DNA from: Kondoa malvinella
Lineage: Eukaryota; Basidiomycota; Agaricostilbomycetes; Agaricostilbales; Kondoaceae
NCBI GenBank assembly: GCA_039545315.1
Contig: BCIM01000002.1
Location: 337,369-401,368 of the forward strand
Length of the DNA stretch: 64,000 bases
Direction: 5' to 3'
Both the position numbers and the translations under genes were made by a program. Below are positions 1-64,000 of the stretch, piece by piece. Numbering within the stretch: the stretch's first letter is position 1; each line of letters opens with the position of its first letter. The notes under the pieces were generated by a model. It ran no database searches, was not told the DNA's origin, and saw nothing but the letters and a program-made list of their open reading frames with translations.

Positions 1-1008
1 GGTGTCATCAGATACTCTGGCAGCTATTGCTATAGAGGATTGATCGATCGTAAAGCGCTAGAGGAAGCTGGTTACGAAGCACCGGATCTGCCTAGAATGT
101 GTAAGTCACCGCTATCATCACCGATGCCGAAGACTGACAGACTGATAATCAGATCTCGGACCACAACAGCACATGTGTGTAATCTCCTGGTTGGATCAGA
201 CCTATGCTGAGCCAATAACAGTCTGGCTTTCCCCGTCGATCATGGTAAGACGGTCAACGTGGTGGCTTTCTCAAGCGATCGCTCGCTTCCACTAAACGAA
301 AGACAATGGACTGGCCACCCAAACCTCAAGACTACCGAATCACCTGCTCCTTGGGTCATACCGGTCGAACAGCAGCTTATGCTGGACGACTTTGGGAGTT
401 TTTGCGATCAAGCTCAGATTCTGCTAAAGGTCAGCTCGACAGTAGCTTAGAAGGACTTGATGCTGAGCTCTATGATTAGCATATCGACAAACCGTCCTGT
501 TGGGCCCTGCACGAGTTGACAGACCTAGAACGATGGACTTTCGGCTCATCCATCGCTCTTATGGGTGATGCTGCCTGCGCTACTACACCACATCAAGGTA
601 CGCTTCTAGCTTTTTAGCCTACTCCCGAATACTGATAAGCGTCTTCTGCTTGTAGGCGCAGGAGCAGGTCAAGCACTAGAATCAGGCTATACTTTAGGAA
701 GATTGCTATCGAGACTAGAGTGCACTCGCGAAACTCTAGGTCGTCATCTTCAGTTCTACGAAAAGATCAGAAAAGAGCGTCATGACAAGGTCAAGAATAG
801 TTCGCGCGAGAATGGTGAAGTCATGGAATTGTGTGGCTATGGCACTGTTGCTGGTTTGGAAGGTAAACCTTTGGCTTGGGATCAAAGCGATCAGGGATGG
901 AAGGACCTTGGAGCGGAGTGTGAACATAGGACGGATTGGATCTTTCATGAAGATGTCAAGGCGAATGTTGACAAGGTCATCAGAGAGCAAGAGGCTCAAG
1001 GGTTGTGA
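1..1008 (+). CDS. FAD-dependent monooxygenase, salicylate hydroxylase-like (3' part, 5' end outside window)
   Basis: Five exons can be joined in one frame (1-100, 153-174, 222-429, 480-597, 656-1008; 801 nt = 267 codons with stop), so this is the C-terminal two thirds of a class A flavin monooxygenase. The start shows SYCYRGLI, the typical strand of the substrate domain; exon 4 gives ALMGDAACATTPHQ and exon 5 GAGAGQALESGYTLGRLL, together the GD motif that binds the FAD ribityl chain. Family members hydroxylate aromatic or N-heteroaromatic acids using NAD(P)H and O2. The gene lies 225 bp from the convergent 3' end of the Fanzor gene. Substrate is not readable; because of the amidase, OYE and imidase genes further right, a role in N-heterocycle breakdown (as for HxnV/HxnX-type enzymes) is an inference. 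Confidence 0.85.
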
Positions 1009-1233
1009 GTGGAATGCTGTGTGATATGTGCATAATGTGTGCATTGTCATTGTGTCGCGCAAGGATTTGGGCTCTTTATGTTCATGCAGATGGTTGACCC
1101 TGAACAGCCTGTATTCGAGGCGCCCCACCGGGAGAAAGGTCAATAACGAGGAGCTTTCATGATAAGCTGCCTATGGCCGTGGCCGGGCTAGAGGATGGTT
1201 CGTAATCGAGGACCTCGTTTTCTCTGCTGCCCG
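1009..1233. other. Short intergenic stretch at the Fanzor 3' end; possible guide-RNA region
   Basis: This 225-bp gap separates two convergent genes. In characterised Fanzor and TnpB loci the guide (omega) RNA commonly comes from the 3' end of the nuclease gene and its UTR, which here would be the minus-strand copy of this gap plus the last exon. I see no clear terminal repeat or obvious hairpin by eye, so this is a place to look, not a called RNA. Confidence 0.25.
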
Positions 1234-4200
1234 TCAGAAAGGACCCGTGCCCACCACAGCTTCTACACACCTTTGTGTTTTCCATGGGTGTCTACCGAAC
1301 ACCAACAAGTGCCAACCTGCATATATGATGTTCAAGCCTGCGGCCTTGTCCCGGTTGAAGATTCCGCAGCATGTCGTACATTGGCTGAGACGACCATTCT
1401 CGTGCTCACTGGCGCTGCGCTTCGGGTGGTAGACACTGTGTGGACTTGCTCAGCAATGAACCCTTTATGACAGTACACAACTCACGTCGACCTGATGACA
1501 TCTTCCGTACCCGGACGTTCCATTTCGCACTCTGGCTTCGGACACACCTGCGAAGTCCAGTCCTCATCCACAAGCCGGAAGATGACGGGAAGACCCAAAG
1601 CCTTGCACCGCTTCATCAATGCCCTGATGACAGATGACCTTTGGTCGAAGGTATGCGATTGACCCTTCGTCAAAGAGTCAACGCCATTGCCAATGAACAT
1701 CACAAACGTCGGAGAATCTGGCGCTGTCGTTACACCCATTTCTTCGATCATCGAGTCGACCAAAGAATCGACGAGCGACTTCTGGCGGTTCTTGTGCATG
1801 AAAGACGCTTGGCGGACGTCGTACGATGATCGATGCAAAGTGTCAAAGAAGGTGTGCGCCACTTTGATGCTAGCTTCGCATTGAGGATCCTTGGTTGCTG
1901 CTTTCAGTGCCTCGAGATCTATAGGGAACGCCATCTTCCCGATCTTCCGCTGATGCTCTCTCAAGATGTTCTGGGCCTTCTTTGCAGTATATAGCTGGAA
2001 ACCTTGCACTCTATCACCTTCTTTGTCGGTCTTGATGATCGCCGAAGCCAGCTTGAATGCGCCTCCAGGGTCCAGACCTCCGAAACTGACTCTCCCCGAC
2101 TTGAGCAAGGCTGGATCAAAGTCTGCGTCTTCCTGCACACCGTGGGCTTCCTTCAGGATGCGCTGAAGCTGCTCAATACTGTCGTTGCCGGCTCGAAGAG
2201 TCTTTGTAGTGATTGGTAGCCCGTTCTTGGTCTTGATTGGTTTGACCGACTTGACTGCTACAAACTTTCTTGCTCTTCCTTTACGAGCTCTCTCAGACCA
2301 GGGCAGATGGATCGAGCTGCGGAGGACTTGGAATTGACATTCTCCAGCTTTCACCCTTTTCAAGGTGAGTTTCCTCTGATACATTCCCAGATCAGCATCC
2401 ACTCTGCTCTTGCTAGCATCCCAACAAGCCTCGCTCTTCTTGACGCCGTCAACGGTTCTGTTTGACCAGTCCAACGCCTTCGTCAATACTTGCCATACAT
2501 CTGGGTCGTCACCGAGCTCTTCTTCAATCTTGGTCGACAATTCACCTGGGAGTTTTGCTCTGCTAGCATCGATGCAGGTAAAGGTGATGGCGAATGTTAC
2601 ATCGTAGCTTATCGCTATCGGGATGTGATAGTACGGTAAAATCGAAGTCTCGTAGATGAGTTGATACGCCAGGAGGTGACAGCCGCGGAAGTTTGACCGG
2701 GAGAAACTGGGAATATCCAGTCGCTGCCTGATATCCTCTACGTACGCTTGAAGGTTGGTCCACCACTTTTCATTGCGTTGTAGGTCCAGGACAGCAGTGT
2801 TCGGGTCTCCGATTTCGAAACCCATCGTTTTGCGGTTGGTGTGCTCACGTGGTGCGGCATGCTTGAACACGCTGAGCGTGTCGAGAAAGCCCAAGGTTGA
2901 TCGGTCTTTTGTTTCCCCTTTTTCAGGACCTTGCGGGACTCGACCACCCATAGAAGCAGAGTGAAGAGCGGAACCAGCGGCTTTCAGATTCCGGTTGAGG
3001 TAGTAGAAAATCTTGCTGACGGTATCATCGAAATGGTTGAGGAGTTCTCCATGCCGTTCTCCACCAAATCCTATCTGGATGCTTGTGAAATCCTGTTAAA
3101 CAATTAGCATATTCTGATTCGCTTCTCGCATGAGCGACTCACGATAGCCATACCCAGCTCGTGACCGCCAGCCTTGCGCAATTCGTGCAGCCAAGGCAGC
3201 ATGCAGGAGAAGGTGCACCGCGCGGTAACCGGATCTTCGAGTATTACTCTAGGTGTCGCGTTCGAAGGCGCATTCTCAACCAGCGAGAGTCGGAATCGTT
3301 GGACCGCCAAACATCGCAGCTTGATGACCATCTTGTCGAGGACGCCTTGTGCTGTAATAGGCCCAAGCGGCTCGCAAATTGCAGACAGTTTGTTGAAGAT
3401 GGCCTCCGGCACCAGATTGCGACCTAGATCTTTTCCGGATCCAACAGGTGATATGAACACGCTGTCCATCAGAAAGTTGGTGAAGACAGCAGTTGCCTCG
3501 CTGAGAAGCCCTTTGTTGGGAGGCAGGTCGTCCATCGCGTCTGGCGAATTCTCATCTAGAGCGACATCGGAAAGCTCGGCTCTGCATGCTGCTTCCAGAG
3601 CATCTCTGAAACCTTCCTTTGCGGTGGTGAACAAATTTGAGGCATATTGGCGGCATATTCCATTCCAATGGACTGCGAAATTCTTGAGGTTAACCAGCGG
3701 TGGTTTCTTCTCGACATAGAGTGTGTTGAAGGCTGAGTCGATCATCAATGGGTCGGTAGTCTTGGTCTGGTTTCTGAGGATCGATATTGGTATAGACGCT
3801 ACGAATGCCGACAGAGCGCTTTGATCAGAGACGAAATCGTACTTTCCGCTCTTGAAAGTCGCAAGGTTTCTGAACAACTCGTCTCGCAGCCGGGCTTCCT
3901 GCTGTTCAGAAAGAGGATCTAGAGCAGCAGTGTCCTTCAACAACGGTAGCAGCCCGTCTTTGATTGCCGAAACGAAGTCGGACGACTTTAGCAGTTTGAG
4001 GATGCCTGCTCCACTTTCTTCGATTGAACAAAGTCGCTGAAGATAGTCTTGGACTGCGAAATTCGCTGTTGACAGCTCCAAAGCTTGAGTGCCAGCAACG
4101 AGACTGAGTAGTCCGTAGAAAGGGTGGTCGCGACAGCGGATGTGGGACTCGTTGAACGCTCTGACGCTGGCGGAAAATGTTCTCTTGTCGCTGACTTTTT

Positions 4201-6422
4201 CGAACCAACTCTTGAGCCCTTTCCCACCAGACTTGCCGCCAGATTCGTCTTCATCATCTGAATCTTCTACATCACTATCGTCTTCTTCTTCGTCGGCAAT
4301 CTTGGACCGTGCCTTTTCTGCCGCGTCTTTGTCTGCAAGTCTTTGAGCCGCACGAACCGCATTCACATTCGCTATTTCGACAGGATCTGCCTTGGCTCGT
4401 TTTGAATTTGCAGTGCTGGTCTGCCTCTTGCGTTTCTTTGGCGTGCTGGAACTGCTTGGGCGTTGGTCCGGCTGCTGTGGCTTCCGCTTGTTTGAGTCGC
4501 TTGCCAACCTCGGAGTTTCTGGAGTAGATCGCATCTCCATCGCAGGCATCTTCAGATACACAGACACGCCATTTTGAATCTCCCTTCGCGACCAATGAAT
4601 TCGCCAAGGCGAGGCAGACTGTTTCTTCTTCTTCTTTCGCCTTTTCTTTTCGCGGCGATCGTCGGTGGCCGAATTGGCATCTGTGTATGCGAAACTGCCT
4701 CCGAGCTCGACAAGGTCTGCAATCTGCCGAGTTCTGCCGGTGACTGTCATCCATTCGCTGGCTTTGGTCTGACGATCTGCGACGGCTTTGAAGCGTCTGT
4801 CGAACACTCGTTGTCGTTCTGCCGCTGGTAGGTCTTCGGATGGTAGAGGCGGCTTCTTGAGCTTAGGAAATTCGTTCGATGGTGGAGCCACATAGTTGGA
4901 AGAGGAGGTATGTACTGCTCCTTCGAAGCATCGCCATTGGCGGAAAGGTTTGATTGCATTTGTAGACACGAGTTGCTGTCCATAGAGCCCAGCTATGTAC
5001 GAAGACTGGTAAAGCTCGATATTTTGTTTGAAGTGACCTGCGATCGCTTGCGCCTTTTCACTCTTGATCGCCTTCATGTTCCGCCAGATCCCATCAAACC
5101 CATCCTGTTGCCTGTCAGTGGTGTTTGATTCTGATATATGGAAGGCTAACCTTGCAAATCTTGCGAATGTGTCTGCTGACCCATGCTGGACCTGCTCCTG
5201 GCGCTCCTGACCCTGTCGCATCACTGCCCATCAAGTCCCTCCCTACCAATCTCTCCACCTCAGCCTGCATCGCCCACTTTGGATCCTCCCCCAAAACCTT
5301 GTTGTCGATGACCATCCATTTCGGCAGCCCGCTCGACCGCGCCTTGTCTTCCATGATGATTCTTGGGATCGTCTGGCCGTCTGCAAGTGCTACAAGGTCG
5401 CTGTCGTTGCTGCGCCCGACTGTGGTGAATCCGTCGATGAGTGAACCGACCTTGCTGCAATTCTTGACCGCGACTTCGGCTTCAGATCTTCCGACCATGT
5501 AGACGATGCGAGACCCGGGAAGAGAGAGTGAATCGAAGGCGATGTTGTTGGCCTTTCGATATCGCTTCCAGTACTCAAGCTGGTCTTCTTCCATCACCGA
5601 TTTGGGCAGCACTGGCTGTTCTACTCCGTCGGCGACTTCGGTAACCGCTTGCTCGTGCACTGCATTCGGAAGGTATGGCCGACGGTTGGCTGCACTGGAC
5701 TGTTCGAAGCCGGCTCTGGGTATCACAGGGAAGGGAGCATCTTTGAGTAGGCCGCTACTGGCCACAGGATCGACCTTGTGTTCCGCGCCGACGCCAGACA
5801 GTGCGTAAGAAGGGTCATAAAAGAGAGAGGTAGCGTTTTTGTCGAGCTGACGAAATAATGCCCAGGCCGAATTTCTGAGCATCATCTGTGCTGGTCGACC
5901 TGTCTGGCCGCTCAGCGCGTTCTTTCTTTCTTGCGCGCGGCGAATTGCTTCGATGGACGCCATGTATCGTGGCTTGACCTTTGCATACCGCTTGATCTGC
6001 TCCGTTCGCTTCAACTGTGTTACTGTTTGGCCGTTGTCTGTCGCCACAACCACAGAAGCGAAGTGCTCTGACGCTTTGTCACAGAGTGAAGTAGCTTCTT
6101 GCCAGTATTGCTTGTTCAAGGCTTCCTGGGCATCGAACACTGAATCGAATGGTTCTAGATGCGGCTTGATGCTGGAAAGCAACCCCTTGATGTTGACATA
6201 GTCTGGCGCTAACTTTTCGAAAAGCGGTCGAAAGACATTAGGCATGTCTAGCCCGAGGACGGCTTTAAGATGTCAGAACAATATTGCCAAAAACGCACAA
6301 ATCGGCTCACTTTTGCCAGCAATACCCTTTGCTGCAGCCTCGTAGGCGCCCCCGATAGTTGCATATCGCTTGTATGCCTTGCTTCTCTTCTTGACGTGCT
6401 TGGTCAGGCCGCGCGCGCCCAT
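1234..6422 (-). CDS. Fanzor (eukaryotic TnpB-like, RNA-guided RuvC nuclease family), unusually long
   Basis: Five exons (6422-6311, 6247-5151, 5104-3143, 3092-1486, 1435-1234) add up to 4,980 nt, 1,659 residues, with no stop or frame break. The last ~270 residues carry the Fanzor signature: RuvC-I Asp in FGGLDPGG (about D1398), a GNG element where TnpB has its RuvC-II Glu, the alternative Glu in LVDEDWTSQVC (E1567), a four-Cys zinc finger (C1574, C1579, C1612, C1615), and the RuvC-III Asp in FNRDKAAGLNI (D1622). The RuvC-III part is only visible after splicing the 50-nt intron 1436-1485. The ~1,100 residues in front are unrecognised; residues ~550-690 are low complexity with two basic, NLS-like clusters (554-564, 626-630) and an acidic run. 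Known Fanzors are mostly far shorter. Start: the only ATG after an in-frame TGA. Nuclease activity is inferred from intact motifs; the guide RNA is unknown. Confidence 0.88.
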
Positions 6423-6710
6423 TGTTCCAACTGCTTTTGCTGCTGTAGCGGAGACGCAAACGTCTCGAGGTCAAGAGCGGATACGCCCTGTAGTGCAAGC
6501 GTGTACGCCTTGTGCAAAGTCGAAGTGCAAAAACACTTTCTTTTGGCATGGCTCTGACAGCCTGCAAAACATCATCAGCTTGTGACCAGACGATTTAGAG
6601 GCTGTTCTGCCAAAGCATACCTGTCTACCGTCGGAAAGAATGCTGCATGAGCCGTCTTGATGTTTCGAGGACAAGGAGCAGTTGACTTTCAAACGGCGAT
6701 AGCAGCAGTC

Positions 6711-7651
6711 ATGCCGCCTGAGCGGAAACCTCACTCTCTGCCTGTGATCCCTTATTCGCCCGTCCCTACTTTTCAGCACCTCAACGACGAAGAATGCCTA
6801 TTGCGCTCAGTCAGAGTGCGCATGCCATCTGAGGACCTGAATTTACCTTGACTGTGCATCATTAGATGCGCTATCAAGATATCGACATTGAAGAGGGAGG
6901 GTATATACGCGAGTCTGATGCGAAGCTCGTCCGAGCAGTCAGGTTCTGGTACCGCGGTGCTGCTGGGGGGCATCGGTTGAACTCGAAAGACGCTTTCGAG
7001 CTTCGCGAAGCTAAGAAGGCCGTGAGTGTATCTTCTTTAGATGGATCGTCGCCTTGACGGAATGTATGCAGTACGAGCGCCGCAAGAATGCGGAGAGCAT
7101 ACATAAATCAGCGGTTCAGTCATTCAGAGCAAAGAAGGTAGGCGCGTTTCACGAGCTTGTTGTACTTGTCTGACTATCCATATCTCTTTCAGCACGAACC
7201 CAAACCCGCGCGCATAAAATATTCGCTATTGCCGCGCGCTGAATTACTCTCTCGCTGGGATCAAGTCAATATAGCCCTGAATACAAAGTCTCCGAAACCA
7301 TGGACCAAGACACACGGCATGTCAGAGGAAGAAGACACCGAAAAGCTGGCAAAATTGCTACATACTCGAGAACGGCAGTTACAGCTTGGCGGCTCTCGAA
7401 AAAGCCACCAGAGCAAATTGACAAATCAAGAGAGATTCAGAGCATCGCCTGGCCTACAGCGCGTGGCCAACAGTCGTCGACAATCAGCCGATGGAAGAGA
7501 AATTCCAGCGTACAACGCCTACGAGGCGTCAAACATCTCTCAAAGTGCCCGTCTTAGCATTCGTCATCCTAGCTACTCTGCTGGCAGTTCTCATGCGACT
7601 CCAAATTACAAGTGGCCTGAGAGGCATATGTCCCAAGGCTACCTCGACTAA
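6711..7651 (+). CDS. Unknown protein, small intron-containing gene head to head with Fanzor
   Basis: Four exons fit together: from an ATG at 6711 to about 6810, then 6866-7021, about 7072-7137, and 7193-7651, with GT-AG introns including a good GTGAGT donor at 7022 and a TTTCAG acceptor before 7193. The predicted ~250-residue protein has no motif I recognise; it is rich in charged residues and ends in a Ser/Arg/His-rich tail. An in-frame ATG at 6657 is an alternative start. It begins about 290 bp from the Fanzor start on the other strand, so the two could share a promoter region. The first intron (GTCAGA donor) is the weakest part of the model. Confidence 0.5.
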
Positions 7652-8755
7652 ATGCCTCACCGTTTGTCAGCCTCTGTACTTGTGCTAGCTGCTGTGAGGC
7701 TGACTTTGAGGTACCAGTGCTCGCGACATGATTGATCTCGGAAGAGGATTTACAATGCAATGGTATCACGAATACACAATACACACAGACCCTCATGCAG
7801 CGTTCAAGCCATCAACTTGAACTTCGTCAACTGATCCTTAGTCATCTGCAACGCTTGCGTTTGCTCAGAATCGAACTGTGCATGGACGAGATGCTTCTTG
7901 GACATACACAAGGACTTCCTTCGACGCGCTGCCCGTCGGTAGAGAAAGACATCGGTCTTGACCTCACATGACCTGCTCAACAAGGTTATCCCCATCGAGC
8001 GATACCCTCTTCTCCTGCAACAAAGATACCCGACAGTGAAGAAGGGCAATAGCAACCGATGACCTATCGGGCTTCTCCTTGAGCCCGAGGCTGCAGAAAT
8101 TATACCTGCACAATATTTGGGCACGCAGTTCTTACTCTAACACCAACGCGGCAGTAGAAGGCCATAGCTGTCACCTGGATAGCAGGCGACACCTCCATAG
8201 ACCTGATCAGCGCGTGGGCTATCAAGTCTGCCTCGGACGCAGGCTCATGCCCTCCCCTGGCAAGGAAAGAGCTATACATCGTGAGTACTGCTAGCTTTGT
8301 CTATATTACCGAGCAACATCTGATGCCTCACAAGGTTCGGCAGCGCAAGAGGTAGACCTTATCAGGCTGGAACATGAGTCTGGAGCTGACAAAATTGGAG
8401 ACTTTGCCTCGCATCGGATCTGTTGGTCCAAGCTCTCTTCGCGGCGCATCTGAAAGGTTTCTTTCCACTTGCCTGCCTACTTGATCCACTCCTTCCGGCC
8501 GCTTGGACCGAATGTCTGACTTGGCCAGAACATCAGCAGGGCTGGTATCACTTCCCAGGAGACAGTGTGTTTACGCGAAAGCGCTGGAGCTGGTCTGAAT
8601 CTACTACCTAGAACTGGCGTGCTCTATTTAACCTTGCTGTTCTAATATCCTTGTCTCCCTAAAGGACCGATGGCATCAAAGCCTTCATTCCTGGCAGCTA
8701 TGACATGACGAAAAATGATACACATATAAGTTCTGACCTGCCTGTTTCATCCTTT
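7652..8755. other. 1.1 kb without a supported gene; possible gene remnants
   Basis: No frame gives a convincing protein. There are short open pieces on the plus strand, for example around 7981-8057 and 8160-8280, the second followed by a GTGAGT-like donor, but stops separate them and I could not splice them into a gene. They could be remnants of a degraded gene or an exon set I failed to join. Confidence 0.3.
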
Positions 8756-11700
8756 TCATGACCCTTCACAATAGTCCTCGTCAGAGTCGTTGTGTCCGCC
8801 ATCTTGCGCATCCGACTCGCACCCAGAAACTCCGCTCTGCATCTCACCGGTGACCTCTACACCCTCCACCTTTTTCCGCTTGCTTCTCCGCTCATTCATA
8901 CCTCTTGGGCTCGCCGGACGCTTGCCTGCCTCAGGGACTGGTTCTGGAAGACCATCTTGCTGGCTGGATTGGCTCGTCGGCGTTTCAAAGAAGTCCTTTA
9001 GGCTGACTGGAAGTCCATTTCGGTTTTCACGCAACTCTCGAGCAGCTGTCCTTGTTTTTAGCACTCGTTCTTGTCGTAATTCAACACCTGTGCTTACCCT
9101 TTCTGACTTCCTTGTTCCGCGTCACATCGGTTTTACCTCGAGTATACTTCTTTGACCTCCGACGACCTTTGTATTCCCACAGCGCCTCGAAATGAGACAG
9201 CAGCAGCTCCACATCTTCGGCAAACAATACCGCCTAAACCAGTCAGCACTATACACGTCCATCGTAGCGAACCTGGACCGTACCTTATCGTCTCCCAGCT
9301 CCGCTTCGACTGATTGTGTTGTCGTTAGCATCGCGGCATCCGGGATGGAAATCCTCTCACCTTCCTCCAGCTTGCTTTGCATCTCTTTGTCTATGCCTTG
9401 CGCGAGATCGATGACATTCTTTGCTGCCTTCTTGGGGGAGCTAGACTTTGATTTAGCTGCAGGCTTGCTCTTCTGCCCTGTTGTTGTGCCATCCTTGGCT
9501 GGCTCTCCCTTCTCTACCTTCTTTTTGGCCTTTTTCTCTTTCGCAACTTGCAGTGCCTTGATCGCCTTGCTCTCCTGCGACATGGTCCTCGCCGCAAAGC
9601 TGGTCTGGGTCATTTCCTCCACCCTCACAGCCCACATCCGGTCCACCAGCAGCTGTCGCGCCGCTCGCTCCACTTGTTCTAGCTTTCCTTCAGGCGACGA
9701 GGATCCCACTACTGCTTCAGCGCGCCTCACTAGCTGTGACCATGCCTTCTCCAGCTCTGGCGTACTACATCGCAGCACAGTGACGTCTTGCTTTTGGAGG
9801 ACTCGGCTCGTCGAAGGAATGTGGAGCGGATGCAGAATCAGTCGATTCAACTCGCGTTCGGCTCTGGAAAGTCTGGACTTGAGCTCTGCCTTATCCGAGG
9901 CATCTTCTGGACTGATATTGCTGACGATGTCGCAAAGCATATCAATCATAATTGCTGGACTGCCACCACTTGAGCCGAAGCCTGGGTCGCTAGCGAGAGA
10001 GGCTCTGAAGCAGTTGGTCATTGCATCTTCAAACGCAGCAGTCGTGCTGCGAATTTGCTGCGACACAGTAGTGTCTTCTGGATACCTCTGGAAGAGCAAG
10101 GTCCTGTCGTCTTCTTTTAGCCTAGATCTTGTGTTTTTTAGCAGGTTGCTGAAGGTGCCAGTCTCTTCGACAATAGCGACACGATCTGTCGCGCTGTTGA
10201 GCTCGAGCATTGATCTTGGTCCAGACGCTACGCTCGAGCCTTGGTGCTTAGCTCTGGCGTATGCGACTACCGCGGCCCGAGCCTGGGTCTTTTCCCGTGA
10301 GAGTTGTATTTGCCTGTAAGTAGAATGCATTAGACACCAGACTTGCGAGCTGATCTGTCACGCACGACAGATCAAGGTTGTTAGCCGCCTCGACATTGAG
10401 CGTCTCCAAATAGCACGACACTGGCACTTTTTCAGACATGCCTGTATGCCGGCGGAGATTGCTCACTGTGTTGAATATTGCCGTTTGCCGCATTCTTCAC
10501 GCCGTACGAGTCAATGTCGTCACCGCTTTGCTTGCGGACAGGTAGTCGACATGCTATGCGTACATACATCAGCTTTGAGCTGCTGGTCTTCTGGTCGCTT
10601 ACTTGAACATGGCAACGCAGCCGCGCTCCCAATTACCCACACTAGCTTGTCCGTGTTGCCCTTTGTCTTCTTGGCAGGCAGACTTGGTGTGCCAGCCGGG
10701 ACCGCTGGAGTACTGTCGGGCATCTTTAGCCAAATTCCAAGACTTGCAGTGGCTGCATACTCGACTGGTCGCATCGTCATTGTTCCTTGCTCCGTAACCC
10801 GCTCAAGCACTTCGACAATATTGTCTATGCCCTTTCCAAAGGTTTTCCACTTGATAAGGTCGGTGAGCTCTGCAGTTCGGCTGGTCAGCTCTCTGTTCAC
10901 CAGGTCTGGAGTGCTTACCTTTTTTGGGTGATCCATCCGCAGGAGCATACCATTCGACGCCAGCAGAGTCCTCCCTCTCTCCTTCCATAACACACGCGGT
11001 CTGTTCAACCTCTCTTCGTAAATCCAATCTCACTCTCCTCTTCTTTTGAATCGATTCTTCCAGCAGACTTTTTAACCACGCAAAGAATTCGTACACAAGT
11101 CGTCCCAGACTTATGTTTTCGATCTTGTCATAAGCTTGGAATTGGCTTGAGATATGCGCAACAAATGGTTGCCGCTCGTTCATGTTTGTAATTGTGCACG
11201 GAGTGACATGACCGGCTTCTTGATTCTCCTGGCAAAAGCTGCGGCCTACATCAGACCCACACTCCTGACGAGCGCATGACTCACTTGATCTTGGGGAGGC
11301 CCGTCTTTTCTATTGCAAAGCAAAGAATAAGGTATACCAGTACCGCAGAGCGAGGCGCCATCTGTCTTGATTGTGGGCCGTCCACCTTCTCTATGGCTTG
11401 CTTGACCATCATCTTGGCCAACATGGCAGCGAAGCGCAATTTTGGAATCGCCTGTAGCGCGCCTTTGTAGATTTCCGACAGCAGAAGAGCCGGTGTATTT
11501 TTCGCTGTGATATCGATCTTGACTGTCCTACCACCTGCCAAATGCATGTTGCCTTGCATACAATCCCTGTCTCTGAACGGCACTACCCTGAGCGAGGTGT
11601 ATCTCTGCTTCGTCTCGACGTTGTTTCCAAGCTTGCCGCAGAGTGAATTTAGGAAGGATGGGTCTTCGATCAGTGTGCCGTCTTGTCGGCAGACGAAGAT

Positions 11701-12407
11701 ATCGATGTCGTAATCTTCTTTAGCTGCTGTTTGGGGACAGCAGCCTCCACTCGTCAAGCCGCTGTCGCTTGACCCAAAGCATTCGAGTCGTAGATCGCAC
11801 TCTGTTGCATCTTCAAAGTCCCTCTTCGCCTCTTTGAGCACTTGCCTGGTAATCTCTTCTCTGTTCTTTTCATCGAAGTCGTCTCCGGTGACTGCGTCGT
11901 ACTCAGATCTTTGACCGGAGCAGCGTCGACAGCTTCCTACATAACTTGACGAATCTCGCTACCAACCCTGTCTTGGCAACCTTCCAAAATTTGGTTCATG
12001 TGTCACTCACCGTCTTTCACACTCAGGCCTTGTATCGTAGACGTCTTGTGATGTTCCTTTGGGTCTATTATCGAGATAAAGTCAGACTTCACCGATGGGT
12101 CACTTTGACCGCTTGTCTCACCTTGTCCATCAGTCATGATTCCTTGAACTTGCAGCGGTGGTCGTGTGTGCAGTAGCGCATGCTTCTCTCCCACGCAAAT
12201 CGACGGATCGCATCCCAAAGCGCCAAAAACTATAACTTTGATGGGTGACTGTATCACATCTTCCAGTCTTCCATGAAAATTTTGTTGGGATGGGCTGGTA
12301 GCTACATCTGCTCTGAACCGTTGGTCGTAAGACTCATCTGCTGGGATTGCCTGTGTCGCTCCCGATTTGACATTCCAGCGGGACAATTTTCTTTGTGCAA
12401 GAAGCAT
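8756..12407 (-). CDS. Cid1/Trf4-like nucleotidyltransferase (non-canonical poly(A)/poly(U) polymerase)
   Basis: Exons joined on the minus strand give one long protein. The part encoded near 11,760-11,830 has the nucleotidyltransferase signature CFGSSDSGL followed by DYDIDIFV (two metal-binding Asp) and, about 60 residues on, VKIDITAK (third Asp). After an intron at about 11,230-11,280, SLGRLVYEFFAWLK resembles the PAP-associated domain (LG.LL.EFF). Such enzymes add A or U residues to RNA 3' ends for surveillance or decay. A Lys/Ser-rich stretch (about 9,420-9,540) and a basic, acidic-ended tail follow. Introns of 46-57 nt are consistent (for example 50 nt after GDDK near 9,285). The ATG at 12,407 follows an in-frame stop; an upstream exon cannot be excluded. 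Long plus-strand open frames here are antisense shadows. Confidence 0.72.
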
Positions 12408-13784
12408 CCGGAACGCGATCAAAGCGCCCTTGACGATGATTGATTACTTCATGACCTGTCACTTTTTGTCAACGTGTACTGCGCGTCGCGCATGTGAAGC
12501 GCGTGCTGAGCATTCAGCAGACATGTCAGTGGAACTGCACACTTGAAAAGATTAACCGAGGCCAGCCGAAACAGCGCTTCGATTCGAAGTAGACTTCTTG
12601 CGAGAACAACCCAGGGATGATTTGAGGACAGGAATGATATATTGAGAGTCCACATCTGAAGACAGCATGGACGACTCCTCTTAACGAGATTCTCAGCCCA
12701 AAGATGTCGAGTTTCGGATTGGGACTCGAGTGGATGCATTCGACGCCAAGCCAGAAGCCACAAGGGATATCGTTTCGGTCACGCTTGTCTCCAGAATTCT
12801 GTCTGACTGAAGACTGATCAACCCCTTGCCTCAATCCCGTCTTCGAGTCACTGGATGCGGTTTGCGAAGCAGGCGGACGACACAGTACATGCTGCTTTAT
12901 GTAATTGTGCTTTACACGCTGTATCGTGCCGACATTAGTGGTCTACCGATTTTGAACTGCTATCGCTCACATTGTACTAGCGCGCCAATACATCGTTTCG
13001 ATATCAACAGCATCCTGTATTTGTTCCCGTGTCAGCATCGGATGTGAGTGGATCATACGACCACTGCTTACCCTGTGTATCTACCAATTGCTATTCTTGA
13101 CTTTAGTTTGCCCGCTCTATCGTGTAGCCATTTGCTTGGGCTTTGGCAGAGGGGAAATAAGCATGGAAAGGAGTAAAAGTAATGCATCCTGTACGCACTG
13201 TATCGAGAGTGCGAGCATTGAGCTTCGATCAGGCCAGCATAAGCCCTGCGTATCTGATTTGCCAGTGTCTCAAGATACCAGTGGAGCAGCAAGCTTTGGT
13301 GATTTCGTGGTGTAAATATTCGTATGACGAGGACATATCGAGCAACGCGGAGTCTGGCGGATCGTTGCCATTCAAGGGAATGTCATGCTGAAAGTGGTCG
13401 ATATGGTCCGCATTGACTGCTCCTGTAATTGTGATCCGCCATCGACTGCTTTGCAGGCCTCGTATTGTCTACAGCGCCAGTAGAGTGCCGCGGAGCGCCT
13501 AGGCCCAGCCACTGACTGAAGCGATCCTCCAGGACATGTTGTCGCGCTGCTGCTGGCTTGATGGATCATTCCTTAGCTTCAGCAGTCGCCGTGCGACTCT
13601 TGATACTCGCATCACATTGGCATTGAGCAGATGCGCTGGTGCTAGTGTGACAATAAGGTCGAATGAGGCGTCTTTTGTCTTGTCGCTGTCAAGGGGCTAC
13701 TCTATACCCATAACAGACTGCCTTATTCCCTTCTGCCAGAGGAGCATACCCTAGTCTTGGCATTCGAGTTGTCGACGACTTCCG
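12408..13784. other. 1.4 kb intergenic region without a supported gene
   Basis: Only short frames of about 60-100 codons are open, on both strands and with atypical composition, and none has a recognisable motif or joins into a longer product. It separates the nucleotidyltransferase start from the ankyrin gene and may hold both promoters. A further 5' exon of the nucleotidyltransferase gene could lie in 12,450-12,830, but nothing supports it directly. Confidence 0.3.
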
Positions 13785-15077
13785 TTGATTCATTCCGACA
13801 TGTCCAATCCGCTCTCGCCTGTCCAGAAGAGCGACCTAGCAGCCTCTGTGACAAGTCTCGAGCATGCTACACAAGACTCTGTTCCCGAATCACCAGCCCT
13901 ACCTCCGCTTCATGCAGCAGCTCAGAAGGGTGACGATGAATTACACGAACTGCTTTCATCTGGAGCAGATGCCAACGAACGAGATAGCCAAAACATTATT
14001 GCACTGCATTGGGCAGCCATCAACAATCGTTTACTGGCTTGTAAAAGCTTGTTGGCACACGGAGCGGAAATCGATTCCGTCGGTGGAGAATTAGAAGCTA
14101 CACCAATGCAATGGGCTGCTCGGAATGGTCATCTCTACATTGTTCACTTACTAATTTCCCACGGGGCGGATCCATCATTGACCGACGCGCAAGGCTTCGA
14201 CACGTTTCATCTGGCGATACATTCTTCTAGTCCTATGCTCGTTGCCTATCTGCTCTCTCAGCAATTACCAGTAGCAACGGATGCTGTAGACCGAGCAGGG
14301 AGGACGTGCTTACAATGGGCTGCATACCAAGGTGATGGCATCTCTGTCGACCTCTTGCTCCGACACCACGCCGATCCAAACAAGAAAGACCCCAGCGGTC
14401 TAACAGCACTTCATTGGGCAGTAGTCAAAGGCAACGTTACCTGCATCTCCAAAATTCTTACAGCTGGTGGAGATCCAACAATCAAGAATGCAGAATCGCA
14501 AACTCCCTATGACCTAGCTCGACAATTAAACAACGTCCAATCTTGGCAAAGAGCAATGCACGCTGCTCATAGAGAAGTAGATGGTCGGATCAAACCAAGA
14601 CCATTATCAGAAAAGAACAGTTCTCTCGCAATTGGACTTTTACCTACTGCTTTACTTTATACGGCCTTTAAAACGTTCAGTATCTTACCTTGGTATACTG
14701 CTTTACCTGTTGCTGTGGCGGAATGGTTTGGGGTGCATCATGTGATTGTGCGCGTGTTGCTGGATGCGAAAGGAAGTGATGACAGAGTAATGAAGAGTCG
14801 TTATCTATCCGGCGTGTTGGGTGCAAGTATAATCTTGGTAGGCTGGAGCTGGGTAGGGACGCTTGCTGGTGGTGCGTTTCTCTTTTTTCGACCTGAGGCA
14901 ATGCTGATACCGATCTTAGGCATTTCGGGACATTCGACTTCCAATCTAGTTTTTGCTATTTCCTACCTCGTTTGCGCGTACAACTTTGTCAGAGCATTGA
15001 CATTGGATCCCGGCAACATTCCAAAATCTCAGAGCCCTGTGCAAACGCTAGGGAGCCGCTGCTGGCACTGGAATTGA
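13785..15077 (+). pseudogene. AKR1: Akr1-type ankyrin-repeat palmitoyltransferase, truncated before the DHHC domain
   Basis: A single open frame of 430 codons (ATG at 13,785; the in-frame ATG at 13,800 is an equally good start). About residues 40-260 are ankyrin repeats (LHAAAQKGD, ALHWAAINNR, PMQWAARNGHLYIVHLL, CLQWAAYQGD, ALHWAVVKGN), followed by hydrophobic segments (about residues 285-330 and 345-410), the order found in fungal Akr1/HIP14 S-acyltransferases. The frame ends at LTLDPGNIPKSQSPVQT, the piece that in Akr1 immediately precedes the Cys-rich DHHC catalytic domain, then runs into foreign DNA (see 15,046-15,135) and stops. No DHHC sequence exists elsewhere in the window. The product, if made, would keep its ankyrin and membrane parts but lack catalysis. 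Whether it is a dead gene or a repurposed membrane adaptor cannot be told. Confidence 0.8.
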
Positions 15078-15135
15078 GGCAGTCAAGGTAACAGCAGAAG
15101 ATCAAGATTGCAACACATGGACTGATGGCGATATG
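15046..15135 (+). pseudogene. Fragment of a short-chain dehydrogenase gene (exon 2 and intron piece)
   Basis: From GCTAGGGAGCCGCTGCTGGC onward this segment matches 21,086-21,176, the acceptor, second exon and following intron of the SDR gene at 20,991. About 60 bp align with five substitutions, and a weaker match continues through the intron. The exon would read GAAAGTGIEAVK, the Gly-rich Rossmann loop of an SDR, ending in the same donor (AAG/GTAACAG). It lies exactly between the cut end of the ankyrin gene and the start of the regulator gene. I read it as the remains of an SDR paralogue or as filler DNA at a rearrangement joint. Confidence 0.75.
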
Positions 15136-17359
15136 ATGTCTACTCTCTTCGACGATAACATATTCGCGTCAAATGCTCTTTCTGGACTCGATTTCCTCAA
15201 TGACAACGCGTTCGACCCAAACTTTTGGTCTCTTGTAACGCCTCAGCCTAGTCAGACAACATCGGGAGAAGCATTTACTGCTTGGTCAAATGATGAATCA
15301 AATGCAGGCCTTCAGCTTGTAGACGACCGGAGCGCTGTTGATTATTCGGCAGTTTCACTCATATTGACTGAACAGAGGAGAAATGACATGTTGGAGCTAA
15401 TAAAAGACGTCAAGGATGTGGACCTGACCAGCGCATACATGTCGCTCGCCTGTCTGCGCAAATCCTTCGAGCTCTTTTGGCTGCGTTTCGCTTCTCTGTA
15501 TCAATTCATTCATAGGCCGTCCTTGGCTGCCACGTCAAGCGAAGCGACACCAGCTCTGCTCTTGGCAATTATATCTATTGGCAACTGTTTCACAGAAGAC
15601 CAGACCGGCTACCATATTGCAGTAGCTATTCATCAAAGGCTGAGGGGGACAATATTGGAGTTAGTCGAGGCGACAGTGATACCTTCTACGCAAGCCCTCC
15701 AAGCTATACTATTGGTCAACTTCTTTGGCCGTATTCTTTCCTCTCTAAAGCACCATGATCTTTCGCAAATCTATCACCCCAGCATCATCGTGATGGCAAA
15801 GTTTGCGAACTTGTTTCACGCGTCGTCTGTATCGCCCCAGGCAATTGAAAGTTCTAGAAATCAAGGTTCAGCACAATCAACGGTTGAGGGTTGGCTACGG
15901 TGGGCAGCTGCAGAGGAGAGGAAGCGGGTGGCTTGGTTCTGCTTCACTAATGACAACATGAATGCTGTCCTGTTCAAGTGAGCCATTTCAAGCGCAAATT
16001 CATCAGCGTCTGAATCACTTACGTGCTTCAGGTATCCGCGCAACGGTGAGCGTCTTGATACAAGCCATGGTCGCTCTCAGTGATCTGGTCGCAGTCAACC
16101 TCAACGCCTTGAGCCTTTCTTTACCATGCTCATCTGCGCTTTTCGATGCACCTAGCTTGGAAGAGTGGCGGTCGAGTACCGCTGGATCAGCATTATCTTT
16201 CAAAGATGCCTTGAGCATTCTGTTGGCTCGAAATCAAGTGTCGGACCAGATTTCGGACCTCGGTGCTTGGATTTTGTTGAACAGTCTTTTGGCTGTCGCG
16301 TAGGTCTAATTGTCTGATCAGACTTGATCCTACGACACTAAGACACCTGGTAGATCTGAGTTGACTCGCCCAACCTTGAGCGAATTGCGTAAGTCCACAA
16401 TACGCTTAGTCAACTGGAAGATTGATCCTGGTAGGCAGCACGTATACCACCTCCGCTACAGACGGAATGGAAGAAGCGCCTGCAAGCATCATTCGACGGA
16501 TGGCAATGCTATGCTGACGCGCTACACGCTCGTCGACAAGAGGATGGCGGTGTCCTCTATTACTGCGGGACCTCACTCTGCTGCGTTGGTATGATCTACC
16601 TCCATGTCAATATTAGAGATCTCCGATTGTACGCTGGCGGGAGACGTGAGCATTCACATTTGGGTTGGCCATTTAGAAAGCTGACAAGACTGGCTATAGA
16701 CATCGCTGGACGTCCGGCCTCTGAAGCAGACCGAGTACAAGCCAAAGCTAATCTCGAAACCTGGGCTGTCACGCCAGATGCCGATATCGCGACCTTTTAT
16801 GCACTGCGTCGTGAGTCAAGTCTAGCATTGCGGAACATTGTTTAATCTGCAGAGCAGTCTTGTCAAGGATGTTCGCTACCTCTGGAAGCATGTTCTTTGA
16901 GCTCTCGCCCGTCACCAATGCCTGGTGTGCTTATCTAGCTACGCGTAAGTCAGCTTGCTTTTACCAAGTTGATTAACATAGCTTGAGCTTACTTTACAGT
17001 CACTGTACTGGCATATGGCTGCATACGAGAAGATGCGCCTCTGATCCCGAACGAAACCTGCGTCACTCTAGTGGATTCAACTTCCTTAGTCATCGAACCG
17101 CTTCTGGCTCAGCAAGCAGCTTCGCAATACATCAATCGACTTCTAGCCTGCGGTGATGCCACAAAGCTGTCTCAAGCAAAGCGCAAGAATGATGTAGCAG
17201 GTGTTTTGGCTATGTGCCTTTCCAAGTTACGAAAGATGCAGTCTGGGATCAGTGAGTCGAGTCATCCTTTGATGGGGTGGCTGCTAACGCTAGCTGGTAG
17301 TTGCTGGTCCGATATATGTGTTGCAGACGCTTCTCAGCAATAGTCTACAATCCAGCTAG
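15133..17359 (+). CDS. Fungal_trans-domain transcription regulator lacking a visible DNA-binding domain
   Basis: ATGATG at 15,133 opens an 849-nt frame, and further exons join in phase: introns follow NAVLFK (15,976), at 16,041, after LLNSLLAVA (16,301), after TLSEL (16,390), near 16,813, at about 16,947-16,999 and at about 17,250-17,300; the stop is at 17,357. The product shows the middle homology region of fungal regulators (SFELFWLRFASLYQFIHRPS, ALSLPCSSALFDA, the EW motif, IYLHVNIRDLRLYAGG). It lacks any C2H2 or Zn2Cys6 motif; the 5' end abuts the SDR fragment and truncated ankyrin gene, so the N-terminal zinc fingers normal for this class were probably lost. The rest is free of stops, so loss is recent or the short form is kept. 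C2H2-type regulators of this class control catabolic clusters (HxnR is one); the match to HxnR is inference. Confidence 0.75.
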
Positions 17360-17617
17360 CAGACAAGGATGGACTTCGCATGTCAAACCAGGCCATAGCT
17401 TCGTCTGCCATTGCTAAAAAGGTCAGCTAACCATAGTGAGTCGGAACAGATGTGCTGAACCTCTTCAGTAGTGCAGTTCGGGCGTCTTGCGTTTAGGCGA
17501 AAGACGAGAGACATGGTCGGCCAACCGGGATGCCTGATAAGCCGTCGGAACTTGCGATAAGGCTTTCGCGGGTCTTGAAGTATGCTCTTGTAGTCTGCTA
17601 CCTGTGACTGAATATCA

Positions 17618-20600
17618 ATGTCGCCTGCATCAGCAAATACCGCCCGCTTATCAGGATCCGAGGCGATCAATCTTGTCCGAAGCGGTCAAGCTACGGTCGA
17701 GCAAATAGCCCAATCCTGTCTACAGCGCTACAGAGAAAGAGACGAGCAAGTAAAAGCATGGGCATACCTGGACCCGGAGCAAGTTCTGAGGGAAGCAAGA
17801 AAGATCGATGCTTTGCCTGTCAAAGGTCCTCTAGCTGGCTTGATGGTCGGCGTAAAGGATGTGATTCAGACGTGTGGTAAGTCCGATTCGCTCTTAGAAG
17901 ATGTATATGCTGAACCACAGCCAGACATGCCGACGCAATACAACTCGTCAATTTACAAAGATCACCAAGCGAACGTGGATGCGGACTGCGTCAAAGTCCT
18001 GCGCACTGCTGGTGCTCTCATCTTTGGCAAAACGACGACGACCGAGTTTGCAGCAACTGTACAAGGACCGAAAACGAGCAATGCGCATGATATCGAGCGG
18101 ACGCCTGGAGGATCCTCCAGTGGATCTGTCGGTCATTCCTCTCTTCCAGAGACTCATCCCTTATTCTCGAGCTAGGGAGCGGCAGTCGGAGACTTTCAAT
18201 GTCATGTAGCCTTAGGTGAGTCCAGCGAGCACTCACAAGCCAGAAGCTGACAGCTGCTACTTGTAGGAACACAAACAGGAGGATCTGTGATTCGACCTGG
18301 TTCGTTCAATGGTAAGCCACAATCTAGGGCGTCTGGCTCAACTCAGACGGTTCGTTCAGGCGTCTGGGCATTCAAACCAACTTGGGGCGCCATCTCACGC
18401 GAAGGCCTCAAGCTTTACTCTATCAGTCTAGATACTCTTGGGCTCTATGCGCGCTCATCAGCCGACCTCGAGCTTCTTGCGGATCTCTTCATGCTAGCTG
18501 ATGATCAATCTCCACCAGCGGACTTTCAGCTCAATGGTGCTCGTATCGCCATATGTCAAACGCATGTCTGGCCAAAAGCAGAAGCAGGCACCAAATCGGC
18601 TCTGCAGCAAGCCGTACAGCTCCTAGTCGAAGCCGGTGCAAACGTCGAAGATATAGAAACTCCATATGGCTTTGAGGCTTTGAGCGGATTTCACCGCAAG
18701 ATGATGCATGGCGAAGGAAGAGCAGCTTTTCTGGGAGACTACTATCATGCTCGTGACAAGCTCGACTCTTCCCTGATTGGCCATGTGGATAATGTCACCA
18801 ATATCAGCAGAGCCGAGCAACTAGAAGCCTATGATCACATTGCGCGAATGAGACCTGTTTGGGACAAATTCGCCTCTGGTGAGTGCTATTCAGCAAGCTG
18901 AAATGCTAACTCATGTCTTCGTCAGCCTACGACTTTGTTTTGACGCCCAGTACTGTTGCAGAAGCCCCGAAAGGTTTGAAGCGGACCGGAGATGCTGTAA
19001 GTCAGCTGGTCTTTCTACGAATACCGCTTACGTGAGCTATGTAGTCTTTCAACAGCTGCTGGACTGCCCTCCATGTACCTGTCATCAATGTGTAGGCAAG
19101 CTCGCCCAGCCATGACAGAACGCTGACACTTCCTCATAGTCCCGGTCTGAAAGCACAGAGTGGTCTGCCTGTTGGTCTCTCGATGGTCACAGCGCGGTAC
19201 CAAGATCGCAGATTGCTCGCGATGTCGAAGGCTGTCGGACAGCTCTTCGGTACCGCTACAGCGGATACTCCCAATCTATGGAGTCCTGTGCATCTTGGCG
19301 CTCTAAAGCTGGACCATCGCATCGTCTTGGCTCCAATGACTCGAAATCGCGTTCGTCTGATCACGTCTCTAAATCCGCTCGCTCTGATGTCGCAAATAGG
19401 CTACACCCTCTTCCATTCACCCAAAGACATGGGTACCGAATGACCTCATGATTGAATACTACACTGCTCGGTCTTCGCCTGGTGGACTGTTGATATCCGA
19501 AGCTTGTCCCGTCAGTCTGCTGGCAGCGAGCACTCCTGGTATCCGTGAGCCTTCTTCTGTCTTGGCCTTGAAATGTACTGATGATACTTTGTCTAGCTGG
19601 TGTCTTTACAGAAGAGCAGGTTGAAGGCTGGAAGCGAGTAACAGATGCAGTACATGCGAAAGGCAGCTTGATCGTTTGCCAACGTAAGCTTCTATCACGA
19701 ACCTGTTTCCCTTCGGTCTCATCATTGCGGCAGTATGGCATCGCGGCAGGAACAATACTTCGGACATCCTGGGCAGTCAGCCAGTCTCAGCATCTGCCGT
19801 CCCTGAAGCAGGAAACAATCGCAAAACTGGAATGCCCAATGAAGTACCGAGGGCGATGACAATACAAGAAGTTTCCGAGGTAGTACAAGACTTTCGTACC
19901 GCTGCTGCTAACGCCAGACGAGCCGGTAGGTCATTTTTACTTGTTACTACTGCAAAGCTAAATTGTGTGTCAGGTTTCGATGGTGTTGAGCTACATGGAG
20001 CCAACGGCTATCTACCGGATCAATTGTATGCCTTCGTTCCAAAAGGTCTTTCGATTCGCTCAGTGATATGCCAGCATGCATTCCAACATCAACTTGCGAA
20101 CCGACGCATACGGAGGCAGCTACCAGAAGCGATGTCGATTCCTGCTTGAAGTCGTACACGCCATGTCAGAAGCCATTGGAGCTGATCGCGTTGGCTGCAG
20201 AATAGCTCCTTTTGGTCTGTTCAACGATGTTAGTCTGCCAGCTTTTAGCTTGTTCTCATGCTAAACCATCTACAGACCCGCGGAACAGAACGTCAAGAGC
20301 AGTGGACATACCTCTGTCGCGTCCTTGGCAAAATGGGTCTCGCTTACATGTAAGCGTTCTTTGACTTCCTTGTTGATCGGCTCACGTCGAATGCAGTCAC
20401 GCTATCGAGCCTCGCTTCGACGAATTCAAGAACGAGCAGGAGAAGATGGATGGTCTCGATGAGACTGCTTCTCTTTCGCCTTATCGCTTTGCAGCATTAC
20501 CAGTCAAGATGATAGCAGCTGGCGGCTATACCTGGGAGAACACAGAAAGCGCGGTAGCAGCCAGAGATGTTGATGCAGTAGCTTTTGGCCGGTACTATAC

Positions 20601-20872
20601 CAGCAATCCTGATTTAGTGGACAAGCTCAGGTCGAAACAGCCGTGGCTCAGGTATCGTGAGTTTCCCAAAACTTGTTCTTGAGTTCGCTGGTATTGAGAG
20701 CACCGTCAGATCGGCCGACCTTCTATGGACGTGAGCAAGCTGCAGCTCCTTTGTCCGTGTGAGATGCTGATATTGAGCTGCTGTAGCCTTTGACGACAAT
20801 GCTTTCGGCTATACTAAAGCAGCTTCGGCAGAGTTGGCTAGTGCAGTGGACTTTGGCGCTTCTCAGCTGTAG
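17618..20872 (+). CDS. Amidase fused in frame to an Old Yellow Enzyme-type flavin oxidoreductase
   Basis: The N-terminal ~430 residues form an amidase-signature hydrolase: GVKDVIQTC carries the catalytic Lys, TPGGSSSGS the cis-Ser, and [15 protein letters not shown] the nucleophile Ser, all restored by short introns. The amidase ends with [14 protein letters not shown] and [13 protein letters not shown]; within ~10 residues, in the same exon (19,140-19,346) with no stop or ATG, an OYE begins: [21 protein letters not shown]. Later exons give [36 protein letters not shown] (His/Asn substrate pair), NLRTDAYGG and GLAYIHAIEPRF. Stop at 20,870. Amidases hydrolyse amides to acid plus ammonia; OYEs reduce activated C=C or related bonds with FMN and NAD(P)H. 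One pathway could use both steps; HxnN (amidase) and HxnT (OYE) are separate genes in A. nidulans. Confidence 0.85.
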
Positions 20873-20990
20873 ATTATCTGTGCATGTATCAATTTGACAG
20901 ACCGAGCAGGTCGTTATCGAACTGCCGAACCGACGGAACCGCCCAACATGCTGTCATCCGTCCTCTATCTTGCCATTCTTGAGTGCAGTC

Positions 20991-22223
<1,233 letters not shown>

Positions 22224-22279
22224 GTTGTGCAATATCATACAATGAAAGCTTCAACTATATACATATGACATGAGACCTT

Positions 22280-25130
22280 CTACATTGTCTGGAATGGGAC
22301 TTGAATAGGTAGGGTATCGTAATTCGCTACAGAGACAGGCGGCACTTGTTGTGTGTCGTCCAAGAAGCTGTTGAGAGCTGGATCTAATCCAAGCGATTGC
22401 AAGAAGGCCCCAAATTCGGTTCCAGCGGCTGAACAAGTTGTTTTGAGTAAGATTCCTAGATGAGGACGATCACTTACGCATGTTGGAAGCCAGATCTGCT
22501 AGATTCGCAGTCCAAGGATCTTGATTGGTAGGAGCTGCGGTCGGTGTGAGACAGAGCTCCGCCAATGCTTCAAAAGTGTCGTAAAAGGTCTGAGCGACTT
22601 GTGAGTATTCTTGCGCATACGAGTAGAGGATGTCTAATAGAGCATTAGACCATCACCGAATTGCGCATAGCTTGACTCACTACTCGTAGCTCGGATCGCC
22701 TTGTGCGTGTCTGCTGGCGTCAAAGCACTGGGAAGAGTCCGAACACAATGTAACAGGGTAATGCCGCTCAGGAAGACTGAGTGGAGTGCGGTGATCGTTG
22801 GAGAGAAGGGTTTGCCTTGATGGAGTCTTCGCTGAGCTTCAGAAGTAGCCGCTGCTGATTGTGCACACAGAGTAAGCCAGTACGACCGATCTCGCTCGTA
22901 TGTAGTCAGAGGACGGAGAAGGTGCTGCTTTGTCTCTGAGACAGAATCAATTTGGAAGATTGTAACATTGATAAAGCGCTCACGTTCCGCTTTCAGTAGA
23001 AACCCTGGGAGAGAGATGATGATGAGCAAAGTATTGAGTTAAATCCAAGTACTGACAGTCTCGAGTACAGCATGGTAGTGCTTTAGCCTATTCGACGATG
23101 AGCGTAATACTTCGAAGCAGGAAGGAACGACCGCACTTGATCGGTGGAAGCCTCTTGAGGAATACCCAACGTCCACATATCGACAGCATTGAGCAGATTG
23201 GCTGCAGCGACCATGTCCGGCTCAGGTGTATCTACTCTGTAGACTGCCTCATGCACCTTGGAATCGATACGCTTCCTATATGCTATGATGACCATTGATC
23301 TGAGCGGATGATCGTCAAAGCTTACAGTCGAATATGATGCAAAGCAGAAGTCATACTAGTAGCGCCTCGAGGAACTTCGGTAGGCCAATCAAATTGAACA
23401 CAATTCTGCAAATTGGTGAATCAGATCGCGTGGTTCGGGCAACCGTGAATGATTAGCTTACCACATCCATGGGTAGATCTGCGTCTATCGCAGAATCACT
23501 GATTCCAAAGGGTCTCCCAAGAGTCATTGCGACCTGGCGTCCGATTGTTGAGAAGAAGCCTCTTGTACAAAGAAGAATCACCCGTACCATGCGATCGACC
23601 TGCATAAATTCCTATCAGCTAAGGAAGCAGACCAGCTTGATCCTCTGAACTGACTATATAAGCAGACCAAAAGCATCGCTTGCGCATTTCCGCGGCATAG
23701 AAGCCGATGGCCCGCTCTCGCTCAGGAGACAGCTTGCGATGCAGACCCATTGCAATTGCCAAACGCATAGCCGAGCCAGATAGAAACCAACTGCTTATCC
23801 CAGCGGGTCTTTGTAAGGCGTACATCGACAGCAAAAGAAGGGCTAGAAGGAACTCAATCAAGAACGACTAGGGAACGAAAGCGCGACGGACCTTGTAGGC
23901 CGACCAGATTGTGCATTGCGGCTAGGTAGATGTCAGGACTGCTGCAGTACTATGTAGGACTTGCGTACCAACCGCATCGAGATGCTCTACCGCTTGCTCA
24001 AAGTAGCTTGCTGAACTGACAAGACCCGGCAAAGGTGATCGCCGAGATAGACTCGTTCCCAATGCGAAGAAGAGCCAAAGAAAGAGGGCAGCTAATGAAA
24101 GAGCCCTTCAGCGTCGGGTGCCATCAGCTCATATCAGCTCACCTGCTCGAGTGCCGGGACTAGCACCTGGTTGACTAGCCGCTCTCATAATACTGATGCG
24201 TTCATTGAACCAGCGATGCATTCTCAGCCAGTCTGTGAACGGGTATCGAGGTTGAATGTGCTTGTAGCTGATTGTTTCCAATTAGCAAACTAATCGAATG
24301 CCATGTCATTACTCACCAGATGTCAAAGATGGAGCTTGCAACTTCAGCAGACACATCTTCTAAATAAGGAGAAGGAAGCTTTGTAGGTGGTCCATCAGAG
24401 TCAAAGGTCCAGCTGGCGTTATCTAGTTTGCTGTCCGCTAATAAACCGGAAACGACCAATTCTGTCCAGGAGAATCCAGAAGAAGCACCGAGAAAGGAAG
24501 CGTCGGCTGAGGCATTGAGGGAAAGAAAAGCTACGCTTCTTGCAACGCTCCCGAGCCGCTTGTCGTCCAACTGAGCGGCACCACCGTCCGACAACAGGCT
24601 AGGCTCTACTGATCCAGATACGCTTTCTGACTGATCATCTGGAGTCTTGGGTGGATCATGCGAGTTGCTGTAATGCGTAGTCTGTCTCGGAGGTAGGGCG
24701 GAATTCGATGCATAAGCTGACGGATTGACCAAAACGTCGAACGAGTGGTTTTCTGCTTGAGCGTTCCATTGAGACTGCTGTGTGGAAAGGCCTTGGTTCG
24801 TGGTGCTGCTGCCAGAAAGCGGCGCCGGCACAGGGGCTTTCCGTTTTCGAGGAGCCTTCGGACAGGTTATGCATTCGACGCCAGCGATTTCGCAATTGCG
24901 GCAGGCTTTACCAGGCTCAGAACGACTGTCAGAAAGCTATCAGTGCTGCTCCGGAGCAACAGGCACAACTGCGATTTACTCGCACCGCGCTTTTCGACCT
25001 GCAAAACATCTGTCAGCGAATGTCCAGTCTGAAGAGCCGCGGTGAACATGCCATGGCACCGAGAGCAAGCTGGTCCTCCCCTAGGCGCTGCCGTTCTGGC
25101 TTTCTTTGCTGGCGGGCTTATCTCTTCCAT
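22280..25130 (-). CDS. Zn2Cys6 fungal transcription factor
   Basis: Three exons build the binuclear zinc cluster at about residues 22-50: CSRCHGRKARCD, then ACRNCEIAGVEC, six Cys with standard spacing, followed by a basic stretch (PRKRK). The first intron of the cluster must use a GC donor (G/GCATGT) with acceptor TTTTGCAG to restore the frame. A Ser/Gln-rich linker follows, then the fungal_trans domain (GSAMRLAIAMGLHRKLSP, RKRCFWSAYI) encoded near 23,620-23,860, and C-terminal helices; exons continue to a stop at 22,280 after VPFQTM. The gene is divergent from the MFS transporter with 114 bp between the starts, so the two are probably co-regulated. Exon borders between 22,450 and 24,310 are approximate. 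Confidence 0.85.
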
Positions 25131-25244
25131 GTTGGGTTGCCGTCGGTCTTAAAGGTTTAAAATGTCTCTGCAAGCGAAGGGCCGAAGGACGTATATGTTC
25201 CGGAAGTTCTTTATGGTTCTCACACCCACTCTGGACCACAAAGA
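25131..25244. promoter_or_regulatory. Shared promoter between Zn2Cys6 regulator and MFS transporter
   Basis: Only 114 bp separate the two divergent start codons, too short for two independent fungal promoters plus 5' UTRs, so control elements must be shared or lie inside the genes. It contains CGG and CCG triplets (for example GTCGGTC near 25,142, ACGTATATGTTCCGGAAG near 25,190) of the kind Zn2Cys6 proteins bind, but no clear pair of defined spacing. Confidence 0.4.
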
Positions 25245-27440
25245 ATGCAGGCCAAATCGTCTGCAGAGAAATCGCATGCTCTGCCGAAGCTCAAAAGGGT
25301 CATATCCCTAGAAGATCAGACTGCCGTATTTTCACAGAAGAGACGCATCATATGCTTCCTTGGACTCGCTTTTGCCCTCTTCCTCAGGTATTTCTCATGC
25401 CCAGAGATGCATTGGACCGCATTGAAGCCTTATCGCAGCTTTCTTGACTCTACGTCTGTAGCCTTAGCGCAACCTCAGATAGCTGCAGATCTACAAGCTG
25501 GTCGTAGTATAGTCAGTTCACTGTCTTGCTAATCAAGGACTTGGTTTGATGTTTGAACAGTCATGGATCGGCACAGCTTATCTGATAGCAAACACGAGCT
25601 GTCAACTGGTCTATGCTCGCTTCTCAGATATCTTAGGCCGAAAGGTTCTCCTCCTCGTAGCGCTTGGTATCTTTGCAGTCGGGGATCTCGCATGTGCTTT
25701 TGCCCAAACACCGATACAGCTTTTCGCCTTTCGCGCCATAGCTGGGATAGGCGGTGGAGGGTAAGTTACTGTTCTTTCGCCTGGTCTGTAGCTCATTTCT
25801 CTTGTTCTTGTTAGTATCAACAATCTGGTCAGTACAATCAATCTATCTACATGACTTCTCGCTGAAATCGATCAGGCGATGGTCATCATGTCCGATATTA
25901 CGACATTGCGAGAAAGAGGTAAATGGCAAGGGTTCATTGGTGTCGCGGTGGCTGCGGGAAACACAGCTGGACCTTTTCTTGGGTTCGCTTGTCTGGTCTC
26001 ACAAATCGATCTAAGCTAATATGTTCTTGGTAGAGCGCTTTTAACGCAGTACTACACTTGGAGAGCTGTCTTTTGGATTCCAGTACCGTGCACCGTAGTC
26101 TGCGCTGCCCTGATATGGCGCACGCTACCTTTGAAACCGGTCAGCGGTAACTTGAAGAGCAAGCTGGCCAAAATCGATTACGCCGGTACTATATTATCCC
26201 TCGGCGCAAATGTCCTTATCCTTTTCGCCATATCGTCTGGCGGTGCTGAATACGCTTGGACCTCGGTGATCATTTTGTCGACTTTGTTGGTTGGGATAGC
26301 ACTGGCTGCTGCATTTCTCGTGGTAGAGTGGAAATTTGCTGCTTTACCAGTGATGCCTTGTATGTCTGTCTGTCTCTACGAAACATGATCATGCTGATGG
26401 ATAGAGCAGTGCGATTATTCACTGTATGTCGAGCGCCTCCGCTATTGACTAATATTGATCATCCGCTTGCGCAGTATCGCACGCCATGTCTGCTTCTATG
26501 GAGCTTCTGCTTACAAGGCGCAGTCTACTATGCGAACATCTATTGGCTGCCCATTTACTTCATTTCGCTAAGACGACTTGATCCTGTCACCTCTGCCGCT
26601 ATCATGCTCGCTCTCTTAATTCCTCAGTCGATCATGTCTGCTCTCATGGGCATAGTCAGTACGTCCATTGTGCCCAATCAAGGCGATCACCGGCTGATCA
26701 GTGTCTATAGCATCCAAGACGGGAATCATCAAGCCTATCATTGTCGGTGGATGTCTGCTTTGGACTATTGGCTCTGGTCTGGAAATCATGTTCGAGCGGT
26801 CTACACCATTGGCTGGCGTCATTGTCATTCTTCTCATTCAAGGGATAGCATTCGGAAGTGTGTCTCAGTCTGGTCTGGTCGCAGCTCAAGCTACCGCACC
26901 GGCACAAGATCGCGCTGTCATAACGGGTGAGTGATAATTGAGCTCGCAGCTGCGTTCTCATTCATCTCGTGTACAGGCGCTCGCAATTTCCTTCGGACAG
27001 GCGGTGGAAGTCTTGGGCTCGCTATCGGGAACGCGATACTCAATGGCGTTGTCACCAAAGAGCTTCCGACAGATCTGCCCAACGGCTTGCGCGAAGAAAT
27101 TTTGGCCGAGGCTTCGCTCGATTTACCAGCTGGACTACCGGACTACCAACGACAAGGCGTCTTCGATGCATATCAGTCTGGTCTTCGCTACATCTTTGTT
27201 TTCTTCTTGCCTCTCATGGTGATCAGTCTTGTCATGTCGTTCTTCATCGAGAACATCAACTTGCAAAAGCCGGCAGCGACACAACCAACAGAGAAGGCTG
27301 GAGCTGCAGGAGAGAGAAGTGCAGTTGAAGTGGACGAAAAGGGCTCGCCGGGAGAAAGCACGATTACGGCAGTGGATATTGAGGCGGGAGGGGAGGTTGA
27401 CCGCGAACCGTCACAGAGGCATAACACACGAGCACTATAG
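25245..27440 (+). CDS. MFS transporter, DHA2-like (14-helix) drug/metabolite exporter type
   Basis: Many short exons join from ATG 25,245. The first helices carry SFLDSTSVALAQPQIA (TM1 motif of the DHA family) and QLVYARFSDILGRKVLLL (the GxxxD(R/K)xGR loop signature between TM2 and TM3); FRAIAGIGGGG, TLRERGKWQGFIG and AAGNTAGPFLG follow, the last like motif C of DHA antiporters. The final exon (26,985-27,440) ends in hydrophobic FVFFLPLMVISLVMSFFIE and a charged cytosolic tail. It sits at the plasma membrane in relatives and exports or imports small organic molecules with protons. The link to the Zn2Cys6 regulator is the shared 114-bp promoter. Substrate unknown; transport of the pathway substrate or product is plausible. 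Confidence 0.85.
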
Positions 27441-27589
27441 CATTAATGCATATCCAGCACATCTAGCATTCCTTTTTTCGCGTTGCCTTTGTCTCCCCTC
27501 GAGCCGTCGGAAGCATGATTTGTGCCATGACTTAGAAGATCCCGATATTAGTCTGCTTCGCAGAGCTTCAGCGATTTCTCTCGCCTACA

Positions 27590-28630
27590 ATGAGCTCCCG
27601 TAGACTCGAAGAAAAGATCTGCGTCATCACTGGTGCCGCTGGCCGTCTGTGATGTCCAGGAACACAAGAATATCTTGCTGATAAGGACACCTGCAGGCAT
27701 TGGACAAAGTCTGGTCACTAAATTTCTGCAGCATGGTGCTATAGTAGTAGCTGCGGATATCAATGTTCCGGATCAAGCCACTGAAGAGCCAGGACGCCTC
27801 ACTTGGTTCCAAGTGGATCAAACCTCACCAGACAGTATCACAAAGCTGGGGAAGTATCTATCAGACAAGTACGCTTCTCCTGCTGTTCTTTGCGTACAGC
27901 ATGCTTAACCTCATGACCAGATATGGGAGGCTCGACTGCCTTGTCAACAACGGAGCTTCAGGCGGGAATCTGGCGCCATTCCACGAGAAGTCGCTAGCAG
28001 AGTTCGACGCTATCATGGCAGTCAAGTGAGTTTGCTCGCATGCTACGGAGACTTTATCATTGACAACCTCGTAAGCATTCGCGGACCGTTCTTACTGATG
28101 CAGATGGCTATTCGCCTAATGCTGAAAGCGAATACAAAGGGCTCAATCATCAACATGGCATCTACAGCTGGTCATAGAGCTTCTCCAATGGCTAGCATTT
28201 ACTCTTCATCCAAGTTCTGCCTTATTGGAATGAACCAAAATGTCGCTATGGAATATGCAAGTCATGGCATACGGTGCAATAGTATCTCACCCGTACGGCG
28301 GATTTAGCCAGATCAAGTGTTTCGTCAAGCTGAATGCTGTGTGCCAGGGTGTCATGCAGCAGCCAAACATCCAAGGCTTTTCGGAGGAGGTGCGCAAAGT
28401 CAAATAGTGCCCAATAAACGCTCATGTGTTGCGCAGCAAATTAAGGAGATGCATGGCAAGCTACCGATGGCGAGAGGCGGCCAACCTAATGAGGTTGCCA
28501 TGACTGCCGTCTTTCTCGCGTCCGACGAGGCTGCATATATCAGCGGAACAGACATCTTAGGTAAGCTCACTTCGATTGTCAAAGATCGGTGCTAAGACTA
28601 GAAACAGTGGATGGAGCAAAGATAGCATGA
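27590..28630 (+). CDS. Second short-chain dehydrogenase/reductase
   Basis: Exons read MSSRRLEEKICVITGAAG, GIGQSLVTKFLQHGAIVVAADI (TGxxxGIG loop split by an intron at about 27,640-27,700), RLDCLVNNGASGG (NNG motif), FDAIMAV, GSIINMASTAG (active-site Ser region), SIYSSSKFCLIGMNQ (YxxxK), ASHGIRCNSISP, MARGGQPNEVAMTAVFLASDEAAYISGTDI and a last short exon VDGAKIA with stop at 28,628. The acidic residue after the second strand (ADI) fits NAD use. It is only distantly similar to the SDR at 20,991. It lies in the same direction as, and 149 bp after, the MFS gene. Substrate unknown. Confidence 0.85.
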
Positions 28631-28666
28631 AGAGATTTGCAATGTATACATTATGCTGCTGCTACG

Positions 28667-30205
28667 CTATGCACTTGCAGGCTTGTAAGGATGACCATCG
28701 GCAAAATGCCTTGCAATCTCCTCTCGTGTTGCGACCCAGACACCCTCCTTGCTTGACTGAAGTAGCGAATCAGCATGAGATACAGTAAAAGTAACCCAAC
28801 CTACGATGTATTCGACAAACTTCTTGAGTGCGGGGAATCGACCAGGCCTGCCCATGTAGCGAGCGTGCACTGCGACGGTCATCTGAAAGTCATTCTCAGC
28901 AGTCTGATCGCTGCGGAATGGCCAGGCTTACGAATCCAGGGCGGCCGTCTTCCCCTTCTTCATACATTGTATCGAAAGCATTTGTAATGTGCTCGTTGAA
29001 AGCCCACGAGCTACCAAACCCTGGTGCAACAAAGTACTTGAAATCGTCTGTGACAATGTCAGCGAACGATCTGAGATGCTGACATCTGACGTACTTGCGT
29101 CGTAGGTGTCTAAAACACGTCTTGACATGAGCAAAGGAACTCAAAGGATGAAAAGCGACTGACAAGGAACAATCAAAAGGCCTTCATCCTTCTTGCCGGG
29201 CTCAAGCCAAGGGTCAGAGATCCAATAAGGCAGTTCATCGCTTTCGGAGACTTTATTGAGCATCGTGGTAGACCCAGAGCTGTCGTAGACTCACGCATAA
29301 TTGTCTGAATTGTATAGAAGCTCAAGACCGAGATCTTTGTAGACCTTGCTGATCAAAGCTCTTGAACGAGGCGAAGGACGACCGTAATACCATCCAACAG
29401 GCGCTTTGCCTTTCTTTGACATTTTTTGGAAGCTGGCGACAGCCTGCCTGATCAAGTCTTCCTCTTGCTCGGCTGGCAGGTCTCGATAATTGATCCAACG
29501 CATCCCGTGTGAAGCGATTTCGTGACCTGCATCATCACAGGCTTCCGACACTTGCGGGTTCTTTTCGAAAGCTTGAGCGACTGCGTAAATCGTGATTTTA
29601 TGATTGTGCTTTTCGAAGAGACGCAACAGGCGCCACATCTGCTTGGAGTCAGCTCTAGATCAGGAATAGAGCGATCAACGTACGCCGACGCGGCTACCGA
29701 ACTCGAATTGAGACTCCATAGGTAGATCCCGATGACCTGCCGACCGTATTCAGCGATGGCACAGACATACTAGGGCTTACTGACCTTGGAAGGGAGGCCG
29801 TGGTCCCAACTCTACGTGATCTTTAGCTTACCGAGAGGAATTCATGCAGCGAGACTCACCTTGCAAGTTGTATTCAGCATGAGCGTCTCCCTCTTCGATG
29901 CTATGCTCTCCGCCCTCTTCATAGCTGGACAGCGGCCTTCAACAAGGTACAGAAGCAGAGCAGCACTGCCTTACTTGATGACTATCCGCTTTGAACATCA
30001 GCTTTGGCCTTTCTCGCTAATACGACGAGCTCACCAAAGTTTACAGCTATCTTTGCGTTATTTGGCCATTTTGGATCAGGCCTATTCTTGCCATAGCCAA
30101 CGAGATCCTTCAAAGAGAGTGGTTGAGTGATGCACACAGCAGGAAGAAAACATGTCCTACCCGAGGTCCAAAATTTGTCAAGCGAGTGTCAACCTTGGTT
30201 TCCAT
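28667..30205 (-). CDS. PuuE-type allantoinase / cyclic-imide hydrolase (polysaccharide deacetylase fold)
   Basis: From ATG 30,205, exon 1 (METKVDTRLTNFGPR) joins DLVGYGKNRPDPKWP, then NYEEGGEHSIEEGDAHAEY, MESQFEFGSRVG, WRLLRLFEKHNHKITIY, AGHEIASHGMRW (metal-binding His pair), PVGWYYGRPSPRSR, LELLYNSDNYADELPYW, FVAPGFGSSWAF, ARYMGRPGRFPALKKF and VWVATREEIARHF. This order is diagnostic of the PuuE-like branch of the NodB/polysaccharide deacetylase superfamily, whose members open cyclic ureides and imides (allantoin; cyclic imides such as maleimide or succinimide) rather than polysaccharides. There is no signal peptide, so it acts in the cytosol. Neighbouring NCS1 permease and amidase fit either purine or N-heterocycle breakdown: ring opening here, amide hydrolysis by the amidase. 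Divergent from the P450, with 165 bp between starts. Confidence 0.85.
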
Positions 30206-30370
30206 GTTGTGATGTGCTTGTATTGTCAAGAAAGACTATCCCGAAATGCTCTGTCTCTGGCGTTTGGAATTCCTTATCTATCGAGCCGCCGACGGCCAAA
30301 GTTTGCTTCCCGGTCTTGCCTAAAGTACTTCTCCTGCCTGCTGTAGCTCCTCCAGTGGCTCTTCTATCGC
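30206..30370. promoter_or_regulatory. Shared promoter between imidase/allantoinase and P450 genes
   Basis: This 165-bp divergent interval must hold the regulatory DNA for both genes. A GGAATTCC palindrome (30,269-30,276 region) and several CGG/CCG triplets are visible; no site can be assigned to a regulator. Confidence 0.35.
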
Positions 30371-32720
30371 ATGGGCGCTTGTAGCATGCGCGCGCCGATG
30401 GAAATTCTCAGCGAACCGATTACACTGATATCCGCCCTCTTGGTCTTTTCAAGCGCATTCGTCCTCATACGCTTTGGGGCATGCCTCGCCTATAATCTGT
30501 ACTTCCATCCTTTAGCGAACATACCAGGCCCAAAAGTAGCCGCAGCTACTAGTCTGTGGAATCGCTATCATTCGCTCGTCAAAAGACAAAAGTATGCGAC
30601 TGTGCATGCTCTTCATGCTACATATGGCCCTATCATTCGTGTTGGTCCGAATACTGTGGTTCTTGAAGGCCCAAAATACCTCAACAGTGTTTATGTGCGT
30701 CAAAAGCTTTCATCTTCGGTCGGGTCTGATTTGCATTGATAGATGAAGAAGCTTGACAAGGTATGCTTCATGTCACTGTAAGGATAGTGCTTCAGACTTA
30801 GGCGTCTGCACAGCTGCCTGAAGCTGCCTTCTTTACCACAAATCGGTATGCGAAATTTGCTATTTGAGCATTCAGGCTCATGTCGGTCGTAGCGGCACAC
30901 CAAACGCTTTCTCAGCAATGTAAGTTGCATGCTGTCTTAGAAGGCTAAGCTGATGAGATTTCTAGAACTACGCATGAAGCATCAGGGAAACGCAAAGGCA
31001 TGCTACCACATTGTATGTCCCAGAAAGTTCTTTCCAAGCATAAGCTGACGCACAAGGTTGAATCAGACGCTACAGCCAATCTACAGAGATGGCATCCTGC
31101 TATCTTTCAGCACGTGATTGAAGCTACAACCTACATCAAATCCGTTGACGGTAAGCACTCGATCGACATATTGGGCCTTCTCGGACATACATTGGTCGAC
31201 GTATGTATTCTTTCCCTTCAATTCAGAGAGCTTGCGCTGATTGGTAGTAGATATTGGGTGAAGTTATCCTGGCGACCAAGGATATCCATGCTATCTCGGA
31301 TTTTGCCAATGCTAGACCCAATGCGATAGTCAAAGCTATCAGCAAGTGTGTATAATTTGTCAGGATTGAGGTACTTGGCTGAAGCTTTATAAGTTGGCCG
31401 AAACGCGGTACAATGTAAGCATGCTTCATTGCGATACGGATTCGGCTGAGACTTATATCTTTCGCAGAGTGAATCACATCCAAAGCTGTCGCTATATTGT
31501 CTTATGAACGATTCAGATCGGCCTCCTGGGTCCTCGAGTTTGGTCTGTTGCAAAACATTTCCCACAAGCAGACTGGCAGGACCTGGTGCAAAGTGATGCT
31601 TATTTAGCAGACGTAATTCCCCCAATTCGTCGCATCTTACATCACTGATCAGCTCTGTAGTTCGTTGGACCCAAAGTCTATGCAGCAAAAGCACTAATGG
31701 AGGGCGGATCAGTGCCCGAGCAGCCTTCTTTGGTGCAGCGGCTTCTCTCCGTTATCAATTCATCTACTCAAGCCCCGTGGGATGTAGAGTAAGGCTCGAT
31801 TGGCTGTCCATGCGTGTTTCCTGAACCCGTCTGCAGACATGTCGTTTCCGAATGCATAGACCACTTCTTGGCCGGCACAGAGACTACCAGCGTGGTCTTG
31901 ACTTACTGCTTCTGGCAATTAGCGCGCAACCCGTCTGTCGAACAAAGGCTTCAGCAAGAATTGGACGAAAATATGGCTGATTCAGGAGATATGCTTAGTC
32001 TGAACATCTTGGCCAATCTCCCGTGTGTGACAAGCTGATGAGCTGCATCTCAGACTGATTATTGGCTCGCAGATATCTGAATGCTGTATTGAAAGAGAGT
32101 ATGTGCTGTCGCTCGTCCTTTGGGACATGCGCTGAAGACGAAAAAAGCACTCCGTCTTCATGCAACTTCACCTACATACCATGCTAGACTATTGTCTGAA
32201 GAAGGCTTGGAAGCGTATGGACACTTCCTTCCGCCAAAGACAGCGGTTGGTATTCAAGGATGGACTTGCCATCGGGATTCTGCAGTTTGGGGCGAGAATG
32301 CATACTCGTTCAATCCTGAGCGATGGCTAGACGAGACTCCCGAGATGAAGGTAAGCGGACTCCTTCCCTGCTGTCTCCACCTCTAACCATGCGCCTTACA
32401 GAACGCGTTCATTCCCTTTTCCATAGGATCGAGGAATTGTCCCGGTTTAAAGCAAATCTCGCTATCCTTCTGTGCGATCGATGCTGACATCAGCATGCTA
32501 GCATTGCTTGGACAGACATGCGCATTCTACTGTCGACTATCAGCCGTCAATTCAGCGCCACTCTTGCAGACGATACTACCGAGGACAGCATGCGTCCAAT
32601 GGTCCTCACCGTGAGCTACCTGTGGAATCGATAGAAGGCCGTCACTGACTTTGGCGCTAGACCGCAGTTCCGGCTACCGGAGAATGTCAGCTGTACTATA
32701 GAGCCCGATTCAATTCGTAG
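30371..32720 (+). CDS. Cytochrome P450 monooxygenase
   Basis: The protein starts with a hydrophobic membrane anchor (LISALLVFSSAFVLIRFGA), then YNLYFHPLANIPGPK (Pro-rich hinge) and YGPIIRVGPNTVVL. The I-helix is DHFLAGTETTSVVLTYCF (A-G-x-E-T-T), the K-helix ExxR is KETLRLH once the intron at about 32,102-32,140 is removed, the PERF-like segment is FNPERW, and the heme loop FIPFSIGSRNCPG has the Cys ligand. The last exons run from about 32,509 to a stop at 32,718. At least seven introns interrupt it, and exons between 30,760 and 31,760 are approximate. It is ER-anchored in the family; substrate unknown. The position between imidase and NCS1 permease suggests a role in the same pathway, but this is weak evidence. 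Confidence 0.82.
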
Positions 32721-33273
32721 CTGCCAATACATCGCATGCTTCCTTTGTCCCTTTCTCTACTATGTTCTCTTCATGTCGTCCTCTTCGCCTTCGCAAGACC
32801 ATGCATGTGCTTATCTCAGCTCGCAAAGAGTTTGCAAAGGAAAAATATTCAACCGCAAAGTCGGGGTAAGGCATTGTTTGTTTTGCTCACTGGCAGCCTG
32901 TGCTAATCACTACTCGTTCTTGGCTGCAGCGGCAGCACGTCTACCTTCTGCTGAACATGTCAATCATGCGCTATACAGCCCCTTTCAAGCAGTGAACCAC
33001 TGATGCGCGGCTCTTTTGCGCAACCCTGACTATAGACGACACTTCTGCAAACCATCATCAGCAATTTTGACAATATGGAGCGGCACGAGCGAGTTGTATG
33101 GATACTTCAACAAGAGCCTTAGGCTCCGCTTCTTTCTCCCGCAGGCGGCACATGGCCAAGCTTTGCCGGTTAATGTCTCACCGTCTATCATACCGTCGGC
33201 TGCGCAATGATAAGGGATTCTCAGCCTTTCTGGCCGTTTTGCAGCTCTTCTCCTCTATACAACATCTGCCGTC
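32721..33273 (+). other. Gap between P450 and permease; possible very small gene
   Basis: An ATG at 32,764 opens a ~36-codon basic frame that can be spliced, over an intron ending in TTGGCTGCAG at 32,930, to a second short exon ending near 33,003. The predicted ~60-residue product has no motif I know, and coding use is uncertain. The remaining bases up to the permease ATG show nothing. Confidence 0.2.
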
Positions 33274-36205
33274 ATGTCTAAGCTAGCCTTACAAGTTGAT
33301 AAGGTCAAGACCGCTTTCTCCAGCAAGGATGCCATGATCAGCGCTCTTGAGGTTCCAGGACCGAAGGGTCACATCCGAGGGGCATACTCAAATGATGGTA
33401 TGATTTCGTTCTTTTTCGTATAGTGCCTTCTGGCTTATCTTCCGGCTGTCTAGACTTGGACCCAACACCTGATAATCACCGTACTTGGTCCACGTACAAT
33501 TACTGCGGTCTTTGGTCAGTCATGAGCCTCTCTCGGAAGTCAGAGCTCACATGACTATCAGGTTCGGGTCAATCTTCGTAAGCTCTTCTACCACGTCAGC
33601 TAGCCAGTACTCAGCCTTGACCGGAATGTTCAGAATGCGAACGGTCAGTATCGCCTCTCGGCGATTGTGCAGTCACTTATCTCCCAGTATTGCTCCTAGG
33701 CTGGTCATCTGGCTCTGCTCTCATCGCAATCGGAATCCCTTGTGAGTTGTACCTGCTGCAGACACATACATGCTGATTTCAGGCCATTGTCAGTCGGTCA
33801 TGCAATGGGCATAGCTATTGTCGGCTCAGCCATTGCCGGTGCTGCCATGGCTCTGAGCGCCTATCCTGGCAGTACTTACGGAGTGCGCCAAATCCAGGAA
33901 ACGCCGAAGTTTTACTTATCATATTTACAGCTTGGTTATCCTGCATCTGCGCGCTCTTATTTTGGTCTACGAGGCGCTTTCTGTGAGCAGCATCTATGGC
34001 TGTCGAGCGTTGACTAAGGCTATTGAACAGTCTTCGTCGCTATCCGAGCAATTTGTGCTATTGTGTGAGTTTGATGTTATCAAATACCGGAGACAAATGA
34101 TGTTGACTTGCTTCCGCCTGTTATAGATGGCAAGGAGTGCTGGCGTACTACAGCGGTATGATTTTCGCAGCGCATGGCTTGGCTTGATCTGATTCCCTTA
34201 CCTGCGCAGGCAACCTTTTTGCGGTGGCACTTCGTTGCATTTTCGGATCTAGCTGGGACAACATGGCTCCTTTCCCATCAAGTGCTGGTATCACTAGTCA
34301 GAATTTCACCGCTTTCATGGTCAGTGCTTGTCTCTCACACGAGTCCATCACTGACGAATTTTTTAGGTCCTCTATTTTGCTATCCTGCCACTCTACTTCA
34401 TCCACCCTCGACGCCTGCGACATGTCTTCACTGTAAAGGCCTATCTGCTTACGCCGACCTCCATCGCCTTCGCTGCCTGGGCTTTATCTCGTTCTGGCGG
34501 ATTCCAAGGTTTCGCGGGCAACAATCTTACAAAAACCGAGCTTGCTTGGGGCTGGGTGAGTCAGCAGCCTCTTCAGATTCGATTGCTCATATCTATGCTT
34601 TGACCTGATTTAGCTGAAGGGCATCAATGTTGTCATGGGAGGCGTCAGTACTTTGATCGTGAATCAGCCGGATTTGACTGTAAGCAATTCTATTCCTCCC
34701 TTGCGCCTATGCCTACTTATCCTATACCATAGCGCTACGCCAAGCACCGTCGAGCTGGTGGATGGCCGCAAGGAATTGCACTATTCGGTAAGCGACCGAT
34801 CTAATGCTCTTAGTAGAAACTCATTCTCCGCTGTAGTCTGCAAGGTCCTGCTCTACTTCTTCAGTATGTCTACGGCATCTGCCCTGCAAGTCGCGTATGG
34901 CGGTAAGCTGACAAAACCTCTAACGATAGAGTATAGCTGATGATACTTTCTGTAGGTCCCGCTCAATGGTCACTCTGGTTGCGTATGTGCCCAGCTCTAC
35001 TGCATAATGACGTATTGATGTACTTGGTAGAATTGGACACCGTGCTGGGCAACAATTGGAACGCTGGTGCTCGTACTGGTGTATTCTTTGTTGCGATGTT
35101 GGTCCTGCCGCTCTCTCGATTTCAATCACTTACTTCCATGTTTGCTCTATGTAGTGCCTACGCGGGCGCTACCATCTTGACCAGCTTAGCCAACAATTCG
35201 ATTCCTTTTGGCGCAGATGTTACGGGCTTGTTCCCTCGATGGCTAAACATTGTCCGAGGACAGCTCATCATCTTTGTGAGCTTTCAAACTGTTCGACTGT
35301 ATACTTCATTCATCATCTGCTCTTCACTGTCAGGTATTAGGCCTTGCGATAGTACCGTGGAAGGTACTCCGTTCCCTGCCAATTCCTTCACCGTTTTGAA
35401 GACCGTTAGCGCAGTTTCTTTCATCGGCCTCCGAATTTATCACCTTCCTTGGCTCGTACACTGTCTTGTGTGGAGCGATATTTGGTATAATGGTATCTTC
35501 CTCTCTTTGCACACTTGCATTAGATCTGACCGCTTCTTTCAGTGCGCTGATTACTACGTTCTGCGTCGCCAAAACCTACACGCACCTTCTCTCTACACAT
35601 CTGGCGAAGGCGGTATCTACTGGTACTTCAGAGGCTTCAATTTAAAGGCATGCTTCGCCTGGGTCTGCGCTGTGGCAATTGTGAGCATGAACGAAAAGTC
35701 TCCGCTTTTGTCTGACATAGTGTTCAGGTGTTCCCTGGTCTCGCTGGCTCTTGTATGTGGCTGTGTCATACTTCTTGTATCACTACTTAACCTTGCTATT
35801 GCAGATACCCCTGGCGTTGTCAACTTGGCTTCGCAGCGAATGTACAGCACCGGCTGGATTCTCTCCACTGCTATAGCTTTCACTGTTCATCTCACTCTCA
35901 GTCTCATGTATGTCCTTCTATGCATCCCTGAAGCGACACTGATGGTCCGATCTAGCTGGAAAGAGCCTATCTATCCAGCAGAATACGCCGACAAGCCAAC
36001 TACAACACGCTATCTGGCCAAAGACGGTCGCAGAGGCATGTTCGACGATGAGACTTCGGATCTGCCCGCTATGGGCAACCTTCTCAAGACCAAGACTGGT
36101 CATTACTCGCCAGAAGAAGGATTCGAGAAGAAAGAAGATGTGGAAGTTGATGTTCGAGGTTTGCTTGCATTATTTCCTCAAGAGCTCAAGCTGATCGTGT
36201 TGTAG
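33274..36205 (+). CDS. NCS1-family permease (nucleobase/allantoin/uridine type)
   Basis: Exon 1 (ATG 33,274) ends in GHIRGAYSND and exon 2 reads DLDPTPDNHRTWSTYNYCG, the conserved N-terminal loop of Fur/Dal4-type NCS1 carriers (DL.P....R.W....Y). Later exons give LSVGHAMGIAIVGSAIAGAA, GYPASARSYFGLRGAF (the G..P...R..FG motif), INVVMGGVSTLIVNQPDLTRYA, and CADYYVLRRQNLHAPSLY with YWYFRGFNLKACFAW near the C-terminus. About 12 helices are expected, with a charged cytosolic tail ending at 36,205. Relatives are proton symporters at the plasma membrane for uracil, allantoin, uridine, thiamine or nicotinamide riboside. It is the natural uptake step for a pathway containing the imidase at 28,667. Intron-rich; internal borders approximate. 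Confidence 0.82.
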
Positions 36206-36684
36206 CTGTCGCTCCTTCTCTCGGTCGTTCTCACTAGATGACTTCGAGCTGCTGGATGTGTGATTGTATCCTTGGGAATGGTCTTGTGATTATAGAGGAT
36301 AGATAGAATGCAAGGTAATAAGTACTGCTTTACTGTACACCGCCGTCGAGCAGCTCTAGGACTGTACATGTCAATGGCAGTATCATGTCAAGTCGTCATC
36401 GGGCATCTGTTGCTCTTACACCATCGTCGAGGAGGATAACTAAAGCTTACTATACCCTATCAGAGCCTTTATACCCTGTCTCCGAAAGTGTGCAATAGCA
36501 GGCGCGAGACTTGCTGCTGCTTCCGTTTCCTGTGCAAAGAACCTGCAAACCTTGGATCGTCGATATCTATTTCCCCTTGACTGCAAGCAAAGCGAACTCT
36601 CAAGCTTATTCCCTCTTGTTTGGAGCCTGCCTTCTCGCATTCCGATCACCGTTGATCCTTCGTCTCTCTGTCCTATCGCCAAGT
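36206..36684. other. Intergenic region before the SAM carrier gene
   Basis: About 480 bp between two same-strand genes. Only short frames without coding character are open. It should contain the permease terminator and the promoter of the carrier gene; no element was recognised. Confidence 0.3.
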
Positions 36685-37766
36685 CATGTCAAACACCCAA
36701 ATACTTCTGGCTGGTAGTGCCGCAGCGTAAGCGAGCAGCTCAGTCAACATCTCAAAGTCTCATTGGGAAGTGTAGCTTTTCTGTCGATCTGTTGATCTAC
36801 CCACTCGATACCATCAAGACGAAAATCCAATCGACAAACCCACAACATCGCCAGCACCTCTTCCGCGGACTATACAAAGGCGTAGGATCAGTCATCATTG
36901 CTACTCTACCTTCAGCAGCTGTATTCTTTACCACGTATGAAAGCCTCAATACCGGTTTGGCAAAGATGGCCGTGCTGCCTGATCCGCTTAGGCATTCTCT
37001 CGCTTCTGCTATAGCGGAATTGGCTTCTTGTGCTGTTCTTACACCTGCAGGTCAGCATAGAGCCTCTCCATAAGTTACACCGCTCATACTAGAATTAGAG
37101 ATTATCAAGCAAAATGCCCAAGTGTCGAGTCTGGCTAGTGGAGCTACTATAACAGCTGCTAAGAAGTTGAACTTTGGTGGCTTGACACAAGGGTATGCTC
37201 CTATCTACTTCTTCATGAGTCCCGCTAAGCTGTACAGTTTTGCAACTCTCGCTGGGCGTAATCTGCCATTCACAGCCATGCAATTCCGTTTGTCTCATAT
37301 TTCACTGGTAGGAGAGATTGACTGACCTTCTCACAGCGATATACGAATACATTCGAAAGCGACTAGCCGATCAGGCTACTTCACCTATAGGCAAGGCAGG
37401 TGGTGCAGCTATAGCAGCAGCAAGCGGAGGGTCCATCGCGGCTTTAATCACTGTACGTTCTCTCTTCTACCATATACTATCATCTGACTTGAACGCAGCA
37501 ACCGATCGATGTACTCAAAAGTCGAATCATGCTTGCCAATTCCCAAGGACCGAATAAAGCGGGTCTAGCATCAGTCATGGGTGATATATGGGCGAAAGAA
37601 GGCCTCAAAGGAATGATGAGAGGAGGACTAATGAGGACGGTTTGGACGGCTGGTATGTTAATACCTTGTTGGGATGAGGTTGTCTGATGAATCGACAGCT
37701 GGGTCAGGTATATATCTGGGAACGTATGAGACGGCCAAGATGTGGCTCAAGGGAGAATTCGAGTAG
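36685..37766 (+). CDS. PET8: Mitochondrial S-adenosylmethionine carrier (Pet8/SAMC type)
   Basis: MSNTQILLAGSAAA joins FSVDLLIYPLDTIKTKIQS (first Px(D/E)xx(K/R) signature of mitochondrial carriers, with the DT.KT.IQ typical of SAM carriers), FRGLYKGVGSVIIATLPSAAVFF, a second repeat with EIIKQNAQV, and a third with QPIDVLKSRIML and GIYLGTYETAKMWL; stop at 37,764. Six helices in three repeats. The family imports SAM into the mitochondrial matrix in exchange for S-adenosylhomocysteine, for methylation, biotin and lipoate synthesis. Five or six short introns. Gene order gives no functional hint. Confidence 0.85.
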
Positions 37767-38360
37767 GGCAGCTCGAGGAAAGATGGTGTTCGACCAATGT
37801 GGAATCGTAGCTGACTGCCCAGGAAGGCGATGGGTACAGGCTGCGATCAAATGTAAGAGATTATTGATCCAGATTTCGAAAACTGAAGTGATGACAGACT
37901 CTGCAGACTCTGGTGGCAGGTAGTGCTCTCAAAGGATCGACAGTGCATCTCAGGAAAGAACCAACATGCCAACATTCATCCTCTCGAGGCTGTCACCGTA
38001 CATGGCAGTCATTTGGTCCCGATGAGCTTGCTCTCTTGCTCTGTCTGCTGGCGTTTCTTCCTTGCGACTGCCGCACCAACGGAACAAGGCAAGCCATCGA
38101 AGTTTGGCATGCCGCAGCAGAACACCGAAACACTGATCTGCCTGAACACCTCTTTGGCATGCTCCGCCTTTTCGGCTGGTGATCTCTCCTTCTGTGCTGC
38201 AGTGTATTGTGTGCTATACTGCTGTGACAATGTCTGAGCGGTGTCCGAGCACGTCTTCTTGTCTTTCAGGCCATGTCTTTTGTCAATGCCTTGGAAGTGT
38301 CCTTCACAGCTACGTACTCTGCTTCTTGCTCTCAACCTCCGCTCCTTGGCCACTTTGCTC
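37767..38360. other. Intergenic region; open minus-strand frame without support
   Basis: A 122-codon minus-strand frame (38,377-38,009) is open but overlaps the start of the serine hydrolase gene, has no motif, and its Lys/Arg/Ser-rich composition looks random. Nothing else was recognised in this 594-bp stretch. Confidence 0.3.
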
Positions 38361-40201
38361 ATGTCACACTTGCCCAAAGTTCAAGCTCTGGCAGACGAAT
38401 TGCTCAAAGCATGGCGCGTTCCGGCTCTCTCATTGGCCCTGGTCAAGCGGAAGGAAGACGACCATCCTACGAGCGAGATTGCCCATTTTGGAACGCATGC
38501 CGACGGACGTGCACCAACGGATGCTACCCTCTATAACATTGGCAGCGTTTCGAAGTGGGTTTCGGTCCATTGTGAAGCTGTGTCTCGCACTAAAACCGAT
38601 GCTTTCAGGAGCTTTGTCGCATTCGCACTAGCTATCTTGGTCGATGAGGGCAAAGTCGCATGGGACACAAGAGTTCAGGAGGTGATTCCGGAGTTCAAGG
38701 TCAGGCTCGACAAGGTGTCTCAAGAGGCGACCATCATGGATCTACTCGTGAGCAGACGAGCTTTCTAAACTCTTCAGAAAGCTGACGCGTAGCCTATAGG
38801 CTCATCGTTGTGGAACTACCAAATGGTAAGTCTCTCTTTTACTGATGGTAAACTTGATTCATAATGTACACAGGCAGGCATTCGCCCCGACCTCTCTCGC
38901 ACAGCAAAATTCTGCAGAGCATCTGCGCACCCTTGCCTTCTCTGAGCAGGCAGATGAATTTCGTAACAGCCTGGTCTACTCGAATGGGATGTTTGCCGTT
39001 CTTGGTGAAGTTATTAGCAGACTCTCTGGCCAGCTCTTCATCAATTTTGTCAAGGAGCGTATTTTCGACCCTCTGGGCATGTCATCAGCGACATACAAGC
39101 CTGATGCTGTCTCCGTGGCGGCGCCTTCCATATCTAGACGGGACGATTTTCATCAAATCGGTCTGATGACTCAATGGATCAAAGACGAAGACGACTCTGC
39201 CTTTCACGCGCCTGCGGGGATTTTCATGTCATCTCAAGATGCAGTCAGATGGCTCTCCTATCTCGTTGAACGGACTCGACCTGACACCTACTCGACGCAA
39301 CTCATCTCGAACAAACAACTGACCGTGCTTCTTTCACACCACAACGAAGCCTCTCTCGGCTTCGGCATCGTCCCGCCAGGCAGCGCAGTTCTCGATGGAG
39401 TCGACGCAAAACCCATTGCCTACTGCGCTGCCCTCAATAAAAGCACATATTGCGGTCATACCCTATACGAACATCCAGGCAACTTTGCAGGAGTCGCTGC
39501 GCATTTCATCCTGGCACCGGAGGACGGTGTCGGCATCATGGCTTTCACCACTTGCGCATGGACTGGGAATGCAATGCTGGCGGCAACTGCTCTTCGTGTC
39601 TTGGAAGACGTTTTGGATCTGGAAAAGATTGATTGGGACGCCAGGCTGCGAAAAGAAGCTTTCTTCGTTACGCGAGAAGCACCTATCCGCTCTAAGCATC
39701 AAGAAGAGCGATCGACGAACTCCTTTCTTCAATATTGCGGTTTATACGAAGCGAATGAGGGCAACCGCGCTTTGATTGCCTGCGCAAACGATTCGAACGT
39801 GCCAGAAATCGGTCGTCAATTGCTAGACAAGATCGATTCCAGTATGCATTTGCAGCCGTATCAGAAAGGGTTCGAGCCTAAGCTATACCTGTTGTCGCCC
39901 GATGAGCCTCACCTGGAGAACTGGTTCGTGTGTGAGCGTGTCGTGTACTCACCTGCTGACCATATTCCATAGCACTACCTATTTGGCGCTCATTCCAATC
40001 GGAGAGCATATTTTCCACGCTCAAGCTAGAAGTCAAAGCCGATTACCAGACGGCACTTTGGTCGACATGCAAAAGGCGTCTATCGTTCCATCTCAAAGCG
40101 GAAAGCTATCTTTCCAAGTTGATGGTAATCATGTGTCAGGCTTGCTGTTTGAGCCACTAGCGCCAGATGTAGGTATCAAGATGAAGAAGGCGCCTTTGTA
40201 A
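38361..40201 (+). CDS. Beta-lactamase-related serine hydrolase (LACTB/S12 family)
   Basis: ATG 38,361 opens MSHLPKVQALADELL; after one intron YNIGSVSKSFVAFAL supplies the SxxK nucleophile motif (Ser-Val-Ser-Lys). LVYSNGMFAVLGEVI has the YxN motif, FVKERIFDPLGMSSATY the usual helix after it, APAGIFMSSQDAVRWL the substrate-pocket loop, and YEHPGNFAG the third (HxG) motif. A C-terminal beta-rich domain ends at 40,199. Members hydrolyse esters, amides or D-amino peptides, and mitochondrial LACTB is a relative; no signal peptide is evident, so it is probably cytosolic. Its stop is only 7 bp from the convergent stop of GAA1. Substrate unknown. Confidence 0.83.
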
Positions 40202-40208
40202 ACTTGCA

Positions 40209-42562
40209 TTACGAAGGCATCCAAGCCAGTACTAAGCCTTGAAGCTGTAGAGGCAGCACCACTAGATACAAGAGCGGGATTGTATACCCTTGCAGCATCT
40301 GCCAATCCCTCATAATTATTGCCAATAGATCCGGTCTGAAGGTTTGAAGTAGTAGATGCAGACCAGGCGGTGACGCGGCGAGCAAAACAGCCGTTTGCGC
40401 TATTGTTGAGGGTGTGCCTGTTTGGCCAGAGCGAGATCGAGTAAACAGCAGTGGTATGCTGACGAGGATGCCGATGAGGGTAGCCAAGCTGAAGTTGAGG
40501 ACGGCGATGACGCAGATGATCATGCCCGTCAGGATCAGGTTGAAAGCTTTGAGCGTCGAGAAGGTCGCTTTAGGTAGACATGCATGGCCAAAGAAGGAGC
40601 TCAGTAGAAGACTGGAAGCTAGAGCGAAGCTCGAAGTAGCCGTCTGAATCCTGATTAGCTTAATTTAGAGGCATAACGAAGCACATACTGAAAGCGATTG
40701 GGCCGAAACACCATACACCAAGCAAGCCACAATCTGTGTAAACACCACAGCACCAACAGCCCAACCAATGGGTCTTTTCTGCTTGACTCCATCTTTAGGA
40801 AACAAGCTCGCCCAAATAGCCAAACCCTTGACATTGAGACTTATACCCATGAGAAGAGGAGCAGCGAGGTATTTGGGTAATGCGATCAACCGTCTGGGCG
40901 AAGCGAGAAGGTAGAGGAAGACGGAAGCGTGAAAGCGCTCGATGAGGTTGTTGATTGCTCGGAGGGAGCTTTCTATCGTCCTGGGCAATTGTTAGCTGGA
41001 TCAAATTATTGATGGAGAGGTAAGCTTACTTGCCGATGCTAAAGAATCCATGTGGACCTTCTGCAGGTACAGCATATATCGCAATCGCATCAATCCTGAA
41101 TCTGTTCGCGAAGAAGCAACTTCCAGCTCCAGTAAGAGCAAGACACTATTTCGACGAACCTCGCATACACACCCTCCGGACCACTCGGTATACCCAAACT
41201 CTGCCTTTTAACCATCTCCCAGACGTTCTTCCCGGCCAATTCATACTCTTTCACTTTGCGATGATCGGCCAAAGGAAAAGAAGGATGAGTATCAGGTCGA
41301 AGTTCATCGGGTATGTTATGTAGTCTGACTGGTGCACCGCCTGTCCATCTGCTGATGTGCGCTATGGAGTTGATGAGGTCGATATTGGGTAATAAGCCAT
41401 TGAGCGCCTCTGTTCATGCCCAACACCTAATCAGCACAATGAATACAGAGTGGTATAGGACGAACCGAAATAGATTCCGATATGGGAGAAAGAATGATAA
41501 GGGTAATCGACTTGCAAAACAGCCCATATTGAGCCCGTTCGTAATTCGACAGGATCACTGATGAGATCTGTACTACTGCATCTGCCTCCATCAAAGAATG
41601 AAGGAGCGAGACAGACGCACTGCTTTGTCTTTCTTCGTGGTACGCGTTGATCCATGCATGAGCTCCAGAAGTATACCCATCTGAAACAAGGAAAATGATA
41701 TCCTTCGACCAAACAGCCAACTCTGCCCTCATCTCAGCTCAAACCATTCCTTTACACAGCAAAAGAGGGAGATGAGCTCACTCTGTAAATGCTGCGCCAT
41801 GACTAAAACACTAGCTATCCCTCTCACATTCATCTCCTCATCCTCTGCTCTAGTAGACCAAGAGGCAGCCAACACAATAGCCTCTGCACCATCTGTTTTA
41901 GGTGCTCTTAGAATAGCATAGACATTCGTTCCTTCTGCTGCCTGAGCAAACTCTATTACGTCAAATGAAACACAGCGGAAGAGAAGAAGATGGCTACCTC
42001 TGTAGCATTGTACGCGTAGGAATAGGATTGTGTGGAAGTAGGTAGACCTGCTGCTTTAAAGACTTGGGCTATCTCTTCCGCTCGTCTGAAAACACATCAA
42101 GAAGGTGTCAGAAGGCACAGAATAGAACTCACTGGGCATGAGGCAGAGTTGAACAGGTTCGGATTTTGAGATCTAGCTTGTCTGCTTCTTTCACTTGAGC
42201 CCAATTCCAGTATGTCGTCACCTAGGTTTGTATGAGCTTACAGAAGCGACTTGATCAGGGGAATGACTGACTTGACCTGGTTGTATAGCATTCTCGTCCA
42301 CGCGTGTATTCTGATGCAGTACATCGAGCGGTATGAGCAGAAGATACAGAAAGCCCAAGAAGAGCAGTAGATGACTATGACACGACATCAATACACGGAC
42401 AGGAAGGGCAGAAACGGCAGAAAGAGACCTGATGAAATGTGAACGAGATAGTAATAAAGCTGTGTAGCGCTGTTTTCTTCGCAGCTGTGAGACTAGAGCT
42501 GCTTGCCTTCCGGCCTTTGTCTTTGGTGTTTTCCAATCTTGGATGCGCGCTATCAGTCCCAT
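40209..42562 (-). CDS. GAA1: GPI transamidase subunit Gaa1
   Basis: The N-terminus MGLIARIQDWKTPKTKAGRQ is followed by a first helix (LLFLGFLYLLLIPLDVLHQ), then TRVDENAIQPGQV and YWNWAQVKEADKLDLKIR, the Gaa1 luminal start with the ENA..PGQV motif. After several introns come WSKDIIFLVSDGYTSGAHAWINAYH (M28-like domain of Gaa1), further helices, and a C-terminal membrane region (MIICVIAVLNFSLATLIGILVS). Gaa1 sits in the ER membrane and presents the GPI lipid to the transamidase complex that attaches it to proteins. About ten introns, many of them approximate. Confidence 0.82.
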
Positions 42563-42692
42563 CCTGATGTTCTCTCTCCAAGTTGCCGCTACACCCGTGT
42601 CTCTATTCTACTGCTCCTGATTGCTGAGGTGACGTTTGGGTTGGATGCAAACGAGCAAGATACTCTTCCGTCGTTACTACTTGTTTAACAGA

Positions 42693-43921
42693 ATGTCGTC
42701 CACCTACGCTGCAGAGAAGCAAGTAGCTATATCGGCTGTGCTGAAAGCATGTCACGTAGCGAGAAATGTCCAACATCGTCTGATCACCGAAGAAACTGCA
42801 ACGAAAAGTGACAAGAGCCCCGTTACTGGTCAGTCCTATCTGCTCTTGTATGTATCTACACGGTCTCTGAAAATGCGAGAATGGTATCAGTGGCGGATTA
42901 TACTGCACAAGCTCTGATTAGCAAACTCATCTTTGCACATTTCGATCATCCATTAGTAGGCGAAGAAGACTCGTCCGACCTGGCACAAGAATCTCAGGCC
43001 ACGCTCAAATCACACATTGTGCAATTGGCCAACGAAGCTCTGTCTACTCCCTTATCCTGCGCAGAGGACGAAGAAGCTTGGTCCAAGCTGGGTGAAAAAT
43101 ATGAAGCGGATGAATGGTTACAAGCTATTGATAAAGGCAACGCTGAAGAAACGGCGAATGGGAAATGTTGGGCTTTAGATCCTATCGATGGAACCAAAGG
43201 ATTCTTGAGAAAGGGTCAGTATGCCGTTTGTTTGGCGTTGTTGCAAGATGGGAAGCCCGTTTTGGGAGTGATGGGCTGCCCGAACTTGCCTGTGGATTAT
43301 ACGAAACCGGACGGGGAGAAAGGTGTAGTGTTTGTTGCTGAGAAAGGTCAAGGAGCTTTCCAGGTCAGCCTTTCCCCTTCGTATGCGGTCTACATCGCTA
43401 ACTTCGAGGGAATGTTGACAGAGATCATTCACTTCCTCCACCTTACAACCAATAAAAATGTCTGCTTTACCACAAATGACCTCTGCAAAATTCTGCGAAT
43501 CAGTAGAAGCGGCTCACTCTGATCAATCCACCACGAGCAAAATCGCTTCTTTACTCGGAATCACTGCTGCACCTGTTCGAATGGATAGTCAAGCCAAGTA
43601 TTGTTCGGTTGCTAGAGGGGATGGGGATATTTATCTTCGCTTGCCAGTGGGTAAGACCTATGTTGAAAAGATCTGGGTGCGTCTCTGCCTCCTCTCTCTT
43701 TATTCTATGTGGCTAATGGTTGAAGGTAGGATCATGCATCCGGTGTGATTCTAGTGCAAGAAGCAGGCGGTCGAGTATCGGATGTGAATGGCAAAGAACT
43801 CGATTTCAGTCTGGGTAGAACGCTCAAGAACAATGCTGGCATTATCGTTAGTAATAAGGAAGTCTTTGATCAGGTTATTGCTGCGGTGAAAGAGGCGAGA
43901 GGGGAAGCTGGCAAGCTTTGA
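42693..43921 (+). CDS. MET22: 3'(2'),5'-bisphosphate nucleotidase (Hal2/Met22)
   Basis: MSSTYAAEKQVAISAVLKAC starts a Li-sensitive phosphatase of the inositol-monophosphatase superfamily. Metal-binding motifs are complete: VGEEDSSDL (Glu), ALDPIDGTKGFLR (DPxDGT), and DHASGVILVQEAGG (xDHAxG, encoded across the last intron at 43,677-43,731). KSPVT-VADYTAQ across the first intron is the D(x)T.AD segment. It converts PAP to AMP and PAPS to APS, clearing a by-product of sulphate assimilation and protecting 5'-3' exonucleases; salt tolerance depends on it in yeast. Stop at 43,919. Two to three introns. Confidence 0.92.
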
Positions 43922-44175
43922 TTGTTAGAAGAGAAATTTGTTCAAGGTCAAAATGTATGATATCTACTAGATGCTCTGACTCCTTAAAGCTGTAGAGGTC
44001 TGCACAGCTCATAACACCTACCGCATTGACGCGTTTTGACACTTTGTTTACATCCGACATGTTTTCTAGTACCGACGATGCAACGAGCCATCTCATCAAT
44101 ACCTCGCTTTAAAGCATAGGCATACCCCTGCGACCAGCCAGCAAATACCCCAGAACTGCTCCAAGCGCGCGAAGC

Positions 44176-46396
44176 ATGACTCGTCTGCTGTTGTTGCTCG
44201 CGTATTTTGTCGCTTTCTCTTCAGCCTCGCATCACGGCCATAGAAGCGGTTTAGTCACTCGACTGAAGCATCGACAGCACGCAGAGACTGCTCGGATAGC
44301 CAACGCTACCGTCTCACCCTCTGCTGCTTCTAGCGCGTTGCAAAAAGGTCGATATGGTCATTCGTCCGTTTATATCCCTGGCAGCAATTCTATACTCTTC
44401 ATTGGAGGTCAAGTAGGCGAATCAGGCACATTCATCACCAATGATGTCCTTTCCCTTGATCTGTCGCAACCTTATCCAAGCCCTACGAATCCTATGCAAC
44501 GACCGGAACTATCTATTGGTCTTCCACCGCACGCTTGGGCAGCTGTTACGGTCGATAACACGCAAAGGGTTTGGGTCATAGGTGGTGTAACACAAGATTG
44601 TGCAAGTGATTCACTAGCTGTCATACTGGATCAAGGCAAATGGTCGACTATCTCTTTACCGCCTGCTTCTTCTGTACCACCAAGAAGAAGACAAGCACAA
44701 GCTGTCACTACTCTACCTGGTTTATCGACCATTACGAATCTGCCAACGAGCAATATTTGGGTCTGGGGAGGAATAGCAGAACCGTACACTTGTTCCTTCG
44801 ACACTGTTGGTTACATGGGCATCGACCTATGGGATACCTCAGCGGAATCAGCGCAGACTTTTAGTTGGTCCAGTTTTGCAAACCAGCTGGATGGGTATAG
44901 ACCGCCTGTGAGCGATTATGCGGCTGTTGTGCTTGGTGATGGCAGGCGAGTTGCGTTCGTTGGAGGGCAAGCGGCGAGTGGGGATTACGTTGGTTTGGAA
45001 AAGGTCTTGGTGTTTGATACAAAAGAGCAGCGTTGGTCTCTGCAGGTGAGTCGACTGCTTTGGACATTCAATCGAGCTGAGAGTGGTATAGACAACGACC
45101 GGAGAAGCACCAGAAGCCCGGATCGCTCATGCTGGTCTACTAGCGAATAGCGGGCATATTTTCATTCACGGCGGGATCAGCGAAGACGGCCAGGCGAGAA
45201 ACGATGTCCAATTCCTCAATACCGATACTTGGACTTGGTCACAACCTCTCATGAAACAAGATAGCATTTCACCACCCAAACGGGCCTACCATTCAGCTGT
45301 ACTCGCTTCGTCTGGCCACATTGTCCTTTCTTATGGTTTAGCATCACCACAAAACGCCTCGGAAAGCGTCACCAGCAACGACATCTTTTTCTTTAGCGGG
45401 AATCCTACCGAAGGCTACTCTTTTTCCAACACTTTCACACCGCCAGAAATCCCGCTGGCGAATCAAATTCTCAATACCAGTCCGGACTTTACGCCTGTCC
45501 AGCCTGTTCCTGTGCAACCGCCTCAAGATTCACAACCACAGGAAGAAGTACCTCAGCAAGCCCAAGATACACCGTACTCAAATCCAATAATCGGCTCATC
45601 TTCATCTAGCATCTACGTCAACCCTTCTTCCACTTCGCTGCGCAGTAGTCCATCAATATCAGCAGTAGCTGCTGTTGCAGAAGAGCCCTCCAGCGCGCCA
45701 CCTACAGGCGTACTCGTCGCATCGACAATAGGCGGTCTCTTCGCTTTCGTCCTGGTTGGCGGAATGATTACCCTCTACTTGAAGAAGAAAGCCGCCGATC
45801 ATGCTATTCGAGACGCACTCCAGACTAGCGAAACCGACTCTCCCAACGGCCCGCCCGTCTCTGCGCTGCTGTTCACTCGGCCAGTCGTGAAGCGGTCCCT
45901 CAGTCTAGGCAGCACAATCAACGAGAAAGAAGATGACGATATCGTACCAATGGCTTCACCTGCTTCTGTCAATACCACCGTCACTCAGACTTCAGTCACT
46001 TCATATCCTTTCCTCAAAGCTGTTCCTATGGCTGGACGAAGTCAATCTCAATCCACTGTGAATACGCTAGATACGATTAATAGCACTGACTCGACTGAAA
46101 CAATTCGACCTTCTGGTCTGATGGACCTGATACGACCTTATGTATCCCGCTCTCCTACTATCAAAGCAAGTAGTAGGATGGATCCAGATCCTTACACGAT
46201 GGTCAATACCAGCATGTCCAGATCACTCTCCGCCAGATCAAGAGCAAGCGTAACCAGCAAAGTCAAACTGAAAAGCAGTCCAATCGTTACAGAAAGCATA
46301 CCCATCTGCTTACAACCCAGCACACCTTTGGTAGACGGGCATCTGAGGGTGATGAACAGCAGTCCGAATGTGAATAGTGGGAGTCCAAGGGCGTAA
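44176..46396 (+). CDS. Kelch-repeat single-pass membrane protein
   Basis: MTRLLLLLAYFVAFSSASHH is a signal peptide. The extracellular part has kelch blades (YGHSSVYIPGSNSILFIGGQ, AWAAVTVDNTQRVWVIGG, ARIAHAGLLANSGHIFIHGG, RAYHSAVLASSGHIVLSYG). A Pro/Gln/Ser-rich stalk precedes a membrane helix (VASTIGGLFAFVLVGGMITLYL) and KKKA stop-transfer residues, then a Ser/Thr-rich cytosolic tail. One intron (45,045-45,091) keeps phase. This architecture matches fungal cell-surface kelch proteins (polarity or cell-wall-linked functions); no orthologue can be named. ATG at 44,176 fits the signal peptide. Confidence 0.83.
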
Positions 46397-46458
46397 GCAT
46401 ATGTCTATTAGTATCGTTGTCATTTCGTCTATGTATGGAACCTTGTAGAATTGTTCTA

Positions 46459-48158
46459 CTACAACGTCCTCGCACCAACCAACACATCCACATTCAACCC
46501 ATTGCAAAACACGTTCCCAAATCGATCGGCACTCCTCTTGACATCTTCTCGATAATACTCGTTCCCGCCTTGTGTTTCATCTGCACTGATTTCCCTCATC
46601 TCTCCGTATCCTGCAGCTAAGCTCACTTCTTCCAAAGGACAATGCCAGTCTATCATTGGCGGACAAGAAGCGTAAACGAGATGACAGACTGCTGAACATG
46701 TTGGGACTTCAGCATAAGGGAATGGCGTCGTGGGGTTATAGCCAGAGAACGCATCGACGCTTTGTAGTTGCTGGGGACCGAATTGAGGAGTCCGAGATAA
46801 AAGTGGATTTGAGCGAATGAGCGTAATAGAAACTTCTGATGGGATAGGTTGATCATTGTAGCCTATCCTAAGCGGAACAGTAGCGTTCAATTGAGCTGTT
46901 TCGTTAGGTGGTATGTCGGTACAGCGAGGTAGGATGATGGAGCAAAGCCAAGTTTGATATGCTGATAGACAGTCTTCGCAGGTCCGCACGGGCGAATAGA
47001 GACCTTGTGAAGGAATACCACAAGGGAAGATTGACAACGTCTGGTTGAAGCCTTGCAAATGTCGTTGTAGCGTTGCATCATACGACTCGAGAAGCAGCGA
47101 AGTGGGCAGTTCAGGTGGAGATGGGACTGAATAGGCCAGATTTGGGCATGATTGATAGTCGGTGATCAGGCGACAATTGTTTCCTGCTTAGAATTAGTTT
47201 CCAGCAACATGCCCAGAGGATCATGCTCACCTGTTTTCGTTACAAAATACTGCACACTGTACATCCGTACACCTTGAACCTGATCTGCCGTCGCCTGACT
47301 CGTCCGCTGTGCTCCCCAAACGGTATAATTCGTGCCAGCCTCCAAATCGCTCAAAACCCATTGCGTTCTTTGCCCACCAGCTTCCGCTTCTTCTCGCTGT
47401 CTGCCCAAAGCACCATCCGTTATTCCTGGCACAACCACACCTCTTGTTGTATTACTCGCGTTGATCGAATCTTCAGCCAACAAACCGTTCGCTTGCGAAA
47501 TGTGACAGAAAGACTGCGATAATTGTAAAGCTGTTCCAGCAGCAGAAGTAGGCATGATGAAGATTTCATACTCTGGCGTTCCATCAAGGGTAGGAAAGTA
47601 GGTCGGCGAAGTGAATATAGCAGTAGTGTTATCTGAATCGCCGTATTGAAAAAGTGGGTAACTGTCTGTTACCTGCATGAATTCGCTAGTCGACGCGCCA
47701 AGTTGGAAAGACCATCTTGCGCTTCGAGAGATGGATGCAGGTGCATTGACTACGATCCAGATGCCGTTATCGCTTCGTTGAGGCCGCGTTATTGTCAAGT
47801 TTGCGAAACCATATTCAGCATCCGCTGTTGAAGCTTGTTCTGGATTACTGGTATCTTCTGAATCAAATACGGAGAGCAGAGAAGTGAACGTCGTAGAGTT
47901 TTCTGTCCCAGTCGGCACATTGCATACACTGAGAGATACGTAGTAGCTGTTTGAACGCCTTGACCGATTTTCTGGATTCAAGTTTGGCAAATGAAAGGTA
48001 GCAGACGTTGCAGGTGCTAGGTTAAAGTTGAGCAAGGAAGGGTCTTGTAGCGTGTTGACTTGAGCTGCTGCAGTTGAAATGAACAAGAAGTATAGACATG
48101 CCAGACATCCAAGCAGCGATTTCACGGAACGAGGAACCGCGTTATCATGGTTGAGCAT
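46459..48158 (-). CDS. MID1: Mid1-like stretch-activated calcium channel subunit
   Basis: A signal peptide (CLACLYFLFISTAAAQ) leads a glycosylation-rich ectodomain with many N-x-S/T sites. After one intron near 47,170-47,240 the Cys-rich C-terminal half begins: DYQSCPNLAYSVP, SIFPCGIPSQGLYSPVRTC, CLSAYQTWLCSIILPRC, AEVPTCSAVCHLVYASCPP and WHCPL, the Mid1 pattern. Mid1 pairs with the channel Cch1 for high-affinity calcium uptake during mating, ER stress and cell-wall stress. Start ATG 48,158; stop at 46,459. It converges with the kelch gene with 62 bp between. Confidence 0.9.
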
Positions 48159-48331
48159 TCACGGACGCATCAGAAGCACGCTTTGTAGCTGTCCCCAAGG
48201 AGCGTTGAACGGAACGAGGCGGTGACGATATTGACCTTTTGGCAGTTTAAGAGCAAGCCTTATATACATATGCAAGCCGCTTGTACCTACTCGAGTCACC
48301 ATCTACATGACATCTCTGTAGCAAACGCAGC

Positions 48332-49706
48332 ATGTCCTGGAATCACGAGCCAGACTTCCCTCTGTCCGGGCATCAACACTATCCAGAGCGCTATCTCTTC
48401 TTTCATCCACATCATGGTCAGCCTTGCCCACTTCTGGGCTGGCTTGTTCTGACTCTGGCACAGCCAGAATCAACACTGTAGCTCCGCAAAACAAGGCAAA
48501 GTCAGAGAAGCCTATTACCTCGTTCATATGGAACGCGAGAGATCACAGGAAAGGGCGGTACCCAATACCAAATGACGAGCACCAAAAGCACAAGACGAAG
48601 CTGCACATCGTCTGGCTGAATTGGGATCCTCAAAACATATCTTGGCTGGTTGCCTTCTGTTTCACCGTCGGCTCAATCGTATGGTGCGCAAACGCTGTTC
48701 TCGTCTTTCGTAAGTTGGTCTTTCTCGTCTGTATTTGACAGTCTTTTCTTATTGCTGAAATCCCAGTGCCGGAAGTCAGGACAGACTATACAGAGAATGT
48801 CCTAGCAGGCGCATGGACAGCTTGGGTTGCAGGAACAATCTTTCTCTTCTCATCGTACCTAGGCATACTCGAAGCGCTCAACAGAGGCTCAGAAATCGAT
48901 TTTGGCCAAGCTGTACAGAAACTGCATCATTCATCAGAAACAAACAACGACAAGCCTTCCTCGTCCGCTTCTTCGACTTCATTACCTCCTTATGCCTCAC
49001 ATACAAAAGACGTAGGTATTCTCCGACGGCGACAACACTTACTGCTGAAAGAACGAGATCCAACCGAAGCGCACTGGCATTGGTTCGGTGCCCGATGGAA
49101 AGAAATAGGCTACACCGCAGCAGTCATCCAGCAAATCTGCGCTGTCATATTCTGGATTGCAGTAGTGACTGGTCTGCCTGGTTCTTTGCCTGTTGACTTA
49201 TCAGGAACGGCGTTGGCGAACGGGGTCTATTGGTTACCGCAAGTGTTGGGTGGGTTAGGGTTTGTGATTGCTCCTGGTATGCAAATGCTGGAAGCGCAAG
49301 AACATTGGTGGAAACCTGCTATCTTCAAGATTGGTTGGCACTCGGCTGCTTGGAACTGTTGTGCGTACCTATAATGAAGGGTATCGAATGCGATCTTGAC
49401 CTAAGCTCAGTCGGAGGTATTGGGTTCACGCTTTGTGGCATACTCGGCTTTGGAACATCAAGTCAAATGATTTATGAAAGCCTGTGAGAACTGTTTTCTT
49501 GCCTTTTCCCGCATTTCCTGATCAATTTCGATGATTTCCAGTTTGTGGACATTTCTTGGAAGCTGGGCATTCTTGATCGGTAGTTACCTCCAGCTTTTCG
49601 AGGCCATGAACCCCAATGTAAGCTTCATGCAGTGTTTGGATTTGCTTGAAAGCTAATTCCCCACTGCCAGCCAATCATGGTACCTCTATTAGGGCGAATG
49701 CGATAG
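48332..49706 (+). CDS. Fungal multi-spanning integral membrane protein, function unknown
   Basis: ATG 48,332 opens MSWNHEPDFPLSGH and PERYLFFHPHH, spliced over a 46-nt intron to SFIWNARDHRKGRYPIPND and DPQNISWLVAFCFTVGSIVW (first helix). Further helices are AWTAWVAGTIFLFSSYLGIL, YTAAVIQQICAVIFWIAVV, VLGGLGFVIAPGMQMLE, GGIGFTLCGILGF and LWTFLGSWAFLIGSYLQLFE; stop at 49,704. It has about eight helices with short conserved loops (LEAQEHWWKP, FEAMNPN). I recognise the pattern of a conserved fungal family described only as integral membrane protein. The signal lies in the membrane; no enzyme motif is present. Confidence 0.72.
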
Positions 49707-50300
49707 CAGGTGCTGTTGCTCGGTTGCTCTCGGCTACTCTTGCCCGACATGCCGGGCGGTAGTCTTCCCTTTGTGATCTCGCTCGTTGGCCGTCTTCTGG
49801 CTTTCTCTTTTGCTTCTTACTCTTGCTCCACACATTCTAATCGTGCCTTATCAAGTGAACTTCTCTTCATATATCCTACGCAATGGTACGTTTGGGTAAC
49901 ATCTCTTGCGCAAACCTGAACTTTGCTTTCATAATCTCTTGATTAGAACCCCTCTTCTGCTCATTTGCAGCATCTGCCAGCAGGTCAGACTTCTGGACAA
50001 GGCGGAGCGCTTCATCAGGCTGCCATACATCAGTGGAACTACGAGCTCTTCCGTGGTGACATGGACAGCCATGTTGCTAAGCATTACGGCCATTCCTTCA
50101 TCAAACAAATTTCGGGAGCTTTTCAGTGGAAAGAACTAGAGCCTAGCGAACGTTATAAGGTGGCCTTTTTCGATGGTAAGCACAAGGTTCTCTTCGCATC
50201 CGCACGGGACCTGATACGCTTTTGAAGACGGCAGCATTCTTCCACCTCATCATAGTCCGTCCTTGTCTACTAATGCTAATACGACCGCTAACTGATCGCC
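49707..50300 (+). other. Region with exon-like pieces but no gene model
   Basis: The frame 49,965-50,225 contains an open stretch (about HQWNYELFRGD to SERYKVAFFDG) directly after a good acceptor (CATTTGCAG at 49,968) and followed by GTAAGCAC at 50,176, so it may be an internal exon of a lineage-specific gene. No upstream exon with a start can be chosen with confidence. Confidence 0.3.
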
Positions 50301-51100
50301 ATGTCTAAAGCTTACCGGCGATTGACTGCCATTAGGCAGCCGTTCTACAAAGAATACCACACCGCTAGCGATCACGATTCAATACCGTACTGGGGCGCCC
50401 ATGACCTCACTTTCGGATGGGTCGGAGCAGACAGACTTCATATGCGCAGTACCTTTTCTGTGGATGGCTATTTCATCAAAGCGACACGTCCAACGCCCAA
50501 TGCACCATTCGCTTTCCCTTGGTCCTGGGAGAAGCCCATTTTCGGTCAAGTGCCATCGAAGAGCTCAGTGAATCAGCGCAAGCTGGTCCATTGGCGGGGA
50601 AGTACGCTTGCCGCTTGTTTTCATTGATCCCCTCTGCTGACTTTCATTGCCTAGATCGGCTCTGTCCGCCGGATTGTATGCTGCTCTCACCTCTTCAGGC
50701 GATTCTGAATGATCATCCTAGTAAACGCCTCTGCATATCCCTTAGCGCCTTCAGGTATGCTCCGCCCGGATGCTTGCACCTGAATTTACTCACAGGAATG
50801 GGTCACTCAGGTATCAGACGAACGCCGCACTTTAAGAAGCCATTTCATCTTGCTTTGTTCGGGCCCGAGCGAGCTGATGACATGTGGGTCATGCTCGGCT
50901 TTGTCTTGGAACAATCTGTGGGCAACACGACCTGGCATTACTGCAGCGTGGACACTGTTGGCGGTTGTCATGTAGCATACAGACCCGGCCAGGTCGTGCC
51001 TTGGAGCTGGGTAGAGGTGCCTACGACAGTCAATAACGGTCAACCCGTTCATACGCATCACTTGGAGAAGCTAGGTCTGCAGATTCGTGTCCGAATCTAG
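50301..51100 (+). CDS. Unknown protein, two exons, lineage-specific candidate
   Basis: Exon 1 (50,301 to about 50,599) reads MSKAYRRLTAIRQPFYKEYH, IPYWGAHDLTFGWVGADRL and PFAFPWSWEKPIFG. A GTACGC donor and a CTGAC...CCTAG acceptor join it in phase to a 447-nt exon (RLCPPDCMLLSPLQAIL, KKPFHLALFGPERADDMWVM, VGGCHVAYRPGQVVPWSWVEV) ending at 51,100. The ~250-residue product is soluble, rich in Trp, His and Pro, with no signal peptide or known motif. Similar-looking but unresolvable exons surround it, suggesting a small family of lineage-specific genes. Confidence 0.5.
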
Positions 51101-52485
51101 TCTGGAGCTGATCTAAAGAATCTTAGTACAATACTTCCCAGGTAGGCTGCCATCTGTCGTGGCGGATTGGGTTTAGAAGTCTTACAGGTGGACATCCTTT
51201 GGCTGGCTCGGTCAAGCCGCCACTTGGAGGACCCCTGACCGGCCGACTATCGGACGTTCTACCAGTCGGATTAAATCCTGTGAGTGCCGTTTCACTTGCT
51301 CAACTTTCGTACCCAACCCAGGTGTTTCAGAATCCTCAATCGTCCGAATTTTGGTGGAGGTGCTCGCGGTGTTTCTTCGCTCACAAATCCTGGCCAACAG
51401 GTTCTACACATGCCGAGCTGGGGCTTTCCGGACGAGTCGGTAACTCCGTCTGTCGCAACCGTAATTTATTTCTCGCCTGGTTCCGAGAACTCGATAACGC
51501 GAATTTGGTTGAACGCAAGGCGTTTGACCCGCCCCTAAATGTGTGTGGTTCAGCACATTTGTCCATGCGTATAGCTTAGTCTGCATTCAGCCGGAAGAAT
51601 ATGAAGCAGAACGTGTTCACTACACTACAGACGCTTTGGGCAACGTTAATTTTGCTCTTATGACCGATGCGCACGCCGAGTACCTCGAAAAACAGACAGG
51701 TAAGCAGTCCGAACTCGCTTTGACTAGTACCTAAATCGCTTTCTAGCTTGCGATCCTTATACTCTTAGAATAACTCATACCAGACGCGCGGACTGGCCAC
51801 ATGTGAGCTCTAAGTTCAACTTCCATGAGCCTAAACCAAGAGATCCAGAACGCTACTGGTGCACAAGGCTTGTATCAAGAATGGCGCTGCACACTGTGCC
51901 GCCTACAAGAGAACACAAGGGGCACGGCAGGAAGCGCATCACACATGAAGCGAGAGACAGGCGGTGCGATTTGCGACAACAAGCATACTTTCCTCGCTAG
52001 GAAGGGGGTTTCTCTGGGCGAAAGACCTATCAGGACAGTGAGCTTCCTATCTCGCTCCATAGCGAGTTGATCTGATCAGGAATCACAGGTTGCTGCATAT
52101 CACAGAGAACTAGCTGCAGAGCTGGTAGCCCTAGCATGAAGCACAAGAATGCCTGCCCTGCTTCATCCTTAATCTTTGGCATTTCGCGTAGAGGAACAGA
52201 TGTTGTACATAGCCCCGTCTACGTAATTGATTCAGTATCTACCTATGTAATCGGACATTCCGTCACAGTTTTCTGGATCGTAATAACATCCTTTTCGCAA
52301 AGACGGTATGAGCTTAGAACCCGGATATGTCTGAAGTGAAGTGGTCTGCTTGTGACGACCGGAACAGTATAGAAAAAGGCAACCATGGTGTTTCTGAACA
52401 GGATCGGCATAAAAGAGCACGGCATGCCCGAAGTCACGTACTGTGCTGCAGGCGAAGCCTCGTTATTTGGCCAGCCCAAACCGTG
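51101..52485. other. 1.4 kb with fragmentary open frames, no supported gene
   Basis: Plus-strand pieces at 51,199-51,579, 51,543-51,700 (PEEYEAERVHYTTDALGNV, followed by GTAAGCAG) and 51,825-52,070 (with Cys/His spacing WRCTLC...HMKRE...CDNKH) look partly exonic but do not join into one frame. They may be decayed copies or exons of a fast-evolving gene. From 52,070 to 52,485 nothing is recognisable. Confidence 0.3.
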
Positions 52486-53058
52486 TCACACCTCATCCTC
52501 TTCACCCCGTGCGTATATTTCGGCCCATCCCGCGCGCACCCATGCGCCCATATACTTCGGTCCATGTCTCCATAGCCAGAGAGCGGCCATACTTCGCAAT
52601 ATCAGCCCTATTGGGAGCCACGCAAGGATGAAAGGCGAGTCTGATGGCAGAAGATGCTCTACCACAGTTAAGAAAGCGGTAAGGTAGACCACGCAGCTCG
52701 CGCGAAAGTTGGCGAAGAGAGCGTAGACGCCCAAGCTCGGTAATCCTGCAGGTAAATTGGTGTCGGGGTGGTTCCATCTGTTTGAAAGGGCGATGACATC
52801 GAGTATGAATGCTATAGGCTGTGCGATAGCGAGATAGATTAGAAATTCTTTGAAGCGACTTGAAGGGGTGATCGCAGTGTAGTAATAAAGGCCAACCATT
52901 GTGAACACAGATGTGATACCAGTGACGAAGATGATTGACAGCAGAAGAATGTGAAAGAATTGCATGTTGACGATCTTGATCTTCGCTTTGGCTTGAAGCG
53001 TTAAAGGCAGCGGCCAGAAGGTCGATGGTACAAGAAGAGGCAAGAAGAAGCAAATCAT
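52486..53058 (-). CDS. Small four-helix membrane protein, unknown
   Basis: A single-exon frame; the ATG at 53,058 (MICFFLPLLVPSTFWPLPL) is preferred, with MQFFHILLLSIIF 33 residues in as an alternative. Helices: FFHILLLSIIFVTGITSVFT, FLIYLAIAQPIAFILDVIA, YALFANFRASCVVYLTAFL and FILAWLPIGLILRSMAALWLW, then a short acidic tail ending EEDEV. No family recognised; topology alone resembles small MARVEL-like proteins, but motifs are absent. It overlaps an antisense-free region, so coding is likely from length and hydrophobic periodicity. Confidence 0.55.
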   Translation of the reverse strand: MICFFLPLLVPSTFWPLPLTLQAKAKIKIVNMQFFHILLLSIIFVTGITSVFTMVGLYYYTAITPSSRFKEFLIYLAIAQPIAFILDVIALSNRWNHPDTNLPAGLPSLGVYALFANFRASCVVYLTAFLTVVEHLLPSDSPFILAWLPIGLILRSMAALWLWRHGPKYMGAWVRAGWAEIYARGEEDEV

Positions 53059-53185
53059 AAGGGAACAGCAGGCTGGGACATTCAAAGCAACCAGGTGAAT
53101 TCAGATTCCGGTTTGACCCATTTGAGGCGATCAGCGGGATGCTTGCTGCGCCTTTGTGTAATCGACTCACTGTATTTACAATTGA

Positions 53186-53990
53186 TTAGTATACAGGAGA
53201 ATCAACACCAATAGCAGCAATCAGCCTTCGACTTTTGTCAGCGCGATCACTTTTCGTGCGAATGAGACTGACCCTCATGTCCATATCGCAACAATAGCAG
53301 CAGTAAGGATCTTCTGAGCCACACATGGCACAGCTACAGTAGCGCTTCGCTTCAGCTGATGGGACTGGTAATGTGCAAAACGGAGACTAACCATGTCCGC
53401 ATGCAATCATCGCAACAGCCGAGAATACCGCCCTATTAATCTCTGTCAGGAATGATGGTGGTGCTGGTCAATTAGCTTGCCTCGCAGCAGCAACCACTTG
53501 ATCCATCAAATGAGCTTGCATTGTGCAAAACCAAGGGTCACTTACCAGCATATCACAGCCCAAAAGCAGCCCTAACCAAAGTATCAGCATAAATTGACCG
53601 GCGAGGGGAGACACTCACCAAGCAACAAGTCGCTCTGCTCGGGTTTGGCGCAAACATCGATCGCCTTTGCGGAGTGATGGGTATAGCTCGCATTGGTCTT
53701 TGCGGACGAGGTTCTTCCGGTATATGAGGGTTGTAGTATGGATCTGTATAGGGAATCAGCGCTGTATTTTCAAATAGCTGGAAAGACTGACAGCTAGATT
53801 CATCAAATGGAGCAGGCGAAGGCGTTCTAGTGCCCATTGGACGAGCAGGCATAGGATAGGAAGGATGCTGCATAGGTGGTTGTCTACTATAGCTGTTCAT
53901 AGGTCTTTGAGCCGCCATAGGTGCTTGTCGAGGCATTTGCAGAGGTGTTTGGGCTGGACCATGAAAAGGCGTTTGGTGTGGGTTATACAT
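53186..53990 (-). CDS. Pro-rich, single-pass membrane protein with Cys-rich tail, unknown
   Basis: MYNPHQTPFHGPAQTPLQ starts a ~120-residue Pro/Gln/Met-rich cytosolic-type region; three short introns then join a membrane helix bordered by Cys (ATCCLGCFWAVICW, AVFSAVAMIACGHA) to a tail with CSCAMC and YCCYCCDMDMR, stop at 53,186. Cys clusters beside a helix suggest palmitoylation or metal binding; this is inference. The in-frame ATG at 54,095 upstream would add a hydrophobic segment and cannot be excluded. One intron donor (GTTAGT) is weak. Not a PLAC8 protein: the CPC motif is missing. Confidence 0.5.
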
Positions 53991-54310
53991 TTCAAGATGG
54001 CTGTAGTGGAAAGAGATGCAGTGCAGAGGTAGCATGAGGAGTATTACGAGACTGAAAATGTGGCCTTTTGGAATCTGGTCAATGATTCGAAGCATCCTTG
54101 CAGATTAGCGTAAGGGAAGCCGTGCAGGCGCAGTGAGACCGAGTCGACAGAGAGGAGAAGCCTAGAGCGGAGGGAAGCCAGAGTACCGACAGGAGATATG
54201 AAAGCTTCACCATAGCTTGAGAAGATGGTCTCGCTAGAACAGCGAGAATGTAATGATTCTGTGAAGGAGACAGCACAAGAGCTGCGTACGAGACAGACAA
54301 CAGTCAAATC

Positions 54311-55731
54311 ATGAACCTGCCAGCGCATTTCCTGTCGAATCCAGCGCCTTCGCCCATTCGCAACTTGACAGCTTCTGCATGCGGTAGCCTCTTTGCCAGC
54401 GCAGAGACGGATGGCTGGCGGATATGGGAATGCTCTTCTCTAGCTCCTGTGAATGTTACAGGTACGTGCTGTGCAGATCCACGTCGGTGTTGCTCAAGAA
54501 GTGAGTAGACATTCCGAATGGCTCGCTATCGATAGTCTTGCCGCTGCATCAGACCGGGCTCGTATTCCTCGTCGGAGGCCCTCCTTCACCTCTATATGCA
54601 CCCAACAAGGTCGTTCTTTACTCTCTTATCACGAAGACGGCGTGCGCGACTCTCGAGTTCCAGTCAGCGGTACTAGGCTTCTGCGCAAGACGAGATCGAC
54701 TGCTAGTCGTACTGCACAATCGGGTGGCTCTCTTCGCGATCCAATATGATCCGCCTGCTATCATCCGCGAGGGAGCATACGAAACAGCAGACAATCCTCG
54801 TGGACTTGGAGCTATAGCTACAGAAGCTGGATCTACTTTATTATGCTTCCCTGGCCGTCAAACAGGTCAAGTAGCTATAGTCAAGCTACCTTCTTCCGCT
54901 GCACCTCCTTCCATCCGCGATCCGCCTTACGCAACGATTTCAATTCATTTAGCGCACACTACCTCCTTGTCAGCGCTAGCAATCACTCCATCAGGCAGCC
55001 ATATAGCAACAGCATCAAACAAAGGCACCCTCATTCGTGTCTACGACCCAAAGACATCCACACTCTTGCACGAACTGCGTCGCGGAACAGATACCGCCGA
55101 AATCTTTTCTCTCGCTCTTCGTCCTGATGGACTCGCCCTAGCCTGCGCAAGCGATAAAGGCACCATCCACATGTGGGATCTTTCACCCAAAAACCATCAA
55201 CGCGAAACAAGTGAAGAAGCCATCCTTTCGCTGAAACCTTTTCTACCGAAATACTTTTCTTCTTCTTGGTCCAACGCGCAATTCAAACTACCGCCTCCTG
55301 AAGCTCAAGCGGCGAAAAGCCTTCCTTTCTTGGATGCGTTTGCGGATGAGAAATTGGATAAGCCAAAGACGGTCGAAGAGGATAAAGTCATGTTGGTCTG
55401 GACCGAAGTAAAGGAAATCAGAGAGGAGCAGTACAAGGATGTAGAAGGGAGGAAAGAGAGGAAAGCCAAGCGAGAGAAGGCAAAGAAAGGAGAGGTGGAT
55501 ATACAAGCAAACGAAGGGAAGAAGGAGTATGTTCTGGTCGCGGCGACGCATGCAGGCGCGTGGTACAAGCTGGCTGCGTTTGATGACGAAGGGACGGCAG
55601 ACACGGATGATGCTAGGGCGAAAGAGAAGGCGAGAGCGAAAGAGCAGACAGCAGAAGAAGGTTACGGAGCTTTCGGTAGATGCAGACTGCTAGATCACAA
55701 GCGTTTCGAGCAGAGGGATGACGACTGGTGA
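54311..55731 (+). CDS. HSV2: PROPPIN beta-propeller, LRRG type (Hsv2/WIPI3-4 group, Atg18 family)
   Basis: Exon 1 (MNLPAHFLSNPAPSPIRNLT, GWRIWECSSLAPVNV) joins over a 70-nt intron to GLVFLVGGPPSPLYAPNKV and blade repeats (LSALAITPSGSHIATASNKG, LIRVYD, FSLALRPDGLALACASDKG, IHMWDL). The phosphoinositide-binding motif is LLHELRRGTDTAEIFSL: LRRG, where Atg18/Atg21 have FRRG. Yeast and animal LRRG members bind PI3P and act in autophagy and lipid transfer with Atg2. A Lys/Glu-rich insertion (about residues 335-365) is not part of the fold. Stop at 55,729. Confidence 0.85.
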
Positions 55732-55810
55732 TCAAATGTGTGTTTGTATGAATAGCATTGTACTTATATCCTCTATTGCATTCATGTACAGCATAGCCTT
55801 ATGCGCAACC

Positions 55811-57559
55811 TCATACCACTTGACGTCCGTCCGCGAACCTGACCTGCTTCGCTTCTAAAGCCCTCTGAGCCTCTATATTCCCTTCAGCAGCTAACCTAGA
55901 CAAGTGTTCGTAATGCGCCTGATTCTGAGCTGTACTGGACTGTTGATCTGCATATTGCTGTGCTAGGACCGCTTGAGGCGAATTCGCTGTAGCCTGATTG
56001 ATCGCTGCTTGTCTTTGAGCGAGTTGAGCATTGCTTTGCGCTATCTGAGCCTGAGTAAGCTGAGCTTGGATCTGAGTAGCTTGCGCGTTATTCTGATCTT
56101 GTGCGAACGCAGCTTGATTTTGAGCTTGATTCTGCATTGCGTTCGTCTGAGATTGCGTCTGCGCTAAAGTCTGTTCTTGTGCTCTTTGCGCTTCCGCAGC
56201 TTCTTTGACCACTTGCAGAATCTTGTCTTGTCCGCCATTTCTGTAAGGATGCTCTCGCTCAGCCAACAAACTGACCAAGCAAGCGCATCGCTCACGCGTT
56301 TTGGTAATCAGCCCATTCCTTCCAAGCAGGATCCGCCAAGAAGTGTGCAGGTAGTTGGACAGGAGGGCGAGTATTGGCAGCTGAAGGCGGACGAGGTGTA
56401 GGTGCAGTCTGCGCAGGACGAGGCTGAGTCAATTGTCGAGAAACCAATCTTGGTCGAGTACCTGGATTGATGATTGGTCTGTCAGATACAGGCGAGCTAG
56501 GTATAGATGTAACAGGCGATGGAGGAGATGGCGTTTCTTGTCTGTCTGAATCGCTTGGTGCTCTCGTTTCTGGCTGTGGTAGGATCGCAAGGACAGACTG
56601 TACCACGTCTTGAAACCCGTGTTCGCGCTCTTTTCGCAATCGCGCTCTGTATTCTTGGTCAACATGATTCGAGCGATGATGAGTCAAGCATACCTGATAT
56701 CCATCAGAATCTGACCGAAATGGTTCTGTCCATATTCATGACTATTAGGTTTGCCGATGCACCAAAACGAGTCCTGCTTGCATATCAGACAATTGCTGCG
56801 CGAATAGAAGAAGTTCACCTCTGGATCTGAAGCATCCCATATCTGCGTATCACCAGTAGCCAACAGAAGCTCCACGAGCGGCGGATAGAAAGCCAGCTTG
56901 ACCGACATGATTCCTCGCATGATCTCTACGGTCTTTTCGGCTGTCCAGACTGATCGTTGGTAGGCTTCGTACATTGACCCGACTAAGCGAGCATCATGAC
57001 CGGTAGAAGCTGATAAGATGAGGTTAAAGATCTGTGCGCTTCACTGCTAGTTAATCTCATGACCTCTATCATAAATGCAAATGGGACCGACTCTGCTTCA
57101 GGGTTCTAATCTTTCGCATGAGCGTGTGAACCTACTACTGAAGCAGAGCACATACATAATGGGCACATTCCAGCAGATGAGCAGCACTAGGAAAGGTGTT
57201 TGGGCCAAGTGGCAATGCATGCGCTGAGTACATTGTCAAAGCGCTCAATTGCTGTTTCCTCCCATCAGCGCATTGCGACCGACTAGATCATTACTGACCT
57301 GCTGACCATCGGCTCGATCATAAATGAGCAGCGGTTTCTGCACTTCCGGTTCAGGCGCCCGGGCTGGCATCGGGAGCGGTTCATCTTCAAGATCAATGAT
57401 CTTCTCTTGGAGAACATGCGAATCCTTGAGATCAGACAAACCAGCCAATAGTCGTACTTTGAATGGATCTGCTTCTGAGCCATCTGCGCGCCAACCTTTA
57501 GCTCTTGGTTGTGCGTGATGCTTTGCGAGTAAACCGAGTTGTTTCCATCGTAGGCTCAT
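55811..57559 (-). CDS. NADAR-domain protein with Q/A-rich C-terminal tail
   Basis: From ATG 57,559 exons give a linker (LGLLAKHHAQPRAKGW), KPLLIYDRADGQQ (start of the NADAR fold), GPNTFPSAAHLLECAHY (the site that reads EH.fQ in most members), SVWTAEKTVEIMRGIMSVK, PPLVELLLATGDTQIWDASD, SFWCIGKPNSHEYGQNHFGQ and ILMDIR. This order (W..k...M......K, LL.Tg, G.NhlG.iLM.iR) is the NADAR/YbiA fold, members of which remove ADP-ribose from guanine or act in riboflavin-related chemistry. After a Pro/Ser-rich part the last ~150 residues are an imperfect Q/A/N repeat (about 55,960-56,220). The altered EH position may change or abolish activity. Nucleic-acid or ADP-ribose role is inference. Confidence 0.75.
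55960..56220 (-). repeat. Imperfect Gln/Ala-coding repeat in the NADAR gene
   Basis: Over ~260 bp the minus strand encodes degenerate Q-A-Q-x units (QNQAQNQA, QLTQAQIAQSNAQLAQRQA). Units differ in codons, so this is a protein-level low-complexity region rather than a recent microsatellite. Confidence 0.6.
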
Positions 57560-58007
57560 TTCGTTAGGTAAGAGGATAAGAATGAAGAGGAGGTGCGCTC
57601 TGCGATCAGTATGACTGGGCAGTGCGCGTTCTGGCTCTAGAAGAAGTTCATAGGGCTATGCCTGTCGAAAGCAAAGCGGTGCTGATTTATTTGCGGTCAA
57701 CTGACCAGCCTACGCGAGATAACGACTGTCCGCAGGGCGTAAACGAGATAGACAGACCAAGGAGCCTTGGGATCCGATAGAGCCAGCAGCGACAACACTT
57801 CTTCAGGGTATGCTTGGCAGCCTTTTCGTTTGTTTCGATTTCAATAGAGGCATCACAGTGCTGCGGATAGGGTATCTAGCGAGGAGGTATGCGCAGTTCC
57901 AGGATCTATAGGGTATCTTTTCCGCCAACTTGAGAATTCGCCAATCGATCGTTTAAAGCCATGCTGAAAGATACATCCATTCCGTCCAAGCGTACACAAT
58001 TGATGAA
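57560..58007. other. Intergenic region between NADAR and COX7-like genes
   Basis: The 448 bp contain no frame with coding character on either strand; presumably the NADAR promoter and the 3' UTR of the next minus-strand gene. Confidence 0.3.
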
Positions 58008-58301
58008 CTAGTCCTTTATGCCTGTCCAAGAGTGTCAGCGCAGTTGAATCGGTCAACAGACGGAACCAACCTCTGGCCATCTCTGCACTCGAACATCAGC
58101 ATCCATCCTACTCGAGACGGCAGGAAACGTACTAGTAGTGCCGTACATAGACCCAGCCAGACCAACAGAGAACAGCGTGAGGTAGGCGCCTGTGCATCGA
58201 ACGAGAGTTGAGGATTTGGCTAAAAGACAATATTGCAGCAATGCTCACGCAAATACAGCTTTGATCTGGGCATCTTCTTCCAGATGAATTCAGGGTTGCT
58301 C
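58008..58301 (-). CDS. Probable cytochrome c oxidase subunit VII-like protein (partial model)
   Basis: Exons supported: NPEFIWKKMPRSKLYLPKS, STLVRCTGAYLTLFSVGLAG with SMYGTTK, and a last piece MARGIKD ending at 58,008. Pro-Arg-Ser before a short segment and one helix followed by Gly-Ser-x-Tyr and a charged end match the inner-membrane COX7/VIIa subunits of complex IV. The first exon lies upstream (58,310-58,490) but I could not choose its start, and one intron in the model (58,217-58,245 region, ~29 nt) is shorter than the rest. The family call rests on short motifs only. Confidence 0.42.
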
Positions 58302-58584
58302 TGTCATGCTCGTCAGTCTGCGGACTGCTCATATCTGCGAGCTGCGAACTTGGAGTGCCTTCTGGCGAGCGATCGTTGGGTTTCCCCCTGTCAAGCGAAA
58401 TCAGCTCAATTCTCTTGTGATGTACGCTGAGAGCTGACTGTTGACTAGTGCGTCCATCTTTGGCTTTCACTCGGAAGTTGACAAACAACCTTTGACGACT
58501 TCAACAGCAAGCTGATCGGGTCGAGACGGGTTCTAAACAATGACATATATTGGGCTATAAAGGGTACAAATGATTGCTATACAT

Positions 58585-59354
58585 CTAAGGAAGTCCATTG
58601 AGCTTCATCCGGTAGCAGAAATTAAGTTGCCCACACTGGCTGAAAGAGACCCTCAAGAGTGCCGACTTGAAATAGTATAGCTGACCTTCGCGTAGTCGAC
58701 TGAATGTGGGATATATTGAGGCGGGTGTACTAGGCCAGACTGTCAGTCCAGAACATTCTGTTCCCAAGGAACCGACTGACCGCCCTTAGCGTCCTTCAGA
58801 TTCCCGGTAGAAACTATTGCGCGAAGGCTCTGTCGTTGTGTCGGGTCTCTAGCAACAGCCGGATCTTGGTTGATTGCGTCCTTCGGGTTACTCCACAATC
58901 TCTCTTCATTCTTCTGTATTACCTCCATTTCACTGGGCAGCAATTTGATGCCCCAATTCTTGGTCAACACTTTAACCATCTTTCTTATCTGAAGTGGACG
59001 ATCGAATCGGCCAATACAAAGTCAGCAAGGTGAAGCACAAGACTTACAGTGCTATGGAGGCACAGGATGCCCTTCACCGCCTCTTTGGCCTGGCCCTCCT
59101 GTTTTTCTATCTCCGTGCCATGATCAGCCTTTTGCAATCTTATGGCGGGATCCAGTTGACAATGTAAGGTCTGAATGAGTTTCTGGTCCTGTTCGGTCAG
59201 ACCATATTGAAATTGCCCAAGCCTTCTGACCAGGTTGGCAAATCGGTCCAGCTGAAGAGCAAGTTTTCAGTTTGTTAAGTCAAGCGAACAGAGCCTATCG
59301 CACGAAATACCATTCTGACGACGTGAGACCTTTAACATAGAACTGCAACGGCAT
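58585..59354 (-). CDS. Unknown protein, several exons
   Basis: ATG 59,354 (MPLQFYVKGL) is followed by exons RFANLVRRLGQFQYGLTEQ with KEAVKGILCLHST, MVKVLTKNWGIKLLPSEMEV, and VWPSTPASIYPTFSRLREG, with a stop at 58,585. The joins at 59,240-59,330 and at 58,760-58,790 are plausible but the first has no ideal donor. The ~230-residue product is soluble and helix-rich; no domain is recognised. Confidence 0.4.
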
Positions 59355-59857
59355 CTTGTAGGGGAAATATAGAGAGAGACGAAAGCAGCGAAAGATTGTC
59401 TCCTCTCGAGCCTTGTCTTTCCGAAACCTTCAAGTCGAGCCAAATGTTGTAGGCTGGACGACCTCTACGTAGGATACAAATATCAAAGAGAAGTTCGCAG
59501 CTAGTTGTATAAGAGGGTCAATGATAAGAGCAGAGGAGCGGAGGCTCGGCTCGGCCAAGGCTTGCTTGAGAACGCATCTTCCTGAGTTTGTGGCTATCAG
59601 AGCACTTCTTCTGTCTGCCTCTGTCTGCTTTCGTTGGACAGCAGCGATAGATTGGCTGTCTAGTCAGATGACTTTTCAATAGCTGTCTAGGCTTTCCAAG
59701 TTGTGACATCGAAGACCGGTCGGAAGGCGCTCGGTTTTGTATTGCCATCGTTCGCTAGCGAGTGCTTATACGTAGGGAGGCAAGCTATTGATCTCTTCCG
59801 ACCGCCTATCGTTGCTTCCGGCGTGAGTATTTGACTTGACACACGACAACGAAAACC
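59355..59857. other. Intergenic region before DPH1
   Basis: A 76-codon Lys/Arg/Ser-rich minus-strand frame (59,748-59,518) is open, but without motif or splice partners. Nothing else is seen in these ~500 bp, which should contain the DPH1 promoter. Confidence 0.3.
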
Positions 59858-61463
59858 ATGAGCGAGACAAAGCCCAAGAAACGTTTTGTAGGGCGCAGCA
59901 AGCCTTCGGACGACAGCAGCAGCGCTAGAGGAGTGAACAGCAACACCGTTCCAGTCAACCAGATCCCAGCAGCCATTTTGAATGATGATCTGCTTAACCG
60001 AGCTATTGCCGCTTTGTTGCCTTCAAATTATTCTTTCGAGGTGCACAAGACGATTTGGCAGATTCGCAAGTATGCCATTCAGCGTGTGGCTTTGCAAATG
60101 CCTGAAGGCTTGTCCATGTGGTCTTGCGCGCTCGTGGATTTGGTCGAACAGTTTACAGAAGCTGAAGCGATTGTCCTGGGTGATGTGACTTATGGCGCTT
60201 GTTGTGTGGATGATTATACGGCAAGAGCTTTGGGTTGCGATATGTTGGTGCATTACGGTCATTCTTGCCTCAGTGAGCAGTTTTCGTCAAACTAAGCAAA
60301 TGAACGCTGACACTGTATCTGCAGTCCCGATAGACTCTACTACTATTCGGACACTCTATGTCTTTGTCGAAATCACCATCGACACTTCACACCTTGCTCA
60401 AGCAGTCAGACACAACTTTCCCGAATGCTTACAAGATGAAAATCTGCGACAAGCTGTTCTTGATATGCCTGCGCTCAGTATATCTGCACCTGAGACTACT
60501 CAAGAGCCGATACCAGCCATCAGCGAACCTTTCAGGATAGCTTGTGTCGGAACAGTACAATTTCTAGCTGCTGTCCAATCGCTCGGAACAAGTCTCGCGC
60601 AGCTGGAAACTGCCCCGCAAAGACTCGCCATCACTTCCTCAGACTCCGTAGAAGATGAAGAACCATCGAGACGTCGAGAGCTAGAAATCGTTGTGCCTCA
60701 GATCAAACCACTTTCACCTGGAGAAGTCTTAGGCTGCACCGCTCCGCCTTTGCCTTCCAACACAGATGCGATACTATACGTCGGTGATGGTCGTTTTCAC
60801 TTGGAGAGCATCATGATTGCCAATCCTACTGTTCCGGCATTCAGATACGATCCGTATGAGAAAAAGTTGACCAGTGAAGGGTATCAACACCAAGAGATGA
60901 GAAAGATGAGAAGTGAAGCTATTGAAAGTGGACGGACGAGTCTTAAAGCGGTGAATGACGATGAAGGGACTTGGGGAGTGGTGCTCGGGACTTTGGGTCG
61001 ACAGGGATCTCTACCTGTGCTCGAGGTGAGTGTACTATCATCATCTCCGTTCCTGGATACTAAAAGTTTGCTTCAGAACGTAATGACTCAACTCCCATCA
61101 AACCGCTCCATCCCGATCCTACTATCCGAACTCTCACCTGCAAAACTAACTCTTCTAGCCCCGCATATATCCCACTTTGTCCAAACTTCCTGTCCAAGAC
61201 TATCAATCGACTGGGGTTACGCTTTCCCTCGTCCTTTATTGACACCATACGAAGCCAACATCGCTCTAGGCAAAGCAGTAGATTTCAGGAAAGATACGAG
61301 GTATAGAATGGATTTTTGGTCTGATGAGAGTCAAGGTCCTTGGACTCCTAGATGGGAGACGGCGCAGAAGGAACGGGTACGTAAAGCGGAGAGGGAGGAG
61401 AGGAGTAGGTTGAGAGCGATCGAGAAGGCTGAGAAGTTGAAAGAGGCTGTTGCGATGGCTTGA
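59858..61463 (+). CDS. DPH1: 2-(3-amino-3-carboxypropyl)histidine synthase subunit Dph1 (diphthamide synthesis)
   Basis: [15 protein letters not shown] begins a basic start; [40 protein letters not shown] and [13 protein letters not shown] are the Dph1 hallmark sequences. Three cluster Cys lie in YGACC, in GCTAPPL and in [22 protein letters not shown], binding the [4Fe-4S] cluster of this non-canonical radical-SAM enzyme. Dph1-Dph2 transfers the aminocarboxypropyl group from SAM to a His of elongation factor 2. Two introns (60,270-60,325 and about 61,027-61,077) are needed; a Lys/Glu-rich coiled tail ends at 61,463. Confidence 0.92.
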
Positions 61464-62109
61464 TGGGTTGTGAGTCGGTTCATCTGTCTTTGGTGGTATC
61501 GAGCTGATTTGAGCTGGTACAGAGCATAGGCAAGAATATCTGATCCAATTGGGCGATGGTCGCTTCGCACAACTGCAATATTCGCTGCGATAACTTCGAA
61601 GAGAAGCGAGCATCTACGGAGTGTTCAATCGGGACACGCAAGCATCCGACCATACGACTCGCTTCAGCCTGTACCATTGGTCCTTTCGCCAAGACAATGC
61701 AAGCAATCTCGATGGTGCAACTGCAGGCGCTTGATGACAGAGATAATTGAATGTGCGTCAGATGAAAGGTACTTCTGTCCCTTTACCGGTCAGCTGGTAT
61801 CCGACGGCTTGCTGTGCGCCAAGCTCAGAAGTAAACATGCAAATTTCATATTCTCGTTTGCGAACCATAACCACTCTCGCTCCTCACTTGACAGACCATC
61901 GTATACCCTGCTTTGAGATCAGTAGATTTGGATTCGACCTGGATACCCTGCCTTTCTCGCTTGAATATTGCTTCAACGTGTGAAAAGTTGCATAGACTCG
62001 TTCTGCCTTTCTTGTCAAGGATTCTCGCATTGCATCAAGCCCATACAGCAACAGCAGCACACAAATAGCCGCTATAGCAATAGTTCACCTCATTGAGAAG
62101 CGTACAAAG
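61464..62109 (-). other. Region with a possible small minus-strand gene, unidentified
   Basis: Between DPH1 and het-C, minus-strand exon-like pieces occur: one around 61,905-62,020 (FSHVEAIFKRERQGIQVES, TDLKAGYTMVCQ, followed by a GTGAGG donor), joining over ~75 nt to QAVGYQLTGKGTEVPFI with a stop at 61,758; and a further frame 61,692-61,480 (KGPMVQAEASRMVG). I could not find a start or decide whether the last frame belongs to the same gene. The phase-consistent splice makes a real gene likely; its family is unknown to me. Confidence 0.35.
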
Positions 62110-64000
62110 ATGGCTACTCGAATGCAATCAGCTGCCAACTCCCTGTTCATAATATTTGGCCTTATCCTCGTCATCCAGCTTTTACCAGTAGCTGCCTTTG
62201 GTGCAGGAAATATTCCAGCAGCAGTCAGTCATGTCCCTTGTATGTCCGAGGCCAGAGGTCTGAGCGATTGCAACTCCTAGGCAAACTTGGAAGGAAGAGC
62301 TTGTACGTTTCGTCTTGTACTTACAGCAGAGAAGGGTGACAGACCTTTGTTGATCCAGTCCGTCATGGAGATATTTCCTTCTGTTTGCTTGGATTGGTCA
62401 AGCTAGCTGCAGGAGGTGCAGCAGCCAAGAAACTCGCAAACCAAAAACCAGACAAGAAACATCCTCCTTCTGGCTCGTACAGTCATTCCGAGAAACTCAA
62501 GAGGAAGTTTAGGCGTGATCCAAAGCTAGCCAACACAAAGGATATTCTATTCACTGAAGAAGATGTGCGTCATCTTGGCATCTTTCGATTTCTGTTTTTT
62601 TCTGATTCCAGAACAGGTCGCGCTTGTATACTTTGGCAATTATCTACGAGAGTGAGCTTATACAGGCAAACAAACAAAGTGGAGTCCCGCTGAGAATAGG
62701 AACAGCATGTCTCAAGGTTTGGACATTGGTGCTTTGAAAGCGTTAGGACCTGGCCCGATCATCAACTTTATTGGTATTGCATCGTTCATGTCATTCAGTC
62801 GAGGGTCTAGAGAATTTGAAGTGACTGAAGAAAGGTGCGGTAGAGCTATTGTTTGCAAGCTACTTGCTGACTCGCCTGCATATCCGCACAGACTGGGATG
62901 CTATCGTCACGAAGAGCACATTGAGTAAGTCTCTCTTTCTCCAAGACCTCACTGTCTGATAACAACACTAATAGTAACCCATTCGGCTGTTCGTTATAAA
63001 CCTGCTTGTTCTGCGCGTTAACTCTTACACCCAATAGACCCGGATGGAGAACCACCAGGATCAGATCCTCGCGAATTAGCAGGCTACGATGGTCTACGTG
63101 GCACCGTACGACCAGTAGAGTGCGAAGTCGACCCAGAAACAGGAATGAAACGGTATGACTGCCCATCTTTTTGCGTGTGATCGCAAATTGATGAATTGTT
63201 CATACAGATATATCGCGGACGAGAACGGTGACTGGGACACCTCTTCCAGATTTTTCAAGAACAGTATTATCAAATGTATTGAGCTCGGAAGAAATGGGTT
63301 GGTCAATAAGCGTTCTGATGAATGGGAGGCGTTGAGGCTCCTTGGTCAGGCGCTGCATACGCTAGAAGATTTTCCTGCGCATTCAAAGTGAGTGTCTTTC
63401 CGGAAAGGAAGGGAAGGTTTCGGCTGATCAAGTCTTAAATAGCTTCATCGAGGTATGCAAGCTGCCATATGAGGCTATTGTCGCTTGCTTACCTTGGGTT
63501 ATGTGTACAGCTTACTCTCATCAAGCTCGGCTACAAAGACGTCTTTGCGTGCGTCGGGGAGAATGTGCGAGTCAAAGCACCCAACGTAGGTGTTTGCAAA
63601 AAGATTTGGTGGTCGTCCCTCATACCGCCTCTTGAATACCTACAGGGCGAACAAGTACCTCCTCTAGTCACTGGTACCTTTGGCGGCGCGGATGCGATGC
63701 ACAGTATGTTGGGCGAACTCATGGACAGGTAAGCACATCACCGATTTCCCAATTCCGGGATTGGTCGTTGATCTGCCTTACAGTCTCAATCAAATCGGTG
63801 TCACGGATGCAAGCAAGAAAATCTCCGAACAAGGTAGTGTCAGCGTAAAGAAGATGCGACCTGTTTTCGAAAAGATGCTGGCGCCTGGCGATGATGACAA
63901 GAAGGATGAAGACAAGGATGAGAATGAGGAAGAGGCTGATCCTGGTCTGTTTACCAAATTGGACAATGCGAGGGAGAAAGTAGTGTACGTCTTGGTCACA
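62110..64000 (+). CDS. het-C: HET-C heterokaryon-incompatibility-type protein (3' end outside window)
   Basis: A signal peptide (SLFIIFGLILVIQLLPVAA) runs into FGAGNIPAA, the mature Het-C start. Exons then give KKLANQKPDKKHPPSGS, ILFTEEDV, VYFGNYL..., MDVGALKALGPG region, GSREFEVTEER-LGCYRHEEHI, DPRELAGYDGLRGTVRPVE, YIADENGDWDTSSRFFKNSI, LLGQALHTLEDFPAHSN and GTFGGADAMHSMLGELMDS, the N-terminal Het-C domain in order. An acidic region follows near 63,880-63,950 and the frame is open at the window edge. Het-C proteins are secreted or membrane-linked glycine-rich proteins; alleles cause vegetative incompatibility in Neurospora and Podospora, with conserved non-allelic roles elsewhere. Many ~50-nt introns; borders approximate. 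Confidence 0.87.

Follow-up and report, generated by a model that had tools for sequence, protein, structure and literature searches.

A predicted giant Fanzor-family protein of Kondoa malvinella with an XPG/FEN1-like N-terminal module

The stretch of DNA analysed here (the window, 64,000 nucleotides of Kondoa malvinella contig BCIM01000002.1) carries on its minus strand, from 6422 to 1234, a five-exon gene whose predicted 1,664-residue product would be a Fanzor1-type protein of giant size, its single chain combining two nuclease modules, an XPG/FEN1-family 5' nuclease and a guided RuvC nuclease. Judged from the sequence, we give this reading a probability of about 0.6. Residues 1 to ~408 would form a divergent structure-specific 5' nuclease of the XPG/FEN1 family, residues ~409-715 a nuclear-targeting linker, and the part past residue ~715 a Fanzor core ending in the RuvC domain and the C4 zinc finger.

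After splicing, the reading frame of the window gene contains neither an internal stop nor frame damage, and its four introns are all of the GT..AG type (Table 1). The original prediction had described an intact Fanzor of ~1,659 residues with four phase-consistent introns; intactness and introns are borne out by the spliced model and by the introns of the paralogues, while the length is corrected to 1,664 residues. The 19-Mb genome holds at least three further apparently intact paralogues (1,680-1,757 aa) and two 5'-truncated copies. The paralogue on contig C12 matches the window gene in the position and phase of all four introns, and its product can be aligned with the window protein over the whole length, which places the gene model beyond chance. 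In the same way, the two other full-length paralogues present introns at corresponding places and in the same phases. Intron 1 is in phase 1, with an Asp 4-5 residues downstream, in all four paralogues (the window gene included), and intron 4 keeps its place and phase in all four. The N-terminus of paralogue c3 is also MGARGL and that of c12 is MGAHGG.

Table 1. Features of the window gene, in window coordinates.
Feature	Positions	Strand	Description
exon 1	6311..6422	-	residues 1-37 plus one base of codon 38; MGARGL start, FEN1-like
intron 1	6263..6310	-	48 nt, phase 1, GT..AG
exon 2	5151..6262	-	residues 38-408, bulk of the XPG/FEN1-like N-module (profile tests and acids)
intron 2	5105..5150	-	46 nt, phase 0
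exon 3	3143..5104	-	residues 409-1062: linker (basic clusters, acidic run), then conserved region
KKRRKKKKK basic cluster, NLS-like	4622..4648	-	residues 561-569, from sequence
PKKRKR basic cluster, NLS-like	4424..4441	-	residues 630-635, from sequence
acidic run	4244..4294	-	residues 679-695, from sequence
intron 3	3093..3142	-	50 nt, phase 0
exon 4	1486..3092	-	residues 1063-1597: pre-RuvC region (labelled WED/REC-like from position only), RuvC (D1403, E1572), first half of zinc finger
intron 4	1436..1485	-	50 nt, phase 2; splits the zinc finger
exon 5	1234..1435	-	second half of zinc finger, NRD catalytic Asp D1627, stop codon

Synonymous sites are saturated between the paralogues, and all five regions compared still retain 32-63% amino acid identity within pairs. 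Considering that the N-terminal extension is conserved and collinear in the four paralogues and that every compared region is selected, the extension is real and under selection in every region compared. It is very improbable that two adjacent genes, one XPG-like and one Fanzor, were wrongly joined: the joint is indeed a predicted 46-nt intron, but all four paralogues, which belong to two deeply diverged groups, have this intron in the equivalent position and in the same phase, the order of the modules is identical in the four genes, and no stand-alone N-module was listed in protein searches of the genome. A functionless, decaying transposon remnant is harder still to credit. Although 5' truncation affects two of the six loci found and gene fragments flank the window copy, the frame and the splice sites of the gene are intact and the protein is conserved in every region despite the saturation of synonymous sites.

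All Fanzor catalytic positions had been predicted to survive splicing, and they were located in the spliced protein as the Asp of GGLDPGG (D1403), the relocated Glu of VDEDWTS (E1572), the four-Cys zinc finger (C1579/C1584/C1617/C1620) and the Asp of NRDKAAG (D1627). The long Fanzor/TnpB motif D-X(125,275)-[TS][TS]XX-C4-X(5,50)-RD, defined in PMC3627910, is found in the window protein with X=171, TSQVC and RD at 1626-1627, and likewise in the three paralogues with X=168, 189 and 195. According to the accessible text of PMC11423790, the catalytic Glu of Fanzors follows the last RuvC strand and precedes the TNB finger. E1572 is invariant in the four paralogues, and its place relative to that strand was judged from the motif, not from a structure.

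The C-terminus was compared with the profile PF07282 (TNB zinc finger), which matched all four C-modules (E <= 5e-5). Two of the four, c12 (28.5 bits) and c2b (27.7), lie over the curated cut-off of 26.3 bits and c3 (25.6) lies under it; the window protein, with 20.7 bits at full length and 23.9 for the C-module, stands just below, with E down to 4.8e-5 and a match spanning residues 1552-1634 of the spliced protein. An intron-blind PF07282 scan of the genome listed nothing at E <= 0.001. The AlphaFold2 model of the C-terminal/exon 4 part, obtained with few homologues, has a mean pLDDT of 39 and exhibits a RuvC-like order of strands and helices at exon-4 residues 348-507, too weak for use. The window gene is supported as an intact, spliced Fanzor-family gene with a predicted catalytic set.

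For the first ~408 residues, the best explanation is a divergent nuclease of the XPG/FEN1 type, the similarity covering the I-region and the H3TH. This hypothesis arose from motif reading, before the statistical tests. With the FEN1 numbering as a guide, seven FEN1-type acids were assigned in the window protein (D43, D113, E298, E300, D324, D326 and D385), and all seven positions, assigned by eye, are D or E in the four paralogues. The first two acids are 69-70 residues apart in all four, the second acid of SEAE is D in three of them, and the MGxxG start and the G-D..G.G....G spacing are found in every one. Between the two paralogue groups, the identity of the N-modules is ~20%.

The joint profile of the four N-modules, aligned by hhalign with the genome's own five XPG proteins, gave a score of 34.8 (P 1.6e-6), which none of 400 column shuffles reached (maximum 12.5). 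Of eight segments along the protein compared with XPG by hhalign, the two N-terminal ones scored 35.6 and 30.9, and the next best 10.3. A profile of 60 archaeal FEN1s aligned with the N-module in the same register as the fungal XPG profile, with a score of 20.1 that one of 300 shuffles reached. Additionally, in a rank test, the N-module profile placed 31 FEN1/XPG ORFs ahead of the first of 1,356 decoys (AUC 0.985) and the profile of residues 271-408 placed 68 ahead of it (AUC 0.989), compared to a mean AUC of 0.60 and a maximum of 0.73 for 60 shuffled profiles. The window copy alone reached an AUC of 0.80 with no leading positive. For the first ~165 residues, hhalign detected no XPG/FEN1 match and the rank test gave an AUC of 0.81; the likeness there is one of motifs only, and a statistical match of these residues to XPG_N was dropped.

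Group A alone scored 10.1 against the fungal XPG profile by hhalign (P 0.05, not significant), and the two groups taken singly scored 2.7 and 3.1 against the archaeal FEN1 profile. The single groups are weak in these comparisons; it is the joint profile, together with group B, that supports the link to XPG. A Pfam search of the four N-modules, with the HMMER filters applied, listed no XPG family and only five unrelated families, each of them in a single N-module, with a best E of 0.0036, and a PF00867 scan of the genome listed only five other loci, none of them a Fanzor N-module. Since the curated XPG_N and XPG_I models miss the N-modules, these are called here XPG/FEN1-like and are not filed as family members.

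The protein may instead be an ordinary Fanzor whose long extension has an unrelated fold, in which case its XPG likeness would come from convergent acidic motifs. We consider this quite unlikely: the Pfam and PDB sequence searches free of XPG matches, an unusable AlphaFold2 model of the N-module (pLDDT 35, from two sequences) and the weak single-group scores are in its favour, whereas the shuffle controls, the rank tests and the conservation in the four paralogues of the order and spacing of the acids, of the start motif and of the glycine spacing argue against it. Unlikely as well, but less so, is the same architecture with a non-cutting XPG-like module that would serve as a platform for binding DNA, RNA or a partner, only the RuvC being active. 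Mkt1 and certain other divergent XPG relatives have been proposed to act in this way. The N-module's very low similarity in sequence to FEN1s that are active, the failure of hhalign to detect the first ~165 residues and the D replacing the second SEAE acid in three paralogues are consistent with such a platform, yet seven positions that stay acidic in four of four proteins, despite so low an identity between groups, would be hard to explain without catalytic constraint. The reading with two active nucleases also changes the original proposal that the extension may add guide- or partner-binding functions, as the resemblance of its first ~408 residues is to an XPG/FEN1 nuclease, with the seven acids in catalytic order.

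The NLS-like basic clusters and the acidic run announced for the extension were both located (Table 1). The exon-3 regions of the window protein and of c3 gave no Pfam match at E <= 0.1. With the full-length window protein, phmmer found no match in the PDB, and in a search of 5.8 billion proteins none of the 7,993 candidates scored came out at E <= 0.001. In the same 5.8 billion proteins, the N-module alignment (A1) retrieved one near-identical metagenome copy of c2b and the C-module alignment (A2) three partial relatives. HMMER searches of the PDB with A1 or A2 gave chance-like matches only, and one scan of viral contigs gave no relatives.

The window protein shares with Fanzor1 (SpuFz1, GtFz1, PpFz1; PMC10432273, PMC11423790, PMC3627910) the long motif, the relocated Glu, a eukaryotic host and, in three group-B relatives, a sharp 3' boundary. 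It differs from the Fanzor1 proteins, as far as the consulted parts of these papers go, by its 1,664 residues, its N-terminal XPG/FEN1-like module and its long linker, and also by occurring as single diverged copies, the window copy being without a detected right end. Most Fz1 proteins have 600-700 aa in the accessible text of PMC11423790, and Fanzor lengths go up to ~800 aa in that of PMC10711439; measured against these sizes, the window protein is far longer than the published Fanzors, and the Fanzor size range is extended well beyond them. TnpB (IS200/IS605, IS607) has the RuvC and the TNB finger in common with the window protein, but is prokaryotic, has 350-550 aa in the PMC10711439 set and, within that text, carries no nuclease extension. 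With the XPG/Rad2/FEN1 structure-specific 5' nucleases, the N-module has in common the MGxxG start, the seven acids in order, SEAE, DxD, the G(S/Q)D followed by glycines and an I-region profile match in register, whereas it is missed by the curated XPG models, has a larger N-to-I insert and is fused to a Fanzor.

T5 exonuclease is a relative of FEN. Placed at the N-terminus of Cas12a, it allowed efficient editing without heatshock, according to the available portion of PMC8945719. This engineered T5exo-Cas12a likewise has, within a single polypeptide, a 5' nuclease N-terminal to an RNA-guided RuvC nuclease, but it was made in the laboratory from a phage exonuclease and Cas12a, whereas the present protein is natural and known from sequence.

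In the mechanism that we propose, an RNA from the 3' side of the gene would guide the RuvC to a double-stranded DNA cut with 5' overhangs, and the FEN1-like module would trim the 5' end or flap after this cut. The trimmed break would not simply be religated and would be driven to recombination, which may help the element, or a domesticated descendant of it, to be retained or to spread. We see an even chance that the protein is a natural dual nuclease of 1,660-1,760 aa, from an old giant-Fanzor clade, that cuts a guided target, processes the break itself and forces recombination-based copying. If true, evolution would have joined a DNA cutter that can be programmed to a nuclease that processes breaks, as engineers did in the T5exo-Cas12a described in the part of PMC8945719 cited above; an editor that already includes end processing would be available, as well as a testable route to the long-open question of how Fanzor/TnpB nucleases help elements persist. 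The four paralogues in one 19-Mb genome constitute a comparative system.

Finally, the ends of the elements were investigated. For the window gene, the searches found neither a guide RNA nor a right end, and no second copy of its DNA in the genome, the similarity to C12 being limited to the coding sequence; there was no Rfam match either. The idea that the window copy has a folded RNA on its 3' side gained no support (fold z +0.85), nor did common 3' flanks of the window gene and c12, whose score was reached by 59 of 200 shuffles. Positions 1-9000 of the window contain ten inverted pairs of 14-23 nt, two of which flank the gene (16 nt, 88%; 14 nt, 93%); as transposon ends they were judged, without a test, to be at chance level. 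A 71-bp repeat upstream of the ATG was likewise not retained as an element end; it occurs in one other place, where the Fanzor searches listed no locus. The group-B copies c2b, L018 and L019 exhibit a common sharp 3' end, roughly 260-300 nt past the stop codon and found at four mismatch-free places in the genome, an end as would be expected of guide-RNA elements.

After joining of five minus-strand exons, the window gene, fz, encodes one protein of 1,664 residues. The four introns are each bounded by GT and AG and are 46-50 nt long. Three of them (46, 50 and 50 nt) are not divisible by three and the 48-nt intron holds an in-frame stop, therefore the frame is open only once spliced. The exon and intron structure of the original prediction was recovered, with a length of 1,664 residues in place of the 1,659 proposed. 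The window lies on contig C2 of a genome of 19.09 Mb in 20 contigs, which we take to be fungal on account of a Mid1 channel gene and other genes near fz, and of the short introns. By eye, window 1-1008 resembles a broken 3' part of a FAD-dependent monooxygenase gene; the Pfam scan of the piece 610-1008 found nothing at E <= 0.001.

Six-frame protein searches of the genome returned at least 16 and at least 20 matches in at least six loci, counts that are lower bounds with scoring limited to the best candidates. Four of the six loci appear intact: fz and c12 (group A), c2b and c3 (group B). Their proteins align from end to end, and intron phases 1, 0, 0, 2 occur at corresponding places in all four genes, the equivalence of intron 1 across groups being judged by an Asp 4-5 residues downstream. 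Group B carries an extra intron directly upstream of the RuvC. The splice sites of the paralogues were picked by eye, and that of c2b intron 3 (GTCCGT) is weak. As judged from these alignments, the paralogues confirm the predicted fz gene model. The two 5'-truncated copies, L018 and L019, are 94% identical over 1,506 aligned bp and have a precise 3' end in common, the 5' end not being shared; no N-module match (first ~408 residues) was among the six-frame matches listed at either locus. Additionally, the metagenome proteins P0004 and P0002 are partial relatives of the RuvC module. P0004 shares 69% identity with fz across 49% of the query module, and so the giant Fanzor clade seems to exist also outside this genome.

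Location and structure of the giant Fanzor genes and truncated copies
Feature	Location	Strand	Description	Length
fz exons	6422-6311, 6262-5151, 5104-3143, 3092-1486, 1435-1234	minus	joined over four introns	
c12	contig C12		apparently intact	1,680 aa
c2b	C2:512466 downwards		apparently intact	1,757 aa
c3	C3:1110577 downwards		apparently intact	1,743 aa
L018	C2:974k; 3760-5259 of L018		5'-truncated group-B Fanzor copy	
L019	C1:1975k; 4055-5549 of L019		5'-truncated group-B Fanzor copy	

By motif and profile, the C-terminal module is of the Fanzor type. The strict Fanzor/TnpB motif, as excerpted from PMC3627910, is present in all four proteins, with D-X(168-195)-[TS]SXXC, four cysteines and NRD. 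The Glu lies in (D/N/K/Q)E(D/G)(W/F)(T/S)SQ, directly N-terminal to the zinc finger, in agreement with the Fanzor Glu described in the excerpt of PMC11423790. PF07282 matched all four (E 1.7e-6 to 5e-5), c12 and c2b above the curated cut-off of 26.3 bits and fz (23.8) and c3 (25.6) slightly below; an intron-blind genome scan with this model gave no match at E <= 0.001. The Fanzor-type C-terminus of the original prediction is borne out by motif and Glu in four of four genes. So is its remark that the protein is much longer than known Fanzors: in the parts seen of the two sources, most Fz1 proteins have 600-700 aa (PMC11423790) and the largest Fanzors ~800 aa (PMC10711439), whereas the giant clade, at 1,660-1,760 aa, exceeds these lengths more than twofold.

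By sequence, the N-terminal module resembles an XPG/FEN1 nuclease, an idea that arose from reading motifs by eye, the tests coming afterwards. The fz N-terminus presents, in order, an MGARGL start, GLD, D-x8-K-x6-R, SEAE, NDSD and GSDATGSGAPGAG, a series which we take to correspond to that of FEN1. Assignment by eye gives seven acidic positions, each D or E in all four genes and the first two always 69-70 residues apart, and the two groups are only ~20% identical in this module. Using hhalign, residues ~275-408 of the four sequences were compared with the I-region from five canonical XPG-family genes in this genome. The score was 34.8 over 106 collinear columns with the acids in register, reached by 0 of 400 column-shuffled profiles (maximum 12.5); its P of 1.6e-6 applies to one chosen family and becomes borderline (~0.04) when the ~25,000 families in Pfam are all taken into account. 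The full N-module scored 32.2 (0 of 400 shuffles, maximum 10.9), reversed profiles ~5 and the C-module 1.5. Eight windows spread over the protein were also scored: the two most N-terminal gave 35.6 and 30.9, the sixth gave 10.3 (P 0.046), and no other exceeded 5.5. Sixty archaeal FEN1s gave the same register as the fungal XPG profile, scoring 20.1 against the N-module (reached by 1 of 300 shuffles, maximum 22.1) and 25.8 against the first 460 alignment columns.

In an unfiltered profile search of 1,443 ORFs (87 FEN1/XPG and 1,356 decoys), the N-module profile ranked 31 FEN1/XPG ORFs ahead of the first decoy, with an AUC of 0.985. For residues 271-408 there were 68, which are mutually related and not independent successes, with an AUC of 0.989 and best matches of 18.7 bits for FEN1/XPG vs 6.4 bits for decoys. 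Residues 166-270 gave an AUC of 0.39, and 60 shuffled profiles a mean of 0.60 (maximum 0.73). Residues 1-165, with no XPG/FEN1 similarity detected by hhalign, gave 0.81.

The signal is uneven between sequences. When the groups are taken separately, only group B is significant against the fungal XPG profile (26.0, P 6.4e-5; group A 10.1, P 0.05), and with archaeal FEN1 both fail to score (2.7 and 3.1). The rank test gave group A by itself an AUC of 0.77 with one leading positive and group B 0.91 with four; the single sequences gave 0.80 (fz), 0.66 (c12), 0.59 (c2b) and 0.91 (c3), and without c3 the AUC falls to 0.89 with only two leading positives. Upon reciprocal search with an archaeal FEN1 HMM, c3 ranked among the best decoys (E 0.33) and fz, c12 and c2b low. 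No Pfam XPG model was listed for any of the four N-modules, and the only five loci listed in a PF00867 genome scan are all other than the giant Fanzors. The AlphaFold2 models were unusable. Beyond the borderline P, register, order, start position and the second profile carry the rest of the case. These limits are the reason for the label "XPG/FEN1-like".

At four-fold sites of unchanged residues, third-base identity is 0.19-0.37 (fz/c12 and c2b/c3), about random; therefore, synonymous change is saturated. Estimated dS was undefined through saturation in nine of ten comparisons and 4.8 in the remaining one, with dN of 0.31-0.84. Protein identity in the same pairs is 0.32-0.63 in each of five regions, the RuvC being highest. 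These comparisons indicate that selection has maintained the protein, together with its extension, along its full length.

Architecture, conserved catalytic residues and selection are established for the giant Fanzor. In the function that we propose, the basic clusters would mediate nuclear import and the RuvC RNA-guided DNA cutting; the cut would be staggered as in Cas12, and the N-module would then process the 5' end or flap and so direct repair towards recombination. A laboratory parallel is T5 exonuclease placed at the Cas12a N-terminus, which, in the excerpt of PMC8945719, gave efficient zebrafish knockout and knock-in without the usually needed heatshock; its authors saw no notable increase in large deletions and doubted a pure exonuclease effect. 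Alternatively, the N-module may be an inactive XPG-like binding module, or may act in RNA processing or in repair licensing. Among the open-access papers searched, with subscription papers and bioRxiv mostly outside the scope, no work brought Fanzor together with XPG, Fanzor and flap endonuclease were co-mentioned only in viral gene transfer or gene therapy work (by title), and no Fanzor/TnpB fusion or endonuclease-domain paper mentioned a PIN domain. This absence of Fanzor-XPG is no proof of absence.

The copies c2b, L018 and L019 present a defined 3' end ~260-300 nt past the stop, TGTCC-loop-GGAC...TTGTACATAGTG, beyond which the flanks diverge. The core pattern of this right end has four mismatch-free places in the genome, three lying 3' of c2b, L018 and L019 and the fourth a solo 74-bp end at C4:100833-100906 (L174 1501-1574) with no Fanzor match listed, resembling the 'ghost' elements reported for SpuFz1 in the excerpt of PMC10432273. 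With 2-3 mismatches there are twelve more places, on par with the reversed control (9). The entire 3' flanks of c2b and L018 show modest likeness (score 30, reached by 2 of 200 shuffles). A sharp right end with a variable flank would be the expected look of a guide-RNA boundary.

No such 3' end was seen at fz, c12 or c3. The 3' flanks of fz and c12 align no better than shuffled sequence, with 59 of 200 shuffles reaching the score; the fz flank shows no excess folding relative to shuffles (z +0.85) and has no Rfam match. The genome holds no second DNA copy of the fz element. Among the matches listed for window 1-9000 are ten short inverted pairs, of which two flank fz (14 and 16 nt), at what we judge to be chance level. 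The fz gene may be a resident gene or an old, isolated copy.

Just upstream of the fz ATG, 71 bp at window 6440-6510 are 90% identical to C3:1275489-1275559; the repeat holds the inverted repeat GAGACG..CGTCTC, and its 21-bp core occurs at these two genome places only, at <=3 mismatches. Window 7667-7870 is 77% identical at the DNA level to C5:107637-107868, where an ORF terminating QALQMPKDQLPKFKLLA has its 3' end, and by this match is a duplicated gene fragment. A short repeat at window 7935-8031 shows 74-76% identity to C2:2581670 and C2:3040325.
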